Assembly (NCBI RefSeq): GCF_020667845.1
Contig: NZ_JAFMPQ010000016.1
Span: forward strand, 37,165 to 101,164
DNA length: 64,000 nt
Direction of reading: 5' to 3'
From: Cognatishimia sp. F0-27
GTDB lineage: Bacteria > Pseudomonadota > Alphaproteobacteria > Rhodobacterales > Rhodobacteraceae
The number at the start of each line of letters is the position of its first letter. Within the stretch, counting starts at the first letter, position 1. Position numbers and translations under genes: made by a program. Under the pieces are notes generated by a model. That model saw only the letters and a list, made by a program, of their open reading frames with translations, searched no databases and was not told where the DNA came from. Shown here in pieces: positions 1 to 64,000 of the stretch.

Positions 1-221
1 TCCGTCATCCCGCACCCGTCATCCGTCACGCGGATCAGCGTCTTGCCCCCGTCGGCGATCTCGACCGCAATGCGCCGCGCACCAGCATCAACAGCGTTCT
101 CGACCAGTTCCTTGACAGCGGAAGCAGGGCGCTCAACGACTTCCCCAGCCGCGATCCGATTGATGGCGGCATCGTCAAGCTGTCGGATCTGAGGCCGCAT
201 GTTGAGGTCAGGAGCGTTCAT
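1..221 (-). CDS. mutL: DNA mismatch repair protein MutL, N-terminal part (runs off the left edge)
   Basis: Only the first 73 codons are in the window, read leftward from the ATG at 221. MutL is the GHKL-type ATPase that couples MutS mismatch recognition to strand removal. The visible part holds the two N-terminal nucleotide-binding motifs: the block [20 protein letters not shown] at residues 22-41, containing the general-base Glu38 and Asn42 just after it, and VTDDGCGM at residues 65-72. Both are near-invariant in the family. A second in-frame ATG at residue 8 (position 200) is an alternative start. The gene is divergent from the small ORF at 401, with about 180 bp of AT-rich DNA between them. 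Confidence 0.93.
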
Positions 222-367
222 GCCACAAGACCTAGCACCACATCGGCGATTCTGAAATCAGTTTATGCTGGGCGGTCTGTGCGTGTTGCGATCACGCAAT
301 CCAACATTCAGAAGCAAGAATTGATCAAAAGTCGAATATCATGCGACAGAAAACTACATTAACATTC

Positions 368-376
368 TGTGGATAA
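368..376 (-). promoter_or_regulatory. Consensus DnaA box upstream of the small ORF
   Basis: The 9-mer TGTGGATAA is the exact reverse complement of the DnaA box TTATCCACA. It lies in the most AT-rich part of the mutL / small-ORF intergenic region (about 290-385). It is a single box and no cluster was seen, so it is more likely regulatory or fortuitous than an origin. Confidence 0.4.
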
Positions 377-400
377 GTATAGGCAACAGAGGAGACCCGC

Positions 401-505
401 ATGCTCGTGCCCCTTTTGACGTTCGAGACAATCGCTGCAGTCTATGGCGAGCAATTCGCCCGCACATGGTTTAAGCCCTACTCGCCTGTGCGCCGGGCCG
501 AGTAA
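401..505 (+). CDS. Small hypothetical protein, 34 residues
   Basis: An ATG-started frame of 34 codons ending in TAA, with a strong ribosome binding site (AGAGGAG) ending about seven bases upstream. The product begins MLVPLLTFETIAAVYGEQF and ends KPYSPVRRAE: a hydrophobic/aromatic first half and a basic end, with no clear membrane segment or motif. I do not recognise a family. The case for it being real is the strong ribosome binding site, an upstream AT-rich region with a DnaA box and a TGATCA palindrome, and codon choice like its neighbours. It sits alone between mutL (divergent) and the aminotransferase (convergent). Function unknown. Confidence 0.45.
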   Translation: MLVPLLTFETIAAVYGEQFARTWFKPYSPVRRAE

Positions 506-589
506 CCCCCCGTAGTCCCCGCGCACCACGTCACGGTATGCTCCCCGGCCCGCGATCGCGGTGCGGCCACTATCTATGCGCGCGAGACC

Positions 590-1993
590 TTACACTTTCG
601 GTGCCGCAACCATCAGCCCATCGGCTTCCAACTGCGCCATCGCTTCGTCAAGGCTTTTCCAAGCGCGCTCCATCAGAGTGTCAATCTCTGCGCGGGATAT
701 GGTCAAGGGCGGAGAGATAATCATGCGATCTCCGACGTGGCGCATGATTAAATTATTGGCAAAACACCGATCCCTGCACACCAAACCGACCGTCCCCGGC
801 TCGGACGCAAAGGCCGCGCGGGTGGCCTTGTCCGGTGTCAGGGCCAAAGACCCCATCATCCCGACAATCTTGGCCTCTCCGACAAGCGGATGCTCTGTCA
901 TTGCCTGGAATTTCTCCGCCAGGTAGGGGCCGGTTTCCGTCCGAACGCGCTCGACGATTTGTTCGTCGCGCAGAATGCGCAGGTTTTCGAGCGCCACGGC
1001 GCAAGCCACCGGGTGGCCGGAATAGGTGTAACCGTGGTTGAATTCGGTCTGGTTGATGACCTCCGCCACAGCGTCTGTCACGATCGACCCACCGATTGGC
1101 TGGTAACCTGAGCTCAACCCCTTGGCGATCGTCATGATGTCGGGACGAATCCCCAGCGTTTCGGACCCGAACCAGTTGCCCGTCCGTCCGAAGCCGCAGA
1201 TCACCTCATCCGCGATCAGCAGAATACCATATTTGTCAACGATCCGCTGGATTTCGGGCCAGTAGCTGTTGGGCGCGACAATCACGCCGCCAGCCCCCTG
1301 CACAGGTTCCGCGATGAAGGCCGCAACCGTGTCCGGCCCCAGTTCGAGGATCTTCTCCTCAAGCGCCCGCGCTCTCGCGAGGCCGAACTCCTCCGGCGTC
1401 ATGTCCCCGCCGTCAGTCCACCAGTTCGGCTGATCGATATGCGCAATACCGGGAATTGGCATGCCGCCCTGGGCATGCATGCCTTTCATGCCGCCCAGCG
1501 ATCCCGACCCGACAGACGACCCATGATACCCGTTCCAGCGCGCGATGATCGTCTGGCGCTCCGGTTGGCCTTTTTCGGCCCAATAGGTCCGCACCAGCCG
1601 CAGGTTTGTGTCATTGGCCTCAGACCCCGAAGACGCAAAGAACACGTGGTTCAGGTCTCCCGGGGCGAGCTCTGCCAACCGGGCTGCAAGCTGGATCGCC
1701 GGCACGTGGGTGGTCTGAAAGAAGGTGTTATAATACGGCAGTTCCTGCATCTGGCGATGCGCCGCATCCGCAAGCTCGGTCCGCCCGTAACCGATATTGA
1801 CGCACCACAGGCCGGCCATGGCATCAAGGATACGGTTGCCGTCGCTATCGGTGAGCCAACAGCCGTCCGCACGCAGGATCACCCGCGCGCCCTTGTCGCG
1901 CAGACCATCCCCATGGGTGAAGGGATGCATGTGATGCGCAGCGTCCAGCGCCTGCAGTTCGGGCGTCGGTGTATTGGTGGAAATCACGGTCAT
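590..1993 (-). CDS. Class III PLP-dependent aminotransferase (omega-amine/putrescine-pyruvate type)
   Basis: A 467-residue fold-type I aminotransferase that moves an amino group from a terminal amine to pyruvate or another oxo acid. Visible motifs are SGSEAND (122-128, PLP phosphate region), the ADEVICGFGRTG block (261-272) with the pyridine-N Asp262, and MTIAKGLSSGYQP with the PLP Schiff-base Lys291. Length and motifs match the omega-amino acid:pyruvate / SpuC-like putrescine:pyruvate transaminases. It faces a GntR regulator and a PotFGHI-type polyamine importer, and an FAD amine oxidase closes the cluster, so putrescine or a related diamine is the likely substrate. That specificity is inferred from context. 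The start ATG lies 86 bp from the end of the regulator gene upstream, so the two may be co-transcribed leftward. Confidence 0.88.
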   Translation of the reverse strand: MTVISTNTPTPELQALDAAHHMHPFTHGDGLRDKGARVILRADGCWLTDSDGNRILDAMAGLWCVNIGYGRTELADAAHRQMQELPYYNTFFQTTHVPAIQLAARLAELAPGDLNHVFFASSGSEANDTNLRLVRTYWAEKGQPERQTIIARWNGYHGSSVGSGSLGGMKGMHAQGGMPIPGIAHIDQPNWWTDGGDMTPEEFGLARARALEEKILELGPDTVAAFIAEPVQGAGGVIVAPNSYWPEIQRIVDKYGILLIADEVICGFGRTGNWFGSETLGIRPDIMTIAKGLSSGYQPIGGSIVTDAVAEVINQTEFNHGYTYSGHPVACAVALENLRILRDEQIVERVRTETGPYLAEKFQAMTEHPLVGEAKIVGMMGSLALTPDKATRAAFASEPGTVGLVCRDRCFANNLIMRHVGDRMIISPPLTISRAEIDTLMERAWKSLDEAMAQLEADGLMVAAPKV

Positions 1994-2022
1994 GGCGGCC
2001 TCCGATTGAGTTGGTCGCAGAA

Positions 2023-2034
2023 TATGATCAAATT
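2023..2034. promoter_or_regulatory. Candidate operator sharing TGATCAAA with the potF upstream region
   Basis: The sequence around 2025-2032 is TGATCAAA, upstream of the aminotransferase start. The same octamer occurs in a perfect 10-bp palindrome at 2869-2878 in front of potF, and a third match lies at 322-329. It is a candidate site for the adjacent GntR regulator; this is inference only. Confidence 0.3.
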
Positions 2035-2079
2035 TTCCGCTGTCAATCGAATCGGCAGACGCAAGACGCGCTCAGCGGA

Positions 2080-2763
2080 TCAGACCGTGCTGCCGGTCAC
2101 TGGCGCGGCGCTGCGTGCGATCAGAGCCATACCCTGCTCCACATCCGCGCGCATGGCTTCCTGTGCCGCCTCCAAATCTCTGGTCTCAAATGCATCCAGA
2201 AGGTCCTTGTGCCGGTCTGGCAGGTTCCGTGTCCCCACCTGCCCACAGATCACACGCATGGACGGCCCGAACCGAAGCCAGAGACCTTCGACAAGCGCCG
2301 TGATAATCGGCGCCTCTGCCACTGCGTTAAGCGAGGTATGAAACTGGTGATTCGCGCTCAGGTAGCCCGATACATCGCCGCGCGCGATGGCGTCATCCAG
2401 CGCCCGATCAATGGACCGGAGCATCGCGATCGTCTTGGCATCAACCCGTTGCGCCGCGCGATATGCGAGCCGCGGCTCAAGAGCCAATCGCGCCTCGGTC
2501 AGCTCTTCGATATGCTGCGCGGTAAGCTCGGGCACCACGATCCGCCGATTGCCTAGCGCGTGCAATGCGCCCTCCGCCGTCAGCCGGCGCAGCGCTTCCC
2601 GCACCGGCGTCATACCCGCACCAAGCCTTTCCACCAGACCCTGAATCGTCACCGGCTCCCCGGGGGCAAGCGCGCCAAAAAGCACCTGGTCGCGGATCTC
2701 GCGATAGACCCTTTCATGTGCAGGCAAGCCCGCCCGCCCGGTTTCAGATGACGCATTGTTCAT
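2080..2763 (-). CDS. GntR-family transcriptional regulator, FCD subfamily
   Basis: A 227-residue regulator. Residues about 12-80 form the winged helix-turn-helix (HERVYREIRDQVLFGALAPG, then GMTPVREALRRLTAEGAL, the classic GntR recognition helix). Residues about 85-215 form the all-helical FCD effector domain, with the metal/ligand-binding residues expected in the NHQFH segment. The frame is open to a GTG at 2808, but the ATG at 2763 is preferred: it has a purine-rich AAGGGATGGG upstream and starts just before the conserved domain. Divergent from the polyamine ABC operon and upstream of the aminotransferase, so it probably controls both. FCD regulators usually repress and are released by an acidic or amine catabolite; here the ligand is unknown. 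Confidence 0.88.
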   Translation of the reverse strand: MNNASSETGRAGLPAHERVYREIRDQVLFGALAPGEPVTIQGLVERLGAGMTPVREALRRLTAEGALHALGNRRIVVPELTAQHIEELTEARLALEPRLAYRAAQRVDAKTIAMLRSIDRALDDAIARGDVSGYLSANHQFHTSLNAVAEAPIITALVEGLWLRFGPSMRVICGQVGTRNLPDRHKDLLDAFETRDLEAAQEAMRADVEQGMALIARSAAPVTGSTV

Positions 2764-2847
2764 CGCCCATCCCTTATCACCCAGCCTTGTCATCTCGATT
2801 GATCGCACGTGGCTTGCACCCGCCGCAAACGCATGAAAGCATCATTC

Positions 2848-2878
2848 ATGTTGCACGTCGACGCAACATTTGATCAAA
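2848..2878. promoter_or_regulatory. Inverted repeat and adjoining palindrome in the GntR-potF intergenic region
   Basis: Two symmetric elements abut. ATGTTGC and GCAACAT are 7-bp arms separated by 8 bp (2848-2869), followed by the perfect palindrome TTTGATCAAA (2869-2878). They lie 46-77 bp before the potF start and within the divergent promoter region, where an operator of the GntR regulator is expected. Confidence 0.5.
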
Positions 2879-2924
2879 TCACGGGGCAAGAGGCGAAAGA
2901 CCTCAATGACCCAGGGAGACCCGA

Positions 2925-4007
2925 ATGAAGACCCTCATGAGTTTTACCGCGACCATCGCGCTTGTCGCCTCCGCCGCATCGGCCGACGAGGTTCGCGTCT
3001 ACAATTGGTCGGATTATATCGACGAGAGCCTGTTGGAAAAGTTCGAGCAGGAGACGGGCCTCGAGCTTGTCTATGATGTGTTCGACAGCAACGAGGTTCT
3101 CGAAACCAAGATGCTTGCCGGAAGCTCCGGCTACGATGTGGTCGTGCCCTCCGGTACGTTCCTCCAGAGACAGATTCAGGCAGGTGCGTTCCAAAAGCTG
3201 GACAAGGGGCAGTTGCCCAATCTGGAGAACATGTGGAGTGTGGTCAGCGACCGCACCGCGCAATATGACCCCGGCAACGAGTATTCCATCAACTACATGT
3301 GGGGCACCACCGGTATCGGTGTGAACGTCCCCAAGGTGAAGGAGCTCCTTGGCGAGGACGCCCCCATCACCAGCTGGGATCTGGTGTTCAAGCCGGAGAA
3401 CATGGAGAAACTCGCAGAATGCGGCGTCTATTTCCTCGATGCCCCTGCCGAGATGATCCCTGCCGCGCTGAACTACATCGGAGAGGACCCCGACAGCCAC
3501 GACCCCGAGGTCATCGCAAAGGCAGAAGACGTCTTCATGGCCGTCCGTCCCTACATCACCAAGTTCCACAGCTCGGAATACATCAACGCGCTGGCAAACG
3601 GCGATATCTGCGTTGCCGTCGGCTGGTCCGGTGACATTCTTCAGGCTCGCGACCGCGCAGCCGAAGCCGATAACGGCGTCGAAGTCGCCTATCATGCTCC
3701 TGATGAAGGCGCGCAGATGTGGTTCGACCAAATGGCCATTCCGGTCGATGCGCCGAACGCGGAAGGCGCGCACAAGTTTCTGAACTTCATCATGGACGCG
3801 CAAAACATGGCTGCGGCGTCGAACTACGTCTACTACGCCAATGGCAATGAGGCCTCGAAGGAGTTCCTTGTCGAGGATGTGATCGGCGACACCGCCATCT
3901 ATCCCGACGATGCGACGCTGGAAAACCTCTTCACCACAACGCCTTATCCGCCGCGCGTGCAACGCACGGTGACCCGGCTCTGGACCAAGATCAAGTCCGG
4001 CACCTGA
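2925..4007 (+). CDS. potF: Polyamine ABC transporter, periplasmic substrate-binding protein (PotF/PotD type)
   Basis: A 360-residue solute-binding protein with a Sec signal peptide (residues 1-20, cleavage after ASA before DEV). The mature start VRVYNWSDYID is the hallmark of the spermidine/putrescine-binding family, followed by the FEQETGLELVYDVFDSNEVLETKML segment. The later VGWSGDILQARDRA, MWFDQMAIPVDAPN and ANGNEAS segments match binding-pocket regions of PotF/PotD, with the conserved acidic and Trp residues that hold the amines. It is the first gene of a PotFGHI-type operon. A hairpin with a T-run just after its stop probably lowers transcription of the downstream ABC genes relative to the binding protein. 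Whether it prefers putrescine or spermidine cannot be read from the sequence. Confidence 0.92.
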   Translation: MKTLMSFTATIALVASAASADEVRVYNWSDYIDESLLEKFEQETGLELVYDVFDSNEVLETKMLAGSSGYDVVVPSGTFLQRQIQAGAFQKLDKGQLPNLENMWSVVSDRTAQYDPGNEYSINYMWGTTGIGVNVPKVKELLGEDAPITSWDLVFKPENMEKLAECGVYFLDAPAEMIPAALNYIGEDPDSHDPEVIAKAEDVFMAVRPYITKFHSSEYINALANGDICVAVGWSGDILQARDRAAEADNGVEVAYHAPDEGAQMWFDQMAIPVDAPNAEGAHKFLNFIMDAQNMAAASNYVYYANGNEASKEFLVEDVIGDTAIYPDDATLENLFTTTPYPPRVQRTVTRLWTKIKSGT

Positions 4008-4022
4008 TCCCCTCCATCAGGT

Positions 4023-4055
4023 CCGCGCCTCGTCATCCGGGGCGCGGGCTTTTTT
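4023..4055 (+). terminator. Intra-operon terminator/attenuator after potF
   Basis: CCGCGCC and GGCGCGG form a GC-rich stem (4023-4029 with 4041-4047) followed by GCTTTTTT. It falls between the binding-protein gene and the ATPase gene, a common arrangement that gives excess binding protein by partial termination. Confidence 0.65.
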
Positions 4056-4071
4056 CAAGGTCGGAACGCAT

Positions 4072-5535
4072 ATGGCTGAAACCGCTGCCAAGCCCAAACC
4101 AAAAGCAAAGCCAATGCCCCATGAGGGCGTGTTCGAGCCCTGGAACGACCCGAACGCCAAACCTCTGATCGAGTTTCGGAATGTCACCAAGCGCTACGGT
4201 GATTTCACGGCAATCGACGATCTGACCCTGAACATCTACGAGAAGGAATTCTTTGCCCTTCTCGGCCCGTCCGGCTGTGGCAAGACCACGATGATGCGGA
4301 TGCTCGCCGGTTTTGAGTCGATCACCCAAGGCCGTATCCTGCTTGCCGGGCGCGATATTGGCGACGTGCCGCCCAACAAGCGCTCGGTCAACATGATGTT
4401 TCAGAGCTATGCGCTTTTTCCGCATCTTTCCGTTTGGGAAAACATCGCTTTCGGTCTCCGCCGCGAAACCAAGGACGCCGCGCGGATCACGGAACGGGTC
4501 GAGGAAATGCTCCGGCTGACCCGGCTCGAAAAATTTGCTCGGCGCAAGCCCCATCAGATTTCCGGCGGTCAGAGGCAGCGCGTCGCGCTGGCGCGTTCGC
4601 TGGCCAAGGCCCCGAAGCTTCTGCTCCTCGACGAACCGCTCGGCGCGCTTGACAAGAAACTGCGCGAGGAAACGCAGTTCGAGTTGATGGACATCCAGGA
4701 GAAGACCGGCACCACCTTCGTGATTGTGACCCATGATCAGGAGGAAGCGATGACCGTCGCTTCGCGTGTTGCGGTGATGGATGAAGGTCGACTGGTGCAA
4801 GTGGCGACGCCCCCGGTGATCTACGAAGCACCAAATTCCATCTATGTCGCTGATTTCATCGGTGACGTATCCCTCATTCAAGGCAAGGCCAGCGCGCGCC
4901 CCGAAACCCCTGTGCCCGCGCCCCCTGTGTCTCCGACAGAAGACCCCGCCGCCAAGGCCGCGCCTGCCGCTATGCCGGAAGTGCCGGTGGCAAGCGCCGC
5001 CCCACTCCCTGACGGGCGCGCGCCCGCACCAAACGTCATGGGGGAATGGTTGCACGACAAGGTTCTGTTTCCAATCCTTGGCCGGCGCCCCCCAACACCC
5101 AAGGCGCTTTCGGCTCCGGATAAGGCTCCAGCGGTCCCGGAACCGGCACCGGCGCCGCCCGAATCAGGTACGCCCGAGAGCCCCCCCGAGCTTCCCGGTG
5201 GCGGCCTCGCGATCCACTGGGCCGACGGGCTGGACCCGCTCGTCGCCGTGAATGGCGACCCCGCGCTTGCAGGCCGCACCGTGACGCTTGCGATCCGCCC
5301 CGAAAAGGTGACCATCTCGCGCGACAAGCCCGCCACAGACAACGCCATTGAAGGGACGGTGATCGATATTGCCTATCTCGGCAATATCTCCACCTATCAC
5401 GTCGAGATCGCCGGTGGCGTGATGGTCAAGGCACAGATGACCAACACCCGTCGCATCGCCAAGCGGGACATCACATGGGACGACGCGGTGTGGATCGGGT
5501 TCTCGGCCACCGCAGGCGTGGTGCTCGACGCATGA
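4072..5535 (+). CDS. potG: Polyamine ABC transporter ATP-binding protein with a proline-rich insert
   Basis: A 487-residue ATPase of the PotA/PotG family, the motor of polyamine import. Seen: Walker A GPSGCGKTT (65-73), Q-loop Gln111, signature ISGGQRQR (163-170), Walker B LLLLDEP (183-189) and switch His221. Typical family members are about 360-380 residues. The extra length is mainly a Pro/Ala-rich stretch at residues about 271-380, placed between the nucleotide-binding domain and the end of the C-terminal TOBE/OB region (LAIRPEKVTI at 406-415). The insert holds a short ordered-looking island (NVMGEWLHDKVLFPILGRRP, 321-340). The N-terminus also carries a Lys/Pro-rich tail (residues 1-20). 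The gene follows potF after an attenuator and precedes the two permease genes. Confidence 0.9.
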   Translation: MAETAAKPKPKAKPMPHEGVFEPWNDPNAKPLIEFRNVTKRYGDFTAIDDLTLNIYEKEFFALLGPSGCGKTTMMRMLAGFESITQGRILLAGRDIGDVPPNKRSVNMMFQSYALFPHLSVWENIAFGLRRETKDAARITERVEEMLRLTRLEKFARRKPHQISGGQRQRVALARSLAKAPKLLLLDEPLGALDKKLREETQFELMDIQEKTGTTFVIVTHDQEEAMTVASRVAVMDEGRLVQVATPPVIYEAPNSIYVADFIGDVSLIQGKASARPETPVPAPPVSPTEDPAAKAAPAAMPEVPVASAAPLPDGRAPAPNVMGEWLHDKVLFPILGRRPPTPKALSAPDKAPAVPEPAPAPPESGTPESPPELPGGGLAIHWADGLDPLVAVNGDPALAGRTVTLAIRPEKVTISRDKPATDNAIEGTVIDIAYLGNISTYHVEIAGGVMVKAQMTNTRRIAKRDITWDDAVWIGFSATAGVVLDA

Positions 5536-5556
5536 TGCTCGATCGCACATACCGGC

Positions 5557-6465
5557 ATGGCTGGAGCCGTTCCGATGCGTAAGGCACTTGTCATCGCGGT
5601 GCCCTATCTCTGGCTGCTCGCGCTGTTTCTTGTGCCGTTTCTCATGGTGCTCAAGATCTCGCTGTCGGATGTCGCGCTGTCGATTCCGCCCTATACGCCT
5701 CAGCTTGACCTGACCGGGGGGCTTGCCGCGATCGGTGAGTTCTTTTCGCAGCTTGACCTGGAGAATTTCGTCTTTCTCACGTCGGACGATCTCTACATCA
5801 AGGCCTATGCCAGTTCCCTCACCATTGCGGTCATCTCGACCTTCCTGACGCTGTTGATCGGCTACCCGATTGCCTATGCCATGGCGCGCGCCGCGCCGGA
5901 ATGGCGCCCGACGCTGTTGATGCTGATCATCCTGCCATTCTGGACGTCTTTCCTGATCCGGGTCTATGCGTGGATGGGTATCCTGTCGAACACGGGCCTG
6001 CTGAACCAGTTCCTGCTGTGGCTCGGGGTGATCTCGGAACCGCTGGAAATTCTCAATACCAACATCGCGGTCTATATCGGTGTGGTCTACACCTACCTGC
6101 CTTTCATGATCCTGCCGATCTACGCCACGCTGGAGCGTATGGACGGCTCGCTGCTCGAAGCCGCGGAAGACCTCGGATGCTCGCGTCTCTCCGCTTTCTG
6201 GCTGGTGACGCTGCCGTTGTCAAAAACCGGCATTGTTGCGGGCTGCTTCCTTGTCTTCATCCCAACCCTCGGGGAATTCGTCATTCCGTCCCTTCTCGGG
6301 GGCTCTCAAACCCTGATGATCGGCAAGGTGCTTTTCGAGGAGTTCCTCAACAACCGCGACTGGCCCGTGGCCTCCGCTGTCGCCGTGATCCTGCTGCTGA
6401 TCCTGATCATCCCCATCATTCTGTTCCAGCGGAACGAACAACGGGCGCGGGAGCTCGACCAATGA
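5557..6465 (+). CDS. potH: Polyamine ABC transporter permease, PotB/PotH type
   Basis: A 302-residue inner-membrane permease with about six transmembrane helices. The EAA loop that contacts the ATPase is visible as DGSLLEAAEDLGCSRLSAFW (about 194-213), followed by TLPLSKTGIVAGCFLVFIPTLGEFVIPSLLGG, typical of PotB/PotH. The internal ATG at 5575 (start MRKALVIAVPYLW) has GGAG nine bases upstream and may be the true start. The stop overlaps an ATG (ATGA at 6462-6465) that is not in frame with the next permease, which starts 122 bp further on after a dispersed repeat. Confidence 0.9.
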   Translation: MAGAVPMRKALVIAVPYLWLLALFLVPFLMVLKISLSDVALSIPPYTPQLDLTGGLAAIGEFFSQLDLENFVFLTSDDLYIKAYASSLTIAVISTFLTLLIGYPIAYAMARAAPEWRPTLLMLIILPFWTSFLIRVYAWMGILSNTGLLNQFLLWLGVISEPLEILNTNIAVYIGVVYTYLPFMILPIYATLERMDGSLLEAAEDLGCSRLSAFWLVTLPLSKTGIVAGCFLVFIPTLGEFVIPSLLGGSQTLMIGKVLFEEFLNNRDWPVASAVAVILLLILIIPIILFQRNEQRARELDQ

Positions 6466-6495
6466 GCGGATCCTCGAACACAAGCGGCGGTGCGT

Positions 6496-6557
6496 GTTTC
6501 TTCTGTCCGGAAATACTCCGGGGGAGTCGCCCTTCGGGCGACGGGGGCAGCGCCCCC
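6496..6557 (+). repeat. Dispersed repeat, copy 1 (core plus two hairpins) between potH and potI
   Basis: The core reads TTTCTTCTGTCC, one variable base, then GAAATACTC (6497-6518). It is followed by two perfect hairpins: GTCGCCC/GGGCGAC (6526-6542) and GGGGGC/GCCCCC (6543-6557). The same core occurs at 15630-15651 and 37921-37942 with only the variable base differing. It splits two permease genes that are otherwise closely packed in such operons. Confidence 0.75.
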
Positions 6558-6586
6558 TCCCCCGTCACCATCACGGGATTGCGCCG

Positions 6587-7408
6587 ATGAACAGGTTCTC
6601 ATGGTTCAACGTCACGTCCCTGACACTGGGTTTCGCCTTCCTGTATCTCCCGATGCTGATCCTCGTGATTTACAGCTTCAACGAAAGCAAACTGGTCACG
6701 GTTTGGGCGGGCTTCTCGACCCGGTGGTATGGCGAGCTCTTTCGCAACGAAGAGTTCCTTGACGCCGCATGGATCACGCTTCAGGTCGCGTTTTATTCGT
6801 CGACCATCGCAACCGTTCTGGGAACCATGGCCGCCTATGCGCTTGTGCGCGGCGGGCGTTTTCGCGGGCGGACCCTGTTTTCCGGCATGGTCTACGCGCC
6901 GCTGGTGATGCCGGAAGTGATCACCGGCCTGTCATTGCTGTTGCTGTTTATCGGGCTGGGCATGGCGACCGGGATGCTGACGGTCACGCTTGCCCATACG
7001 ACCTTCTCGATGGCTTATGTGTCGGTCGTGGTGTCCTCGCGCTTGTCGACTTTCGATCGCTCGCTGGAAGAGGCAGCCCTCGATCTGGGTGCCTCGCCGT
7101 TCGAGGCGTTCCGCCTCGTGACCCTGCCGATCATTGCTCCAGCCGTCATTTCTGGCTGGTTGCTGGCCTTCACGTTGTCGCTCGACGATCTGGTGATCGC
7201 CTCATTCACAACCGGTCCCGGTGCCACAACGCTGCCGATCAAGGTCTTTTCCGCGGTCCGCCTCGGCGTCAGTCCCGAGATCAACGCCCTGTCCACCATT
7301 CTCATCGCGATCGTGACGGTCGGTGTGGTCACCGCATCGCTGGCCACGAAGCGCCAGGCGATCCGCCAAGCCCGCGAAGAAAAAATGGGCGAACGCGGCG
7401 TCGCGTGA
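6587..7408 (+). CDS. potI: Polyamine ABC transporter permease, PotC/PotI type
   Basis: A 273-residue permease, partner of the preceding one. The frame is open from 6494, but the first 31 codons translate the dispersed repeat; MNRFSWFNVTSLTLGFAFLY from 6587 aligns with the usual PotC/PotI N-terminus. About six transmembrane helices are visible. The EAA loop is RSLEEAALDLGASPFEAFRL, followed by TLPIIAPAVISGWLLAFTLS and LDDLVIASF, a PotC/PotI signature. Its stop TGA overlaps the GTG start of the oxidase gene by 4 bp, so the two are translationally coupled. Confidence 0.9.
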   Translation: MNRFSWFNVTSLTLGFAFLYLPMLILVIYSFNESKLVTVWAGFSTRWYGELFRNEEFLDAAWITLQVAFYSSTIATVLGTMAAYALVRGGRFRGRTLFSGMVYAPLVMPEVITGLSLLLLFIGLGMATGMLTVTLAHTTFSMAYVSVVVSSRLSTFDRSLEEAALDLGASPFEAFRLVTLPIIAPAVISGWLLAFTLSLDDLVIASFTTGPGATTLPIKVFSAVRLGVSPEINALSTILIAIVTVGVVTASLATKRQAIRQAREEKMGERGVA

Positions 7409-8721
7409 AACGGCTTTACGAAGCACCCGCTTACGGACCACAAGGCGCCTGCTACTGGTCTGACACGGTCCCCCCCGAACCATGGCCCAAGGCCGAGGGC
7501 ATCCAGCATTGCGACGTGGCAGTGATCGGCGGCGGCTTCACAGGGGTGTCGGCGGCCCTGCGCCTTGCAGAGGCGGGCAAATCCGTTTGCCTGTTCGAAG
7601 CAGAAAACGCAGGCTACGGCGCATCCGGTCGCAATGGGGGCTTTGCCTGTCTCGGCGGGAGCAAGGCATCCGGATCACTGCTCCGACGACGCTACGGCGA
7701 TGACGGTCTGCGCGCGTGGCGAGAGACGGAGAAAGCCGCCGTTTCAACCGTCGACAGGCTGATCCGCACGCATGATATGGCCGTAGACCGGCATTCGGAA
7801 GGTGAAACCCAGCTTGCGCACACGCCCCGTGCCTGGGCGACGATGCAAGCCTCGGTGAACGAAGTTCGCGCGGACTATGACGTGGAACCGATCCTGACCT
7901 CACGCACGGAGCTGCTTCAGGCCGGCATGGGTGGCCCATGGTATGGCGCGCTGACGATCCCCATCGGTTTTGCGCTGGATCCTCGGAAATATCACGCCGG
8001 GCTGGCGCGTGCGGCGCGCGCTGCCGGGGCGCGGCTGTTTGGGCACAGTCCGATCACGCAGATCGCGCGGCAAAAAGGGCTGTGGCGGCTCTCAACGCCG
8101 CGGGAGCAACTGACGGCCGAATCCGTTCTCATCGCCACAAATGGCTATTCCTCGGAGGATGTGCCGGATTGGCTCCGGGCACGGACCTTGCCCGTGCAGT
8201 CGAGCGTGATCGTCACACGTCCGCTCACGGCGGCTGAGCGCGATGCACAAGGCTGGCGCAGCGGTCAAATGGCCTATGATACCCGCCAACTGCTTCACTA
8301 TTTTCGCCTGATGCCCAACGGTCGGTTTCTGTTCGGGATGCGCGGCGGATTGCGGGCCACCCCGCGCGCGAGCGCCCGCACCCGCGCAAGGATCCATGCC
8401 GATTTTGCCAAGCTCTTCCCGGCGTGGCGCGACGTGGAGATCACGCATCACTGGTCCGGGCTGGTCTGTCTCATGGCCGGTCTGACGCCCTTCGCCGGGG
8501 CCGTGCCAAACACCAGCGGTCTTTACGCGGCGCTGGGCTACCATGGGAACGGTGTCGCCATGGCCAGCCACGCCGGGAAACTGATCGCCGATGAGATACT
8601 TGGCCGGACGCCCGACATCCCCGAAGCGATGCGCAGGCCGCCCGGTCGCTTTCCGTTTGGGCGGTTTCGGCGCGCGCTTCTGGCGCCCGCCTATTGGGGC
8701 GCCGAGCTGTTCGACCTCTGA
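7405..8721 (+). CDS. FAD-dependent amine oxidoreductase (DAO family, gamma-glutamylputrescine oxidase-like)
   Basis: A 438-residue flavoenzyme of the D-amino-acid-oxidase fold. The dinucleotide-binding motif is AVIGGGFTG (39-47) with the ribose-binding Glu65 after it. YGASGRNGGFACLGGSK (71-87) is the PuuB/OrdL-like flavin-contact segment. The C-terminal HHWSGLVCLMAGLTPFAGAV and YAALGYHGNGVAMASHAGKL blocks complete the FAD site. The start is GTG at 7405, overlapping the permease stop; codons further upstream in this frame are out-of-phase permease sequence. As the last gene of the polyamine operon it probably oxidises gamma-glutamylputrescine or another imported amine. No gamma-glutamyl-polyamine synthetase is in the window, so the exact substrate is open. 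Confidence 0.85.
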   Translation: MKRLYEAPAYGPQGACYWSDTVPPEPWPKAEGIQHCDVAVIGGGFTGVSAALRLAEAGKSVCLFEAENAGYGASGRNGGFACLGGSKASGSLLRRRYGDDGLRAWRETEKAAVSTVDRLIRTHDMAVDRHSEGETQLAHTPRAWATMQASVNEVRADYDVEPILTSRTELLQAGMGGPWYGALTIPIGFALDPRKYHAGLARAARAAGARLFGHSPITQIARQKGLWRLSTPREQLTAESVLIATNGYSSEDVPDWLRARTLPVQSSVIVTRPLTAAERDAQGWRSGQMAYDTRQLLHYFRLMPNGRFLFGMRGGLRATPRASARTRARIHADFAKLFPAWRDVEITHHWSGLVCLMAGLTPFAGAVPNTSGLYAALGYHGNGVAMASHAGKLIADEILGRTPDIPEAMRRPPGRFPFGRFRRALLAPAYWGAELFDL

Positions 8722-8738
8722 CGACGCGCGCCACTTTG

Positions 8739-9653
8739 TCAGTTATGCGTAACGCCGGACTGCCGCGCCTTGCCCCGCTGCAACCCAAGCTGGCGTTCGC
8801 GCCAGATGATCAGACCGCCAGCCGCGATGACAATTGCCGAACCCACCAGCACGGTGACCGTCGGCACCTCCGAAAAGAAGACATACCCGAACAGGATCGC
8901 AAACAGGATCGAGGCATAATCGAATGGCGCCAGCAGGGCCGCCTCTCCGAACCGATAGGCCGATGTGATCAGGATCTGTGCAACGCCTCCGATAAGTCCC
9001 GCGGAGACCAGCATGACCAGCGTTGCGGTGTCGGGCCACACCCAGCCGAAGGGGATGGTCAGCAAGGCAAAAGCCGAGGACGTCAGGGAAAAATAAAAGA
9101 CGATCGCCGAGGTTTCTTCGGTCGCAACAAGCCTGCGGATATGGATCTGGGACAAGGCACGAAGCGCCGCAGAGGTCAGCACGAAAACGACACCGAGCTG
9201 TGCCGCACCACTGACATCATCCAGCGTAAGCCTCGGCCACATGACCACACCGACCCCCAAAAGCCCAAGGAACACGGCGCTGATCCGAACAAGGCGAATC
9301 CGCTCACCCAGAAGCAACGCCGCCAGGATCACGGTGAGCAGCGGTGAGGCGTAGCCCAGCGCCGTGACTTCCGGCAAGGGCAGCAAGCCGAGCGCGGAAA
9401 AGCCGAAACCCATTGCGCCGACGCCGATCAAACCCCTCCAGACATGTCCCATGGCCCGTTTGACACGCAGCCCGGTGGAAAGATCCCCCCGATAGCCGAG
9501 CCAGACCAGAATGACGGGGATTGCAAAGAAGGACCGGAAAAACACCGCCTGCCCCGCCGGCACGGTTGCCATGCTTGCCTTGATAAGCGACGCCATAATC
9601 GTGAACAGGAAGACCGAGGCCAGTTTCAGGCCAATACCACGCCAGGGGGACAT
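8739..9653 (-). CDS. DMT-superfamily transporter with two EamA domains
   Basis: A 304-residue, ten-helix membrane protein made of two EamA repeats (about 1-135 and 150-290). The first half has AVFFRSFFAIPVILVW and the GYASPLLTVILAALLLGERI block that ends each EamA repeat; the second has APFDYASILFAILFGYVFF. The open frame extends to 9845, but the ATG at 9653 has AAGGAG five bases upstream and opens directly into helix 1; the extra 64 residues are Arg-rich and unlike the family. Such proteins export amino acids or metabolites. The substrate is unknown. It converges with the amine oxidase gene across only 17 bp. Confidence 0.88.
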   Translation of the reverse strand: MSPWRGIGLKLASVFLFTIMASLIKASMATVPAGQAVFFRSFFAIPVILVWLGYRGDLSTGLRVKRAMGHVWRGLIGVGAMGFGFSALGLLPLPEVTALGYASPLLTVILAALLLGERIRLVRISAVFLGLLGVGVVMWPRLTLDDVSGAAQLGVVFVLTSAALRALSQIHIRRLVATEETSAIVFYFSLTSSAFALLTIPFGWVWPDTATLVMLVSAGLIGGVAQILITSAYRFGEAALLAPFDYASILFAILFGYVFFSEVPTVTVLVGSAIVIAAGGLIIWRERQLGLQRGKARQSGVTHN

Positions 9654-9812
9654 GAACGCTCCTTTTCGTGCCCGGCCCAGCCGGACACGCTTGCAGGCAA
9701 CCCTGTCCTGTTCGCCAAAGCGCGTCAATGGCTTGAGCGATAGGGCGCGCCCCATCGGCACCCGCAGGCAAGCCTGGCGAATTACCCGCCTTTGTTCCGA
9801 TTTTCGATACCC

Positions 9813-9892
9813 GGTCGTGGCCCGAAGGCGGAGGTCGCGGCCCAAAGGCGCGGATCACAAACCGAAGGCGCGGGTCGCGACCCGAAGGGCCG
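9813..9892. repeat. Imperfect 20-bp tandem repeat, four units
   Basis: Four consecutive 20-bp units (9813-9832, 9833-9852, 9853-9872, 9873-9892) share the pattern GGTCGYGRCCCRAAGGCGCG with a few substitutions; unit 3 is the most diverged. It lies between two leftward genes in a 254-bp gap. Twenty is not a multiple of three and no reading frame through it is convincing. Confidence 0.7.
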
Positions 9893-9907
9893 AGCAGGTG
9901 TAGAAGT

Positions 9908-10318
9908 CTACGGTTGGTGTGCGACGGCCTGCCGTCTGACCACCTGTTTGAGAAGCTCCATCTCCGCCCGCAACAGCGCCACTTCAGCCCGGAGATCCGC
10001 GTCTGCGCCTTCTCCCGCAATGACCGGGACACTCTCGAGCACGGTGTTGTTCAAGGCATCGCGGATCACCAACGTGCGGATACCGTCGCCCAGCGCTTCG
10101 CGTGGCACAGGGATTTCAATGAACCACTGAGACGTCTCCGGGATCGGGGAAAGCGTCACACCCGGACAGCGCCGGCCATCCAGGGTGACCGCGATATCAG
10201 GATGGCCAAAGGCTCCGCTGCCTGGATCAAGGACCCCTTCCCACAGCCCATCGGCAAACCGTGTTTTGACCAACGAATAGAGTGAGTTGTAACTCGGCTG
10301 CCCCCAGCTCTCGGACAT
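9908..10318 (-). CDS. Hypothetical protein with C-terminal coiled coil
   Basis: A 136-residue protein starting MSESWGQPSYNSLYSLVKTRF. The ATG at 10318 has AAAGGAG eight bases upstream; the 46 codons further out look non-coding. The body (residues about 20-95) is rich in short beta-type segments (ITVTLDGRRCPG-like, FIEIPVPREALGDGIRTLVI, NTVLESVPVIAGE). The end (ADLRAEVALLRAEMELLKQVV, about 108-128) is a clear leucine/valine heptad coiled coil, suggesting oligomerisation. No signal peptide. I do not recognise the family. Next to it, and possibly co-transcribed, is another unknown leftward gene at 10401. Confidence 0.72.
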   Translation of the reverse strand: MSESWGQPSYNSLYSLVKTRFADGLWEGVLDPGSGAFGHPDIAVTLDGRRCPGVTLSPIPETSQWFIEIPVPREALGDGIRTLVIRDALNNTVLESVPVIAGEGADADLRAEVALLRAEMELLKQVVRRQAVAHQP

Positions 10319-10400
10319 CAGGCGCACTCCTTTGGCATCGCGGGTGCAGCAGTGTCGGGACGGTGTAAGGGCCAAGCAAAAGCGCCCAAAGCGGCTGCTC

Positions 10401-11174
10401 TCAAAGCGCGGCCCTCCACCGGCGTGACACCACGAGGTCACGGACCGACACCGCATTCATCGCCGGTTGCACACAGATCAGGTCAAGCCAAAGCTTGTCC
10501 ACGCGCGCAGCGTTGAACCCTGTATAAGCGAGATCAAACGCAACGCTCCGCTCTTCAAGGTGCATGGGAACTTCACGCACAAGGCGCTCGATATTCGGCC
10601 CCGTTCGAATGTTGAGCCGGATATAGACCTCCATCGGGCGCTCCACCTCAAAGACGCCATCCACGGCGATCAGATGCGCCTTTGTCAGGCCGCGCACCGC
10701 ATCGAGCGGCAAATCGACGGCCATCGACAGATAAGTGCCCGAAAAACCGAACACCTCAAGGCACAAGGCATAGGGTGCCGGGTCCGCCGACCGGTTTGAC
10801 GGACATTGCCGCATCGCGATTTCCGTCCGGTCGCAATCGTGAAACAGATATGTCCCCCGGCCAAGCGCCGCGCGCCGCCCAACCCCGGCCTGTCCGACTT
10901 TGTCCAGCGGTTCGCGCCATGCCGGCGGGCGCCACACCCAATCCGAACCAAGGGGCACAAGCGGCGTTGCCGGATCGTGCCCTTCCCCGACCGGCCGACT
11001 TTCCGCGGATTGGAGGAATCGGTCAATCCGTGGCATGAGCCGACGCGCCGTCCCCTGATTGCGGCGCAAAGCCAGAAGATCGCCCGCAGCCGCCTTCTTC
11101 GTGGCGCGGCGCAAACGGCGCGTAAGCCCGGCATGCAAGCCGTCATCAAACCAGTTCAGTGAGTCGTGCAACAT
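10401..11174 (-). CDS. Hypothetical protein (possibly DUF6478-like)
   Basis: A 257-residue protein with a basic helical N-terminus (LTRRLRRATKKAAAGDLLALRR, about 17-38). Residues about 60-100 include SDWVWRPPAWREPL, and a beta-rich C-terminal half runs from FHDCDRTEIAMRQCPSN through the end with RPMEVYIRLNIRTGPN and FDLAYTGFN. No signal peptide or membrane helix is evident. From memory it resembles a domain of unknown function common in Rhodobacteraceae (DUF6478), but this is not verified. The ribosome binding site at the chosen ATG is weak. It lies 82 bp upstream of the coiled-coil protein gene on the same strand, so they may work together. Confidence 0.7.
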   Translation of the reverse strand: MLHDSLNWFDDGLHAGLTRRLRRATKKAAAGDLLALRRNQGTARRLMPRIDRFLQSAESRPVGEGHDPATPLVPLGSDWVWRPPAWREPLDKVGQAGVGRRAALGRGTYLFHDCDRTEIAMRQCPSNRSADPAPYALCLEVFGFSGTYLSMAVDLPLDAVRGLTKAHLIAVDGVFEVERPMEVYIRLNIRTGPNIERLVREVPMHLEERSVAFDLAYTGFNAARVDKLWLDLICVQPAMNAVSVRDLVVSRRWRAAL

Positions 11175-11233
11175 CAGCCAACCATTTGCAGCAACGGATT
11201 TTTCAAACCCGGCGCGATCTTGGCTGAGAAAGG

Positions 11234-12013
11234 CTAAGGATTGAGTAAACGGCCCAGGAATCCGCGTTGCTTTTCCCCCGCGGCATCGCCGACAGCGGGT
11301 TTTGCAGGGCCGGCGCGGAAGATCCCCAAACCAGACACCTGTTGTTTCGGCGACCCGGCAAGAATGCCATCCCGGACCTGCCCGAGGAGCTGCGCGCCAC
11401 CGCGCCCGGCAAGCGGACTGCCTTCGGGAACGTAAAGCGCCAAGGCAACCAACCTGTCATTGACAAGCAGCGTTGCACGCCAATACCGCGGGTCGGGTCG
11501 CGCCAACACTCTGATCGTGTCATCGGACAGGTTTGCCATGACCATACCCGATTGGCGCGCACCCGACACGAGGCTTGCGCCGCTGGCGCTGGCCAGCTGT
11601 TCCGGTGTGGGCAAGTCGTCCATCGTGGCACGGTCACCAACGGCAACGGTGATCAGCGCTGGCCGCACCCGTCCTTGTCCCGTTTCACCGCTCAGGATGT
11701 GGCAGCTGCCGAGCACCGCGAAACCGGCCTCCGCTCCCGTCTTGAGCGTGGTGCGGTCGATGCAATAGCCGCGCGGGGCATCGATGCCGACAGCCCCGCG
11801 CACCAGCATGGCACTTCTGAGTGTTGCACCTTCACGCGGCGAAGACAGGCCCCCGAGAACGCCGGGCTCGTCATCCCTCTGCGGCTGTGTCGCCAACGCA
11901 AGGATGTTCGGCAACCCGGCGCGTGCGCCCTCCGCCCCGGTCGCGATCTCTTCGGAGCAGGCCGCCGTCAGGCCAAGGCTCGCGCAAAGAGCGGCACGCC
12001 GCAGAAGCCGCAT
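11234..12013 (-). CDS. Putative lipoprotein of unknown function
   Basis: About 259 residues. The N-terminus is a lipoprotein signal: basic MRLLRRAAL, hydrophobic CASLGLT, then the lipobox LTAAC, giving lipid-anchored Cys19. The mature part has one Cys pair (YCIDRTTL and LGSCHIL) and mixed alpha/beta sequence, with no recognised domain. It follows ilvD immediately: the ilvD stop TGA is followed by GTG-ATG (TGAGTGATG), so the start is either the GTG at 12016 or the ATG at 12013, and translation is probably coupled to ilvD. The link to branched-chain amino acid synthesis is not obvious; co-transcription may be incidental. Confidence 0.78.
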   Translation of the reverse strand: MRLLRRAALCASLGLTAACSEEIATGAEGARAGLPNILALATQPQRDDEPGVLGGLSSPREGATLRSAMLVRGAVGIDAPRGYCIDRTTLKTGAEAGFAVLGSCHILSGETGQGRVRPALITVAVGDRATMDDLPTPEQLASASGASLVSGARQSGMVMANLSDDTIRVLARPDPRYWRATLLVNDRLVALALYVPEGSPLAGRGGAQLLGQVRDGILAGSPKQQVSGLGIFRAGPAKPAVGDAAGEKQRGFLGRLLNP

Positions 12014-12016
12014 CAC

Positions 12017-13780
12017 TCAGATATCCGCATAGACGTGCTTTTCCTTCTCCGCGCCGGGATGTGTCACGGCGCCCTTGTAAGTCTCACCCACGAGCTGCGC
12101 GTATTTCCACAATGCGCCCGACGCATAGATCGTCTCACGCGGACCGCTCCACGCCTTTTTGCGCGTATCCAGCTCTTCGTCTGAGAGATCGACGGACAGC
12201 ACACCCGATACAGCGTCGATGGTGATCATGTCGCCGTTCTTCAGCAGCGCGATCGGTCCGCCATGCGCCGCCTCGGGTCCGACATGTCCGACACAGAAAC
12301 CGCGCGTCGCACCGGAGAAGCGACCGTCGGTGATAAGCGCCACCTTCTTGCCCATGCCCTGCCCGCTGAGCGCGGCGGTCGTCGCCAGCATCTCGCGCAT
12401 GCCCGGACCGCCTGCGGGGCCTTCGTTGCGGATGACGATCACCTCTCCTTCTTCGTATTCACGCGCCTTGACCGCCGCAAAAGCGTCTTCCTCGCATTCA
12501 AACACGCGCGCCGGACCGGTAAAGACTTGATCCTCCGCAGAGATGCCAGCGACCTTCACGATAGCACCCTGCGGGGCAAGGTTGCCCTTGAGCCCCACGA
12601 CACCGCCCGTCTTGGTGATGGGCGTTTCAATGGAATAGATCACCTTGCCGTCCGCTTTCCGCGTGACCTTGTCGAGCTCTTCCCCGACGGAATAGCCCGA
12701 GGCGGTCATGCAATCCTCGTGAATAAGACCCGCCTTGCGCAGTTCGTTCATCACGACAGGCACACCGCCCGCCTCGTAAAGGTCCTTGGCCACATACTGA
12801 CCACCGGGCTTGAGATCGACAAAATAGGGCGTGTCGCGGAAGATCTCACAGACATCATCAAGGAAGAACTCGATGCCCGCTTCATGCGCGATGGCCGGCA
12901 TGTGCAACCCGGCATTGGTCGACCCGCCGGTGCAGGCAACGACGCGTGCCGCGTTCTCGAGCGCTTCTCGCGTGACGATGTGGCGCGCGCGAATCCCGTT
13001 CTCGACAAGGTCCATGACCGCCCGGCCCGAAGCCTCGCCATATTGATCGCGGCTTTCATACGGGGCCGGCATGCCCGACGAGTTGAAAAGGGCAAGCCCG
13101 ATCGCTTCGGAGACGCAGGCCATGGTGTTCGCGGTAAACTGTCCGCCACAGGCGCCAGCCGACGGACAGGCGACCCGCTCCAGCATGTCGAGCGCCGCGT
13201 CGGACATCTGATCGTTCTGGTGACGCCCAACCGCTTCGAACATGTCCTGAACCGTAAGGTCCCGCGAGCGGAAATCATCGGGGATTTCATCCACCTGCGG
13301 TGCGCGGCCCGGAAGGATGGAACCGCCATAGATAAACACCGAAGGCACATTGAGCCGGACCATCGCCATCATCATGCCCGGCAAGGACTTGTCGCACCCG
13401 GCCAGCCCCACGATGGCGTCGTAGGAATGGCCACGCATTGTCAGCTCGACCGTGTCCGCGATCGCCTCGCGCGACGCCAGCGACGAACGCATGCCTTCAT
13501 GGCCCATCGCGATGCCGTCCGTCACGGTGATCGTCGTAAATTCACGCGGGGTGCCAAAGGCCTGCTTGACCCCCATCTTGACCGCCTGCGCTTGTCGGTT
13601 CAGCGCGATGTTGCAGGGCGCCGCCTCGTTCCAGCAAGTGGCCACGCCGACAAGCGGTTGATGGATTTCCTCCTCGGTCATGCCCATGGCATAGTAATAG
13701 GACCGGTGGGGCGCCCGTTCCGGCCCTTCGGTCACGTGACGGCTGGGCAGCTTGGATTTGTCGAAGGGGCGCTTGAGCAT
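12017..13780 (-). CDS. ilvD: Dihydroxy-acid dehydratase IlvD
   Basis: A 587-residue Fe-S dehydratase that converts 2,3-dihydroxy-isovalerate and its homologue to the 2-oxo acids, the third common step of valine/isoleucine/leucine synthesis. The cluster-ligand regions are visible: [13 protein letters not shown] (about 45-57), [15 protein letters not shown] (about 124-138) and [16 protein letters not shown]. The C-terminal [20 protein letters not shown] block is also typical. Length fits the family. The gene is followed directly by a lipoprotein gene, and 838 bp without a convincing gene lies upstream. Confidence 0.95.
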
Positions 13781-14618
13781 GGCGGAAGCCTCTTAAGGGG
13801 ATCTGAGTTGAATTCGCTCCCGCTTCTGTAGCAACGCGTTTTGTCGCAGACAAGCATTGCGCATACTCCGCCCGTCAATGCACTTCGTCCGTGCGCCGCC
13901 CTCGCCGGACCGGATCGCCGCAAAAGGCCCGCAAGGTTTGACAGAGCGCCAGCTGCGCCCGATGATCCCGACGAACCCCAGTTTCGCGACCGAGGTGCCA
14001 CCGATTTACACCAACCGGACCCCTGATCCGCCATGGACCTCGAACAAATAGGATACCGGTCAAGGCCCGCAGAGCGTCTTGGGGCATCCGCGCGACGGGC
14101 AGTCGCTCCGGTCGCAGCAGCGCAGGGCCAGCGATCCGTTGCACAGAGCCACCGGTCTCAAAGGGCAACGCCGTCATGACGCAACCGAGCCCGATAACCG
14201 CTCTTGTGGCCTTTTTCGCGATCCGTCTGCGCCAACTCACCCGCGCAATACCGGTGCAAGTCGCGGCGCTTGCTAGAGCGTTTCCGGCACGCCGCGCCGA
14301 GGCTCGGTTCGGCGCGAAGCATGGCCGCCGGACGATCCGCGTCGAACCCGTCACTTGCCCGCGCGACCATGGGGGTGGCTGCAACCGGTGCCCGATCACG
14401 CAAGCAACCATCCGGACCAGCGACGCCAGGCGCGGCCTGGCCGTCCCGCTGATGCCATCGCGAAGGAAAAACCCCCGGCGAAAGACCCCCGAAAGACAGG
14501 GCTCAGCACAGAGCCGGAAGCGGCCCCGTGCCCAGCTCTGCTCCGCACCGTTGGAAGCCTCCATCGCCTTGGCAGTCATGAGGTCCACCCCCTTGCGCCA
14601 GCGCAGGGCGCTTGGGAT
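13781..14618. other. 838-bp stretch with no convincing gene
   Basis: This stretch holds the ilvD promoter side and then several overlapping Arg/Pro-rich open frames on both strands. None has a good ribosome binding site, a recognisable domain or a protein-like composition. The best candidate (14176-14622, plus strand) ends in ATGA with the CPBP gene but reads as basic low-complexity sequence. No RNA gene was recognised. Confidence 0.5.
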
Positions 14619-15512
14619 ATGACCGCCTATCGCCCCTTCCGGCTGTTGACAGACCCTGCGCGACCCAGCGCGGCTCTGTGGCGCCTGACGCTTGGTCTGT
14701 TGGTGGCTCTGGTCGTCATGTTTGGCCTGAGTCGCGCCGTCCTCGCGCTCGCCCGCGCAAGCCTCGAGGATGACAGCTACTGGGCGCTCGTGGCCGCTCT
14801 GGAGCGCGCCGACACCCCTCTGGGGCTGTTGGGACTCCTGACGATCATGGGCGCCATGGGCGTCGGCGCCCTCGTCGCATGCGAGCATGTGCACAGGCGA
14901 CCGGTCTCAACACTGTTCGGACCATTGCGCCTGTTCCGCCGGCAATTCCTTGTCGTCGCCTTGGCCGTCTCCATGCTCCATATCGGTGTCGCGATATTAC
15001 CGCCCTGGCCGCATGCGCAAACACTGCAACCGGGCCTGCCGCCGACACTATGGGTGAGCCTGCTGCCGCTGACGCTGGTCGCCCTGCTGATCCAGACAGG
15101 GAGCGAGGAACTGCTCTTTCGCGGCTACTTGCAAAGTCAGCTCGGCGCGCGCTTTGCGCATCCCGTGGTTTGGTTGAGCGTGCCCTCCGCCCTGTTCGCG
15201 CTTGGGCATTACGCACCTGAGGTATACGGCGAAAACGCGCTGGCCGTGATGCTCTGGGCCGGGGCCTTCGGGCTCGCGGCCGCCGATCTTACCGCACGTG
15301 CCGGCAGCCTCGGCCCGGCGATCGCCCTGCATCTCGTCAACAACATCGCCGCAATCGCCCTTGTCTCGCTAAGTGGCGAAATGTCCGGGCTCGCCCTTTA
15401 TCGCCTGCCCTTCGGCGCCGATGACAGCGCGGCCATCGCCGCAATCCTGCCCGCAGACCTCGCCATGATCGGCCTGAGCTGGCTCACCGCCCGCATCGCG
15501 CTCGCGCGATGA
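14619..15512 (+). CDS. CPBP-family intramembrane glutamic endopeptidase
   Basis: A 297-residue, roughly eight-helix membrane protein of the Abi/CPBP (CAAX protease and bacteriocin-processing) family. The catalytic motifs are intact: EELLFR (Glu163, Glu164, Arg168), FALGH with His197, and HLVNN (His238, Asn241). The open frame extends upstream to 14355, but those 88 residues are Arg/Pro-rich; MTAYRPFRLLTDPAR is the usual start in this family. Such enzymes act in the membrane on unknown substrates, and some members give bacteriocin immunity. No bacteriocin or prenylated target is nearby, so the role is unknown. Confidence 0.85.
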   Translation: MTAYRPFRLLTDPARPSAALWRLTLGLLVALVVMFGLSRAVLALARASLEDDSYWALVAALERADTPLGLLGLLTIMGAMGVGALVACEHVHRRPVSTLFGPLRLFRRQFLVVALAVSMLHIGVAILPPWPHAQTLQPGLPPTLWVSLLPLTLVALLIQTGSEELLFRGYLQSQLGARFAHPVVWLSVPSALFALGHYAPEVYGENALAVMLWAGAFGLAAADLTARAGSLGPAIALHLVNNIAAIALVSLSGEMSGLALYRLPFGADDSAAIAAILPADLAMIGLSWLTARIALAR

Positions 15513-15628
15513 CCCCATAGCACATCGGCCACTGCACGCCCGCGGATCCCGCACAGCGCGCCACAGCCACCATAGAGACCCGAAACCAAGCCAGGCGTCC
15601 CGCCTCCCGCCTGTAACGCGCAACCCAG

Positions 15629-15651
15629 GTTTCTTCTGTCCTGAAATACTC
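15629..15651 (+). repeat. Dispersed repeat, copy 2 (core only)
   Basis: The core TTTCTTCTGTCC-T-GAAATACTC (15630-15651) matches the copies at 6497 and 37921 except at the single variable base. The hairpins that follow the other copies are missing. It lies in the 332-bp gap between the CPBP gene and accD, which otherwise holds no gene I can support. Confidence 0.65.
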
Positions 15652-15844
15652 AAAATATCACCGCCCACCACCACAACACCGGCAACCGAGACACCGCGCA
15701 CCGGTCCACACCCGCGCCTGGCACCGCATTACACCCGTGTACGCCGTCACAATCCGATCCCGACACGGTCCCGCCTGCCTGATTGCAATTCCGCTTGGCC
15801 GCGCTTAAGTCTCCCGCAGCATCAACAGCCTCGGGCCGTTCCCC

Positions 15845-16783
15845 ATGAACTGGATCACAAATTACGTCCGCCCCCGGATCAACTCGATCTTTTCGCGTCG
15901 TGAAACGCCGGAGAACCTGTGGTCGAAATGCGATGGTTGCGGCACGATGCTCTTCCACCGCGAGATCTCCGATAACCTCAATGTTTGCACGAACTGCAAC
16001 CATCACATGCACATCACACCGCGCGACCGCTTTGCCGCGCTGTTTGACGGAGGGATCTTCAGCGAGGTCGCCGTGCCGGAACCGCTCTCCGATCCGCTTC
16101 AATTCCGCGATCAGAAACGCTATCCAGACCGGCTCAAAGCCGCCCAGAGAGACACGGGCGAGAAAGAGGCGATGCTGGTTGCGACCGGAGAGATCGGTCG
16201 CACGCCCATTGTCGCGGCCGCACAGGATTTCAGCTTCATGGCGGGGTCCATGGGGATGTATGTCGGCAACGCGATCATTGCCGCCGCCGAAGAGGCCGTG
16301 CGCCTTGGTCGGCCGCTGATCCTGTTTTCGGCCGCAGGCGGCGCGCGCATGCAGGAAGGCATCCTGAGCCTGATGCAAATGCCGCGCACAACCGTCGCGG
16401 TCCAGATGCTCAAGGAAGCGGGGCTTCCCTATATCGTCGTGCTGACCCACCCGACGACCGGCGGCGTAACCGCCTCTTACGCCATGCTGGGCGACATCCA
16501 GATTGCAGAACCCGAAGCCTTGATCTGTTTCGCCGGACCGCGCGTCATCGAACAGACGATCCGCGAGAAGCTGCCCGAAGGGTTCCAGCGCGCGGAATAC
16601 CTGCTCGAACACGGCATGCTCGATCGCGTCACCGACCGCCGCGAGATGCGCAAAGAGCTGATCGTCATTACCCGCATGCTGATGCAGATGCCGCCACCCA
16701 CATGGGGTGACCTGCCCCCGCCCGGTCCGGAAACGGTCAGCGGCTCTCCGGAACCGGCCACCCAAACCGATCGTTCCGGATGA
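15845..16783 (+). CDS. accD: Acetyl-CoA carboxylase carboxyltransferase subunit beta
   Basis: A 312-residue carboxyltransferase beta subunit that, with AccA, transfers CO2 from biotin to acetyl-CoA to give malonyl-CoA for fatty acid synthesis. The N-terminal zinc ribbon is clear (CDGC at about 29-32 and CTNC at about 48-51), followed by the crotonase-fold body with [27 protein letters not shown] and [16 protein letters not shown]. The tail after residue about 285 is Pro-rich and variable, as is usual. The stop overlaps the folC start by 4 bp (ATGA), the standard accD-folC arrangement of proteobacteria. Confidence 0.96.
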
Positions 16784-18054
16784 CCATGCGAAAATCCGAC
16801 GCCATCCTCGAAGAGATGATGGCGCTGCATCCGAAATTCATGGATCTGACGCTGGATCGCATGTGGCGTCTGCTCGACAAGCTTGGCAACCCGCAGGACA
16901 AACTGCCGCCCGTCATCCATATTGCCGGAACCAATGGCAAGGGCTCGACCCTTGCGATGATCCGGGCCGGGCTGGAAGCCGCAGGCCATATCTGCCACGC
17001 ATACACCTCGCCCCATCTCGCCCGGTTTCACGAGCGCATCCGGCTTGCGGGCGCGCTGATCAGCGAAGACGCGCTGGCGAAGGTTCTTGACGAATGCCGG
17101 CGGATCAACGGCGGCACGCCAATCACCTATTTCGAGATCACGACCTGCGCAGCGCTTTTGGCCATGTCTCGCGAACCAGCGGATTACATCCTGCTTGAGG
17201 TGGGGCTGGGTGGCCGGCTCGACGCCACCAATGTCATCGCCCGGCCTGCCGTGACTGTAATCACCCCCGTGTCCATGGACCACGAAGCCTATCTTGGTGA
17301 TACGGTCGCAAAAATCGCCGCAGAGAAGGCCGGCATTATCAAGCGCGGCGTGCCATGCGTGGTGTCGCAACAGGCCGACATGGCGATGGAAGTCATCGAA
17401 GCCAAGGCCGACAGGCTCGGGGCCCCGCTGATCGCCAATGGCCAGCATTGGCACGTCTGGAAGGAACATGGGCGACTTGTCTTCCAGGATGAATACGGGC
17501 TGCGCGACTTGCCCCTGCCCGTGTTGCCCGGCGCCCATCAGATCCAGAATGCCGGCACCGCCATCGCCGCCCTGCGCGTTCTGGATGCCGGCGATGCGGC
17601 GTATGAAGGCGCGATGCGCGATGCGGTTTGGCCCGCACGCATGATGCGGCTCCGCGAAGGGGCGCTTGCAGAATTGGCCGGCAATGCCGAACTCTGGCTG
17701 GATGGCGGGCATAATCCAGCGGCAGGACAGGCAATTGCCGAACATCTTGCCACGCTTCCCGCGCGCCCCACCCACGCGATTTGCGGGATGCTGAACACCA
17801 AGGATGCGTCCGGCTTTCTGAAACCACTGTCCCGGGTCGCCGACAGCCTGACGGCGGTGGCAATCCCGGGCGAAGCAAACAGCCTGTCGGCAGAGGCACT
17901 GGCCGAAATGGCTGTCGAATCCGGGCACGACACGACAACCGCGTCATCCGTGCGTGACGCGCTGAGAAGGATCGTGGCTGAAGCCCCCGATGCGCGGATC
18001 CTGATTTGCGGCTCTCTTTATCTGGCGGGTGCGGTGCTGCGCGAGAACGGCTGA
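16780..18054 (+). CDS. folC: Bifunctional folylpolyglutamate synthase / dihydrofolate synthase
   Basis: A 424-residue Mur-ligase-fold enzyme that joins glutamate to dihydropteroate and extends the polyglutamate tail of folates. Seen: the P-loop [11 protein letters not shown] (about 47-57), [27 protein letters not shown], the carbamylated-Lys region EKAGIIK and the C-terminal [11 protein letters not shown]. Translation is coupled to accD by an ATGA overlap. The product is cytosolic and essential for one-carbon metabolism. Confidence 0.95.
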
Positions 18055-18156
18055 CAGAGCAATCCCGGTCTGCGCGCGTCGATTCGTTCGACATATCTTG
18101 CGTTGTCGTGCGAACCGGTATGATTCGCCGCTAAATGTTGCCTCCAATACTAGATA

Positions 18157-18186
18157 TTGACGCCCTTGCAGCGATTCGCCTATGAT
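18157..18186 (+). promoter_or_regulatory. Sigma-70 type promoter for the LysM gene
   Basis: TTGACG (18157-18162), an 18-bp spacer, then TATGAT (18181-18186). This is the best match to a -35/-10 pair in the folC/LysM gap and would start transcription about 45 bp before the chosen ATG. Confidence 0.6.
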
Positions 18187-18238
18187 TCGGGTGCGTGGGG
18201 TCGGCCTGCCACCAGACCGCATGCAAGGGGGAGAAGCC

Positions 18239-19024
18239 ATGACTGCGCGCCACAGCGACACGCGCCTGCCTTTTGAAACGCCCCCGACGCGTCGCAAACG
18301 CTCGCCCGCGCTTTTTCTAAGTCTGATCGGTCTGCTTACCGGATTTGGCGCGGTGTATTGGAGCCTTGAACATGGCAGCACGCTCGACGAGGGCGACATG
18401 GCCGCAGACCTCGTGGCACGCGGTGTTCAGATGCCGTTGACCGTGGCCACGCCAGAGCCCGCGGCGCTCCCCGAATTGGCCCGTGCCGTGCCCGTTGCTC
18501 CCGCAGCCCCGGAACGCCGCCCAGCCGCGCCCAGCCAGGCCGTTTCTGTATCTCTGCGCCCTCTTGCGCGCCCGGAGGCCTTGTTTGCTCCGGGATCGGC
18601 GTCTGTGCCAGAAACAGATCTCACACCCGCGCCCGTATCGGGGGCGCGCACCGCCCCCATCGCACCCGCGCCAGCAGCCATCGCTGAGGACAGCGCAGCG
18701 GACAGCCGCTCCGGGTTCGACCTTATGCGCCAGATGAGCTTTGGCATCGTCGGGAGTGACGCATCGGGCACGCAGGCACCTCCCCCGCCGGAACCCAACC
18801 GGCTTGCAGCCGCGCCCCCGGCCCAACCCATCCCGGAGACGATCGCGGCGCCGGAAGCGCCCGATAACCTCTACGTTGTGCAGGACGGGGACAGCCTGCA
18901 TGGCATCGCCTTCAAGACATACGGCAGCATGGTCCGGTATCTCGACATTCTGGAGGCCAATGCGGATGTGATCACCCATCCCTCCGATCTCCGCGCCGGC
19001 ATGGTGCTGACGATTCCCGATTAG
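18239..19024 (+). CDS. Membrane-anchored LysM-domain protein
   Basis: A 261-residue protein. MTARHSDTRLPF from 18239 has GGGGGAGAAG just upstream; longer frames start before the promoter's expected transcript start. One transmembrane helix (about 25-42, ALFLSLIGLLTGFGAVYW) follows a basic cytosolic tail, so the bulk is periplasmic. The middle (about 60-205) is a Pro/Ala-rich linker. The C-terminus (about 211-261) is a LysM domain: YVVQDGDSLHGIAFKTYGS, then DILEANADVI and LRAGMVLTIPD. Such proteins bind peptidoglycan; this one has no enzymatic domain, so it may be a cell-wall adaptor. A strong terminator follows, making it a single-gene unit. Confidence 0.85.
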   Translation: MTARHSDTRLPFETPPTRRKRSPALFLSLIGLLTGFGAVYWSLEHGSTLDEGDMAADLVARGVQMPLTVATPEPAALPELARAVPVAPAAPERRPAAPSQAVSVSLRPLARPEALFAPGSASVPETDLTPAPVSGARTAPIAPAPAAIAEDSAADSRSGFDLMRQMSFGIVGSDASGTQAPPPPEPNRLAAAPPAQPIPETIAAPEAPDNLYVVQDGDSLHGIAFKTYGSMVRYLDILEANADVITHPSDLRAGMVLTIPD

Positions 19025-19058
19025 AACGACAGGCAGAAGACGACCATAACGAGCAGCC

Positions 19059-19087
19059 TTGGGGCCCTTAGGGGCCCCATTTTTTTC
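19059..19087 (+). terminator. Rho-independent terminator after the LysM gene
   Basis: GGGGCCC and GGGCCCC form a stem around TTAG (19061-19078), followed by ATTTTTTT. It is 35 bp past the LysM stop. Confidence 0.85.
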
Positions 19088-19163
19088 GGTCCCAGCCAAC
19101 GGCCGGGTGATGCCGACGGAGGCTGCCTGTGGTGCGAGCCAGTCCGCATGACGGACGCCAGTC

Positions 19164-20249
19164 TCACCCCGCCGATGCATCGTCTTTGGGTGCTTCGATC
19201 CAATCGACGCTTTGCATCTCGCGCAGGCGGCTGGCGGTTCTTTCGAACTCGAAACTCCCCGCACCTTCCACATAGAGCATTTCCGGCTGCGCCGCTGCCG
19301 ACGCCACGAGTTTGACCCGCGCCTCGTAAAGCGCGTCGATCAGCGTGACAAAGCGCTTGGCCTCGTTGAAATTCCGGCGAGAGAGTTCGGGAATGTCGTC
19401 GATAAACAGCATCCGGACCGCTTCGGCCAGAGCCAGATAATCCGCCGGGCCAAGCGCCTTGCCGCACAGGTCATAGAATTTCGCGCGCGCCACGCCGTTG
19501 TGATAGCGCGGCAGCACAACCTCGCGCCCCTTCACGTGCAGGGTCAGCGTTTCCTGTTGGCCATGGGTCAGCTCCGTCCAAAGGGCGTCCATCGCCTGAC
19601 GTGCCGCGGTATTGGCAGGCGTGAAATAAACCTCTGCCCCAGCCAATCTGTCCTGTCTGTGGTCGCGCGGGGATGCGAGTTCATGCACCACCATCCGTTC
19701 CTTTAGCAACGCGATGAACGGCAGGAAAAGCTGCCGGTTCAGCCCATCCTTGTAGAGATCATCGGGCACGCGGTTGGATGTTGTCACGACCACGCAACCG
19801 GCCTTGAACAACTGCTCGAACAGGCGCCCGACGATCATGGCGTCTGTGATATCGGTGATCTGCATCTCGTCAAAGGCAAGCACGCGCAGGGCATCGCTCA
19901 CGGCCTTGGCAACCGGCTGGATGGGGTCTTCGATACCCTTGCTGCGCAGGCGGTGAATCTCGCTCTGGATCTCCTGCATGAAGGCGTGAAAATGCACTCG
20001 ACGAGCCGGCACGGTCAAAGTCTCGACAAACAAATCCATAAGCATGGATTTTCCGCGCCCGACGCCGCCCCAGAGATAAAGCCCCTTGGGTGGCTCCGGG
20101 GCCTTGCGAAACAAGCCCCGCCGCGGTGGCGGCGCGGCCAGCGCCGCACGAATGCGTTCAAGCTCGGGGATCGCCGCCTCTTGCGCCGGATCCCGGACAA
20201 GGCGACCTTCTGCAACAAGCGCGTCGTAACGTTCGGACAAATTTGGCAT
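19164..20249 (-). CDS. zapE: Cell division protein ZapE / AFG1-family ATPase
   Basis: A 361-residue P-loop ATPase. Walker A is GGVGRGKSMLMD, Walker B VLAFDEMQITDITDA, and the VVVTTSNRVPDDLYKDGLNRQ sensor region is characteristic of AFG1/ZapE. In E. coli ZapE associates with the division ring under stress; the mitochondrial homologue AFG1 helps degrade membrane proteins. The longest frame reaches 20312, but MPNLSERYDALVAEGRL from 20249 is where family similarity begins. The ribosome binding site there is poor, so the start is uncertain by up to 21 residues. Confidence 0.9.
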   Translation of the reverse strand: MPNLSERYDALVAEGRLVRDPAQEAAIPELERIRAALAAPPPRRGLFRKAPEPPKGLYLWGGVGRGKSMLMDLFVETLTVPARRVHFHAFMQEIQSEIHRLRSKGIEDPIQPVAKAVSDALRVLAFDEMQITDITDAMIVGRLFEQLFKAGCVVVTTSNRVPDDLYKDGLNRQLFLPFIALLKERMVVHELASPRDHRQDRLAGAEVYFTPANTAARQAMDALWTELTHGQQETLTLHVKGREVVLPRYHNGVARAKFYDLCGKALGPADYLALAEAVRMLFIDDIPELSRRNFNEAKRFVTLIDALYEARVKLVASAAAQPEMLYVEGAGSFEFERTASRLREMQSVDWIEAPKDDASAG

Positions 20250-21404
20250 GCCTTCGCATACCGCGCTTATCCCGACTTGAACAGAGGCCGAATGCCGGCC
20301 CATGTGTATCACGTGCGGGCGTGCCCGACCGGGGCTTCATATTTGCCGTCTCATTGGTCCTTGGACCGTGTCCCGGGTCAGGACTCATCAACACAGAACT
20401 GCCGGGGCGATGCAAAAACCCAACCGGGACCGGTCGCCGCATTGCTCCGAACAAGTCACAACGGGGCGCCGGTCTTTCGCCCGCGAGGCCCTCGTCTCGC
20501 TCGAAAGGCGTTCGCGTCACAAACTGGCGTCATCGTCAGATGGGTCGGTCCTCCGTCACGTGCAGCGATGCGTGCGTTGATGCAGCGTTTGCCCCCTCTT
20601 GAACCGGCTTGCGTGGCGTCCGTGTTTCGCCCTCAGCATGCTGGCAGGGGGCAGGCTGTCGGGCAAAGCCAGAGCATGTTTGGTAACGCGCGATCAGCCA
20701 CCTTGGTCAAAGAGACACCCCTGTTTCCCGCATCCGTTGCAGACTGCGTGGTTGCTGGAAGCCATGGCAAAGACGATTGGCGCGCGTGTCGTCGCCCCGG
20801 GTTTCCAATGCCGGGGAAGACGCGCATCAAGGTCGGTATCGAGGAAATCGTGCGACGGCTTTTGTGTCGTTGCATGGGCGGCGCGCGTGACGTTGCATCC
20901 ACTGTCCGGAGCAGGATCGTGCAGGGGTCCCGCGCCTTAGTGGACCGGTTTGTTTTTTGGGAGCAAAGACCCGTTTGGGGCCATCCGGGAGCAATCTGAC
21001 GAGTCTTTGGGCTTGGGACCGACTTGTCAGGCATGATCCGCGATGGAGGATCGCTTGACCTCGGGGAGCCCGCGAAACCGACAGCCCTTTGGGCCAGTCT
21101 GTGGCCCCGTGGCCGGTGGGACAGAGAGCAAGCGCCCCAAATCAATGCCCCTACGCCACCGTCGTCCCGCAACCCGGGCGTTGCCCCGAACCGGTCAACC
21201 ATCTTCGGCAGGCAGAAGCCACCGTTGCGTCAGGGGCAGGACTGTCGATCATCACGCCACCCGGTGCCGTTTGTGAACCACGCGCGCACCCGGAAGCCGC
21301 TCGCAACCGCTTGTCTCCCCTCCCCGTTGCAGCCATGGTATCGCCGCACCCGGTCTCCACATGGTCGCCCGGACGCGATCACGCTTTGCAGAACTGGAGC
21401 CACC
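20250..21404. other. 1.15-kb stretch with no convincing gene
   Basis: Between zapE (leftward) and the MFS gene (rightward) lies 1155 bp in which all frames on both strands are Arg/Pro/Ser-rich, lack family motifs and lack good ribosome binding sites. The largest (20633-21202, minus, 189 codons) has the composition of a chance frame. I saw no IS ends, tRNA or hallmark tmRNA/RNase P segments. It could be a decayed gene or an unrecognised RNA. Confidence 0.5.
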
Positions 21405-22646
21405 TTGGTTCGAACGCCTTCTCTCTTTACGCCCGTTCTGATCGTTGGATGCCTGATCATCATCGTGTCCTTCGGGATCCGGGCCAGCTTTGGCCTGTTC
21501 CAGATTCCCATCGCCGAAGATCTCGGGTGGATGCGTGCGGATTTTTCCATCGCCATTGCCATCCAGAACCTCGCATGGGGCGTGGGCCAGCCGTTTTTTG
21601 GCGCGCTCGCAGAACGGATCGGCGACCGCAAGGCCCTGTTGCTTGGCGCGTTGCTCTATGTGATCGGTCTGCTTTTATCGGCAGAGGCCACAACCCCTTT
21701 CGCCATGCAACAGCTGTCCTGGCTGGTGGGTTTTGGCGTGGCGGGAACCGGCTTTGGCGTGATCCTTGCCATGGTCGCGCGCAGCAGTTCGGACGCCAAT
21801 CGCTCCATGGCGCTGGCGATCACCACGGCCGCCGGCAGCGCCGGGCAGATCTTTGCCCCGCCCCTGACCGAAGCACTGCTTGCCGTGATGCCGTGGCAAA
21901 GCGTTTTTGTGGTCTTTGCCGGGATGGTCGCGGCTTCAATGCTGCTGCTCCCGGCAATGCGGGCACCAGGCCCGACAAGCGCAACCGAAATCCGCGAAGA
22001 CTTTGGCGCAATGCTGTCTCGTGTGGCGCGAGATCCCAATTTCGGCCTGATCGCACTTGGCTTTTTCAGTTGCGGCTATCACGTGGCCTTCCTGACGGCG
22101 CATTTTCCGGCCTTCGTCACCGAACGCTGCGGCCCGGTGGCACCGGGCGGTTTGCTCGACAGCATCGGCATCACAACCACATCGGCGCTCGGTGCGCTGA
22201 CAATTTCGGTGATCGGCCTGTTCAACATCGTGGGCACGCTTGCGGCCGGGTGGGCCGGCAACCGCGTCCCCAAGAAATACCTGTTGTCGAGCATCTATGC
22301 AGGGCGCGCGGTCGCATCGGTGATCTTCATCCTGACCCCGATGACACCGGAAACGGTTCTCGTCTTTGCAGCGGTGATGGGCATCCTCTGGCTTGCAACC
22401 GTACCGCTGACCTCGGGGCTGATCGCGCATATCTTTGGTCTGCGCCATCTCGGAACCCTGGTCGGTCTGGTGTTCCTGAGCCACCAGCTTGGCAGCTTCC
22501 TGGGGGTTTGGCTCGGCGGACGCCTGTATGATGTGACCGGGGATTATACCCTTGTCTGGTGGATCGGCATTGCCGTCGGGACGGTGAGCGCGCTTGTGCA
22601 TCTTCCGATCGAGGAAAGACCCGCGCCCGTGCCGAACCCGGCATAG
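21405..22646 (+). CDS. MFS transporter (monocarboxylate/oxalate-formate antiporter-like)
   Basis: A 413-residue, twelve-helix major facilitator carrier. The loop 2-3 signature is FFGALAERIGDRKALLLG, and the mirrored loop 8-9 is AGWAGNRVPKKYLLSSIY. The N-terminus FGIRASFGLFQIPIAEDLGW resembles the monocarboxylate/OFA-type carriers. The start is set at a TTG (21405) with GGAG a few bases upstream, because the first helix begins about ten residues later; the frame continues upstream for 127 more codons of non-membrane, Arg/Pro-rich sequence that is probably not translated. The substrate is unknown. Confidence 0.85.
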   Translation: MVRTPSLFTPVLIVGCLIIIVSFGIRASFGLFQIPIAEDLGWMRADFSIAIAIQNLAWGVGQPFFGALAERIGDRKALLLGALLYVIGLLLSAEATTPFAMQQLSWLVGFGVAGTGFGVILAMVARSSSDANRSMALAITTAAGSAGQIFAPPLTEALLAVMPWQSVFVVFAGMVAASMLLLPAMRAPGPTSATEIREDFGAMLSRVARDPNFGLIALGFFSCGYHVAFLTAHFPAFVTERCGPVAPGGLLDSIGITTTSALGALTISVIGLFNIVGTLAAGWAGNRVPKKYLLSSIYAGRAVASVIFILTPMTPETVLVFAAVMGILWLATVPLTSGLIAHIFGLRHLGTLVGLVFLSHQLGSFLGVWLGGRLYDVTGDYTLVWWIGIAVGTVSALVHLPIEERPAPVPNPA

Positions 22647-22656
22647 CCACAAAGGC

Positions 22657-22685
22657 GCAACCGGACAGTCTGGATGCCCGGTTGC
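22657..22685. terminator. Hairpin between convergent MFS and mbfA genes
   Basis: GCAACCGG (22657-22664) pairs perfectly with CCGGTTGC (22678-22685) in the 66-bp gap between two convergent genes. There is no clear T-run, so it is a likely but not textbook bidirectional terminator. Confidence 0.45.
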
Positions 22686-22712
22686 CTCTCATGCGGTCGG
22701 GGAGCCTGCCAC

Positions 22713-23687
22713 CTAGCCCGACCCGATGAGCACACCGGCTGCGAACACGAGCGCCCCGCCGAGCACGACCTGAAAGGCCGCGCGGAAGAAGGGTGTTTCC
22801 ATGTAGCGGTTCTGGATCCACGCAATCGCCCAGAGTTCGATGAACACAACGATGATCGCAGTGATCGTCGCGGTCCAGAAGTCCGGGATCAGGTAGGGCA
22901 GGGCGTGCCCCAAACCGCCAACGGTCGTCATGATCCCGGAAGACAGCCCGCGCTTGATCGGGGAACCGCGGCCGGACAGTTGCCCGTCATCGGAAGCCGC
23001 TTCGGTGAAGCCCATGGAAATCCCCGCCCCGACGGACGCGGCAAGCCCGACGAGAAAGGTTGTCCAGGTATCCTGCGTCGCAAAGGCGGTGGCAAAGATC
23101 GGCGCGAGGGTCGACACCGAACCGTCCATCAACCCGGCAAGCCCCGGCTGCACCCAGGTGAGGATGAACCGGCGCTTTTCGACGGCATCCTCGGCCTCCC
23201 TTGCCTCTTGATCAAGATGCGTCTTTTCAAGGGACTGGGCCTTGATGTGATGTCCGGCTTCAGCGGCCGCAAGATCGCCAAGCAGTTTGCGCGTCGCGGC
23301 ATCCTGCGTGGCCTGTGCTGCCAATGTATAGAAGCGCTCGGCATTGCTCTCCATGGTCGCGGCTTCCTCGCGGATCCGCTCCAGCGGAAGCGTATCGAGC
23401 AGCCAGACCGGTCGCCGCGCGTAAAAGCCTGCCACATGCTCCCGACGGATCAGCGGGATCACATCGCCGAACCGTGCCCGGTGCATCTCGATCAAGGCCG
23501 CGCGGTGCTGATCCTCTTCCTTGGCCATCCCCTCAAAAACCTTTGCGGTGTCGGGATAGCTCTCTCGCAACTTGTCCGCATAGCTCCGATAAATCCGCGC
23601 ATCGTCTTCTTCGGAGGATATGGCCAGCGCGAGCACTTCCCTCTCGGACAAATCCTTGAAACGCCGTCTCTGGGTCAAAAACCGCAT
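22713..23687 (-). CDS. mbfA: Membrane-bound ferritin MbfA (ferritin-VIT1 fusion)
   Basis: A 324-residue fusion. Residues about 11-160 are a ferritin-like four-helix domain with iron-ligand motifs (EEDDARIYRSYA around 26-37, KEEDQHRAAL with Glu57/Glu58/His61, later ESNAERFY and EAGHH). Residues about 170-324 are a VIT1-type membrane domain with GLAGLMDGSVSTLAPIFATAFAT and ASVGAGISMGFTEAASDDGQLSGRGSP. Characterised MbfA proteins in rhizobia and Agrobacterium export iron and protect against iron and peroxide, and are repressed by Irr. A perfect Irr-type box overlaps the predicted promoter here, so the same regulation is expected. Confidence 0.92.
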   Translation of the reverse strand: MRFLTQRRRFKDLSEREVLALAISSEEDDARIYRSYADKLRESYPDTAKVFEGMAKEEDQHRAALIEMHRARFGDVIPLIRREHVAGFYARRPVWLLDTLPLERIREEAATMESNAERFYTLAAQATQDAATRKLLGDLAAAEAGHHIKAQSLEKTHLDQEAREAEDAVEKRRFILTWVQPGLAGLMDGSVSTLAPIFATAFATQDTWTTFLVGLAASVGAGISMGFTEAASDDGQLSGRGSPIKRGLSSGIMTTVGGLGHALPYLIPDFWTATITAIIVVFIELWAIAWIQNRYMETPFFRAAFQVVLGGALVFAAGVLIGSG

Positions 23688-23700
23688 ATCTCACCCCACC

Positions 23701-23715
23701 TTAGAATGATTCTAA
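23701..23715. promoter_or_regulatory. Iron control element (Irr box) of mbfA
   Basis: TTAGAA-TGA-TTCTAA is a perfect 6-bp inverted repeat with 3-bp spacer, the consensus core of the alphaproteobacterial ICE motif bound by Irr. It sits 14 bp from the mbfA start and overlaps the -10/start region, consistent with repression when iron is low. Confidence 0.85.
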
Positions 23716-23741
23716 TTTATGGATCACCCGCCAAATTGCAA
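23714..23741 (-). promoter_or_regulatory. Promoter of mbfA
   Basis: On the minus strand TTGCAA (23741-23736), a 16-bp spacer and TAAATT (23719-23714) form a plausible -35/-10 pair whose downstream edge runs into the Irr box. Confidence 0.5.
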
Positions 23742-23750
23742 TCCGGAAAT

Positions 23751-23768
23751 GTGAACGATACAGTTCAC
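23751..23768. promoter_or_regulatory. Operator 1, GTGAAC-N6-GTTCAC
   Basis: A perfect 18-bp interrupted palindrome (6-bp arms, 6-bp spacer). It has the same TGAAC-N6-GTTCA architecture as the sites at 23807 and 24052, and is probably bound by the TetR protein encoded at 24100. Confidence 0.6.
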
Positions 23769-23806
23769 TTTATGCATTGAACGCGCAACTGCCCTGCCTA
23801 AGTCTT

Positions 23807-23824
23807 CTGAACCGGTTAGTTCAG
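23807..23824. promoter_or_regulatory. Operator 2, CTGAAC-N6-GTTCAG
   Basis: A second perfect 6+6+6 interrupted palindrome, centred 56 bp from operator 1 and ending 17 bp before the start of the small secreted-peptide gene, a position suited to promoter occlusion. Confidence 0.65.
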
Positions 23825-23841
23825 TTTGATAAGGATATCTC

Positions 23842-24030
23842 ATGACAGTGTCCAAACCACTCTTCGTCGCAGCCCTGTCGGGTGTTTTGATGGCGTTGGC
23901 CATTTCCGGCGCGCAGGCGCTCCCGCATGGGTTTTTGTCTCCCGATCCGGCAATGCCCGCACCGCTACCCGAGCCGGACAGCACGCCTTTGGAGTGTCAC
24001 CCCGACGCGGATGTTTCGCGATGCCCGTAG
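23842..24030 (+). CDS. Small secreted proline-rich peptide, two cysteines
   Basis: A 62-residue precursor. MTVSKPLFVAALSGVLMALA is a Sec signal peptide with a cleavage site after GAQA (residue 26). The mature part is about 36 residues, acidic and Pro-rich (SPDPAMPAPLPEPDSTPLE), with two cysteines (Cys52 and Cys61) that could form one disulfide at the C-terminus. AAGGA lies seven bases before the ATG. It is flanked by three operators of one type and by the TetR gene 70 bp downstream, so it is probably the regulator's main target here. I do not recognise a family; function unknown. Confidence 0.65.
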   Translation: MTVSKPLFVAALSGVLMALAISGAQALPHGFLSPDPAMPAPLPEPDSTPLECHPDADVSRCP

Positions 24031-24051
24031 TCGCGGTTCGCTTGCTGAAAA

Positions 24052-24067
24052 TGAACCGTTCGGTTTA
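24052..24067. promoter_or_regulatory. Operator 3, TGAAC-N6-GTTTA, in front of the tetR gene
   Basis: Same half-site and spacing as operators 1 and 2 with one mismatch, and with an internal AACCG/CGGTT symmetry. It lies 32 bp before the TetR start, pointing to autoregulation. Confidence 0.55.
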
Positions 24068-24099
24068 TGGTATGCAAGGCAAGACAGGCAGGGGACGGC

Positions 24100-24717
24100 A
24101 TGGCAACTGACATGATGGCGGTGCGTAAGGGGCGCAAGTTCGACCAGGTTCTGGAAGGCGCGAGAGAGGTCTTCCTGCGCGACGGTTTCGAAGGCGCAAG
24201 TGTCGATGAAATCGCGCGCACGTCAGCCGTGTCCAAGGCCACGCTCTACAGCTATTTCCCCGACAAGCGGCTTCTGTTCATGGAGGTCGCCAAGGCCCAG
24301 TGCCAGCGACAGGCCGAAGAGGCGCTCGACACGCTCGACCCCAGCAAGCCGCTGGAGGAAACCCTGCGCTACGTGGCCACAAGCTTTCTCGGGTTCATCT
24401 TTTCGGACATGGGCCAACGCATCTTCCGAATTTGCGTGGCGGAGGCGGATCGCTTCCCGGATCTTGGGAGGGAATTCTATAAATCCGGGCCCATGACCAT
24501 GCGCAGCGCCCTTGTCTCCTACCTTCGGGCCGCGCAGGATCGCAATGAAGTGGAGATCGACGATCTCAACCTCGCGGCCGACCAGTTCGCCGAGCTGTGC
24601 AAGGCCGATCTCTGGCCCAAGCTGATCTTTGGATTGCAAACGCGGTTCACCGATGCCGAAGTGACCCGCGTGGTGGACGGAGCGATCAAGACGTTCATGG
24701 CGCGTTACGGGCGTTAG
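24100..24717 (+). CDS. TetR/AcrR-family transcriptional regulator
   Basis: A 205-residue repressor. The helix-turn-helix (about 33-54) reads ASVDEIARTSAVSKATLYSY followed by FPDKRLLF, a textbook TetR recognition unit. The C-terminal part (FRICVAEADRFPDLGREFYKSG) matches the regulators that control RND-type efflux in proteobacteria. The start at 24100 has AGGGGA upstream and avoids an 11-residue extension that would overlap operator 3. No efflux pump lies nearby. The only adjacent gene with matching operators is the small secreted peptide, and fghA follows 81 bp downstream, possibly by readthrough. Confidence 0.9.
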   Translation: MATDMMAVRKGRKFDQVLEGAREVFLRDGFEGASVDEIARTSAVSKATLYSYFPDKRLLFMEVAKAQCQRQAEEALDTLDPSKPLEETLRYVATSFLGFIFSDMGQRIFRICVAEADRFPDLGREFYKSGPMTMRSALVSYLRAAQDRNEVEIDDLNLAADQFAELCKADLWPKLIFGLQTRFTDAEVTRVVDGAIKTFMARYGR

Positions 24718-24798
24718 GCCGGTCGTCACACCACCGCTCTGGCACAGACGCCCGCGACATGGCAGGGTGCGCGCAACAACGCCCGAGGGAGAACTTCC

Positions 24799-25629
24799 AT
24801 GCAGACCGTGTCCGAAAACCGCGCCTTTGGCGGAACCCAAGGTGTCTATTCGCATCGCTCCGCATCCTGCGCCTGTGACATGACCTTTGGTCTCTATCTG
24901 CCGCCCGCGGCCTCGGACGGGCCGGTGCCCGTGCTGTGGTATCTGTCCGGGCTGACCTGCACGCATGAGAACGCCATGACGAAGGCCGGCGCGCAGACAT
25001 GGGCGGCCGAAACCGGGATTGCCCTTTTCTTTCCCGATACCTCACCACGCGGCGAAGATGTGGCAGATGACGATGCCTATGACCTTGGACAGGGCGCGGG
25101 ATTCTATGTCAACGCAACCGAGGCGCCTTGGGCGCCACATTTCAACATGTGGGATTACATTGCAGCGGATCTTCCCGCGCTGCTGGCCGATCACTTTCCC
25201 ATCGATCTCGAACGGCAGGCGATCACCGGGCATTCCATGGGGGGCCACGGCGCCCTGACCTTGGCCATGGCCCATCCCGGCCGTTTCCGGTCCGTATCCG
25301 CTTTCGCGCCCATCGCCAACCCGACGGCGTCGGACTGGGGCCGGAAACAGCTCTCCGCCTATCTCGGCGATGATGAGGCGCGCTGGACCAAGCATGACTC
25401 CACGCTCCAGATGACGGCGGTCGGCTTTGACGGGCCGGTGCTGATCGATCAGGGCGGCGCAGATCAGTTCCTCGATCTGCTGCGGCCAGAAGCGCTTGCC
25501 CACGCAATCGCGGCGCGCCGTCAGCGCGCGCAGGTGAACATTCGCGCCGGGTATGACCACTCGTATTTCTTTGTCTCCACTTTCATGGAGCACCATGTCG
25601 CCTTTCACGCGGAGGCGCTCTACGCGTGA
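24799..25629 (+). CDS. fghA: S-formylglutathione hydrolase
   Basis: A 276-residue alpha/beta-hydrolase of the esterase D family that cleaves S-formylglutathione to formate and glutathione, the second step of glutathione-dependent formaldehyde detoxification. The catalytic triad is Ser146 (GHSMGGHGA), Asp221 ([10 protein letters not shown]) and His253 (GYDHSYFF); [13 protein letters not shown] (48-60) is the oxyanion region. GAGGGAG precedes the ATG. Formaldehyde may arise from demethylation of methylated amines or DMSP, common in this group (inference). The stop overlaps the GTG start of the next gene. Confidence 0.95.
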
Positions 25630-26084
25630 CAACGCTCTATGTCGACGCCGATGCCTGCCCGGTAAAAGCCGAGGCGGAACGCGTGGCCACCCGCCACCGT
25701 GTCGCCATGAAACTGGTGGCCAATGGCGGCTTGCGGCCCTCACAGAATCCCTTTGTCGAAACCGTCATTGTGCCCGACGGACCAGACGTGGCCGATATGT
25801 GGATTGCGGAGCGCGCCGGACGCGGCGACGTGGTGGTGACCTCGGATATGCCGTTAGCGGCGAAATGCGTGGAGGCGGGAGCGCAGGTTCTTCGACATGA
25901 CGGGTCTGAACTCACCGCGCGCAATATCGGGCAACAGCTGGCGATGCGTGACCTGATGTCGGATTTGCGGGCCGCGGACCCGTTTCGGCAAGGCTCCGGC
26001 CGGAGCTTTTCAAAATCGGACCGATCCCGCTTCCTCAACGCCTTGGAAACCGCTTTGCGCCGGGCTGCGAAGGAAACGCCATGA
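25626..26084 (+). CDS. UPF0178 (YaiI/YqxD, DUF188) family protein
   Basis: A 152-residue NYN/PIN-like protein. It opens [17 protein letters not shown], with the acidic DADACP motif of the family, and contains [16 protein letters not shown] and [10 protein letters not shown]. Predicted nuclease-like fold; the substrate is unknown. GTG start, overlapping the fghA stop by 4 bp, and its own stop overlaps the next ATG by 4 bp (ATGA), so the three genes form a tightly coupled operon. Confidence 0.9.
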
Positions 26085-26704
26085 CCAGACCTGCCGCCGT
26101 GATCTTCGATATCGGAAATGTGCTGATCGAATGGCAACCGGAACGGTTCTATGACGCGGAGATTGGCGCGGAGCGCCGGCGCGCGATGTTTGCAGAGGTG
26201 GACCTGCATGGCATGAACGATGAAATCGACCGCGGCGGCGATTTCCGCGATGTCATCTATGCCACGGCGGAGCGTTATCCGCACTGGCGCCGCGAAATCC
26301 GCATGTGGCATGACCGCTGGCTGGAGCTTGCCAGCCCCGCCATCGAACGGTCTGTGAGGCTCAAGGCGGCATTGCGCGCCAAGGGCATCCCGGTTTTTGC
26401 GCTGACCAATTTCGGTATCGGCACCTGGGCCATTGCCACGCCCCGCTATCCGTTTCTGAACGCGTTCGACAAGCACTACATCTCCGGTGCATTGCAGGTC
26501 ATCAAGCCGGACGCGGAGATCTATGCAGCGGTCGAGCGCGATTGCGGGTTGGCCCCGGAAACCCTGCTTTTTACCGATGACCGGGTGGACAATATACGCG
26601 CTGCACAGGCTCGCGGGTGGCAGACCCACCTCTTCGATGGACCGGAGGGCTGGGCTGCGTGTCTTGTGGGGCATGGTCTGCTCGACGAGCGCGAAGCACT
26701 GTAG
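26081..26704 (+). CDS. HAD-superfamily hydrolase
   Basis: A 207-residue haloacid-dehalogenase-fold enzyme. Motif I is [12 protein letters not shown] with the nucleophile Asp10; motif II is FALTNFGIG; motif III Lys is in [10 protein letters not shown]; motif IV is [12 protein letters not shown] helical cap lies between motifs I and II. Having Gly at motif I +2 (DIG rather than DxD) fits the dehalogenase or phosphatase-like subgroups; the substrate cannot be told. Last gene of the fghA-UPF0178-HAD unit. Confidence 0.88.
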
Positions 26705-26822
26705 AGATCAACGGCCAAAGGCCCGCCGCAAGGGTTCTTTACTGCTCAAAACTCACGGGATTGTTTCAAGGCATCCGCCGCCTCAATTGAACGCACGGCT
26801 ATAGGCAGCAAAGCATAGGGAA

Positions 26823-26850
26823 TTGACGCCCGTGGCGTTCCTGTTATCCC
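26823..26850 (+). promoter_or_regulatory. Candidate promoter of the AEC transporter, possibly leaderless
   Basis: TTGACG (26823-26828), 16 bp, TATCCC (26845-26850). The -10 ends only six bases before the ATG at 26857 and no ribosome binding site is visible, so the transcript may be leaderless. Confidence 0.4.
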
Positions 26851-26856
26851 CGTGTC

Positions 26857-27780
26857 ATGATCGAGGTGTTCCTGAAAACCTTGCCCTTTTTCGGGCTTAT
26901 CGGCCTCGGCTATGGCGCGGGGCGCACCGGGTTTTTTACTGAAGACGCGACCGCCTGGCTGACCAAGTTCGTTTTCTACTTTGCCCTGTCGGCGATGCTC
27001 TTCCGGTTCTCCGCGAACCTCTCCTTGACCGAAATCTTCGATGCACGTCTGGCCATGGCCTATCTCTGGGGCACGGCTTTTGTGTATGGCGTGGCCATGG
27101 CGGTGGCCTTTTTGCGCGGACTTGACACCCCCACCGCGGCCATAGAGGCGCAATGCGCCGCGATCGGGAACACCGGCTTTCTCGGTGTGCCCATGCTGGC
27201 CTTGCTTCTCGGTCAGGAAGCGATTGGGCCGATTATTCTGATCCTCGCCATTGACCTGATCGTGTTTTCCTCGTTGCTGGTCATCCTCGTGACCGGATCG
27301 CGTGGAGATGGGGGCGCGCGGCGGGTGTTACCAACGGTGGGCATGGGCTTACTCAAGAACCCAATGATCGTCTCCATCACGCTTGGGCTTTTTGTTTCGG
27401 CGCTCAGCCTGCCAATTCCGGCGGTCGCCAACGAATTCCTGACCATTCTGGGGAATGCCGCCACACCCTGTGCCCTGTTTGCGATTGGCGCATCGCTGGC
27501 CTCCAAATCCGCCGAGCGCCTTGCCGTTGCGGGATGGCTGAGCCTGTGCAAACTGGTGTTGCACCCGCTGTTCGTGGGGGTCGCGGCCTTCGGATTTTTC
27601 GCTGCGGATCCCTACAAGGCGGCCGTGGCTGTCTCCGCTGCGGCGTTGCCCGTGGCAGGGAACGTCTTCATCCTCGCGCAGCATTATGGCATCGCGCCTG
27701 CGCGGGTCTCAGCCTCGATCCTGATCTCCACCGCAATTTCCGTTGTCACGGTCAGCGTGGTGATCTCACTGGTCTCGTGA
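26857..27780 (+). CDS. AEC-family (auxin efflux carrier-like) transporter
   Basis: A 307-residue, roughly ten-helix membrane carrier with two five-helix halves. Seen: FFGLIGLGYGAGRTGFFTED (about 9-28), AAIGNTGFLGVPMLALLLG (about 99-117), FLTILGNAATPCALFAIGASLA (about 200-221) and AALPVAGNVFILAQHYG, which match the family's conserved crossover regions. Bacterial AEC proteins move malonate, malate or other organic acids; the substrate is unknown. No ribosome binding site precedes the ATG. Converges with the NYN gene across 16 bp. Confidence 0.88.
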   Translation: MIEVFLKTLPFFGLIGLGYGAGRTGFFTEDATAWLTKFVFYFALSAMLFRFSANLSLTEIFDARLAMAYLWGTAFVYGVAMAVAFLRGLDTPTAAIEAQCAAIGNTGFLGVPMLALLLGQEAIGPIILILAIDLIVFSSLLVILVTGSRGDGGARRVLPTVGMGLLKNPMIVSITLGLFVSALSLPIPAVANEFLTILGNAATPCALFAIGASLASKSAERLAVAGWLSLCKLVLHPLFVGVAAFGFFAADPYKAAVAVSAAALPVAGNVFILAQHYGIAPARVSASILISTAISVVTVSVVISLVS

Positions 27781-27796
27781 TGCCGGCCAAGCCCGG

Positions 27797-28507
27797 TTAG
27801 TCGCGGCGGCGCACCAGGAGCTGATTGGTGCTTTCCGCCTTGCGCGTTTCGAAAACCTTGAGCTCCGCCACCAGATCGGACAGCTTGCGCTTGCCATAGG
27901 TCCGGGTGTCGAAATCGGGATCCGTTGTGGTCAGATACTGACCAATCTGACCAAGGCGATACCATTCATCATCCTGCTCGATCCCGTCCATGGCCTTGAA
28001 GATCAGGTCACGGACAGCGTTGAGATCACCGATCTTCGGTTTGGACTTGGTCGCCTGCCCGCTCTCTGGCGCGTTTTCGAGGTTTTCGAGAAAGATGAAC
28101 CGCTTGCATGCCTTACGGAACGCATCCGGCGTCTTTTTCATCCCCATGCCAAACACGTCCAGCCCTTGTTCCCGTATGCGGCTGGCGAGGCGCGTGAAAT
28201 CGCTGTCGGAACTCACAAGGACAAAACCGTCGAAGCGGTTGGAATGCATCAGGTCCATCGCATCGATGACCAGCGCAATATCGGAGGCGTTCTTGCCGAC
28301 GGTGTTGGCCGGCTGGTGATGCGGAACGAGCCCGAACTCTGCCTGCACCTTCGACCATCCCGCCATCTGCTGTGAGGAGAAATCACCATAACACCGACGG
28401 ACGCTGGCCTCACCAAGCGACGCAATTTCGTCAAACAGGGCTTTGGTGTATTTCGGCGAAGTGTTGTCGGCGTCAATCAACACCGCAAGAAGATTGGCTT
28501 TGGCCAC
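27797..28507 (-). CDS. NYN-domain (LabA/DUF88) protein with C-terminal OST-HTH-like domain
   Basis: A 236-residue protein. The N-terminal NYN nuclease fold (about 5-145) shows the acidic residues expected at the active site: LIDADNTSPKY (Asp12 region), DIALVIDAMDLM and VSSDSDFTRLASRIRE. After a short linker the C-terminal part (about 160-230, NAVRDLIFKAMDGIEQDDEWYRLGQIGQYLTTTDPDF and YGKRKLSDLV) looks like an OST-HTH/LOTUS RNA-binding domain. Predicted role: RNA processing or decay. Single gene facing away from the DUF3137-like gene. Confidence 0.88.
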   Translation of the reverse strand: MAKANLLAVLIDADNTSPKYTKALFDEIASLGEASVRRCYGDFSSQQMAGWSKVQAEFGLVPHHQPANTVGKNASDIALVIDAMDLMHSNRFDGFVLVSSDSDFTRLASRIREQGLDVFGMGMKKTPDAFRKACKRFIFLENLENAPESGQATKSKPKIGDLNAVRDLIFKAMDGIEQDDEWYRLGQIGQYLTTTDPDFDTRTYGKRKLSDLVAELKVFETRKAESTNQLLVRRRD

Positions 28508-28579
28508 GCTGCCGTCCTTATGTTCGGAACCCCTGGCTCCTGACTACGCGGTCTGCGCAGTTTTTGCGAGGGGGCGTAT

Positions 28580-28597
28580 GAAAATCAATGGATTTTC
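28580..28597. repeat. Short inverted repeat between NYN and DUF3137-like genes
   Basis: GAAAATC and GATTTTC form perfect 7-bp arms around AATG, 47 bp before the next start. Possible operator; nothing more can be said. Confidence 0.3.
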
Positions 28598-28643
28598 GAG
28601 AGGCGGCGGATAGGGTTTCGGTATTGAAGAAAAGGAGAGTTCC

Positions 28644-29483
28644 GTGGGCTATTCGGAACAATTGCCAATTGAAGCCGGCTTTTCAGACGTTTTTGCCGCG
28701 AAGATCGCGCCACAGATGGACGATCTGGAAGCCAAGCGGGCCAAGATGAGCCGCACGGGATGGATTCTGTTCTTTTTGCCAGTCGCCGGGTCGATCCCGC
28801 TCGCCTATTTGATGCTCGAAATCGCGGAAACCGAGGTTGGAGGGTATATCGCCGGTGCGCTGATGCTTGCGGGTGGAGTGGGTTTGGGCTGGTTTCTGCG
28901 CTCCATGCGCGATGTGAAGCTGGATAAGGAAGTCGCCGCCGCGATCATGCCGGTGGTTTGCGATTTCCTTGGCAGAACACAATACGACAAGTCGGCTCGC
29001 GCTGGATTTGCGACATCCCTTCTTCGCGACGCGGGCATGGTGCCGCGGTTTGACAAGGCGCGCTACGAAGATCTGATCGATGGCCATCATCGCGACGTGC
29101 GCTATTCGATTGTCGAAGCGCTTCTGAGCAAGGAAGTCTCCCAGTATATCAATGGCGAGACTCGGGTGCAGTTGGAGACCGTCTTTTCCGGCGTGCTTAT
29201 CCGGATCGTGCGACCGAGGGCGGAAGATGGAAGCGTTCTGCCGATTGAAGACCGCAGTTCCGTCTATGACGCAGCCGCGGGCGTTTCTCACGTGGTGATC
29301 ACCGATCAATACGTTCTGATGGCGCAGGACCGGACCGATAATTTTCTGCAGCTGGCTTCGTTCGACGACGGCATCGACGGCTTGGAAACCGCGCTGCACA
29401 AGCTGTTTTCCGACCTACAGAGGCTACACAACACCATTGACGCGATACTCGGTCCCGAAGCAGAGCCGATGCCGCGAGACTGA
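28644..29483 (+). CDS. Membrane protein, DUF3137-like
   Basis: A 279-residue protein with GTG start and AAGGAGAG just upstream. A helical N-terminus (FSDVFAAKIAPQMDDLEAKRAKM, about 13-35) precedes two membrane helices (about 40-60 and 68-86), and the remaining 190 residues are soluble. The N-terminal part resembles DUF3137 proteins of alphaproteobacteria; the C-terminal part (VSHVVITDQYVLMAQDRTDNFLQ) is less typical, so the family call is tentative. No catalytic motif. Converges on infB with a shared hairpin. Confidence 0.7.
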   Translation: MGYSEQLPIEAGFSDVFAAKIAPQMDDLEAKRAKMSRTGWILFFLPVAGSIPLAYLMLEIAETEVGGYIAGALMLAGGVGLGWFLRSMRDVKLDKEVAAAIMPVVCDFLGRTQYDKSARAGFATSLLRDAGMVPRFDKARYEDLIDGHHRDVRYSIVEALLSKEVSQYINGETRVQLETVFSGVLIRIVRPRAEDGSVLPIEDRSSVYDAAAGVSHVVITDQYVLMAQDRTDNFLQLASFDDGIDGLETALHKLFSDLQRLHNTIDAILGPEAEPMPRD

Positions 29484-29501
29484 CCCCAAGCGCAGGACAA
29501 G

Positions 29502-29530
29502 AAAAAAGGCGCGACAAGTGCCGCGCCTTT
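29502..29530 (-). terminator. Terminator of the infB operon (bidirectional hairpin)
   Basis: AAAGGCGCG (29505-29513) pairs with CGCGCCTTT (29522-29530). On the minus strand the stem is followed by a T-run, giving a strong terminator 26 bp after infB; the reverse orientation serves the converging gene less well. Confidence 0.8.
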
Positions 29531-29555
29531 GATGCTGTCTCAAGGGGCTTGAGCC

Positions 29556-32057
29556 TTAGTCGAGCTTCCGCTCAACCTCTTCGCGCTCGAAGATTTCGAT
29601 CACATCCTTCGGACGGATGTCATCATAGTTCTCGAACGCCATGCCGCATTCCTGACCGGATTGCACTTCGGCAACCTCATCCTTGAAGCGCTTCAAGGTC
29701 TTCAGCGTGCCTTCGTGGATCACGACGTTGTCGCGCAGCAGGCGCACACCGGCGGACCGACGCGCCACACCTTCGGTGACAAGACAGCCCGCAACCTTGC
29801 CGACACCGGAAACCTTGAAGACTTCCTTGATCTCGGCATAGCCGATGAAGGTTTCGCGAACCTCCGCAGACAAGAGGCCGGAGGCCGCCGCCTTCACGTC
29901 GTCCACAAGATCGTAAATCACGCTGTAGTAGCGGATCTCGACGCCCTTCTGGTTGGCCACGTTCCGCGCAGATGCATTGGCACGGACGTTGAAACCGATC
30001 ACCGGCGCGCCGGACGCTTCCGCAAGGCCCACATCCGTTTCCGTGATCGCACCCACACCGGAATGCAACACGCGCACGCGCACCTCATCGTTGCCGACCT
30101 TTTCAAGCGCCTGAACAATCGCTTCGCTCGACCCCTGCACGTCGGCTTTTACCAGAACCGGCAGTTCGGAAACGTTCTCGTCGTCCTTGGCCTTCTGCAT
30201 GAGCTGTTCAAGGGTGGTAGCGGCACCGGCAGCGGCGCGCTTCTCCTTGGCGACATTGGCTCGGTATTCCGCAATCTCGCGCGCCTGCGCCTCGGTCTCC
30301 GTCACGTTGAGCACGTCGCCGGCTTCCGGCGTTCCGTTGAGGCCAAGCACCTCGACAGGCACCGACGGGCCAGCTTCCTTGATGCGCTCACCCTTGTCGT
30401 TGATCAACGCGCGGACCTTGCCGTACTGCTCGCCCACGACAAAGATATCCCCCTGTCGCAGAGTGCCGTTCTGAACAAGAACCGTGGCCACCGGGCCGCG
30501 CCCGACATCAAGTTGCGCTTCGATCACCGCACCTTGTGCCGCGCGGTCCGGGTTTGCCTTGAGTTCGAGGATCTCGGCCTGAAGCGCGATGGCTTCGAGC
30601 AGTTGATCAAGCCCCTGTCCGGAAATAGCAGACACTTCGACGTCCTGCACGTCGCCCGACATCTCTTCGACGATCACTTCGTGCTGGAGAAGGTCGGTGC
30701 GCACCTTTGTCGGGTTTGCTTCCGGTTTGTCGATCTTGTTGATCGCCACGATCATCGGCACCTCGGCCGCCTTTGCGTGATTGATCGCCTCGACCGTCTG
30801 CGGCATCACGGCGTCATCGGCCGCGACAACCAGAACAACTATATCGGTCACCTGCGCACCGCGGGAGCGCATGGATGTAAACGCGGCGTGGCCGGGCGTA
30901 TCGAGGAACGACAAGATCGCACCGCTGTCGGTTATGACCTGATAGGCCCCGATATGCTGCGTGATTCCCCCGGCTTCGCCGGCTGTCACCTTGGCATCGC
31001 GAATCGCGTCGAGCAGCGATGTCTTGCCGTGGTCGACATGCCCCATGATCGTGATCACGGGAGGCCGCGGCTTGAGATCGGCCTCGTCATCGACGATTTC
31101 CTTGATGACGTCTTCGACATCGGCATCGGAAACACGCGTCACGGTATGCCCGAATTCCTCGATGATGAGTTCGGCGGTATCCTGATCAATCGTCTGGTTC
31201 TGCGTTGCCATGATGCCGTTGTTCATCAGCGCCTTGACAACATCGCCGACCTTTTCGGTCATTCGGTTGGCCAGTTCGGCCACGGTAATGGCCTCTGGCA
31301 GCTTCACCTCACGCACGACCTTTTCGCGCTGCTGCGTGCCGCCCATGGCTTTCTGACGCGCGCGCTCCTGCTTGCGCTTCATGGCCGCCATGGATTTCTG
31401 ACGTCCACCGCCGGCACCCAATGCCTGGTTCAGGGTCAACTTGCCCGAACGGCGACCGCCATCATCGCGACCCTTGCCGCGGGTGTTGCGGTCGTTGTCA
31501 CGGTCCGTCTTGCGCGGTGCGCTGGACGGCTTAGCACCACCGCCGCCACGCTCTTCGCGCGCCTGCGGCGCCGGAGCGGGTTCCGCGGCGCGCTTGGCCG
31601 CTTCCGCGGCCTCCCGTGCCTTGCGTTCCTCTTCCTCTGCCTTCGCCTTGAGGCGCTCTTCGGCTTCGCGCTGCTCGCGCTCCTTGGCTTCCTTTTCCGC
31701 ACGCTGCCGCGCCCGCTCTTCGGCACGGGCCTTTTCCTCGGCTTCACGCCGGGCGGCCTCTTCGGCTTCGCGGGCCTTGGCAGCCTGAAGCGCCTTGAGG
31801 CGGCGCTCCATCTCAGCATCGGAAATCCCGGCGGGACGCTTCGCGCCGCCAAGCGGCGCCTTCGGCGCGCCGGCGCTCGAAGCGCTGCCTGCGCCCGGCT
31901 TGACCCCGGGGGCCGCCGGTTTGGGCACCACAACGCGCTTGCGTTTGGTTTCCACCACGACGTTCTTGGTCCGTCCGTGGCTGAAGCTTTGCTTCACGTT
32001 TCCGGAACGAGCGCCACCGCGCAAACCCAATGTCTTCTTGCCGTCGTTATCGCTCAT
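29556..32057 (-). CDS. infB: Translation initiation factor IF-2
   Basis: An 833-residue GTPase that brings initiator tRNA to the 30S subunit and promotes subunit joining. The N-terminal third is a long Ala/Glu/Lys/Arg-rich charged region (about 85-190, strings of [19 protein letters not shown]) typical of proteobacterial IF-2. The G domain shows [12 protein letters not shown] (G1), DTPGHAAF (G3) and NKIDKP (G4), followed by domains II-IV ending in EREEVERKL. Its first codons overlap the ylxR-like gene by 11 bp, the normal end of the rimP-nusA-ylxR-infB operon. Confidence 0.97.
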
Positions 32058-32703
32058 TAAGCTTCTTCATCCTTTCGGGGCGACCCCTGTCGCCACTTGC
32101 CGCATCGGCATGTCCGATGCGCAATCCCTTCAATCTTTGGGCTTCCTCTACAACACGCGGCGCAAGACCGCCAGCACGAAGCGCTGCATGTATCGCAGAT
32201 TGTCGACCAAAGGCCATGCCAAGCTCATCTGCCGTGAGCCAGCCGATATACGATCCGCCATAGGGCGTGCTGAGTTTCGACTTTCCGCGCGCCGATCCAT
32301 CTTCGGCCTGGATCAGGATCTCGGCCTCTTCCTTGGAGAGCCAGTCCTTCACCTTCTCGTAACCGGAAACCGCATCCCCGGATTTCCGTGCGAGGCTGAT
32401 CAGATCGACCACCCGACGCACAACCATTCGTTCCACCAGATCGCTCAACCCGTCCGGAACGCTTGTCTGCGTCTTGAACCCGCGGGAAAACAATTTTTTG
32501 GCGGCCGCGCGGTCCAGCGCCGCGCGATCAGGAACGACATATAGTCCACGGCCCGGCAATTTTCCAGTCACATCCGGAACCGCCGTGGCGTCGGGGCCAA
32601 GCACGAAGCGGATCAGGCGGGACTTGGGAAGCTCCTGCCCGGTTGCGATACAGGTTCGAAACGGTCCCTCCGACCGGTCTTTGTGTGCGCCGCCCCGACC
32701 CAT
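32047..32703 (-). CDS. YlxR-like RNA-binding protein fused to an L7Ae-type domain
   Basis: A 218-residue, two-domain protein. The N-terminal YlxR/DUF448 domain (about 12-85) has [19 protein letters not shown] and [26 protein letters not shown]. The C-terminal half (about 95-190) is an L7Ae/L30e-type domain starting [26 protein letters not shown], as in the related YlxQ proteins. The fusion is common in alphaproteobacteria. Its place between nusA and infB points to ribosome or RNA-related work; the exact role is not established. Confidence 0.88.
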
Positions 32704-32709
32704 ACCGCT

Positions 32710-34344
32710 TTACGCCTCTGCTTCGGCGTCGGCGCCATCAGCAGCGGCCGCTTCGGCCTCGGCCGCCGCTTGCTCCGCCGCCAGCTCGTCAGGATCGACC
32801 CATCCGAGCATCACCCGTGCGGTCATCACCATGTTCTGCGCTTCGTCGAGCGACACGTCGAACTTTTCGAGAAGCCCATCGTCCTTCACTCGCTGACCGT
32901 CGACGCTCGTCCAGCCACCAGCCAATTCCCAATCCGCGCATGTCGCGAAGTCTTCGAGCGTCTTCACGCCATCCTCGGCCAATGCCTCGACCATCTGCGG
33001 GCTCAGCCCGTCAAAGCCAATCAGATCGTCCTGCGCCCCAAGCTCGCGCGCGCGGGCAAGCGCGCGTTGCGCCTGCTCTTCGAGCACGTCGCGGGCCCGC
33101 GCCTGAAGCTCGTTGGCCGTATCCTCGTCGACACCGTCGATGACAAGCAGCTCGTCCACTTCGACATAGGCCACTTCTTCGAGGTTCGAGAACCCTTCGG
33201 AGACCAGAAGCTGTGCGAAGAACTCATCAAGATCGAGCGCCGCCATGAAGAGCTGCGTGCGCTCTTCGAATTCCTTCTGGCGGCGGGCCGATTCTTCTTC
33301 CTCGGTCATGATGTCGATATCCAGACCGGTGAGCTGCGACGCCAGACGCACGTTCTGACCGCGGCGGCCGATGGCGAGCGAAAGCTGCTCGTCCGGGACG
33401 ACAACCTCGATTCGCTCCGCATCCTCATCGAGAACAACCTTGGCGACCTCTGCGGGCTGCAACGCGTTCACAAGGAAGGTCGGCATGTCCTCGTTCCACG
33501 GGATGATGTCAATCTTCTCGCCCTGAAGCTCGTTGACAACCGCCTGCACACGGCTGCCGCGCATACCGACGCAAGCCCCGACCGGGTCGATGGAGCCGTC
33601 ATAGGAGATCACGCCGATCTTGGCGCGGCTGCCGGGGTCGCGGGCCACTGCCTTGATCTCGATGATGCCATCGTAGATCTCCGGCACTTCCATCTTGAAC
33701 AGCTCGGCCATGAATTCCGGTGCGGTGCGCGACAGGAAGATCTGCGGTCCGCGTGCTTCACGGCGCACATCCTTGATGTAGCATCGGATCCGGTCGCCCG
33801 GCCGGTAGGCTTCGCGGCCGATCTTTTCGTTGCGGCGCAGGATCGCCTCGCCACGGCCCACGTCAACGATGACGTTGCCGTATTCTTCGCGCTTGACGGT
33901 GCCGTTGATGATGGTCCCGGCGCGATCCTTGAATTCTTCGTACTGGCGGTCGCGCTCCGCTTCGCGCACCTTCTGCAGGATGACTTGCTTGGCGCTCTGC
34001 GCCGCGATCCGTCCCAGCTCGACGGGCGGAACCTCCTCGACGTAGGTATCCCCGATCTGCGGGTTTTCGAGATACTGCTTGGCGGTCTCGACCGTCATCT
34101 CGGCCTGGTAGTTCTCAAGCTCTTCCTCTTCCACCACGGTGCGCACACGGGTGAAGGTGGCCCGGCCGGTCTTGCGGTCGATGCTCACACGAATGTCCAT
34201 CTCTGCGCCGTAACGCGACTTGGCGGCGCGGGCGAGGCTTTCTTCCATCGCTTCGACGACCAAAGAGGGGTCGATCATCTTTTCGCGGGCCACGGCCTCT
34301 GCGGTCTGAAGCAGCTCAAGCTGATTGGCTGAGGTAATCGCCAT
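32710..34344 (-). CDS. nusA: Transcription termination/antitermination protein NusA
   Basis: A 544-residue RNA polymerase-binding factor for pausing, termination and antitermination. Order of domains: N-terminal RNAP-binding domain (1-125), S1 (about 135-200, with [27 protein letters not shown]), KH1 and KH2 ([21 protein letters not shown] and [29 protein letters not shown]), then two acidic helix-hairpin-helix repeats (about 370-500) and an acidic tail. It follows rimP by 3 bp and precedes ylxR. Confidence 0.97.
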
Positions 34345-34347
34345 GGG

Positions 34348-34938
34348 TTATTTCTCCTCCTGCGCGCCGCTCTCATCGGTCGCGATTTCGTCGAATTTTG
34401 TCTCGTCAAGATTCGCGGGCGCCGTGCCCGCAGCCTTGCGTGCCTTGAGCATCTCGCGCACCAGCTCGTCAGTCATCACAAGCTTCGCATCGGTCAGCCA
34501 GTCGAAGGCGAGGCCAATGGTACCTTCCTGAACATTGAGCAGCACTTCGTTGCCCTCGATCCCGGCCAGCACACCACGAAAGCGTTTGCGGCCATCGATC
34601 ATCTCCTGGGTTTCAAGCTTGGCCTCGTATCCCTCATAGGTGTCGAAGTCCTGCAGCCGCGTCAAAGGACGATCGATCCCGGGGCTGGACACTTCGAGCG
34701 TATAAGCATCGAGCAGAGGATCCTCGACATCGAGCACCGCGCTGACACCGTTGGAGATCTCGGCGCATTGGTCCACGTCGATACCACCATCAGGGCGCTC
34801 CGCCATGATCTGCAAAGTCGGCGTTTCGCCGGACATCAGCCGCAGGCGCACGAGTTCGAACCCCATGTCTTCGATCACGGGGGTCACGATCTCGGCCAGT
34901 CGCTTGTCCATGCTGGTCTTGGCGATCATGTCGCTCAT
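34348..34938 (-). CDS. rimP: Ribosome maturation factor RimP
   Basis: A 196-residue protein required for 30S subunit maturation. [21 protein letters not shown] from 34938 has AAGGAG upstream; the 24 codons beyond are unlike the family. Seen: [46 protein letters not shown] and [25 protein letters not shown], the RimP signature. The C-terminal tail beyond about 175 is variable. First gene of the rimP-nusA-ylxR-infB operon. Confidence 0.95.
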
Positions 34939-35021
34939 CGGTCTTGTCTCTCCTTGGCCGTGCCGCGGCGATGTCATGCCCCTGCCGCGGGGCGCCCCAT
35001 CGTCCGCCATGGCCCGGGCAC

Positions 35022-35046
35022 AAAAAAACGGGCCGCGCGGCCCGTT
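35022..35046 (-). terminator. Terminator after the HD-domain gene, upstream of rimP
   Basis: ACGGGCC/GGCCCGT stem (35028-35045) followed on the minus strand by a run of seven T. It separates the HD-domain gene from the rimP operon. Confidence 0.8.
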
Positions 35047-35142
35047 ATCGTCGATCCGGTGGGGCCGGGTTTGGACCCCGGCACGCCGCTGTTGAAGGCC
35101 ATATACGCACTGAACGGCGAGTCGGCAAGAGGCTTGACCAAC

Positions 35143-35748
35143 TCAACGGCCCAGCGCAGAGACAAACCCCTCGCGGATGACTGCCGGATCGTAAGCCTTG
35201 CGGGCAAAGACCGCGCGCAGGACCGGCTCGAAATGCTCAAGTGGCAACGTGTCGTAGTCCGGATCGAAAGAAGCCTGGTCCCATCGCTCGCAGAACGCCG
35301 CGCAGCTCTCGAAACAGGGGTGATCGCGAAAGCGGTCACGCGCATTTTCGTCCCATCCGTAGTGCTTGGCATAATAGAGCATCTGGAAGATCCCGTGATG
35401 CTCGACCACCCAGGCCACATCCCAGCGCACGAAGGGCCGGATCACTTCCGCAGAGAACCTGTCATGATTCTGGGGCGCCAGACCATCGCCGATATCATGC
35501 AGCAAGGCGCCGACAACCCAATCCTCATCAGCGCCATCCCGCTGGGCTCGCGTGGCCGATTGCAACCCGTGCTGCAACCGTGTGATCCGGTACCCATCCA
35601 AGCTCGCCGCGCCCTGACGGCGCAGCTCGGCAAGCACGCGATCAGCGGTCTGGGCGAGGTAAGGCTTCTCCAACCGGTCCAGCAGCGCGTAATCGTCACG
35701 CGTGCCGTCTTTCATCTGCGTGAATGAAACCGTGGTCCCGTTGCTCAT
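35143..35748 (-). CDS. HD-domain hydrolase-like protein
   Basis: A 201-residue HD-superfamily protein. The metal-binding motif is VVGALLHDIGDGLAPQNHDR, with earlier His in TRLQHGLQSATRA and later HH in WVVEHHGIFQM, giving the H..HD..H..D-type set expected of small phosphohydrolases. Similar proteins occur beside phosphonate or transport genes. Substrate unknown. Gene is 12 bp from tctA on the same strand, so it may belong to the tct operon. Confidence 0.82.
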   Translation of the reverse strand: MSNGTTVSFTQMKDGTRDDYALLDRLEKPYLAQTADRVLAELRRQGAASLDGYRITRLQHGLQSATRAQRDGADEDWVVGALLHDIGDGLAPQNHDRFSAEVIRPFVRWDVAWVVEHHGIFQMLYYAKHYGWDENARDRFRDHPCFESCAAFCERWDQASFDPDYDTLPLEHFEPVLRAVFARKAYDPAVIREGFVSALGR

Positions 35749-35760
35749 GGCGCGCCCCGC

Positions 35761-37278
35761 TCAATCGCCATCCGCCACACCGCTCTTGCGCGCCCGCGCT
35801 CTCCGGGCCCGGTAACTCGGCACGATGACCAAAAGCGCGGCAATCACCAGAAGCCCGAGCGTCATCGGCCGGTCCAGGATAAAGCCGACCCCGTCATAGA
35901 GCTGCATCGACCGAGAGAAATTGTCTTCCAGCATGCGCCCGAGGATGAACCCGATCAGAAGCGGCGCGAGCGGGTAATCGGCAAAGCGCAGCACCGTCGC
36001 ACAGACCCCGAGCCCGACGAGGATCAACAGCTCCGTGGCATTGTTCTGCCCGATATAGCTGCCCATCAGCGTGAAGAAGAGGATGAACGGAATAAGATAG
36101 GTGCGCGGGATCGTCAGCACCTTTGCGATATACGGAATCAACGGCAGATTGAGGATCAACAGGACAAGATTGCCAATGAACATCGACATGATCACCGCCC
36201 AGAACACATCCGGGCTGTCGACCATCAGGCGCGGGCCGGGTGTCACATTGAGTGCGATGAGCGCACCAAGCAGGATCGCCGTGGTGCCCGACCCCGGAAT
36301 ACCCAAGGTCAGAAGCGGAACGAAAGACCCGGTGCAGGCCGCATTGTTGGCAGTTTCAGGCGCCGCCAGCCCCTTGATGGAGCCCTTGCCAAACTGTTTC
36401 TGCTCTTCCTCGGACGCGATGTTGCGCTCAACCGCATAGCCGAGGAAGGACGCAATCGTGGCGCCGGCCCCCGGCAACACGCCGATGAAGAACCCCTGCA
36501 CCGATTGCCGGCCGATCACCGGCGCGATGCTCCTGGCTTCCGCCCGGGTGATCCGCAGGTTTTCGATCTTGCCCGAACCGGCGCCTTGCGCCCCGCGGGC
36601 CGGGTTCATCACGAGAAAGATCGCCTCGGGCAGCGCAAACATCGCCATCGCAAGCGTGATGAAGCTGAAACCCGATTGCAGGTCCATCAGACCCATGGTG
36701 AAGCGCGGCATGTTGAAGAGCGCCCCTTCACCCACCGTTGCCATGATCAGCCCAAGCAGCGTCATCAAGACCGCCTTGGCGACATTCCCGGTGCCGGCAA
36801 AGGCCGCAATCGCTGAAAGCCCCACAACCATCAGCGCGAAATACTCCGCCGAATGGAACAACAGCGCGATCGTCGACAGCATCGGCGCGAAGATCATCAA
36901 CAACACGGCGCCAAGCGTGCCACCCGCAAAGCTCGCGATGGCGGCGATCGTCAGCGCCTTGCCGGCCTTGCCGTCACGCGCCATCGGGTATCCGTCGAAA
37001 CTGGTCGCAACCGTGCCCGCAACCCCCGGCGCGTTGAGCAGGATCGACGAGGTCGATCCCCCGAAGATCGCGCCGTAATAGACCCCCGCAAGAAGGATCA
37101 ATGCAGCCGACGGATCGCCCAGCGTGATCGCCACGGGGATCATGATAGCAATGATCGACATCGGCCCGAGTCCCGGCAACATCCCGATGAATGTGCCGAT
37201 CAGACAGCCGCCGATGACCATGGCGAGGTTCGTCAGAGAGAGCGCGGTCGTCAGACCGATCAGCAGCCCTTCAAGCAT
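35761..37278 (-). CDS. tctA: Tripartite tricarboxylate transporter, large permease TctA
   Basis: A 505-residue, roughly twelve-helix membrane subunit. The conserved segments GCLIGTFIGMLPGLGPMSIIA, YYGAIFGGSTSSILLNAPG and the repeated LPGAGATIASFLGYAVER / FVPLLTLGIPGSGTTAILLGAL are diagnostic for TctA. With TctB and the periplasmic TctC it takes up a carboxylate; family members transport citrate, tartrate or aromatic acids. It is the third gene of the leftward tctC-tctB-tctA operon. Confidence 0.95.
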   Translation of the reverse strand: MLEGLLIGLTTALSLTNLAMVIGGCLIGTFIGMLPGLGPMSIIAIMIPVAITLGDPSAALILLAGVYYGAIFGGSTSSILLNAPGVAGTVATSFDGYPMARDGKAGKALTIAAIASFAGGTLGAVLLMIFAPMLSTIALLFHSAEYFALMVVGLSAIAAFAGTGNVAKAVLMTLLGLIMATVGEGALFNMPRFTMGLMDLQSGFSFITLAMAMFALPEAIFLVMNPARGAQGAGSGKIENLRITRAEARSIAPVIGRQSVQGFFIGVLPGAGATIASFLGYAVERNIASEEEQKQFGKGSIKGLAAPETANNAACTGSFVPLLTLGIPGSGTTAILLGALIALNVTPGPRLMVDSPDVFWAVIMSMFIGNLVLLILNLPLIPYIAKVLTIPRTYLIPFILFFTLMGSYIGQNNATELLILVGLGVCATVLRFADYPLAPLLIGFILGRMLEDNFSRSMQLYDGVGFILDRPMTLGLLVIAALLVIVPSYRARRARARKSGVADGD

Positions 37279-37290
37279 GGTATCTCTCCC

Positions 37291-37776
37291 TCACCCCAGA
37301 AAAAACGGCAACGGGCGCAGGAAAATTCCAAGCACCCCCTCGACCAGATACCAGACAATCCCGGTCGCCAGAGCGGCAACGGGAAGCAGGATATGCACCT
37401 TGCGCTCGCCAAGGATCATCGCTCCGATGGCCAGAAACCCGACCGTGGAAATCAGGAACCCGGCCGGCCTGAGCATGAGCGCGTACAACACCATCAAACC
37501 GAGCAACAATCCCGCCTGCCCGATCTTGTATTGGCCGAGCTTGCGATAATCGATATCGGGCTCCTTCTGGTCACCGGACGGTTTTTCGATCCCCAGAAGG
37601 ATGATCAACGCGGTGATGATCGCCAGAACCGACAGCACCTTCGGAAAGGTCGACGGCCAGACAGGATTGCGTTGCATGAAGGGCGGTAACAGGTCGTCCA
37701 TGGTGAAATAGGCCGCGTAGCCATAAGCCAACGCGATCCCGAGAATGATCAACGCGATCCAGCGATCCAGCGCCAT
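37291..37776 (-). CDS. tctB: Tripartite tricarboxylate transporter, small permease TctB
   Basis: A 161-residue membrane protein with about four helices. MALDRWIALIILGIALAYGY is the first; MQRNPVWPSTFPKVLSVLAII is the TctB signature; the last two helices flank a short loop (GERKVHILLPVAAL). Partner of TctA, which starts 12 bp downstream. The 243-bp gap from tctC upstream is unusually long for this operon type and carries copy 3 of the dispersed repeat. Confidence 0.9.
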   Translation of the reverse strand: MALDRWIALIILGIALAYGYAAYFTMDDLLPPFMQRNPVWPSTFPKVLSVLAIITALIILLGIEKPSGDQKEPDIDYRKLGQYKIGQAGLLLGLMVLYALMLRPAGFLISTVGFLAIGAMILGERKVHILLPVAALATGIVWYLVEGVLGIFLRPLPFFLG

Positions 37777-37919
37777 GTTGAATACCCCCCGTCTGCCGGT
37801 TGGCGCGTTGCGCGCCTACCGCCGCTTCTTGTTTGCGATCTTGCGTCCCCGGCATGGCGAAGACCCAAAGAACCCTGGGAATTTTATGCTTTTGGGTGCG
37901 GGTTTGACCCGCCGCTCCT

Positions 37920-37985
37920 GTTTCTTCTGTCCCGAAATACTCGGGGAGCGCGAGGGGCCACGCCCCTCGCACAATCCAAATTGTG
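37920..37985 (+). repeat. Dispersed repeat, copy 3 (core plus two hairpins) between tctC and tctB
   Basis: Core TTTCTTCTGTCC-C-GAAATACTC (37921-37942), then hairpin GCGAGGGG/CCCCTCGC (37950-37970) and hairpin CACAAT/ATTGTG (37970-37985). The layout parallels copy 1, but the orientation is opposite to the surrounding genes. Confidence 0.75.
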
Positions 37986-38019
37986 CGGCGTCAGCCGCTC
38001 AATTGGACGTCCCCATGCC

Positions 38020-39006
38020 TCACAGGAAGCCGAGTTCGCGCATCAGATCGCCAATGACCTTCTCCTGGTTTTCGAGAAAGCTTTGGAAATCCTCGCCGGA
38101 ATTGTGGATGTTGACCCAACCGTTGCGCGCACGCACGGCTTCCCATTCTTCGGTGTCATACATCTTCTCGATGGCCATCTGGTAGGCCGAGACCTTGTCT
38201 TCGGAAAGGCCCGGAGCGCCGAAGAAACCACGCCAGTTGACGAAGGTCGTATCGATGCCCTGCTCTTTCATCGTTGCCGCATCGGCAAAGGCATCCACGC
38301 GTTCATCTGACGTCACACCAAGGATCTTGACTTCGCCCTGCTCCGCAAGGGCCACCGCCTCGGAGAAACCGGTGGACAGAGCCTTGATCTCGCCAGACAG
38401 GAGTGCGGCCATCGCCTTACCGCCGGCATCGTAGGGGATGTACTTGACCGCGGTCGGGTCTTCACCCGCGGCTTTCATCACCATGGCCGCCACGAGATGG
38501 TCCATGCCGCCGGGAACGGAGCCGCCGCCGATCGCGGTATCGCCCGGGTTTTCCTGGTATGCGGCCAGCAGATCCGCCATCGAGTTGAGCGGGCTGTCGG
38601 CTGGCACCACCATCGCAGCATAGTCACCGATCGTTCCAGCAATCAGTGTCAGATCCCGGAAGTTGTGCGGAAACACACCCGTGAGCGAGCGAATGACGAT
38701 CGGCGTCGAATTCACCATCAACGTGCCTTCAAGGCTCTCGGCGTTTTCGATCATGTAGCCGATGGCCTTGCCGCCGCCACCGCCGGACATGTTTTCGTAG
38801 CTCGCCGAACCGACGAGACCCGCATTGGTCAGGGCCTCACCCGTGCCGCGTGCGGTCCCGTCCCATCCGCCACCGGCCCCGCCGGGGATCAGGAAATGCA
38901 CAGAATCGAGCACTTGATGCCCGCCCGCATAAAGCGGCGCGCCCACCAGGGAAGCCGCTGCTACGGCCGCCATCAACGCCCGGCGGCCAAACGTCGTTTT
39001 CATCAT
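38020..39006 (-). CDS. tctC: Tripartite tricarboxylate transporter substrate-binding protein TctC
   Basis: About 328 residues. Start MMKTTFGRRALMAAVAAASL with GGAGGAAG upstream (either of two adjacent ATGs). Signal peptide cleaved around residue 26-27 (PLYAGG). The body is of the Bug/TctC type: HFLIPGGAGGGWDGTARG near the N-terminus, then NMSGGGGGKAIGYMI, IAGTIGDYAAMVVPADSPLNSMADL and RGFFGAPGLSEDKV. The GWDGTARG form is typical of the TctC subgroup. The ligand is a carboxylate of unknown identity. First gene of the tct operon. Confidence 0.92.
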   Translation of the reverse strand: MMKTTFGRRALMAAVAAASLVGAPLYAGGHQVLDSVHFLIPGGAGGGWDGTARGTGEALTNAGLVGSASYENMSGGGGGKAIGYMIENAESLEGTLMVNSTPIVIRSLTGVFPHNFRDLTLIAGTIGDYAAMVVPADSPLNSMADLLAAYQENPGDTAIGGGSVPGGMDHLVAAMVMKAAGEDPTAVKYIPYDAGGKAMAALLSGEIKALSTGFSEAVALAEQGEVKILGVTSDERVDAFADAATMKEQGIDTTFVNWRGFFGAPGLSEDKVSAYQMAIEKMYDTEEWEAVRARNGWVNIHNSGEDFQSFLENQEKVIGDLMRELGFL

Positions 39007-39239
39007 GGATCTTCCTCCCAAAAGACAGGGCCATCGTCGCGTGACCCCTATCGGCGATTACCCTTGCAGAAACAGTTCTGCGAAACAAGCATTTTACGCG
39101 CGCAAAGTTTATGGCCTCCGCGACCATGCGGATTTGAGTGGGCAGCGCGGTGCCTGACGCGCGGGAGCTCCCGACCGGGTGCGGCGACCGCCCTCAAATC
39201 GAGGCACCTGCCTTCCGGGCTTGCCAATGGCACAAAACA

Positions 39240-39254
39240 GAACATACAGTGAAC
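39240..39254 (+). promoter_or_regulatory. LexA (SOS) box, GAAC-N7-GAAC
   Basis: GAAC-ATACAGT-GAAC is a perfect match to the direct-repeat SOS box of alphaproteobacteria. It ends two bases before the ATG of the radical SAM gene. A TTGCCA at 39221-39226 could be the -35, so LexA would cover the -10/start region and the mRNA may be leaderless. Confidence 0.75.
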
Positions 39255-39256
39255 AA

Positions 39257-40492
39257 ATGGCAAAGATCACATTGCAAAGAAAATTGGAAATTCTCGCGGA
39301 TGCGGCGAAATACGATGCATCCTGCGCGTCTTCGGGCACCACGCGGCGCGACAGCGGCGATGGCAAGGGGCTCGGCTCGACCACGGGATCGGGCATCTGC
39401 CACAGCTATGCACCGGATGGGCGCTGCATTTCACTGCTCAAGATCCTGATGACCAATTTCTGTATTTACGATTGCGCGTTCTGCATCAACCGTGCCTCTT
39501 CCGGTGTCGAACGGGCACGTTTCACGCCAGAAGAGGTGGTTTATCTGACCACCGAATTTTATCGCCGCAACTATATAGAAGGGCTTTTTCTGTCCTCCGG
39601 CATCATCCGTTCACCGGACGCCACCATGGAGGACATGAACCGCATTGCCCGCAGCCTGCGGGTTGATCATGACTTTCGCGGCTACATCCATCTCAAGACG
39701 ATCCCGGACGCATCACCCGAACTCATCGCCGAAGCCGGGCGGCTGGCGGACCGGATCTCGATCAATATCGAACTGCCGACCGACCAGGGGGTGGCCCGCT
39801 ACGCACCGGAGAAGAACCCCGCGACGATTCGGCAGGCCATGGCGGGCGTGCGAGAACGCCGGTCGGCTGCGCGCGAGCGCTCTCACAAGGGCAAACGCCC
39901 GCCGCGGTTCGCCCCGGCCGGACAATCGACCCAGATGATCGTCGGGGCCGACGGAGCAGATGATCGCACGATCCTTGGCACATCGACCAAGCTGTATGGC
40001 GACTATCGTCTCAAGCGGGTCTATTACTCCGCATTCTCGCCGATCCCGGATGCCTCCCGGACGCTGCCGCTTGCCGCCCCCCCGCTGCTGCGGGAACACA
40101 GGCTGTATCAAGCGGATTGGCTGATGCGGTTTTATGGCTTTGAGGCCACTGAAATCGCACCCCCCGATCTGTCAGGCATGCTGGATCTCGATCTTGACCC
40201 CAAGCTCGCCTGGGCCTTGCGCAACAGGGCCGCTTTCCCCGTCGATGTGAACAGCGCCACGCGCGAAGCGCTTCTTCGGGTTCCGGGCTTTGGCACCAAG
40301 ACGGTAGACAGGATCCTGTCCGCCCGGCGGAACGGGCGCTTGGGCTATGGCGATCTGCTGCGGATCGGCGCGCGCCTGAAACACGCCGAGCCATTTTTCA
40401 CCGCGCGCGACTGGTCGCCCGGCGGGCTGACGGACGCGGCCCACCTTGCCGACCGATACGCGCCAAAACCCACGCAACTGTCGCTTTTCTGA
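39257..40492 (+). CDS. Putative DNA modification/repair radical SAM protein with clamp-binding tail
   Basis: A 411-residue radical SAM enzyme. The cluster motif is CIYDCAFC (Cys69, Cys73, Cys76; CX3CX2C), preceded by DGRCISLLKILMTNF and followed by LSSGIIRSPDATMEDM and ISINIELPTDQGV. A helix-hairpin-helix DNA-binding motif (VDVNSATREALLRVPGFGTK, about 329-348) lies near the end. The last five residues are QLSLF, matching the sliding-clamp-binding consensus QL[S/D]LF. This family is known to sit beside UDG-family genes, as here (gap 7 bp). The upstream frame is open to 39179, but the ATG at 39257 directly follows a LexA box and starts the conserved region. The reaction is unknown; a role in damaged DNA is inferred from the partner, HhH, tail and SOS box. 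Confidence 0.88.
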   Translation: MAKITLQRKLEILADAAKYDASCASSGTTRRDSGDGKGLGSTTGSGICHSYAPDGRCISLLKILMTNFCIYDCAFCINRASSGVERARFTPEEVVYLTTEFYRRNYIEGLFLSSGIIRSPDATMEDMNRIARSLRVDHDFRGYIHLKTIPDASPELIAEAGRLADRISINIELPTDQGVARYAPEKNPATIRQAMAGVRERRSAARERSHKGKRPPRFAPAGQSTQMIVGADGADDRTILGTSTKLYGDYRLKRVYYSAFSPIPDASRTLPLAAPPLLREHRLYQADWLMRFYGFEATEIAPPDLSGMLDLDLDPKLAWALRNRAAFPVDVNSATREALLRVPGFGTKTVDRILSARRNGRLGYGDLLRIGARLKHAEPFFTARDWSPGGLTDAAHLADRYAPKPTQLSLF

Positions 40493-40499
40493 GGTCGCA

Positions 40500-41918
40500 A
40501 TGATCGCCGTCCGTCTCCCCCGCACAGGTCTCTGGCCAGCGTTCCGCGACACGGCGCGCCGGCTTCTTGGCGCTCGGATCACGCCTGACATGATCGACTG
40601 GGACGTCGAAGGCGTGCCAACCGGGCTTTTTGCCGATCCGGTCCCGGACGCCAAAGGCGCCGCAATGACCCTCAAACGCAGCCTTGCCGGCTTGCTCACG
40701 GATCTCACGGCCGTGCGCGGTCCTGAAGGACTGAGCCTGGCCTACAGATTGCTGTGGCGCGCCCACACAGGCCGGCTCGCTCTCGAAGATCGCGCCGATC
40801 CCGACATCGCCCGTGCCCGTGTGCTTGCAAAGTCGGTGCACCGGGACTTGCACAAAATGCACGCGTTCGTGCGCTTCAAGGAGGTGACGCCCCATGGGAC
40901 GCGCCGACGGTTCACCGCGTGGTTCGAACCGGATCATCGCATCGAGGACGCGGCCGCGCCGTTCTTTGCCAAACGCTTCGGCGACATGGACTGGATCATC
41001 CGCACGCCAGAGGTCACGATCAGCTTTACGCAAGGCGTGACCCGCATCACCTCCCAGATCAACACCCGGGAAATCACGGACGATGCGCTCGAAGCGCTTT
41101 GGTGCAGTTATTACAGCCACATCTTCAACCCGGCCCGACTGAAGGTCGCCGCGATGACGTCTGAAATGCCCCGCAAATATTGGCGCAACCTGCCCGAGGC
41201 GGGACTGATTCCCGGGCTGATCGCCGAGGCTTCGGCACGGCGGGACGCGATGATTTCCCAAGGCGCCCTCCCGGCTTCAAGAGAAGCGGCGGTGACGTCG
41301 CTCGACGCCTTGCCCGCAGCCCTTGCTGCATGCGAGCGCTGCACAATCGGCTGTCACGCAACGCGTGCCGTGACAGGGTCCGGCCCGGCCAATGCGCCGT
41401 TGATGATCGTCGGCGAGCAACCCGGAGACGTGGAAGATCGCGCCGGCGTGCCTTTCGTCGGTCCGGCAGGCGCCGTTCTCGACACCGCCTTGCAGGAAGC
41501 CGACATTGGCCGCGACGGGGTATATCTCACGAACGCGGTGAAGCATTTCAAATTTACCCGGCGGGGAACGCGCCGCATCCACCAGCGCCCTGACCGCTCA
41601 GAGGTCGAAGCCTGCCGCTGGTGGCTCGACCACGAACGAACCTTCGTCAAGCCGCGCCTCATCATCGCTCTCGGTGCGACCGCCGCGCTCGCGTTGACCG
41701 GCAACGGAAACAGGATCCGCGACAGGCGCGGCACAATCGAATGCGACAGCGACGGCAGGCCGGTGCTTCTCACAGTGCACCCGTCCTCCATCCTGCGTCA
41801 GCCCGACCCTGCCAGCAGGATCTACGAAGCGCGCAGGTTCGCCGCGGACCTGCGCAACGCGCGGGAGTTTCTGGCCAAGACGGGCGCGCCGCCGGTGCAA
41901 TCCATAAGCCCGGTGTAA
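40500..41918 (+). CDS. DUF4130 - UdgX uracil-DNA glycosylase fusion protein
   Basis: 472 residues in two parts. Residues about 75-245 are the DUF4130 domain (HKMHAFVRFKEV, HTG-rich and FNPARLKVAAM segments). Residues about 270-460 are a UDG-superfamily domain of the UdgX type: Cys278 and Cys281 of the Fe-S site, GEQPGDVEDRAGVPFVGPAG (305-324), TNAVKHFKF, the RRIH loop (358-361) and HPSSILR (427-433). In mycobacterial UdgX the His of the KRRIH loop forms a covalent bond to the abasic sugar after uracil removal; His361 is the equivalent. ATG at 40500 follows the radical SAM stop by 7 bp, so both genes share the SOS promoter. Confidence 0.9.
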   Translation: MIAVRLPRTGLWPAFRDTARRLLGARITPDMIDWDVEGVPTGLFADPVPDAKGAAMTLKRSLAGLLTDLTAVRGPEGLSLAYRLLWRAHTGRLALEDRADPDIARARVLAKSVHRDLHKMHAFVRFKEVTPHGTRRRFTAWFEPDHRIEDAAAPFFAKRFGDMDWIIRTPEVTISFTQGVTRITSQINTREITDDALEALWCSYYSHIFNPARLKVAAMTSEMPRKYWRNLPEAGLIPGLIAEASARRDAMISQGALPASREAAVTSLDALPAALAACERCTIGCHATRAVTGSGPANAPLMIVGEQPGDVEDRAGVPFVGPAGAVLDTALQEADIGRDGVYLTNAVKHFKFTRRGTRRIHQRPDRSEVEACRWWLDHERTFVKPRLIIALGATAALALTGNGNRIRDRRGTIECDSDGRPVLLTVHPSSILRQPDPASRIYEARRFAADLRNAREFLAKTGAPPVQSISPV

Positions 41919-42014
41919 TCGGTCGGGCCGTGAGAGCGTCGCGCCCGCCTGGAGCAGTGTTTTCAACTTTGGCTCAGGTCTGCGCTTTTCTCGCCCGACC
42001 TGCGTGCTTACATT

Positions 42015-42788
42015 ATGCTGATGCGTTTGCCCTTTTTCAAAAAGCGTCCCGCGCCGCCTTCCCCGGCGCCTGGCTTCGACGCGCCGATCAGACCGGATGT
42101 GCCGTTCTATGCCGTGGGAGATTTGCACGGCTGTGACGCGCTGCTCGGAACGCTGCTCGATAAGCTCGAAGAAGCAGGGCATCCGGATGCAAAGCTGGTC
42201 ACCGTCGGCGACTATGTCGACCGTGGAGAGCAAAGCGCAGCGGTGTTGCGGCGGCTGTGCGATCTGCAATCCCAGGCAGGTGACAACATGATCTGTCTGA
42301 AGGGCAACCATGAGGACATGATGCTGGCCGTGCTCGACGATCCGGTGCAGGCCGGCCCGCGCTGGCTGCGGCATGGCGGCCTGCAAACGTTGGCCAGTTT
42401 TCGCGTGCCGCCGCCCATCGGGACAACCGACGCACAGGCATGGATCACCATGCGCGACGCTTTGCGCGACGCCATGACCCCCACGCTTGAAGACTGGCTG
42501 CGCGCGCTTCCCTTGTCTTGGCAAACAGGCAATGTGGTTGTGACCCATGCCGGTGCCGATCCTGCAAAGCCGATCGACCAACAACGCAGCCAAGTGCTGC
42601 TTTGGGGACATCCGTCGTTCGAAACGATCCCGCGGAACGACGGGTTATGGATTGTGCACGGGCACACGATCACCGACACGCCCCGCGCCGTGCAAGGCCG
42701 CATTGCAACCGACACCGGTGCCTATGCAACGGGACGCCTGACCTGTGCGCTGATCGAAACAGAGAGCGTTTCGTTCATCCGCGCCTGA
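42015..42788 (+). CDS. Serine/threonine-type metallophosphatase
   Basis: A 257-residue calcineurin-like phosphoesterase. The metal-binding motifs are all present: GDLHG (35-39), GDYVDRG (65-71), GNHE (97-100), VVTHAGADP and WIVHGHT. This is the bacterial PPP-family pattern (PrpA/PrpB-like, ApaH-like). Substrates may be phosphoproteins or nucleotide phosphates. The N-terminus has a second ATG (residue 3), and the ribosome binding site is weak. It stands between the UdgX gene and the broken sugar transferase, with its own short upstream gap. Confidence 0.88.
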   Translation: MLMRLPFFKKRPAPPSPAPGFDAPIRPDVPFYAVGDLHGCDALLGTLLDKLEEAGHPDAKLVTVGDYVDRGEQSAAVLRRLCDLQSQAGDNMICLKGNHEDMMLAVLDDPVQAGPRWLRHGGLQTLASFRVPPPIGTTDAQAWITMRDALRDAMTPTLEDWLRALPLSWQTGNVVVTHAGADPAKPIDQQRSQVLLWGHPSFETIPRNDGLWIVHGHTITDTPRAVQGRIATDTGAYATGRLTCALIETESVSFIRA

Positions 42789-42831
42789 TCGCGGCGCAAA
42801 GGTGAACAAGCACAGATGCGACCTTTGCGAA

Positions 42832-42847
42832 TTAACAAATTGGTTAA
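42832..42847. promoter_or_regulatory. Inverted repeat TTAAC-N6-GTTAA in the sugar transferase upstream region
   Basis: Perfect 5-bp arms in an AT-rich patch 187 bp before the sugar transferase frame. It resembles paired CtrA half-sites, but the spacing between the TTAA elements is eight rather than seven, so CtrA binding is doubtful. The rest of the 245-bp gap holds no gene I can support. Confidence 0.35.
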
Positions 42848-43033
42848 CGTATCGATATTTCTGACGCGGTAAAAAACCCAACAAAATCAACGCGTTTTTC
42901 GACTGGGGGTTGAGTTCGGGAGCGTTACCCGACATCCGGCGCAAGGTCTCAGCCCGATATGGCGGAAATCGGCCAGTTGGGAAGGGCGAGTCAATTGACT
43001 TGAGCGGCTTACTGCGGGTAAATAAAAGCTTAA

Positions 43034-43756
43034 TTGGTCGAATTTGAGTCAAATTTGGTGACCCTCTACCAGAGGGCGCTCGAGAGGCGGCGAGTGTTTG
43101 ATTTTGTGAGCGCAAGAGCCCTGACGGAAGATCTGCCGCATATTGGTGAGCAGAACGTTCGGCCGGCATCCCCTACTTACGGCCCGGCCAAGAGGGCCTT
43201 CGACCTTGTCTTCGGCGCCCTGCTTCTCGTCCCAATGGTGGTGGTTGCACTGCTGTTGTTGGTTTTGAACCCGTTTTTCAACCGCGGATCGCTGTTCTTT
43301 GTGCAACCGCGTATGGGTCGGGGCTGCAAGCCTTTCAATGCGTTCAAATTCCGCTCGATGCGGACAGTGTCCGGCTCCGTTCGGAATGCCGACGACCCGC
43401 TCGAAACAGACAGGATTACATCGCTCGGACGTTTCCTGCGAAAGTCCCGGCTGGATTAATTGCCTCAGGTCCTTAACGTTCTGCGCGGTGAGATGAGCCT
43501 GATCGGCCCGCGTCCGGATTGTTACGATCACGCAATCGAATTCTTGCGCGAAATTCCGCACTATCACCAGCGCCATGTGGTGAGGCCGGGCATCAGCGGG
43601 CTTGCTCAAACAGAGCTTGGCTACGCCGAAGGCCTTGAAGCGACACGTCGGAAGGTGCACGCCGACATGGTCTATATCAGCCAGATGAGCATGCGCCTCG
43701 ATATGTGGATCTTCTGGCGCACGCTTGTGGTGGTGTTTCGGCGCAAGGGCACCTGA
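43034..43756 (+). pseudogene. Bacterial sugar transferase (undecaprenyl-phosphate type) interrupted by an in-frame stop
   Basis: Reads as one 240-residue frame except for TAA at 43457-43459. The front part has one membrane helix (about 58-80), then GSLFFVQPRMGRGCKPFNAFKFRSMRT, and ends LGRFLRKSRLD. The rear part resumes LPQVLNVLRGEMSLIGPRPD and continues to the family's end. Intact members read RLDELPQ at the junction, so a Glu codon (GAA/GAG) has become TAA by a single change, in a near-invariant catalytic segment. Such enzymes start exopolysaccharide or capsule chains by moving a sugar phosphate to the lipid carrier. The true start is unclear (TTG at 43034 or a later GTG). Without suppression the product is inactive. 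No other polysaccharide gene is adjacent. Confidence 0.85.
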
Positions 43757-43977
43757 TCCACCGGGCTCGACAAAGCACCTCGAACCCGACTCTACCGAGT
43801 ATGTCGACGGGTTGCCCATGCCCGACAGGACCCGAAATCCGTCAATCCCCGCCTTCTGATGTCGACACTATGCCGCATCCCGCGTGAACGTGTGCGTTGG
43901 GGGGAAGGACCAGTCCTCCCCAAAGACTGCATCACATCCCCCGGCAAACCGCCCCTCGGCACGCATCATTGGGCCGG

Positions 43978-45519
43978 TCAGTCGATCAGCTGAACCAGCA
44001 GTGCGGCGAGGGACAGGCCAATGCCAACCCCCACCATTCCCGCAACCCAAACGGACCGCCGTCTCCAGAAAGGTGCCGTCTCCGGTGGTGGCGGGTCGGC
44101 CTGGCGGATCAGCGCCGCCTCCACAAGCTGCGGAAGCCGGGGACCAAACCGCGCCATGACCACAGCTGTCTTGCCAAGATCGCGAAGCGCCGCCTTGGGG
44201 CCGATTGCGTTTTTGATGTAGGCCTCGACGACCGGCTGCGCGACTTTCCAGATGTTCATCTTGGGATTGAGCGAGCGCGCGACGCCCTCGACAACCACCA
44301 TCGTCCGCTGCAAGAGGATCAGCTCCGTGCGGGTCTCCATGCCAAAGCGTTCTGTCACTTCAAACAGGTAGGCGAGCAACTTGCCCATGGAAATCCGCGT
44401 GGCGTCCATTCCGAAGATCGGCTCACCGACCGCGCGGAGCGCACGGGCAAACTCGTCCACATCACGATCGGCCGGAACATAGCCCGCTTCGAAATGCACC
44501 TCCGCCACCCGCTTGTAATCGCGCCGGATGAAGCCGTAGAGAATCTCTGCATATACACGCCGGGTGTATTCATCGATGTGACCCATGATCCCGAAATCAT
44601 AGGCAATCACATCGCCATTGGCGGCAACCTTGAGGTTGCCCTGGTGCATGTCCCCATGAAAGAACCCGTCCCGCAATGCGTGGTTCAGGAACAGTTGGAG
44701 AATACGCTCTGATAACTCGACGCGATCATGCCCCGCCGCATCAAGCGCATCATTGTCACCGAGCGGCGCCCCTTCGGCCCAGCCCATCGTCATGACGCGG
44801 CGGCTCGAATGGTTCCACTTGACATCCGGGAGCTGAAACCCGGCGTCGCCGCTCGTATTCGCGGAAAACTCGCTGGCGGACGCGGCCTCGAGTCGGAGAT
44901 CCAGTTCCCCCAGCACCACGCCTTCGAAATGTGCGATCACGTCCTTTGGACGCAAGCGGCGCGACGATGGCGACAGGAGTTCGACCATTCCGGCAGCAAA
45001 ATAGAACGCGTCGATGTCTTTGCGGAAGGCCCGGTCGATTCCCGGCCGCAGAACCTTCACGGCCACGGTCTCTCCGCTGTCCGCAAGCGTCGCGCGGTGC
45101 ACTTGAGCGATGGAGGCTGCCGCAACCGGTTCCGACAGGTCTGAAAACACCGCTTCGACCGGCATACCCAGCTCTTCGGCAATCACCCTGCGGGCCACCG
45201 CCACGTCAAACGGCGGAAGCTTGTCCTGCAAGACGCGCAATTCATTGGCCATGTCCGTGCCGACAAGATCGGGTCTCGTCGAGAGGATCTGGCCAAATTT
45301 GATGTAGGCGGGCCCAAGCGCCTGAAGCGCACGCACCACCGGCGGGATAGAGCGGTCGCCCTCGTAGCCAAGCCACTTGAACGGCCAACCAAGCACCCGT
45401 GCAGCCACGCGCAACGGGGCTGGCGCATCGAACGCATCCAGAACCACGGCCATCGCGCCGGTCCGTTCCAGCGTCGCGCCAGTGCGCACCAGGCGCCAAA
45501 GATTGTGCGGACCACGCAT
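43978..45519 (-). CDS. ubiB: Ubiquinone biosynthesis protein UbiB (ABC1/ADCK atypical kinase)
   Basis: A 513-residue protein required for ubiquinone synthesis. The ABC1 hallmarks are YIKFGQILSTRPDLVG (the KxGQ motif), the Ala-rich AAASIAQVHRA loop, HGDMHQGN (catalytic-loop equivalent) and YDFGIMG (DFG equivalent). One or two membrane helices at the C-terminus (about 488-510) anchor it. It follows ubiE by 4 bp in a two-gene leftward operon, a common pairing. Confidence 0.95.
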   Translation of the reverse strand: MRGPHNLWRLVRTGATLERTGAMAVVLDAFDAPAPLRVAARVLGWPFKWLGYEGDRSIPPVVRALQALGPAYIKFGQILSTRPDLVGTDMANELRVLQDKLPPFDVAVARRVIAEELGMPVEAVFSDLSEPVAAASIAQVHRATLADSGETVAVKVLRPGIDRAFRKDIDAFYFAAGMVELLSPSSRRLRPKDVIAHFEGVVLGELDLRLEAASASEFSANTSGDAGFQLPDVKWNHSSRRVMTMGWAEGAPLGDNDALDAAGHDRVELSERILQLFLNHALRDGFFHGDMHQGNLKVAANGDVIAYDFGIMGHIDEYTRRVYAEILYGFIRRDYKRVAEVHFEAGYVPADRDVDEFARALRAVGEPIFGMDATRISMGKLLAYLFEVTERFGMETRTELILLQRTMVVVEGVARSLNPKMNIWKVAQPVVEAYIKNAIGPKAALRDLGKTAVVMARFGPRLPQLVEAALIRQADPPPPETAPFWRRRSVWVAGMVGVGIGLSLAALLVQLID

Positions 45520-45523
45520 GGGT

Positions 45524-46276
45524 TCAGATCTTCCAGCCCGAATGCAGACAGGCCACGCCCATCGTCAGGTTGCGGTATTTGGCATTTTCGAAACCGGCGG
45601 CCCGGACCATGCCAAGGAATGTTTCCTGATCGGGAAATTTGCGGATTGATTCCACGAGGTATTGGTAACTGTCACGGTCACCGGCAATGACCTGTCCCAT
45701 GCGCGGGATGATGTTGAAGGAATACAGGTCATAGACCTGCTGCATCATGTCATTCGGAATCTGGCTGAACTCCAGCACCATGAGACGCCCACCGGGCTTG
45801 AGCACGCGAAAGGCTTCGTTGAGCGCCTCTTGCGGGCGCGTCACGTTCCGGATGCCAAAGCTGATGGTGTAAACATCAAAACTGTAATCCGCGAAGGGCA
45901 ACGCCATGGCGTCGCCAACGACCCAGTCAAGCTGATCGGCCCGGGCTTCGGCCTCCGCGCGTTTGCGCCCCTCAACCAGCATCGGCTCCGTCAGGTCGAG
46001 CACCGTGGCGTGGCCGTATCCCGCCCGCTTGAGAAATCGAAACGATATGTCACCGGTGCCCCCCGCAACATCGAGCAGGGCCTGACCGGCGCGCGGCGCG
46101 AGCCAGTCCATCATCGCGTCTTTCCAGATGCGGTGAATACCAAAGGACATCGCGTCGTTCATCACGTCGTATTTCGACGCCACGGACCGGAAAACCCCTT
46201 GAACACGCCCGGCTTTTTCACCCTCAGGCACATCTGTGAACCCGAAGTGGGTCGTCTTTTCGTCAGTGTCTGACAT
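45524..46276 (-). CDS. ubiE: Ubiquinone/menaquinone C-methyltransferase UbiE
   Basis: A 250-residue SAM-dependent methyltransferase that methylates the benzoquinol ring in ubiquinone synthesis. The SAM motif I is [16 protein letters not shown]; signatures [18 protein letters not shown] and [35 protein letters not shown] are diagnostic. The frame is open to 46360, but [17 protein letters not shown] from 46276 is the usual start. Paired with ubiB. Confidence 0.96.
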
Positions 46277-46375
46277 CGTATTGTTCCGTTCCGGCCTTTG
46301 TCTTGTCGACTTCTGCCTAAACACATGGTGCGCAGAGGACAAACAGTCAAATGCGCACAAGGGACGCAGGGGAAC

Positions 46376-47053
46376 ATGGACGCAGCACCGGTGATGCAGT
46401 TTCTGGCTGGCCGTCTCGCAGAAGCGGGCACGCCGACGAGCGTGTTGCTCATGCTCTCACCGTTCCTGATCGGTCTGGCGCTGGCCCATAAGCTTGGCTG
46501 GCTTTTCGACGCAAAGGAGGGCCGCGACATCCGCGATCGCAATCCCGGTGCTGCGCTCGAAAAACTGGCAAGTGCCGGAGCCGATCTTCTCCTACCCGGC
46601 GGCAATCCCGGAAGCGCCATCCAAACCATCTATGGCGCGGGACGGCAGCGCGCACGCCGCGATAACGCCACGCTTGTGTTCAGAACGAAACTCGGTTGGC
46701 GGCTCGGCTACCCGGTGGTCGCAGTGATGCTGCTCTCGTTCTTATTGGCCGATGGCATGCCCACGATCATTGACGTGGCCTCGTTCACCATCATCGGGGC
46801 GCTCATCGTCTGGCTTGGATTCTACATCTGGAGCTTTCGCGTGGAAGTTGACCACTCCGAGATGCGGTGCATGACGATGCTTTTCGACATGACCACTTAC
46901 GATCTCGCCGCCCTGACACATGCGCGCGATTTCGATGACAGCTACACCCTTCATTTTGCCGACGGCGGCTGTGCGCCGATCCCGCGATATGTCGAAGGAC
47001 ATGACACGCTCAAGGAAATCATTCTTTCCACGCTTCATATCAACGGGCGCTGA
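46376..47053 (+). CDS. Hypothetical membrane protein, paralogue A
   Basis: A 225-residue protein with AGGGG before the ATG at 46376. A hydrophobic N-terminal helix (about 16-36), a soluble stretch with repeated Gly/Ala/Arg, two further helices (about 106-150, [18 protein letters not shown] and [16 protein letters not shown]), then a beta-rich C-terminal domain of about 75 residues ([24 protein letters not shown] to [11 protein letters not shown]). The same layout and many identical positions appear in the next gene, 26 bp downstream. The C-terminal part resembles a PH-like fold in pattern only. Family not recognised. Divergent from ubiE across about 100 bp. Confidence 0.72.
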
Positions 47054-47079
47054 CCCAGACTGCCTACCGGAGATCCACG

Positions 47080-47721
47080 ATGGCACCGCTATTCCTTCTA
47101 GAACTCGTCATTATCGCCGCAATTTTCTATATCCCGCTCAGCCGGTTTGCGTGGTTTCGCAAGATGTCCGGCTATTCCGAGATGTTTGAACGCGAGAGCC
47201 CCTGGTCGCTCGGCGCAGAAGAGGCCTATGTCGAAAAGATCTCCTCCGCGGGCAGCGGTCCGGCCCGGCGTGAACATGACGTCCTTGTTTGCGAGTCCAA
47301 TCTGGGGGTCAAAATTCTGGTGCCGACACTTCTTTGTGTCGTCATGTACATGCTGTTGGCGGAGGGCATTCCAAACATTGCTGCCGGTGTTTCGGCCCTT
47401 GTCCTTTTTGGCATCGCGCTCTGGTGGTCCTATTATATGTGGGCTTTCAAGGTGGAGGTATCGGGGCACCAGCTTGCCACGATGGACCTGCTCTTGCGCG
47501 ACCGTGTTTATGATCTCGCTTTGCTCAGGCGCGCCGAGAAAGACAAAAACGGCTGTTACAGGCTCGAATTCAGTGATGGCTCGGTCTGTCACCTGATCAA
47601 ATACGTGACCGGCCATGATGCGCTGCGCGAAGTCATTCTGGCCGCCTTGCGGCTCAATGCCGAGCATCACAGCTTGCAACACGCTCACGCAAACTCCGGC
47701 GCGCGACGCGCGTCAATCTGA
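47080..47721 (+). CDS. Hypothetical membrane protein, paralogue B
   Basis: A 213-residue protein with a helix at 3-20, two more at about 75-120 ([20 protein letters not shown] and [16 protein letters not shown]), then a soluble C-terminus. It aligns with the preceding gene over the last 120 residues: [32 protein letters not shown] against the equivalent segment there, and [18 protein letters not shown] against [19 protein letters not shown] tandem duplication followed by divergence is the simplest reading. The tail after about 195 is His/Ala-rich. Function unknown; it ends about 125 bp before mutM. Confidence 0.72.
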
Positions 47722-47744
47722 GCATCTGGCCGAGACGCGCAATG

Positions 47745-47764
47745 AAGGCCCGCATACGGGCTTT
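47745..47764 (+). terminator. Hairpin after the paralogue pair
   Basis: AAGGCCCG and CGGGCTTT form a stem around CATA, 24 bp past the paralogue B stop and 82 bp before mutM. The T-run is short, so termination is probably partial. Confidence 0.4.
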
Positions 47765-47845
47765 GCCTATGTGCGTGATAAGGGGCTTGATTTCAGGGGG
47801 TATGCGCCGCACCTGTTGCTGCGCAACAGCCCAAAGAGCGCCATC

Positions 47846-48697
47846 ATGCCAGAATTGCCAGAGGTCGAAACCGTCCGTGCAGGCCTTGCCCCAGCCATGG
47901 AGGGCGTGCGCATTGCGCAGGCCGCCGTCAACCGCCCTGACCTGCGCTGGCCCTTTCCGCGCGATATGGCCCGCCGCCTGACCGGCGCCCGGGTGGAGCG
48001 GCTGCGGCGTCGCTCAAAATACATTCTTGCCGATCTCGATACCGGGGAAACGCTGCTCATTCATCTCGGCATGTCCGGGCGGATGCTCGTTTCTGGCGAT
48101 CCGCTCGGTCAATTTGTGCATGACCATCCTGCCGCTGAAAAGCATGACCACGTGGTGTTGGACATGGAGAATGGCGCGCGCATCACCTTCAACGATCCGC
48201 GCCGTTTCGGCGCCATGGACCTCATGCAGACCGCAACCGCAGAGAGCCACAAGCTTCTGGCGCCGCTCGGACCGGAGCCATTGGGCAACGCGTTTGACGA
48301 ATCTCACCTTGTCTCGGCGCTGGCCGGGCGGAACACTCCGATCAAATCGGCCTTGCTGGACCAGAAAATCGTCGCCGGATTGGGCAATATCTATGTTTGC
48401 GAAGCACTGTTCCGTGGCGGCATCCACCCGGCGCGACGCACCCGCCGCATTTCCCGCGCACGAACGGCCAGCCTCGTTCCAATCATCCGCGACGTGCTTC
48501 GCGCAGCCATCGAAGCCGGTGGATCATCCCTGCGAGATTTCAGGCAAGCCGATGGAAATCTTGGATACTTTCAGCACAGCTTCGATGTCTATGGCCGCGA
48601 GGGAGCGCCCTGCCGCACGCCCGGTTGCAGCGATACCGTGCGGCGGATCGTGCAATCCGGACGGTCGTCCTTCTATTGCCCAAGCTGTCAAAGATAG
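47846..48697 (+). CDS. mutM: Formamidopyrimidine-DNA glycosylase (MutM/Fpg)
   Basis: A 283-residue bifunctional glycosylase/AP lyase that removes 8-oxoguanine and formamidopyrimidines. The catalytic N-terminus [11 protein letters not shown] supplies Pro2 and Glu3, so the start must be 47846 even though the frame is open to 47615. Lys58-region [19 protein letters not shown] and [21 protein letters not shown] (helix-two-turn-helix) follow. The C-terminal zinc finger is complete: CRTPGC and YCPSC with four Cys. Upstream of the enoyl-CoA hydratase, rpsT and dnaA, an order typical of this group. Confidence 0.97.
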
Positions 48698-48761
48698 CTT
48701 GAACTGCCCGAATCCCGTGCTAAGCCTGTGGTTCTGACGGAACCGGACGGAGCCCCGCATC

Positions 48762-49538
48762 ATGGCCTTTGAGACGATCATCGTCGAGAAAGAAGACCAC
48801 GTCGCAACCATCAAGCTGAATCGCCCTGACGCCCTGAACGCGCTCAACACCCAGCTTTTGGGTGAGTTGAGTTCCGCGCTTGCAGAAGCCGACGGCAATG
48901 ACAAGGTGCGTTGCATCATCATCACGGGCTCGCAGAAAGCCTTTGCCGCCGGCGCAGACATCAAGGAGATGTCGGAAAAGAGCTATGTGGAGATGTTCCT
49001 GTCGGACTTCTTCGGCTCTGAAGGCCGCGCCATCACGTCGACACGCAAGCCGGTGATCGCCGCTGTGGCGGGCTATGCGCTCGGCGGCGGCTGTGAACTG
49101 GCAATGATGTGCGATTTCATCATCGCCGCTGACAACGCCAAATTCGGCCAGCCCGAAATCAATCTCGGAGTCATTGCCGGCCTTGGCGGCACCCAGCGTC
49201 TTACGCGGTTCATCGGCAAATCCAAGGCGATGGACATGAACCTCACCGGACGGTTCATGGATGCGGAAGAGGCCGAACGGTCGGGCCTCGTGTCGAGGGT
49301 CGTGCCAGCCAAGAAGCTCATGGAAGAAGCGCGTGCCGCTGCGGAGAAGATTGCCGAGAAGTCGATCCCATCGACCATCGCGGCGAAGGAAGCGGTGAAC
49401 CGCGCCTATGAAACAACCCTCTCTGAAGGGTTGCTTTATGAGCGGCGACTGTTCCATTCGCTCTTTGCAACCGAAGATCAGAAAGAGGGCATGGCTGCCT
49501 TCATGGACAAGCGCACCGCGCAATTCCGCGACAAGTGA
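48762..49538 (+). CDS. Enoyl-CoA hydratase
   Basis: A 258-residue crotonase-family enzyme that hydrates trans-2-enoyl-CoA in beta-oxidation. The oxyanion and catalytic segments [18 protein letters not shown] and [20 protein letters not shown] carry both catalytic glutamates found in the classical short-chain hydratase (the Glu of CEL and of PEI). AAGADIKEM is the acyl-CoA pocket. Start ATG follows 64 bp after mutM. A strong terminator follows. Confidence 0.93.
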
Positions 49539-49570
49539 GCGTCAGCACGCTCCTGCGAAGCAACGTCCAA

Positions 49571-49598
49571 GCCCCGACCTCGGCGTCGGGGCTTTTTT
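49571..49598 (+). terminator. Rho-independent terminator after enoyl-CoA hydratase
   Basis: GCCCCGAC (49571-49578) pairs with GTCGGGGC (49585-49592), followed by six T. The 245 bp from here to rpsT hold the rpsT leader and no gene I can support. Confidence 0.9.
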
Positions 49599-49843
49599 GT
49601 GTCAGCGCGGCTGCCCGTCACGTGGCGTCTCTCGCGGTGCCTATCGAACTCATCCGATCATCGCGCTGGGCGCGGTCGCTCCCGCAGAGGGGTTTTCAAA
49701 GCGAAAGAATTGGTCTAAGAGCGCCTTCGAAATGCGCGTGATGCCCGCTTGGCAAGAATCGGTCCGATACTGGTTACGGGTCAAGCAATGCGTTGCGCTC
49801 CGAACCGACACCGGCTTTTAGCCGCCTCAAAGGACTGATCATC

Positions 49844-50107
49844 ATGGCAAATTCGCCCCAGGCAAAAAAACGCGCCCGCCAGAACGAAAAACGCTTCGCT
49901 GTCAACAAAGCGCGTCGCTCGCGTATCCGCACGTATCTTCGCAAGGTGGAAGAGGCGATCGAATCCGGCGACAAGGCCGCCGCACAGGACGCGCTCAAAG
50001 CTGCTCAGCCGGAGCTGATGCGCGGTGTGACGAAGGGCGTTTTTCACAAGAACACCGCGTCGCGCAAGATTTCGCGCCTGTCGGCACGCGTAAAAGCGCT
50101 TGGCTGA
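49844..50107 (+). CDS. rpsT: 30S ribosomal protein S20
   Basis: An 87-residue, very basic helical protein that binds 16S rRNA early in 30S assembly. [22 protein letters not shown] is the canonical S20 start (AAAGGA upstream); the rest ([40 protein letters not shown]) matches throughout. The extra 17 upstream codons of the open frame are not part of S20. Single-gene unit ended by a terminator. Confidence 0.97.
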
Positions 50108-50157
50108 AAAGCCACACTGACCAACTCTGACCAATCGTCAATTTGGTATTTTCTCGA

Positions 50158-50188
50158 AGAGGCACCGCTATATGTGGTGCCTTTTTTT
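50158..50188 (+). terminator. Rho-independent terminator after rpsT
   Basis: AGGCACC (50160-50166) pairs with GGTGCCT (50176-50182), followed by a run of T. It lies 53 bp past the rpsT stop. Confidence 0.85.
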
Positions 50189-50607
50189 CGTGGGATGTCA
50201 ATTTTCGATCAGTGCGAGATTCTTTTCAGGCAAGTGGCCTGTCAAGCGTCACTTTCGGTTGCCCGGGTTCCTCCCCCCTTGGTAATTTGAGCCTGCGAGT
50301 CGCCTCGCTGGGGGGACAGGTAAGCAGGCAAGGGTGTGACAACCAGAATGTCTGCTTCGTCTGGATTTGGTGGTCCGGACGTGCGGGAGAAATTCCGGCC
50401 AGTCCATTACATACAACGGGTCGTAGGTCCCGATGCCTTCCGTGGGGACAGAAGGCAACGGTATCCTGCATCCTATGCGTATCTGCGTGCCACGTGGCAT
50501 GCGGCATACGTCGTGTGTCCTGTGCGTTGTGGCGTGCCAACAATGGCGGTCCAACCCGGGTATCCCGGTGTCGGTTCCGCAAGGGCGAATGACGAGACGG
50601 GGGACCG
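50189..50607. other. 419-bp dnaA upstream region without a gene
   Basis: No frame here has a credible product. I saw no TTATNCACA-type DnaA box and no marked AT-rich unwinding element, so there is no visible support for oriC directly upstream of dnaA. It presumably carries the dnaA promoter and leader. Confidence 0.5.
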
Positions 50608-51972
50608 ATGACGAAAGATCACTGGGGCACGCTGCAGGAAGTGCTGTCGAAAACAGTCGGCAAGAACAATTACAATACCTGGATAAAGCCCCTGAAATTC
50701 AAAGGGATGTCGGACGAAGGCGTTGTCACGCTTCTGGCGCCGACAAACTTCTTCGGCAATTACGTATCTCAGAATTACGGTGATCTTCTCCTCTCGCAGA
50801 TGGCCAAGGTGGATGAGGATGTGCGGCGCATCGCTTTCCGCGTCGATACCGGAGTGCCAGCAGGTCGGCCGGCCAGAAAGGCCGATACTCGCGCGTCCCG
50901 GGATACGGCTTCTGCTGTCAATGGCTCGGAGATCGCGGGCGCACCGCTCGACAAGCGCTTTACCTTTGACACATTCGTTGTGGGCAAACCGAACGAGTTG
51001 GCCCATGCGGCTGCGCGGCGTGTTGCAGAGGGCGGTCCGGTGGCTTTCAACCCGCTGTTTCTTTACGGCGGTGTCGGCCTTGGCAAGACCCACCTCATGC
51101 ACGCCATCGCTTGGGAGTTCCGTGCCCGACGGCCGGATATGACCGTGCTTTACCTGTCCGCGGAGCAATTCATGTATCGCTTCGTTCAGGCCCTGCGCGA
51201 AAAGAAGATGCTGGACTTCAAGGAAATGTTCCGCTCGGTCGACGTGCTCATGGTCGACGACGTGCAATTCATCGCCGGGAAGGATTCCACGCAGGAAGAG
51301 TTCTTCCATACGTTCAATGCCCTTGTCGATCAGAACAAGCAGATCATCATCTCGGCCGACCGGGCGCCGGATGAAATAAAGGATCTCGAGAACCGCATTC
51401 GCAGTCGTCTGCAATCGGGTCTGGTTGTTGACCTGCATCCCACGGATTACGAACTGCGCCTCGGGATTCTCCAGTCCAAGGCAGAGACCTACAAGCTGCA
51501 TTACAGCGGTCTGGAAATCGATCAATCGGTGCTCGAATTCCTTGCTCATCGCATCTCGACAAACGTCCGCGTGCTCGAAGGGGCTCTGACCCGTCTCTTC
51601 GCCTTCGCGTCACTGGTCGGACGGCCGATCGACATGGAGCTTGTGCACGACAGTCTCGCGGATGTTTTGCGGGCCTCGGAGCGCAAGATCTCCATCGATG
51701 AGATCCAGCGCAAAGTGGCCGAACATTACAACATCCGTCTTGGCGATCTGATCGGCCCCAAACGGGTTCGCAATTTCGCGCGGCCCCGACAGGTCGCCAT
51801 GTATCTGTGCAAGCACCTGACAAGCCGATCGTTGCCGGAAATCGGCCGCCGCTTCGGTGGGCGTGACCACACCACGGTCATGCATGGGGTGAAGCGGATC
51901 GAGGAGCTGCGTCAACAGGACAGCCAGATCGACGAGGATGTCGAAATGCTGCGCCGGTCGCTCGAAGCCTGA
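50608..51972 (+). CDS. dnaA: Chromosomal replication initiator DnaA
   Basis: A 454-residue AAA+ initiator. Domain I (1-about 85) starts MTKDHWGTLQEVLSKTVGKN with the WIKPL segment; a short linker follows; domain III has Walker A GGVGLGKT (154-161), the VDVLMVDDVQFIAGK Walker B and the ENRIRSRLQSGLVVDL sensor region; domain IV ends with GRRFGGRDHTTVMHGVKRI, the DnaA-box-binding signature. First gene of dnaA-dnaN-recF-gyrB. Confidence 0.98.
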   Translation: MTKDHWGTLQEVLSKTVGKNNYNTWIKPLKFKGMSDEGVVTLLAPTNFFGNYVSQNYGDLLLSQMAKVDEDVRRIAFRVDTGVPAGRPARKADTRASRDTASAVNGSEIAGAPLDKRFTFDTFVVGKPNELAHAAARRVAEGGPVAFNPLFLYGGVGLGKTHLMHAIAWEFRARRPDMTVLYLSAEQFMYRFVQALREKKMLDFKEMFRSVDVLMVDDVQFIAGKDSTQEEFFHTFNALVDQNKQIIISADRAPDEIKDLENRIRSRLQSGLVVDLHPTDYELRLGILQSKAETYKLHYSGLEIDQSVLEFLAHRISTNVRVLEGALTRLFAFASLVGRPIDMELVHDSLADVLRASERKISIDEIQRKVAEHYNIRLGDLIGPKRVRNFARPRQVAMYLCKHLTSRSLPEIGRRFGGRDHTTVMHGVKRIEELRQQDSQIDEDVEMLRRSLEA

Positions 51973-52172
51973 CCACGGCAAGGCCCGTCGCTTGAGATTG
52001 AGTCCCGGCGGGCACATGTGCCGCTTTGCGCAGCCATGCGGAGCGGCACTGTCTTGACGGGTCTTGTTCCTTTACAGAGAAAGTTCGAAACGGGCTTGGC
52101 GGCGGACGCTGGCGCGGCTAACGTGCGCGTCCGGGTCAGGGATGGACGCGTCCCGCAGCGAAGGAAATGGGC

Positions 52173-53291
52173 ATGAAAATCAGCATGGAACGCGCGACGC
52201 TTCTGAGAGCCGTCGCACAGGCGCAATCGGTTGTGGAACGGCGAAACACCATTCCGATCCTTGCCAATGTGCTGATCGAAGCCGAAGGCGAAACCGTCAC
52301 CTTCCGGGCAACCGATCTCGATATCGAAGTGCTCGACAAGGCGGTCGCACAGGTCGAAAAGTCTGGCGGTACGACGGTTTCTGCGGTGACCCTGCACGAG
52401 ATCGTCCGCAAGCTGCCGGATGGCGCGCTGGTCGTGCTTTCAGACGATGCGGCCGCAGGGCGGCTCAGCGTGTCTGCCGGACGGTCCCAGTTCAACCTCG
52501 CAACCTTGCCGAAGGAGGACTTTCCCGTCATGGCCTCCTCGGAATATTCGTCGAACTTCACGGCCAAGGCCAATCAGCTGCGCCGGCTGTTCGACAAGTC
52601 GAAATTCGCGATTTCCACCGAAGAGACCCGCTATTACCTCAACGGTGTCTATATGCATGTGGCAGAAGCCGATGGCGGGCGTGTCTTGCGCTGTGTGGCC
52701 ACTGACGGACACCGTCTCGCGCGGATCGACAGCGACCTGCCCACTGGCGCAGAAGACATGCCCGGCGTAATCGTGCCCCGCAAAACGGTGGGAGAGTTGC
52801 GCAAACTGCTGGAAGAGGACGACATGGATATCGCCGTATCCGTCTCCGAAACCAAGGTGCGCTTTGCAACGCCCGACATCACGTTGACCTCCAAGGTCAT
52901 CGACGGCACCTTCCCGGACTACACCCGTGTGATCCCGCAAAACAACACCCGCAAGCTCGAAGTGGATGCCGCGGAATTCGCCAAGGCCGTGGACCGCGTC
53001 GCCACTGTGTCGTCGGAACGCTCGCGCGCGGTAAAGCTGCAGCTTGACGAGGACCGCCTCATCCTTTCCGTGAATGCGCCAGACAGCGGCGCGGCGGAAG
53101 AAGAGCTTGCCGTCGCCTATGGTGACGACCGGCTGGAGATCGGCTTCAACGCAAAGTATCTCCTTGAAATCGCCAATCAGGTGGACCGGGAAAACGCGGT
53201 TTTCATGTTCAACTCTTCGGGTGATCCGACCCTGATGCGCGAAGGCAATGACACCTCCGCCGTCTATGTGGTCATGCCGATGCGCGTGTGA
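52173..53291 (+). CDS. dnaN: DNA polymerase III subunit beta (sliding clamp)
   Basis: A 372-residue clamp monomer. The second in-frame ATG (52173, MKISMERATLLRAVAQAQSVVERRNTIPIL) has GAAGGAA correctly placed and matches the family N-terminus; the ATG two codons earlier is embedded in the ribosome binding site. Later segments RYYLNGVYMH, VATDGHRLAR and the C-terminal YVVMPMRV (hydrophobic client-binding pocket region) are typical. It is the expected partner of the QLSLF tail on the radical SAM protein at 39257. Confidence 0.97.
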   Translation: MKISMERATLLRAVAQAQSVVERRNTIPILANVLIEAEGETVTFRATDLDIEVLDKAVAQVEKSGGTTVSAVTLHEIVRKLPDGALVVLSDDAAAGRLSVSAGRSQFNLATLPKEDFPVMASSEYSSNFTAKANQLRRLFDKSKFAISTEETRYYLNGVYMHVAEADGGRVLRCVATDGHRLARIDSDLPTGAEDMPGVIVPRKTVGELRKLLEEDDMDIAVSVSETKVRFATPDITLTSKVIDGTFPDYTRVIPQNNTRKLEVDAAEFAKAVDRVATVSSERSRAVKLQLDEDRLILSVNAPDSGAAEEELAVAYGDDRLEIGFNAKYLLEIANQVDRENAVFMFNSSGDPTLMREGNDTSAVYVVMPMRV

Positions 53292-53433
53292 CGACGCCAG
53301 ACCGCGCCGGTTGGCACAGCCGATCTTGGTGCCGAAGTGCAGTCGGCTCTCGTGATGTGTTTCAAACAGTGTCGCGCCTTTGACAGGGTTTGGTCATGCA
53401 AGGTCGTGAAGAAATCCAGCCCTCGGACGCGCG

Positions 53434-57031
<3,598 letters not shown>

Positions 57032-57170
57032 CGCGCAATGCGAAAAACCTGAACACGCAACGCTGCCTGAAATCAAAGAATTCATTGCGTTGAGTGATGC
57101 GTCGTCTTGCGGGAATGTCACCAGACGCTCTCATGCGTCCAACTTGGCAAAGTGTCGTATGCGACCACAG

Positions 57171-57199
57171 AAAAGGGCGGCCCCATGTCAGGGCCGCCC
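57171..57199 (-). terminator. Terminator between convergent gyrB and TRAP operon 1
   Basis: GGGCGGCCC (57175-57183) and GGGCCGCCC (57191-57199) form a perfect stem, followed on the minus strand by TTTT. It ends the leftward TRAP operon and probably also stops gyrB readthrough. Confidence 0.75.
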
Positions 57200-57221
57200 T
57201 TCATCGTTTGTGTCGTCTGAA

Positions 57222-58211
57222 TTATTCGCTCATCGCGGCCTGGAAACGCTCAAGATAGGCTTGCGCATCCGGGTATTCCGCGAGGATCACATCCCAGCTC
57301 TTGCGTGCGCTTTCCATGAATGGCGCGAGGTCCGGTTCGATGATCTCGACGCCCATTTCGGCGGCAGTGGCCATGCCTGCGTCTGCAAGTTCGTCATGCG
57401 CGGCAATGCCAACGGCAATTGCATCGGTTGCGGCCTGCTGGATCATCTCCTGCATGTCCGCGGGAACACCGTCCCACCAGGATTTGGAGACAACCATGAT
57501 CGTGGTCGATTGGTGCGCCTTGGTCATGGTGTAGGAGGACACCACCTCGACGAACTTGTCAGCCACAAGCGCGTCCGGGCTGATTTCAATCGCGTCCACC
57601 ACGTTGTTCTGAAGCGCCATGAACAGTTCACCATAGGACATCGGGGTCGGCTGCGTGCCCATCGCCTTGTAGGCCTCGACAAAGCCCGGAGTCGGCAACA
57701 CGCGGATCTTCAGACCCTGCATGTCATCGATGCTTGACACCATGGCAGGATCCTTCGCGGCGACGGAGCGTTCGTAGATCGACCCGAATCCCAGCCCATA
57801 CATGCCATATTCACCCAGAAGGTCGAGCATCTCGCGACCCATGTCGCTTTGCAGGATCTCGTAGGCCTGGCTCTTGTCCTCGAAAAGATACGGCAGGGAG
57901 AGCACGCGATAAGCGTCAACCACGGTTTCCAGCGTGGATCCGCCAACGAAGCCCCCGGTCAGGATGCCGGTGCGCATCGACTGGATCGCGCGACCTTCGT
58001 TGCCAGCCTGTCCGCAGCACTGGATCTCGACAGCGACATCGCCACCAGAGCGCTCTTCGATGAGCTTTTTGAACTCGTTCAGCGTCACCTGATAGGGGCT
58101 CGTGTCAGACAGCACATGCGCCATCGTCATCGTGTAGCTCTGCGCCTGTGCGACGCCCGCGGCAAGCATCGCCGCCGCTGTCAGCCCAAAGAGTTTTTTC
58201 GTGATACCCAT
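57222..58211 (-). CDS. dctP: TRAP transporter 1, substrate-binding protein DctP
   Basis: A 329-residue periplasmic binding protein with Sec signal peptide MGITKKLFGLTAAAMLAAGVAQA (cleavage about residue 23). Typical features are SYTMTMAHVLSDTSPYQVTLNEFKKLIEERSGG, the DMQGLKIRVLPTPGFVEAYKAMG block with the carboxylate-binding Arg, GTQPTPMSYGELFMALQNNVVDAIE, and YTMTKAHQST. The frame continues upstream to 59264 but that part is out-of-phase dctM sequence. Unusually, the mature region includes a Cys-Cys pair (IQCCGQAGNEG). Last in transcription of dctQ-dctM-dctP. Ligand unknown; an organic acid is likely. Confidence 0.92.
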   Translation of the reverse strand: MGITKKLFGLTAAAMLAAGVAQAQSYTMTMAHVLSDTSPYQVTLNEFKKLIEERSGGDVAVEIQCCGQAGNEGRAIQSMRTGILTGGFVGGSTLETVVDAYRVLSLPYLFEDKSQAYEILQSDMGREMLDLLGEYGMYGLGFGSIYERSVAAKDPAMVSSIDDMQGLKIRVLPTPGFVEAYKAMGTQPTPMSYGELFMALQNNVVDAIEISPDALVADKFVEVVSSYTMTKAHQSTTIMVVSKSWWDGVPADMQEMIQQAATDAIAVGIAAHDELADAGMATAAEMGVEIIEPDLAPFMESARKSWDVILAEYPDAQAYLERFQAAMSE

Positions 58212-58243
58212 GATTGTGTTCCCTGTTGTTGAGTGCTTGTCGA

Positions 58244-59515
58244 TTATCGGAGCAGGACCAGAGACAGGCCCGGGACGTAGGTGATGATCATCAGATTGGT
58301 AAGGAGGACCATCAGGAAGATCGCCAGCGGGCGCATGAGCTGCTCCATGCTGATGCGCGCGATACCGCAGGCGATGAACAAGTTGACGCCGACAGGAGGG
58401 GTCACCATTCCGACGGCGAGGTTGACGATCATGATCAGTCCGAAATGAACCGGATCGATGCCATAGCTGACAGCAATGGGTGACAGGATCGGACCCAGGA
58501 TCACGATTGCGGCAAAGGTCTCCATGAACATGCCGACAACGAGAAGGAACACGTTGACCAGCAGCAGGAAATAAATCGGATTTTCGGTGATCGTGGTCAG
58601 CAATTGGCCAATTTGCTGCGGTGCCCGCAACAGGTGCAGCGCGAAACCGAACATCGACGCGAACGCAACAATGATCATGACAACCGAGGACGTCACCGCC
58701 GCCGATGCAAAGACGCGCGGCAAAGCGGACACCGGCAGTTCGCGATAGACCACGACCCCGAGGATCAGCGCATAGAACACCGCGACGACTGCGGCTTCGG
58801 TTGCGGTAAAGATCCCCCCGAAAATGCCCCCGAGAATGATGACAGGCAGGAGCAGGGAAAGCGAGGCACGCCAGAATGCCGCCGCCACATCTGCAAGCCA
58901 TGGGGTCAGCTTGAACGGCTGGCGCTCGCCATAGCCCATGATCCAGGCCATCAGGATCGCCGTCGTCATCAGCGACACCCCGATCATCAGCCCCGGCAGG
59001 AACCCGGCAATGAAGAGGTCGGTGATCGACACGCCGTTGACGACGCCGTAGATCACCATGGCGACGGAGGGCGGAATGATCACGCCAAGCTCTCCGGAGG
59101 ATGCCGTGGTCGCCGCCGAGAAGGGGCGCGGGTATTTCTGTTTTTCCATTTCCGGGATCAGCATCGACCCCACCGCCGCTGCCGTTGCGGCCGATGATCC
59201 CGAGATCGTCGCAAAGAGCATCGAGGTCATCACGACCGCGATTGCCAACCCGCCACGGATCCACGACACCAAAGCCTTGGCAAACCCCACAAGGCGCGCC
59301 GCGATTCCGCCCTCCTGCATCAGCTTTCCAGCGAGAACATAAAGCGGAAGCGCCATAAGCGCGAAACTGTCCAGCGCGTCAAACACCACCTGCGGAATGG
59401 CGATGAAGGGGATGCCCTTGTCCATGAGCGTCGCCAGAGACGCCATACCGAGGGAAAGCGCGATCGGGACGCTGGCAAGGAAGAGGGCAAAGAGAACAGC
59501 AACCAGAAGGACCAA
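58244..59515 (-). CDS. dctM: TRAP transporter 1, large permease DctM
   Basis: A 423-residue, about twelve-helix membrane subunit that carries the transport path. Diagnostic segments: FALMALPLYVLAGKLMQEGGIAARLV, ATISGSSAATAAAVGSMLIPEM, SSGELGVIIPPSVAMVIYGVV, GGIFTATEAAVVAVFYALILG and FGLIMIVNLAVGMVTPPVGVNLFI. Its start lies 3 bp from the dctQ stop. Downstream is dctP with a 32-bp gap. Confidence 0.94.
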   Translation of the reverse strand: MVLLVAVLFALFLASVPIALSLGMASLATLMDKGIPFIAIPQVVFDALDSFALMALPLYVLAGKLMQEGGIAARLVGFAKALVSWIRGGLAIAVVMTSMLFATISGSSAATAAAVGSMLIPEMEKQKYPRPFSAATTASSGELGVIIPPSVAMVIYGVVNGVSITDLFIAGFLPGLMIGVSLMTTAILMAWIMGYGERQPFKLTPWLADVAAAFWRASLSLLLPVIILGGIFGGIFTATEAAVVAVFYALILGVVVYRELPVSALPRVFASAAVTSSVVMIIVAFASMFGFALHLLRAPQQIGQLLTTITENPIYFLLLVNVFLLVVGMFMETFAAIVILGPILSPIAVSYGIDPVHFGLIMIVNLAVGMVTPPVGVNLFIACGIARISMEQLMRPLAIFLMVLLTNLMIITYVPGLSLVLLR

Positions 59516-59518
59516 GGC

Positions 59519-60049
59519 TCAATCCTCCGGCGCGAAATCAGCGGCAAAGCGGATATCGCGATCAAGCGAAATCGTTTCTGCGATCAGGGCCAGCGAATTG
59601 ATGATCATGATGACCATCGACACGGGCATGGCCCAGTAAACCTTGTCCTTTTTTATCCCGAGCACAGGGCTGGTTTCGGACCGACCCAATTCAAGGAAAT
59701 CGAGCCCCACCCAAAAAAGCAGCCCGAAAAACCCGATGCAGAGCAACATCACACCGTATCTGATGGGGACGCCAATCTTCGCCGGAACTTTTCGCACACC
59801 GAACTCTAGTGCGATCATACGCGCGTGACGGACACCGATTGCCGCGCCCAGAAAGACCATCCAGATAAGCGTATAGCGCGCCAGTTCCTCTGTCCAAGGA
59901 GCGGAGATGTTATACCCGGCCGCGGTGAGAACGAACCTCACAAGTACCTGCCATAAAACGGCAAATGCAACTATGGCGAGGAGGAAACCGACGATCATGG
60001 TCAAGACCGCGTTCATTCGGTCGACCGCTTGTACAAAACTCGGCAGCAC
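59519..60049 (-). CDS. dctQ: TRAP transporter 1, small permease DctQ
   Basis: About 176 residues, four helices. Seen: FAVLWQVLVRFVLTAAGYNISAPWTEELARYTLIWMVFLGAAIGVRHARMIAL, the DctQ signature with the conserved Trp-Thr-Glu-Glu. The start is uncertain: GTG at 60049 (GGAG about 11 bases upstream) gives VLPSFVQAVDRMNAVLTM, a normal-looking lead into helix 1; an ATG at 60016 begins right at the helix; the frame is open to 60121. First gene of the leftward TRAP operon. Confidence 0.85.
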   Translation of the reverse strand: MLPSFVQAVDRMNAVLTMIVGFLLAIVAFAVLWQVLVRFVLTAAGYNISAPWTEELARYTLIWMVFLGAAIGVRHARMIALEFGVRKVPAKIGVPIRYGVMLLCIGFFGLLFWVGLDFLELGRSETSPVLGIKKDKVYWAMPVSMVIMIINSLALIAETISLDRDIRFAADFAPED

Positions 60050-60558
60050 CCGGCAGTCACTCCCCAAAGTGTTCGCATCGCGACTTTTTGTTCGAATTTG
60101 ACGGTATTCGATTCTGCGCAAAGAGCAAAGAGAAATTCAGCGCCCTGATTTCAGAGGTACGCGCCGCCAAAGACCGAAGCCATCCGTCAGCGCATCCGAG
60201 GCTTTCTCCGGGCCGCCCAAACCGCCGGCCTCGGTCTCGGAGACCTCATTAATCCGAGCGAGCTGACGCCTTGCCCCGCCCCAACGTTTGACGTCTTGCG
60301 ACAATTCTCCATGCACACTGCTCCGAGGCTCTTCGTTTGGCAGAGTCGCCACCAAATGCGCATAACGATTCGGCGAAACGTGGAACGCCACCGGATGCTG
60401 CAACGCGGCGTCGCCAACCATGATGCGGGAAAGGCCGGTCAGCAACGGCGCGACCGTTTCCCCGCATCATCACGATTCAGATATTATGGAGACTTTTCAT
60501 ATACCTAGAGAGGTATCTCAAAAACGGAGATGACGCGGCATCGCACGTGACAAAACAC
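60050..60558. other. Intergenic region between the divergent TRAP operons
   Basis: About 510 bp. It includes a 102-codon leftward frame (60137-60445) and overlapping frames on both strands, none with a recognised domain or good ribosome binding site. A regulator gene would be expected here for the LacI-type operator at 60570, but none is visible. AT content rises from about 60470 toward the operator. Confidence 0.45.
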
Positions 60559-60589
60559 TTGCCAAAAGCAAATGTAAGCGCTTACATTT
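60559..60589 (+). promoter_or_regulatory. Promoter and LacI-type operator of TRAP operon 2
   Basis: TTGCCA (60559-60564), 17 bp and TTACAT (60582-60587) form the promoter. A perfect 20-bp palindrome at 60570-60589, with core TGTAAGCGCTTACA, covers the spacer and -10. This is the classic LacI/GalR operator type with central CG, placed for direct repression. Confidence 0.75.
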
Positions 60590-60620
60590 AACCTTACGGA
60601 AAGCTTGGGAGGGCTTGACC

Positions 60621-60794
60621 ATGGCATTGATCATCTCAGCGGTTTTGTTCTTTGCCTATGTCGCAAATGTCGTGCTTGGCGCAACGGGCGGGGCGGCATT
60701 CATGGGCGATCTCGGCGAAGCCATCGTGCTTTTCACAGCTTCGATAGCCTTCACGATCGCGATCCTGAAACGGGAACGCGACGCACGAAAATAA
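60621..60794 (+). CDS. Small membrane protein of the TRAP operon, 57 residues
   Basis: ATG at 60621 with GGGAGGG about eight bases upstream; 57 codons then TAA. The product begins MALIISAVLFFAYVANVVLG (first helix), has a short loop ATGGAAFMGDLGE, a second helix AIVLFTASIAFTIAILK, and a basic tail RERDARK, so both ends are probably cytoplasmic. It is the first gene after the LacI-type operator and 39 bp before dctP. I do not recognise a family. As a small co-expressed membrane protein it could be an accessory of the transporter (inference). Confidence 0.75.
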   Translation: MALIISAVLFFAYVANVVLGATGGAAFMGDLGEAIVLFTASIAFTIAILKRERDARK

Positions 60795-60833
60795 CAAATC
60801 ATCCGACATAACGACGTCTCAAGGGAGGGACAC

Positions 60834-61982
60834 ATGACCTACGAAAAGGAAGAGCTAGCCTCGACAGAGCGCAGAAACTTTCTGAAGCTTGCAACAACCG
60901 GCGGCTTCACGGCCGCGCTTGTTGCCGGCGCTGCCGGAACGCTCTGGTCCACCGAGGCTGCAGCGCAAACCGCACAGGAAGAGCGTGACCGCGAGCGTGC
61001 CGCCGAGCATACGATGACGTTGGCCACTGCTTACGTGCTGGGGGCATCGCGCAGCTACCCGATCATGCAGCTCGACCTCAAGGAGAACATCCAGAACGCC
61101 ACAAACGGCAAGGTCTATGTGAAGCTCGCACCGGGCGGACAGCTCGGCGCCGGTGGTGCGTTGGCGCAAGCGGTTCAGGGCGGCACGATCCAGTGCGCGC
61201 AGCATTCCTTGGCAAACTTTGCACCGTTCGCGAGCACGGTCGACCTGATCAACCTGCCTTATTTCTGCGGTTCCAACCAGCGTTTCACAAACCTTGTGAC
61301 ATCCGACACCTGGAAAGCTGAAGTGCATCCCAAGATCGAAGCGTCCGGCTTCAAGGCGCTGTTCTACATCAACATCGATCCGCGTGTCGTCGCCGTGCGT
61401 GCCGGTGGCGCGGGCCCCGTGATCACGCCGGACGACCTCAAGGGGGTCAAGTTCCGCGTTCCGGGCAGCCAGATGCTTCAGCAGTATTACCGGATGGTCG
61501 GCGCGAACCCGACGCCGGTCGCCTGGGGCGAAACACCCTCCGCGATCAAGCAGGGCGTTGCCGACGCGCTCGACCCATCGGTGGGCGCACTGTATGTCTT
61601 CGGCTTCTCCGACATCCTGTCCCACGTGACATTCACGCAGGCCGTCCCTGACAGCCAAGTCTATTCGATGAACCTCGAATGGTTTAACGCGCTTCCCGGC
61701 GATGTGCAGGAAGGCATCGAGTTTGCCGGCGAAATGACCGCGCATCAGAACCTCGCAAAGGTGCCGTCAGCACGCACCTACGCCATGGCAGAGCTGGCCA
61801 AGGCCGGTGTTCAGTTCCACTCGCTCTCCGATGATCAGTTGGCGGTGTGGAAGGAGACCGGCGGATATCAGCGTTCCGAATGGGACACCTTCAAGACGGA
61901 GCTGGCCGGTTCGATGGAGACCTTTGCCAAGCTCGAAGAAGCCGCCGGTACGCAAGGCCGCTACTACGTCCACGACGCCTGA
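60834..61982 (+). CDS. dctP: TRAP transporter 2, substrate-binding protein DctP (Tat-exported)
   Basis: A 382-residue binding protein. The N-terminus has a twin-arginine signal (TERRNFLKLA, Arg13-Arg14, then a mild hydrophobic stretch ending AAAQ at about 42-45), so it is exported folded. Body: HTMTLATAYVLGASRSYPIM, KVYVKLAPGGQLGAGGALAQAVQGG, DDLKGVKFRVPGSQMLQQYYRMVGANPTPVAWGE with the conserved Arg of the carboxylate site, and GVADALDPSVGALY. GGGAGGG precedes the ATG. Ligand unknown; the downstream partial gene may hint at a C3 sulfonate or a related alcohol/acid. Confidence 0.92.
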   Translation: MTYEKEELASTERRNFLKLATTGGFTAALVAGAAGTLWSTEAAAQTAQEERDRERAAEHTMTLATAYVLGASRSYPIMQLDLKENIQNATNGKVYVKLAPGGQLGAGGALAQAVQGGTIQCAQHSLANFAPFASTVDLINLPYFCGSNQRFTNLVTSDTWKAEVHPKIEASGFKALFYINIDPRVVAVRAGGAGPVITPDDLKGVKFRVPGSQMLQQYYRMVGANPTPVAWGETPSAIKQGVADALDPSVGALYVFGFSDILSHVTFTQAVPDSQVYSMNLEWFNALPGDVQEGIEFAGEMTAHQNLAKVPSARTYAMAELAKAGVQFHSLSDDQLAVWKETGGYQRSEWDTFKTELAGSMETFAKLEEAAGTQGRYYVHDA

Positions 61983-61997
61983 TCGGCGTAAAACCAC

Positions 61998-62021
61998 GGG
62001 CGCGCCGAGACCGGCGCGCCC
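61998..62021 (+). repeat. Intercistronic hairpin between dctP and dctQ
   Basis: GGGCGCGCC (61998-62006) and GGCGCGCCC (62013-62021) form a perfect 9-bp stem around six bases, without a T-run. It probably stabilises the dctP mRNA, giving more binding protein than permease. Confidence 0.6.
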
Positions 62022-62098
62022 GACACACCGCAGTCACCCGATTTCATTTTGACATGAGTCCCGGCGCTTGCCTGTGCGGCGCCTGACGGGAGAACTCC

Positions 62099-62614
62099 AT
62101 GCACCGCATACTTGACGCCCTCAATCGGAACGCGGAGCGCTGGGCGCTTCTGGTGTTCTATATCATGCTCGTTGCGACCATGTTCATCGAGGTGCTGCGC
62201 CGCGAAATCCTGTCTTACAGCTCCATCTGGGGCGAGGAAATCGTGCGCTACAGCTTCATTTATCTTGCCTGGATCGGCGCTGCAGCAGCCGTCAAGGAGC
62301 GCGGACACATCCGCATCGATGTTCTCATGCAATATGTCGGCCGGCGGGTGAAAGCCCTGCTCTATATCTTCGGCGATCTGGTCATGTTCGTTGTCGCGCT
62401 GATCGCGTTCTACTGGTCATTCGAGGCGGTCCACGTGTCCTGGAAATTCGGGTCCGTGACCCACGGTCTGCGGATCAGCCAGGTCTTCTTTCTGAGCGCT
62501 GTGCCGATTGGCTTCGCCTTGGTGATGGTCCGCCTTGTGCAGTCTTTCCTCCGCGATGTCGCGGACCTTCGTGCGGGCAAGCCCGTCTACGAAGGCGACA
62601 AACTTTTCGACTGA
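62099..62614 (+). CDS. dctQ: TRAP transporter 2, small permease DctQ
   Basis: A 171-residue, four-helix protein. MHRILDALNRNAERWALLVFYIMLVATMFIEVLRREIL leads into SSIWGEEIVRYSFIYLAWIGAAAAVKERGHIRIDVL, the conserved DctQ core. Good ribosome binding site (GGGAGAA). The dctM start is 10 bp downstream. Confidence 0.92.
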   Translation: MHRILDALNRNAERWALLVFYIMLVATMFIEVLRREILSYSSIWGEEIVRYSFIYLAWIGAAAAVKERGHIRIDVLMQYVGRRVKALLYIFGDLVMFVVALIAFYWSFEAVHVSWKFGSVTHGLRISQVFFLSAVPIGFALVMVRLVQSFLRDVADLRAGKPVYEGDKLFD

Positions 62615-62624
62615 GGGAAACGCC

Positions 62625-63956
62625 ATGCTTTGGAATCAGCTCCAGAACCAGACCGTCGAGCTCGGCTGGGATTTCTATGGTCCCGTGCTGCTTTTCGTCT
62701 TGCTGGTTGCGCTGGCGGTGCCGGTTTGGGCCGCGATCGGATCGGCGGCAATCCTGATGCTGCTGTGGTCTGGCGCGCTGCCGCTGTCGCTTGTCGGTGA
62801 AAGCCTTTTTCACGGGATCGACCATTTCGCGCTGACCGCCGTGCCGCTGTTTATCCTGACCGGCGACGTGCTTGTGCGCACGGGCCTCAGCCGCAAGTTT
62901 CTCGATGTTGCCGAGGCGCTGACCCAGTTTGCGAAGGGCGGCTTTGGCTCTGCAACGGTGCTCGTGTGCGGCATGTTCGCCGCGATATCCGGCTCGGACG
63001 CCGCTGGCGCGGCGGCTGTTGGCCGCATGACCATCGCGCGTCTCGTCGAAAGCGGATATCCCCGGCCCTACGCCTGCGCGCTTGTTGCCGCCGGTGCCTG
63101 TACAGGCATCCTGATCCCGCCCTCCATCGCCTACATCATCATCGGCCTTGTGCTGGGCATATCCGCCTCAACCCTGTTTCTGGCGGCCGTCATCCCCGGT
63201 CTTGCGATCCTCGTGTCGATCCTCGCGACAAACATCATCATGAACCGGCTCTATGGCTGGGAGGGCGGCGGCAATATCTCTCTATCCGACTACCTGGCAA
63301 ATCTCGGCAAGGCGCTGAAATCCGGCTGGTATGCCTTCATCGTGCCCGGCATCATCTTTTATGGCATCTTTTCCGGCCGTCTGACGCCCACGGAAGCCGG
63401 TGCAACCGCAGTGGTTGTCACCATCATCATGGGCTTCATCCTGCGGACCCTGAGACTGAGTGACTTTCCCGCCATGCTGGTGAGTTCCGCCAAGGTCAAC
63501 GGTGTGATCCTCCCAATCATCGCCTTCTCTCTGCCTCTGGCGCAGGCGCTCGCGATCATGGGAGTCCCGCAGGGTTTTGTCGCTGCGGCGACATCGGTGA
63601 GTGAAGAGCCTTGGGTCTTGATCCTGATGATGGTCGGGATTCTCGTTGCCGCGGGCTGCGTGATGGAGACGACACCGAATATCGTGATCCTTGCGCCGAT
63701 CCTGAAGCCGCTGGCGGACAATATCGGCATGAACGAGATCCAGTTCTGTATCATGATGATCACCGCTCTGGGCGTTGGCTTCATCACCCCCCCGCTTGGC
63801 CTGAACCTGTTCGTCGTGTCTGGCATCACCGGCGAGTCGATCCTCAAGATCGCTTACCGCGCCATACCGTTCGTTCTGTTCATGCTGATTGTGACCCTGT
63901 TCATCGCATACGTGCCGTTTATCTCGACGGCGCTGTTGCCGGACATTTACAGATAG
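62625..63956 (+). CDS. dctM: TRAP transporter 2, large permease DctM
   Basis: A 443-residue, about twelve-helix permease. ATG at 62625 with GAGGGAA upstream; the earlier frame lies inside dctQ. Signature segments: FALTAVPLFILTGDVLVRTGLSRKFLDVAEAL, ISGSDAAGAAAVGRMTIARLVESGYPRP, ACTGILIPPSIAYIIIGLV, FSGRLTPTEAGATAVVVTI and TALGVGFITPPLGLNLFVVSG. Unlike typical DctM it reads SDAAGAAAVG where most have SxxATAAAxG, but this is a modest variation. Followed after 10 bp by another gene at the window edge. Confidence 0.93.
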   Translation: MLWNQLQNQTVELGWDFYGPVLLFVLLVALAVPVWAAIGSAAILMLLWSGALPLSLVGESLFHGIDHFALTAVPLFILTGDVLVRTGLSRKFLDVAEALTQFAKGGFGSATVLVCGMFAAISGSDAAGAAAVGRMTIARLVESGYPRPYACALVAAGACTGILIPPSIAYIIIGLVLGISASTLFLAAVIPGLAILVSILATNIIMNRLYGWEGGGNISLSDYLANLGKALKSGWYAFIVPGIIFYGIFSGRLTPTEAGATAVVVTIIMGFILRTLRLSDFPAMLVSSAKVNGVILPIIAFSLPLAQALAIMGVPQGFVAAATSVSEEPWVLILMMVGILVAAGCVMETTPNIVILAPILKPLADNIGMNEIQFCIMMITALGVGFITPPLGLNLFVVSGITGESILKIAYRAIPFVLFMLIVTLFIAYVPFISTALLPDIYR

Positions 63957-63966
63957 GACCTTAGGA

Positions 63967-64000
63967 ATGGCGAGAGAGTATCTGAAGAAGGCGGTTCTGA
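63967..64000 (+). CDS. Start of a further operon gene, possibly histidinol-dehydrogenase/HpsN-like (right edge)
   Basis: ATG at 63967 with AGGA immediately upstream and 11 visible codons: MAREYLKKAVL. From memory, histidinol-dehydrogenase-like enzymes of sulfopropanediol degradation (HpsN) in marine Rhodobacteraceae begin in much this way, and their genes sit beside TRAP transporters. Eleven residues are not enough to prove it. If right, TRAP operon 2 would import dihydroxypropanesulfonate or a similar compound. Confidence 0.4.
   Translation, partial: MAREYLKKAVL

What the first reader, a model, noticed from the sequence alone, without database searches (positions are those of the whole stretch)
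39240..41918. SOS-controlled radical SAM / UdgX repair module
A perfect alphaproteobacterial LexA box (GAAC-N7-GAAC) ends two bases before a radical SAM gene, which is followed after 7 bp by a DUF4130-UdgX fusion. The pairing of these families is known, but the radical SAM enzyme's reaction is not. LexA control would place the pair in the DNA-damage response and suggests the radical SAM enzyme processes the covalent UdgX-DNA adduct or a modified base. Seen: box, motifs, spacing. Known: family pairing and the UdgX crosslink. Inferred: joint function.
Basis: partly seen in the sequence, partly recalled or inferred. Interest (0 to 1): 0.85.

Follow-up and report, generated by a model that had tools for sequence, protein, structure and literature searches.

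The report
Damage-induced, clamp-docked radical-SAM repair pair
This bacterial gene pair carries a sequence matching the LexA DNA-damage switch, conserved in its relatives, and its radical-SAM enzyme ends in a motif predicted to dock on the replication clamp, so it likely mends damaged DNA at stalled forks, while the UdgX part (predicted to trap uracil-damaged sites) is an extra that many relatives lack.

Summary
In detail: GAACATACAGTGAAC ends two bases before a TIGR03916 radical-SAM (rSAM) gene, followed after 7 bp by a DUF4130-UdgX fusion. The motif alone is not enriched, but its place is conserved: 32 of 33 alpha relatives, 22 of 22 more. Other clades carry their own LexA box there (Bacillota 24 of 54, beta 2 of 2). 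SOS control of this operon type is already in print (PMC8565304).

UdgX is an accessory. In 249 Pseudomonadota genomes rSAM goes with DUF4130 in 39 of 39, but 10 of 39 lack UdgX and 9 of 38 UdgX genomes lack rSAM. Two relatives of the window's family lack UdgX yet keep rSAM, DUF4130 and box. Adduct removal is therefore an unlikely core function.

New leads: a C-terminal beta-clamp motif (published consensus in 73 of 114 tails against 9 of 661 other open frames) and a second three-cysteine set (109 of 114), predicted to hold an auxiliary Fe-S cluster. Likely an SOS-induced, clamp-tethered DNA-base repair enzyme; its reaction is unknown.

The parts
39221..39226 (+). predicted -35 element TTGCCA; TTG starts 19 nt before the box
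   Evidence: TTG lies 16-19 nt before the box in 22 of 29 alpha loci with a GAAC-type box, shuffle mean 1.5, max 8 of 2000; consensus match only, no transcript data
39240..39254 (+). LexA-type box GAAC-N7-GAAC; box positions 6-11 (TACAGT, 39245-39250) read as the -10 element, so a leaderless transcript is predicted
39257..40492 (+). radical-SAM gene, TIGR03916 (411 aa)
   Evidence: start supported by relatives
39323..39427 (+). N-terminal cysteine triad C23, C48, C57 (codons 39323, 39398, 39425): predicted ligands of an auxiliary Fe-S cluster
   Evidence: all three present in 109 of 114 sequences, all absent in 4, one lacks the first at that column
39461..39484 (+). radical-SAM cluster motif CX3CX2C (C69, C73, C76)
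   Evidence: 114 of 114; PF04055
40196..40336 (+). helix-hairpin-helix region (residues 314-360), predicted DNA binding
   Evidence: PF12836 E 1e-4 and PF14520 E 6e-4, both under the curated cut-off; weak RuvA similarity, E 0.03
40475..40489 (+). C-terminal QLSLF (residues 407-411), predicted beta-clamp-binding motif
   Evidence: consensus from PMC13254535
40500..41918 (+). DUF4130-UdgX fusion gene (472 aa)
40527..41201 (+). DUF4130 / TIGR03915 domain, core partner of the rSAM protein
   Evidence: pairing
41205..41858 (+). UdgX / TIGR03914 domain
41568..41582 (+). UdgX R-loop TRRIH with the cross-linking His (codon 41580-41582)
   Evidence: Thr where the other RRxH-type proteins examined have Lys or Arg

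Best explanation
This is a radical-SAM/DUF4130 gene pair under a conserved LexA-type box, likely switched on by DNA damage, whose radical-SAM enzyme ends in a motif predicted to bind the replication clamp and is likely a repair enzyme that rewrites a damaged base in place at stalled forks. Shown by sequence: the box and its conservation; the pair as the constant core; UdgX as an accessory; the QLSLF tail; the six cysteines in two conserved sets of three. Inferred: damage takes LexA off the box, which covers the predicted -10 element; the rSAM protein is recruited to DnaN by its tail and to DNA by its helix-hairpin-helix region; one Fe-S cluster cleaves SAM and a second, three-cysteine cluster holds the substrate or a co-substrate, as in TYW1, MiaB, RimO or LipA; DUF4130 binds the lesion or DNA; in alpha/beta-type members UdgX adds capture of uracil/abasic sites at the same place. 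The chemistry and the lesion are not known.
Against: No expression, binding or enzyme data. Exact clade boxes were missing in 30 of 54 Bacillota (17 of 54 with neither exact box nor the one-letter variants tried), 6 of 8 Bacteroidota, 1 of 3 Coriobacteriia, 3 of 3 Desulfobacterota, 3 of 3 Moraxellaceae, 4 of 4 Gemmatimonadota and 3 of 3 other loci, and in L148 and L162. 41 of 114 rSAM tails miss the published clamp consensus; 34 of these have near-variants such as QLSLI, QLGFW or QMSLF, which is my own loosening. The model has pLDDT under 50 at residues 24-34, 36-45 and 406-411, so neither the auxiliary cluster nor the tail is seen in three dimensions. Helix-hairpin-helix scores lie under the curated cut-offs. 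Nothing shows that the substrate is DNA.
Confidence: 0.55

Rival explanations
1. The radical-SAM enzyme removes or remodels the covalent UdgX-DNA adduct.
For: Tight operon and fusion in alpha/beta-type members; the cross-linking His is kept in the fused UdgX proteins examined.
Against: 38 of 48 rSAM-bearing genomes searched have no UdgX over the cut-off; 10 of 39 in Pseudomonadota; UdgX without rSAM in 9 of 38 (one of these, G363, has DUF4130-UdgX near a contig end, so rSAM may be missing from the assembly only); L150 and L151 lack UdgX and keep the rest with the box; the UdgX-fused rows of the tree are one side of a branch.
Confidence: 0.06
2. It is a spore-photoproduct-lyase-like enzyme that splits a UV dimer or other cross-link, as the label 'SplB-like radical SAM photolyase' in the literature suggests.
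For: PMC3765255 and PMC8565304 link SplB-like proteins with SOS genes; DNA-repair context.
Against: No SPL model or SPL chain found by sequence; this protein has only six cysteines, all in the two conserved sets, leaving none for the H-donor Cys of SPL (recalled). SPL was not among the 50 fold rows shown, which is inconclusive.
Confidence: 0.15
3. It aids damage tolerance instead of repair: it alters template bases or factors at the clamp so that translesion polymerases can pass (the 'mutagenesis-related' reading of PMC3765255).
For: The same kind of box stands before an error-prone DnaE gene and a Y-family polymerase-like gene of this genome; clamp motif.
Against: No fixed genetic link to TLS genes was tested; no mutation data.
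Confidence: 0.12
4. The enzyme modifies a protein at the fork (for example DnaN or DUF4130) or a small molecule, not DNA.
For: The auxiliary-cluster class includes protein modifiers such as RimO and LipA (PMC5352715).
Against: Weak helix-hairpin-helix matches and the DNA-repair context point to DNA.
Confidence: 0.12

Closest known systems
SOS-regulated COG1573-COG4277 'UDG base-excision' operon (PMC8565304, passages; Verrucomicrobia and Caulobacter papers cited there, not seen)
   Same: A UDG-family gene with COG4277 (that COG4277 is TIGR03916 is recalled) under SOS control in Bacteroidetes; a UDG-based repair system under SOS control is cited for Verrucomicrobia and Alphaproteobacteria
   Different: That paper treats the UDG as the active part; here rSAM-DUF4130 is the constant core and UdgX is often missing
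UdgX (M. smegmatis)
   Same: 48% identity over 197 aligned residues; GEQPG, R-loop His, HPSSILR
   Different: Fused behind DUF4130; R-loop TRRIH in place of KRRIH
Radical-SAM enzymes with a three-Cys auxiliary cluster (TYW1, MiaB, RimO, LipA; PMC5352715)
   Same: Three extra conserved cysteines N-terminal of CX3CX2C; nearest folds include lipoyl synthase
   Different: Spacing CX24CX8C, a helix-hairpin-helix region and a clamp-type motif at the C terminus; function unknown
Spore photoproduct lyase (SplB)
   Same: Radical SAM; SOS association in the literature
   Different: No sequence match found; no spare cysteine
Clamp-binding repair proteins (RecB, translesion polymerases)
   Same: Canonical QL[S/D]LF motif (PMC13254535)
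   Different: I found no report for a radical-SAM enzyme in the searches

Membership tests
TIGR03916/TIGR03915/TIGR03914 module | Curated score cut-offs for the three families | tested here: met
   566.4/343.5, 165.9/112.25, 276.8/189.95 bits
Alphaproteobacterial LexA regulon | GAAC-N7-GAAC at the promoter, conserved in orthologues | tested here: met
Alphaproteobacterial LexA regulon | A lexA gene with the same box in the genome | tested here: met
   lexA C47:12056-12748, box C47:11969-11983
Alphaproteobacterial LexA regulon | LexA binding and induction by DNA damage | not testable with these tools
   needs EMSA and expression data
UdgX | GEQPG, R-loop KRRIH with its His, HPS(S/A)(L/V)(L/V)R | tested here: met
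   GEQPG, TRRIH (Lys replaced, His kept), HPSSILR (Ile at one L/V position); motif list from the start of the abstract of PMC10359453
UdgX | Covalent cross-link to DNA after uracil excision | not testable with these tools
   biochemical
Spore photoproduct lyase | Sequence match to an SPL family or solved SPL | tested here: not met
   no SPL family in NCBIfam at E 1e-3, no SPL chain in PDB at E 1
Spore photoproduct lyase | SPL fold | tested here: inconclusive
   not among the rows shown
Radical SAM with three-Cys auxiliary cluster | Three conserved cysteines besides CX3CX2C | tested here: met
   109 of 114
Radical SAM with three-Cys auxiliary cluster | A second [4Fe-4S] cluster present | not testable with these tools
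   needs spectroscopy
Beta-clamp clients | QL[S/D]LF or Q-phi-x-[L/M]-[F/L] in an exposed tail | tested here: met
   QLSLF at 407-411, in a stretch of pLDDT under 50; 41 of 114 relatives miss the published consensus
Beta-clamp clients | Binding to DnaN | not testable with these tools
   needs pull-down or NMR
Anti-phage defence system | Match to a PADLOC model | tested here: not met
   0 families for both proteins at E 1

The most novel reading that the evidence does not exclude
TIGR03916 proteins are a widespread new class of in-place DNA repair enzyme: SOS-induced, two-cluster radical-SAM enzymes that ride the beta clamp through a QLSLF tail and rewrite a fork-blocking base, with DUF4130 as lesion reader and UdgX as an added abasic-site trap in alpha/beta-proteobacterial members.
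Probability: 0.35. Interest if true: 0.9.

Novelty: new member of a known kind. Interest (0 to 1): 0.6.

Why it matters
The operon type and its SOS control are known, but I found no report of what the radical-SAM enzyme does. Showing that UdgX is dispensable removes the obvious hypothesis, and the clamp motif plus the second cysteine set give two cheap, decisive tests (DnaN binding; two Fe-S clusters) for a likely repair enzyme found here from Bacillota to Pseudomonadota.

Tried and rejected
Box by itself as evidence: rejected, not enriched in window or genome. Start at 39227: rejected, most relatives start at the place of 39257. Defence system: no PADLOC hit. Phage gene: 10 phage records matched; of the two Acinetobacter records the one opened has glyS/glyQ beside the gene and looks like host DNA, and the three faecal scaffolds opened are unannotated. 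Clamp motif in the partner protein: 0 of 104 tails. SPL was not among the fold rows shown. Papers searched for terms, with no passage on this operon: PMC13384398 (no term found), PMC6473078 (LexA passages only), PMC4234289 (no 'radical SAM' or 'uracil'). Listings: UdgX with radical SAM 0 papers, UdgX with SOS response 0, family names 2 papers, two of three clamp/radical-SAM terms 41 papers of which 10 were listed, none holding 'radical SAM', radical SAM with sliding clamp 9 papers, none related by title or abstract start (not opened).

Rows and limits: L031 and L127 (fragments), L126 (same contig as L032), L027 (the window itself) and L058 (copy of L053) were left out of the sets; the window protein was added. 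Groups were set by hand: L032 (viral-collection contig) was counted as Alpha, L035 (faecal scaffold) as Bacteroidota, and L034, L036 (faecal scaffolds) and L098 (uncultured bacterium) as Bacillota. One search was given 50 of 80 loci; L100 and L118 were not held, so 48 were searched. The 80 loci are the best of a capped list, so shares across phyla are not frequencies. The tree used 63 of 114 sequences by a quick method with 20 open forks, 4 rows in no group, long branches and an unsure root. L148-L174 are the 30 best loci less three already held, out of 39.

Full report
Observation. The box GAACATACAGTGAAC lies at 39240-39254 and the rSAM gene starts at 39257; the second gene starts at 40500 after 7 bp. 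Family scans give TIGR03916 for the first protein, and TIGR03915 (DUF4130) plus TIGR03914 (UdgX) for the second, all over their cut-offs. The pattern is common by chance: 4 in the window against 2.12 expected, 117 in the genome against 148 for the reversed pattern.

Conservation of the switch. In 120 genomes of the family, 21 hold the rSAM gene, and 20 of these 21, the window's own included, have the box at the start of the gene. With wider sampling, 32 of 33 alpha loci have it within 150 bp, 0.10 expected; L028 has a one-mismatch copy. A phylum sample added 22 of 22 alpha loci. Rate of the alpha pattern in the rest of the loci: 0.006 per 200 bp. Other clades show their own LexA box at this place: GAAC-N4-GTTC in 24 of 54 Bacillota (37 of 54 with one-letter variants) and 2 of 3 Coriobacteriia but 0 of 33 Alpha; CTGT-N8-ACAG in L040 and L114 (beta) and in L165, L168 and L174; CTAA-N5-TTAG in 2 of 8 Bacteroidota. 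Off-clade controls: the alpha box in 1 of 54 Bacillota, CTGT-N8-ACAG in 1 of 33 Alpha. There was no clade box in Desulfobacterota (0 of 3), Moraxellaceae (0 of 3; absence of lexA there is recalled), Gemmatimonadota (0 of 4), three other loci, L148 or L162. This genome's lexA, recA, uvrB and an error-prone DnaE gene (read in part) carry the box, as do a Y-family polymerase-like gene and a PdeM-like gene. Among the 33 alpha loci with a box, window included, the box ends 2 bp before the start codon in 17 and 3 bp before it in 4; TTG lies 16-19 nt upstream of it in 22 of the 29 with a GAAC-type box. This suggests a -35/-10 promoter with the -10 inside the box and a leaderless transcript (inferred).

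What is the core? In 113 loci with the rSAM gene, 104 hold DUF4130 within the fetched flank and 34 have UdgX fused. In 249 Pseudomonadota genomes rSAM passes its cut-off in 39, DUF4130 in 41, UdgX in 38: rSAM with DUF4130 in 39 of 39, rSAM without UdgX in 10 of 39, UdgX without rSAM in 9 of 38 (tally). Of these nine, G363 has its DUF4130-UdgX near a contig end, so rSAM may be missing from the assembly only; G380 has a fused but shortened DUF4130; G238 a broken one. Across phyla, 38 of 48 searched rSAM genomes have no UdgX over the cut-off; weaker matches there may be family-4 UDGs (inferred). UdgX-fused rows are one side of a branch on a quick tree (22 rows, 1 change, SH-aLRT 100). L150 and L151, of the window's own family, have DUF4130 proteins that end after the linker, no UdgX over the cut-off in the genome, and the box in place. 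So SOS control and the rSAM enzyme do not depend on UdgX.

Mechanistic signs. The rSAM protein ends in QLSLF. The published clamp consensus (PMC13254535, passages read) occurs in the last 60 residues of 73 of 114 rSAM proteins, against 4.7 (max 12) in 2000 shuffles, 0 of 104 partner tails and 9 of 661 other open frames of at least 250 aa; exact QL[SD]LF in 39 of 114 against 1 of 661. The other frames are mechanical, not curated genes. Of the 41 that miss it, 34 have near-variants by a looser pattern of mine. The protein has six cysteines: CX3CX2C (114 of 114) and C23-C48-C57 (all three in 109 of 114, none in four Gemmatimonadota that also lack a DUF4130 neighbour, the first missing at its column in L051). 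[quoted passage not shown] The model (pLDDT 86.6) is nearest in fold to lipoyl synthase and HydE, but the triad region is modelled with low confidence. The UdgX half matches M. smegmatis UdgX. Of 155 long partner proteins examined, 146 have RRxH at the R-loop; of the nine others, eight have a variant with the His and one (L117) is not a UdgX.

What is known. PMC8565304 (passages read) reports SOS regulation of a COG1573-COG4277 operon in Bacteroidetes and cites papers on Verrucomicrobia and Caulobacter for SOS control of a UDG-based repair system; those two were not held. PMC3765255 (passages) calls DUF4130 a predicted mutagenesis-related enzyme associated with SplB-like radical-SAM proteins and uracil glycosylases. 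The family pairing note in TIGRFAMs is recalled. I found no report of the clamp motif, the cysteine triad or the dispensability of UdgX in the searches; the library lacks most subscription journals.

Verdict. The locus is a member of a known, SOS-controlled operon type. The best reading is an SOS-induced, clamp-tethered, probably two-cluster radical-SAM enzyme that likely acts with DUF4130 on damaged DNA, with UdgX as an accessory.

Noticed in passing
41568-41582: The UdgX R-loop reads TRRIH; of 146 RRxH-type proteins examined this is the only one with Thr in place of Lys or Arg.
   Followed up: partly
L132:777-1454: A ligase-associated phosphoesterase gene (PdeM-like, TIGR04123) in the same genome starts at a GAAC-N7-GAAC box.
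   Followed up: no
L128:2-1228: A Y-family polymerase-like gene of the same genome (weak NCBIfam matches only) has GAACATAAAGTGAAC at its start, one letter from the rSAM box.
   Followed up: partly
L033: A record filed as Acinetobacter phage MD-2021a carries rSAM-DUF4130 beside glyS and glyQ and looks like bacterial chromosome.
   Followed up: no
L032:10001-11239: A viral-collection contig holds the rSAM gene with a LexA-type box 17 nt before its start but no DUF4130 in the stretch held.
   Followed up: no
L037, L046, L047, L048: Divergent Gemmatimonadota rSAM proteins lack the cysteine triad, a DUF4130 neighbour in the held flank and a box, and carry QLGFW or QLSLW near the C terminus.
   Followed up: partly
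plasmids collection: 158 plasmid records hold the rSAM gene, 58 of them Phaeobacter.
   Followed up: no
35761-39021: Minus-strand genes upstream look like a tripartite tricarboxylate transporter (from the translations; name recalled).
   Followed up: no
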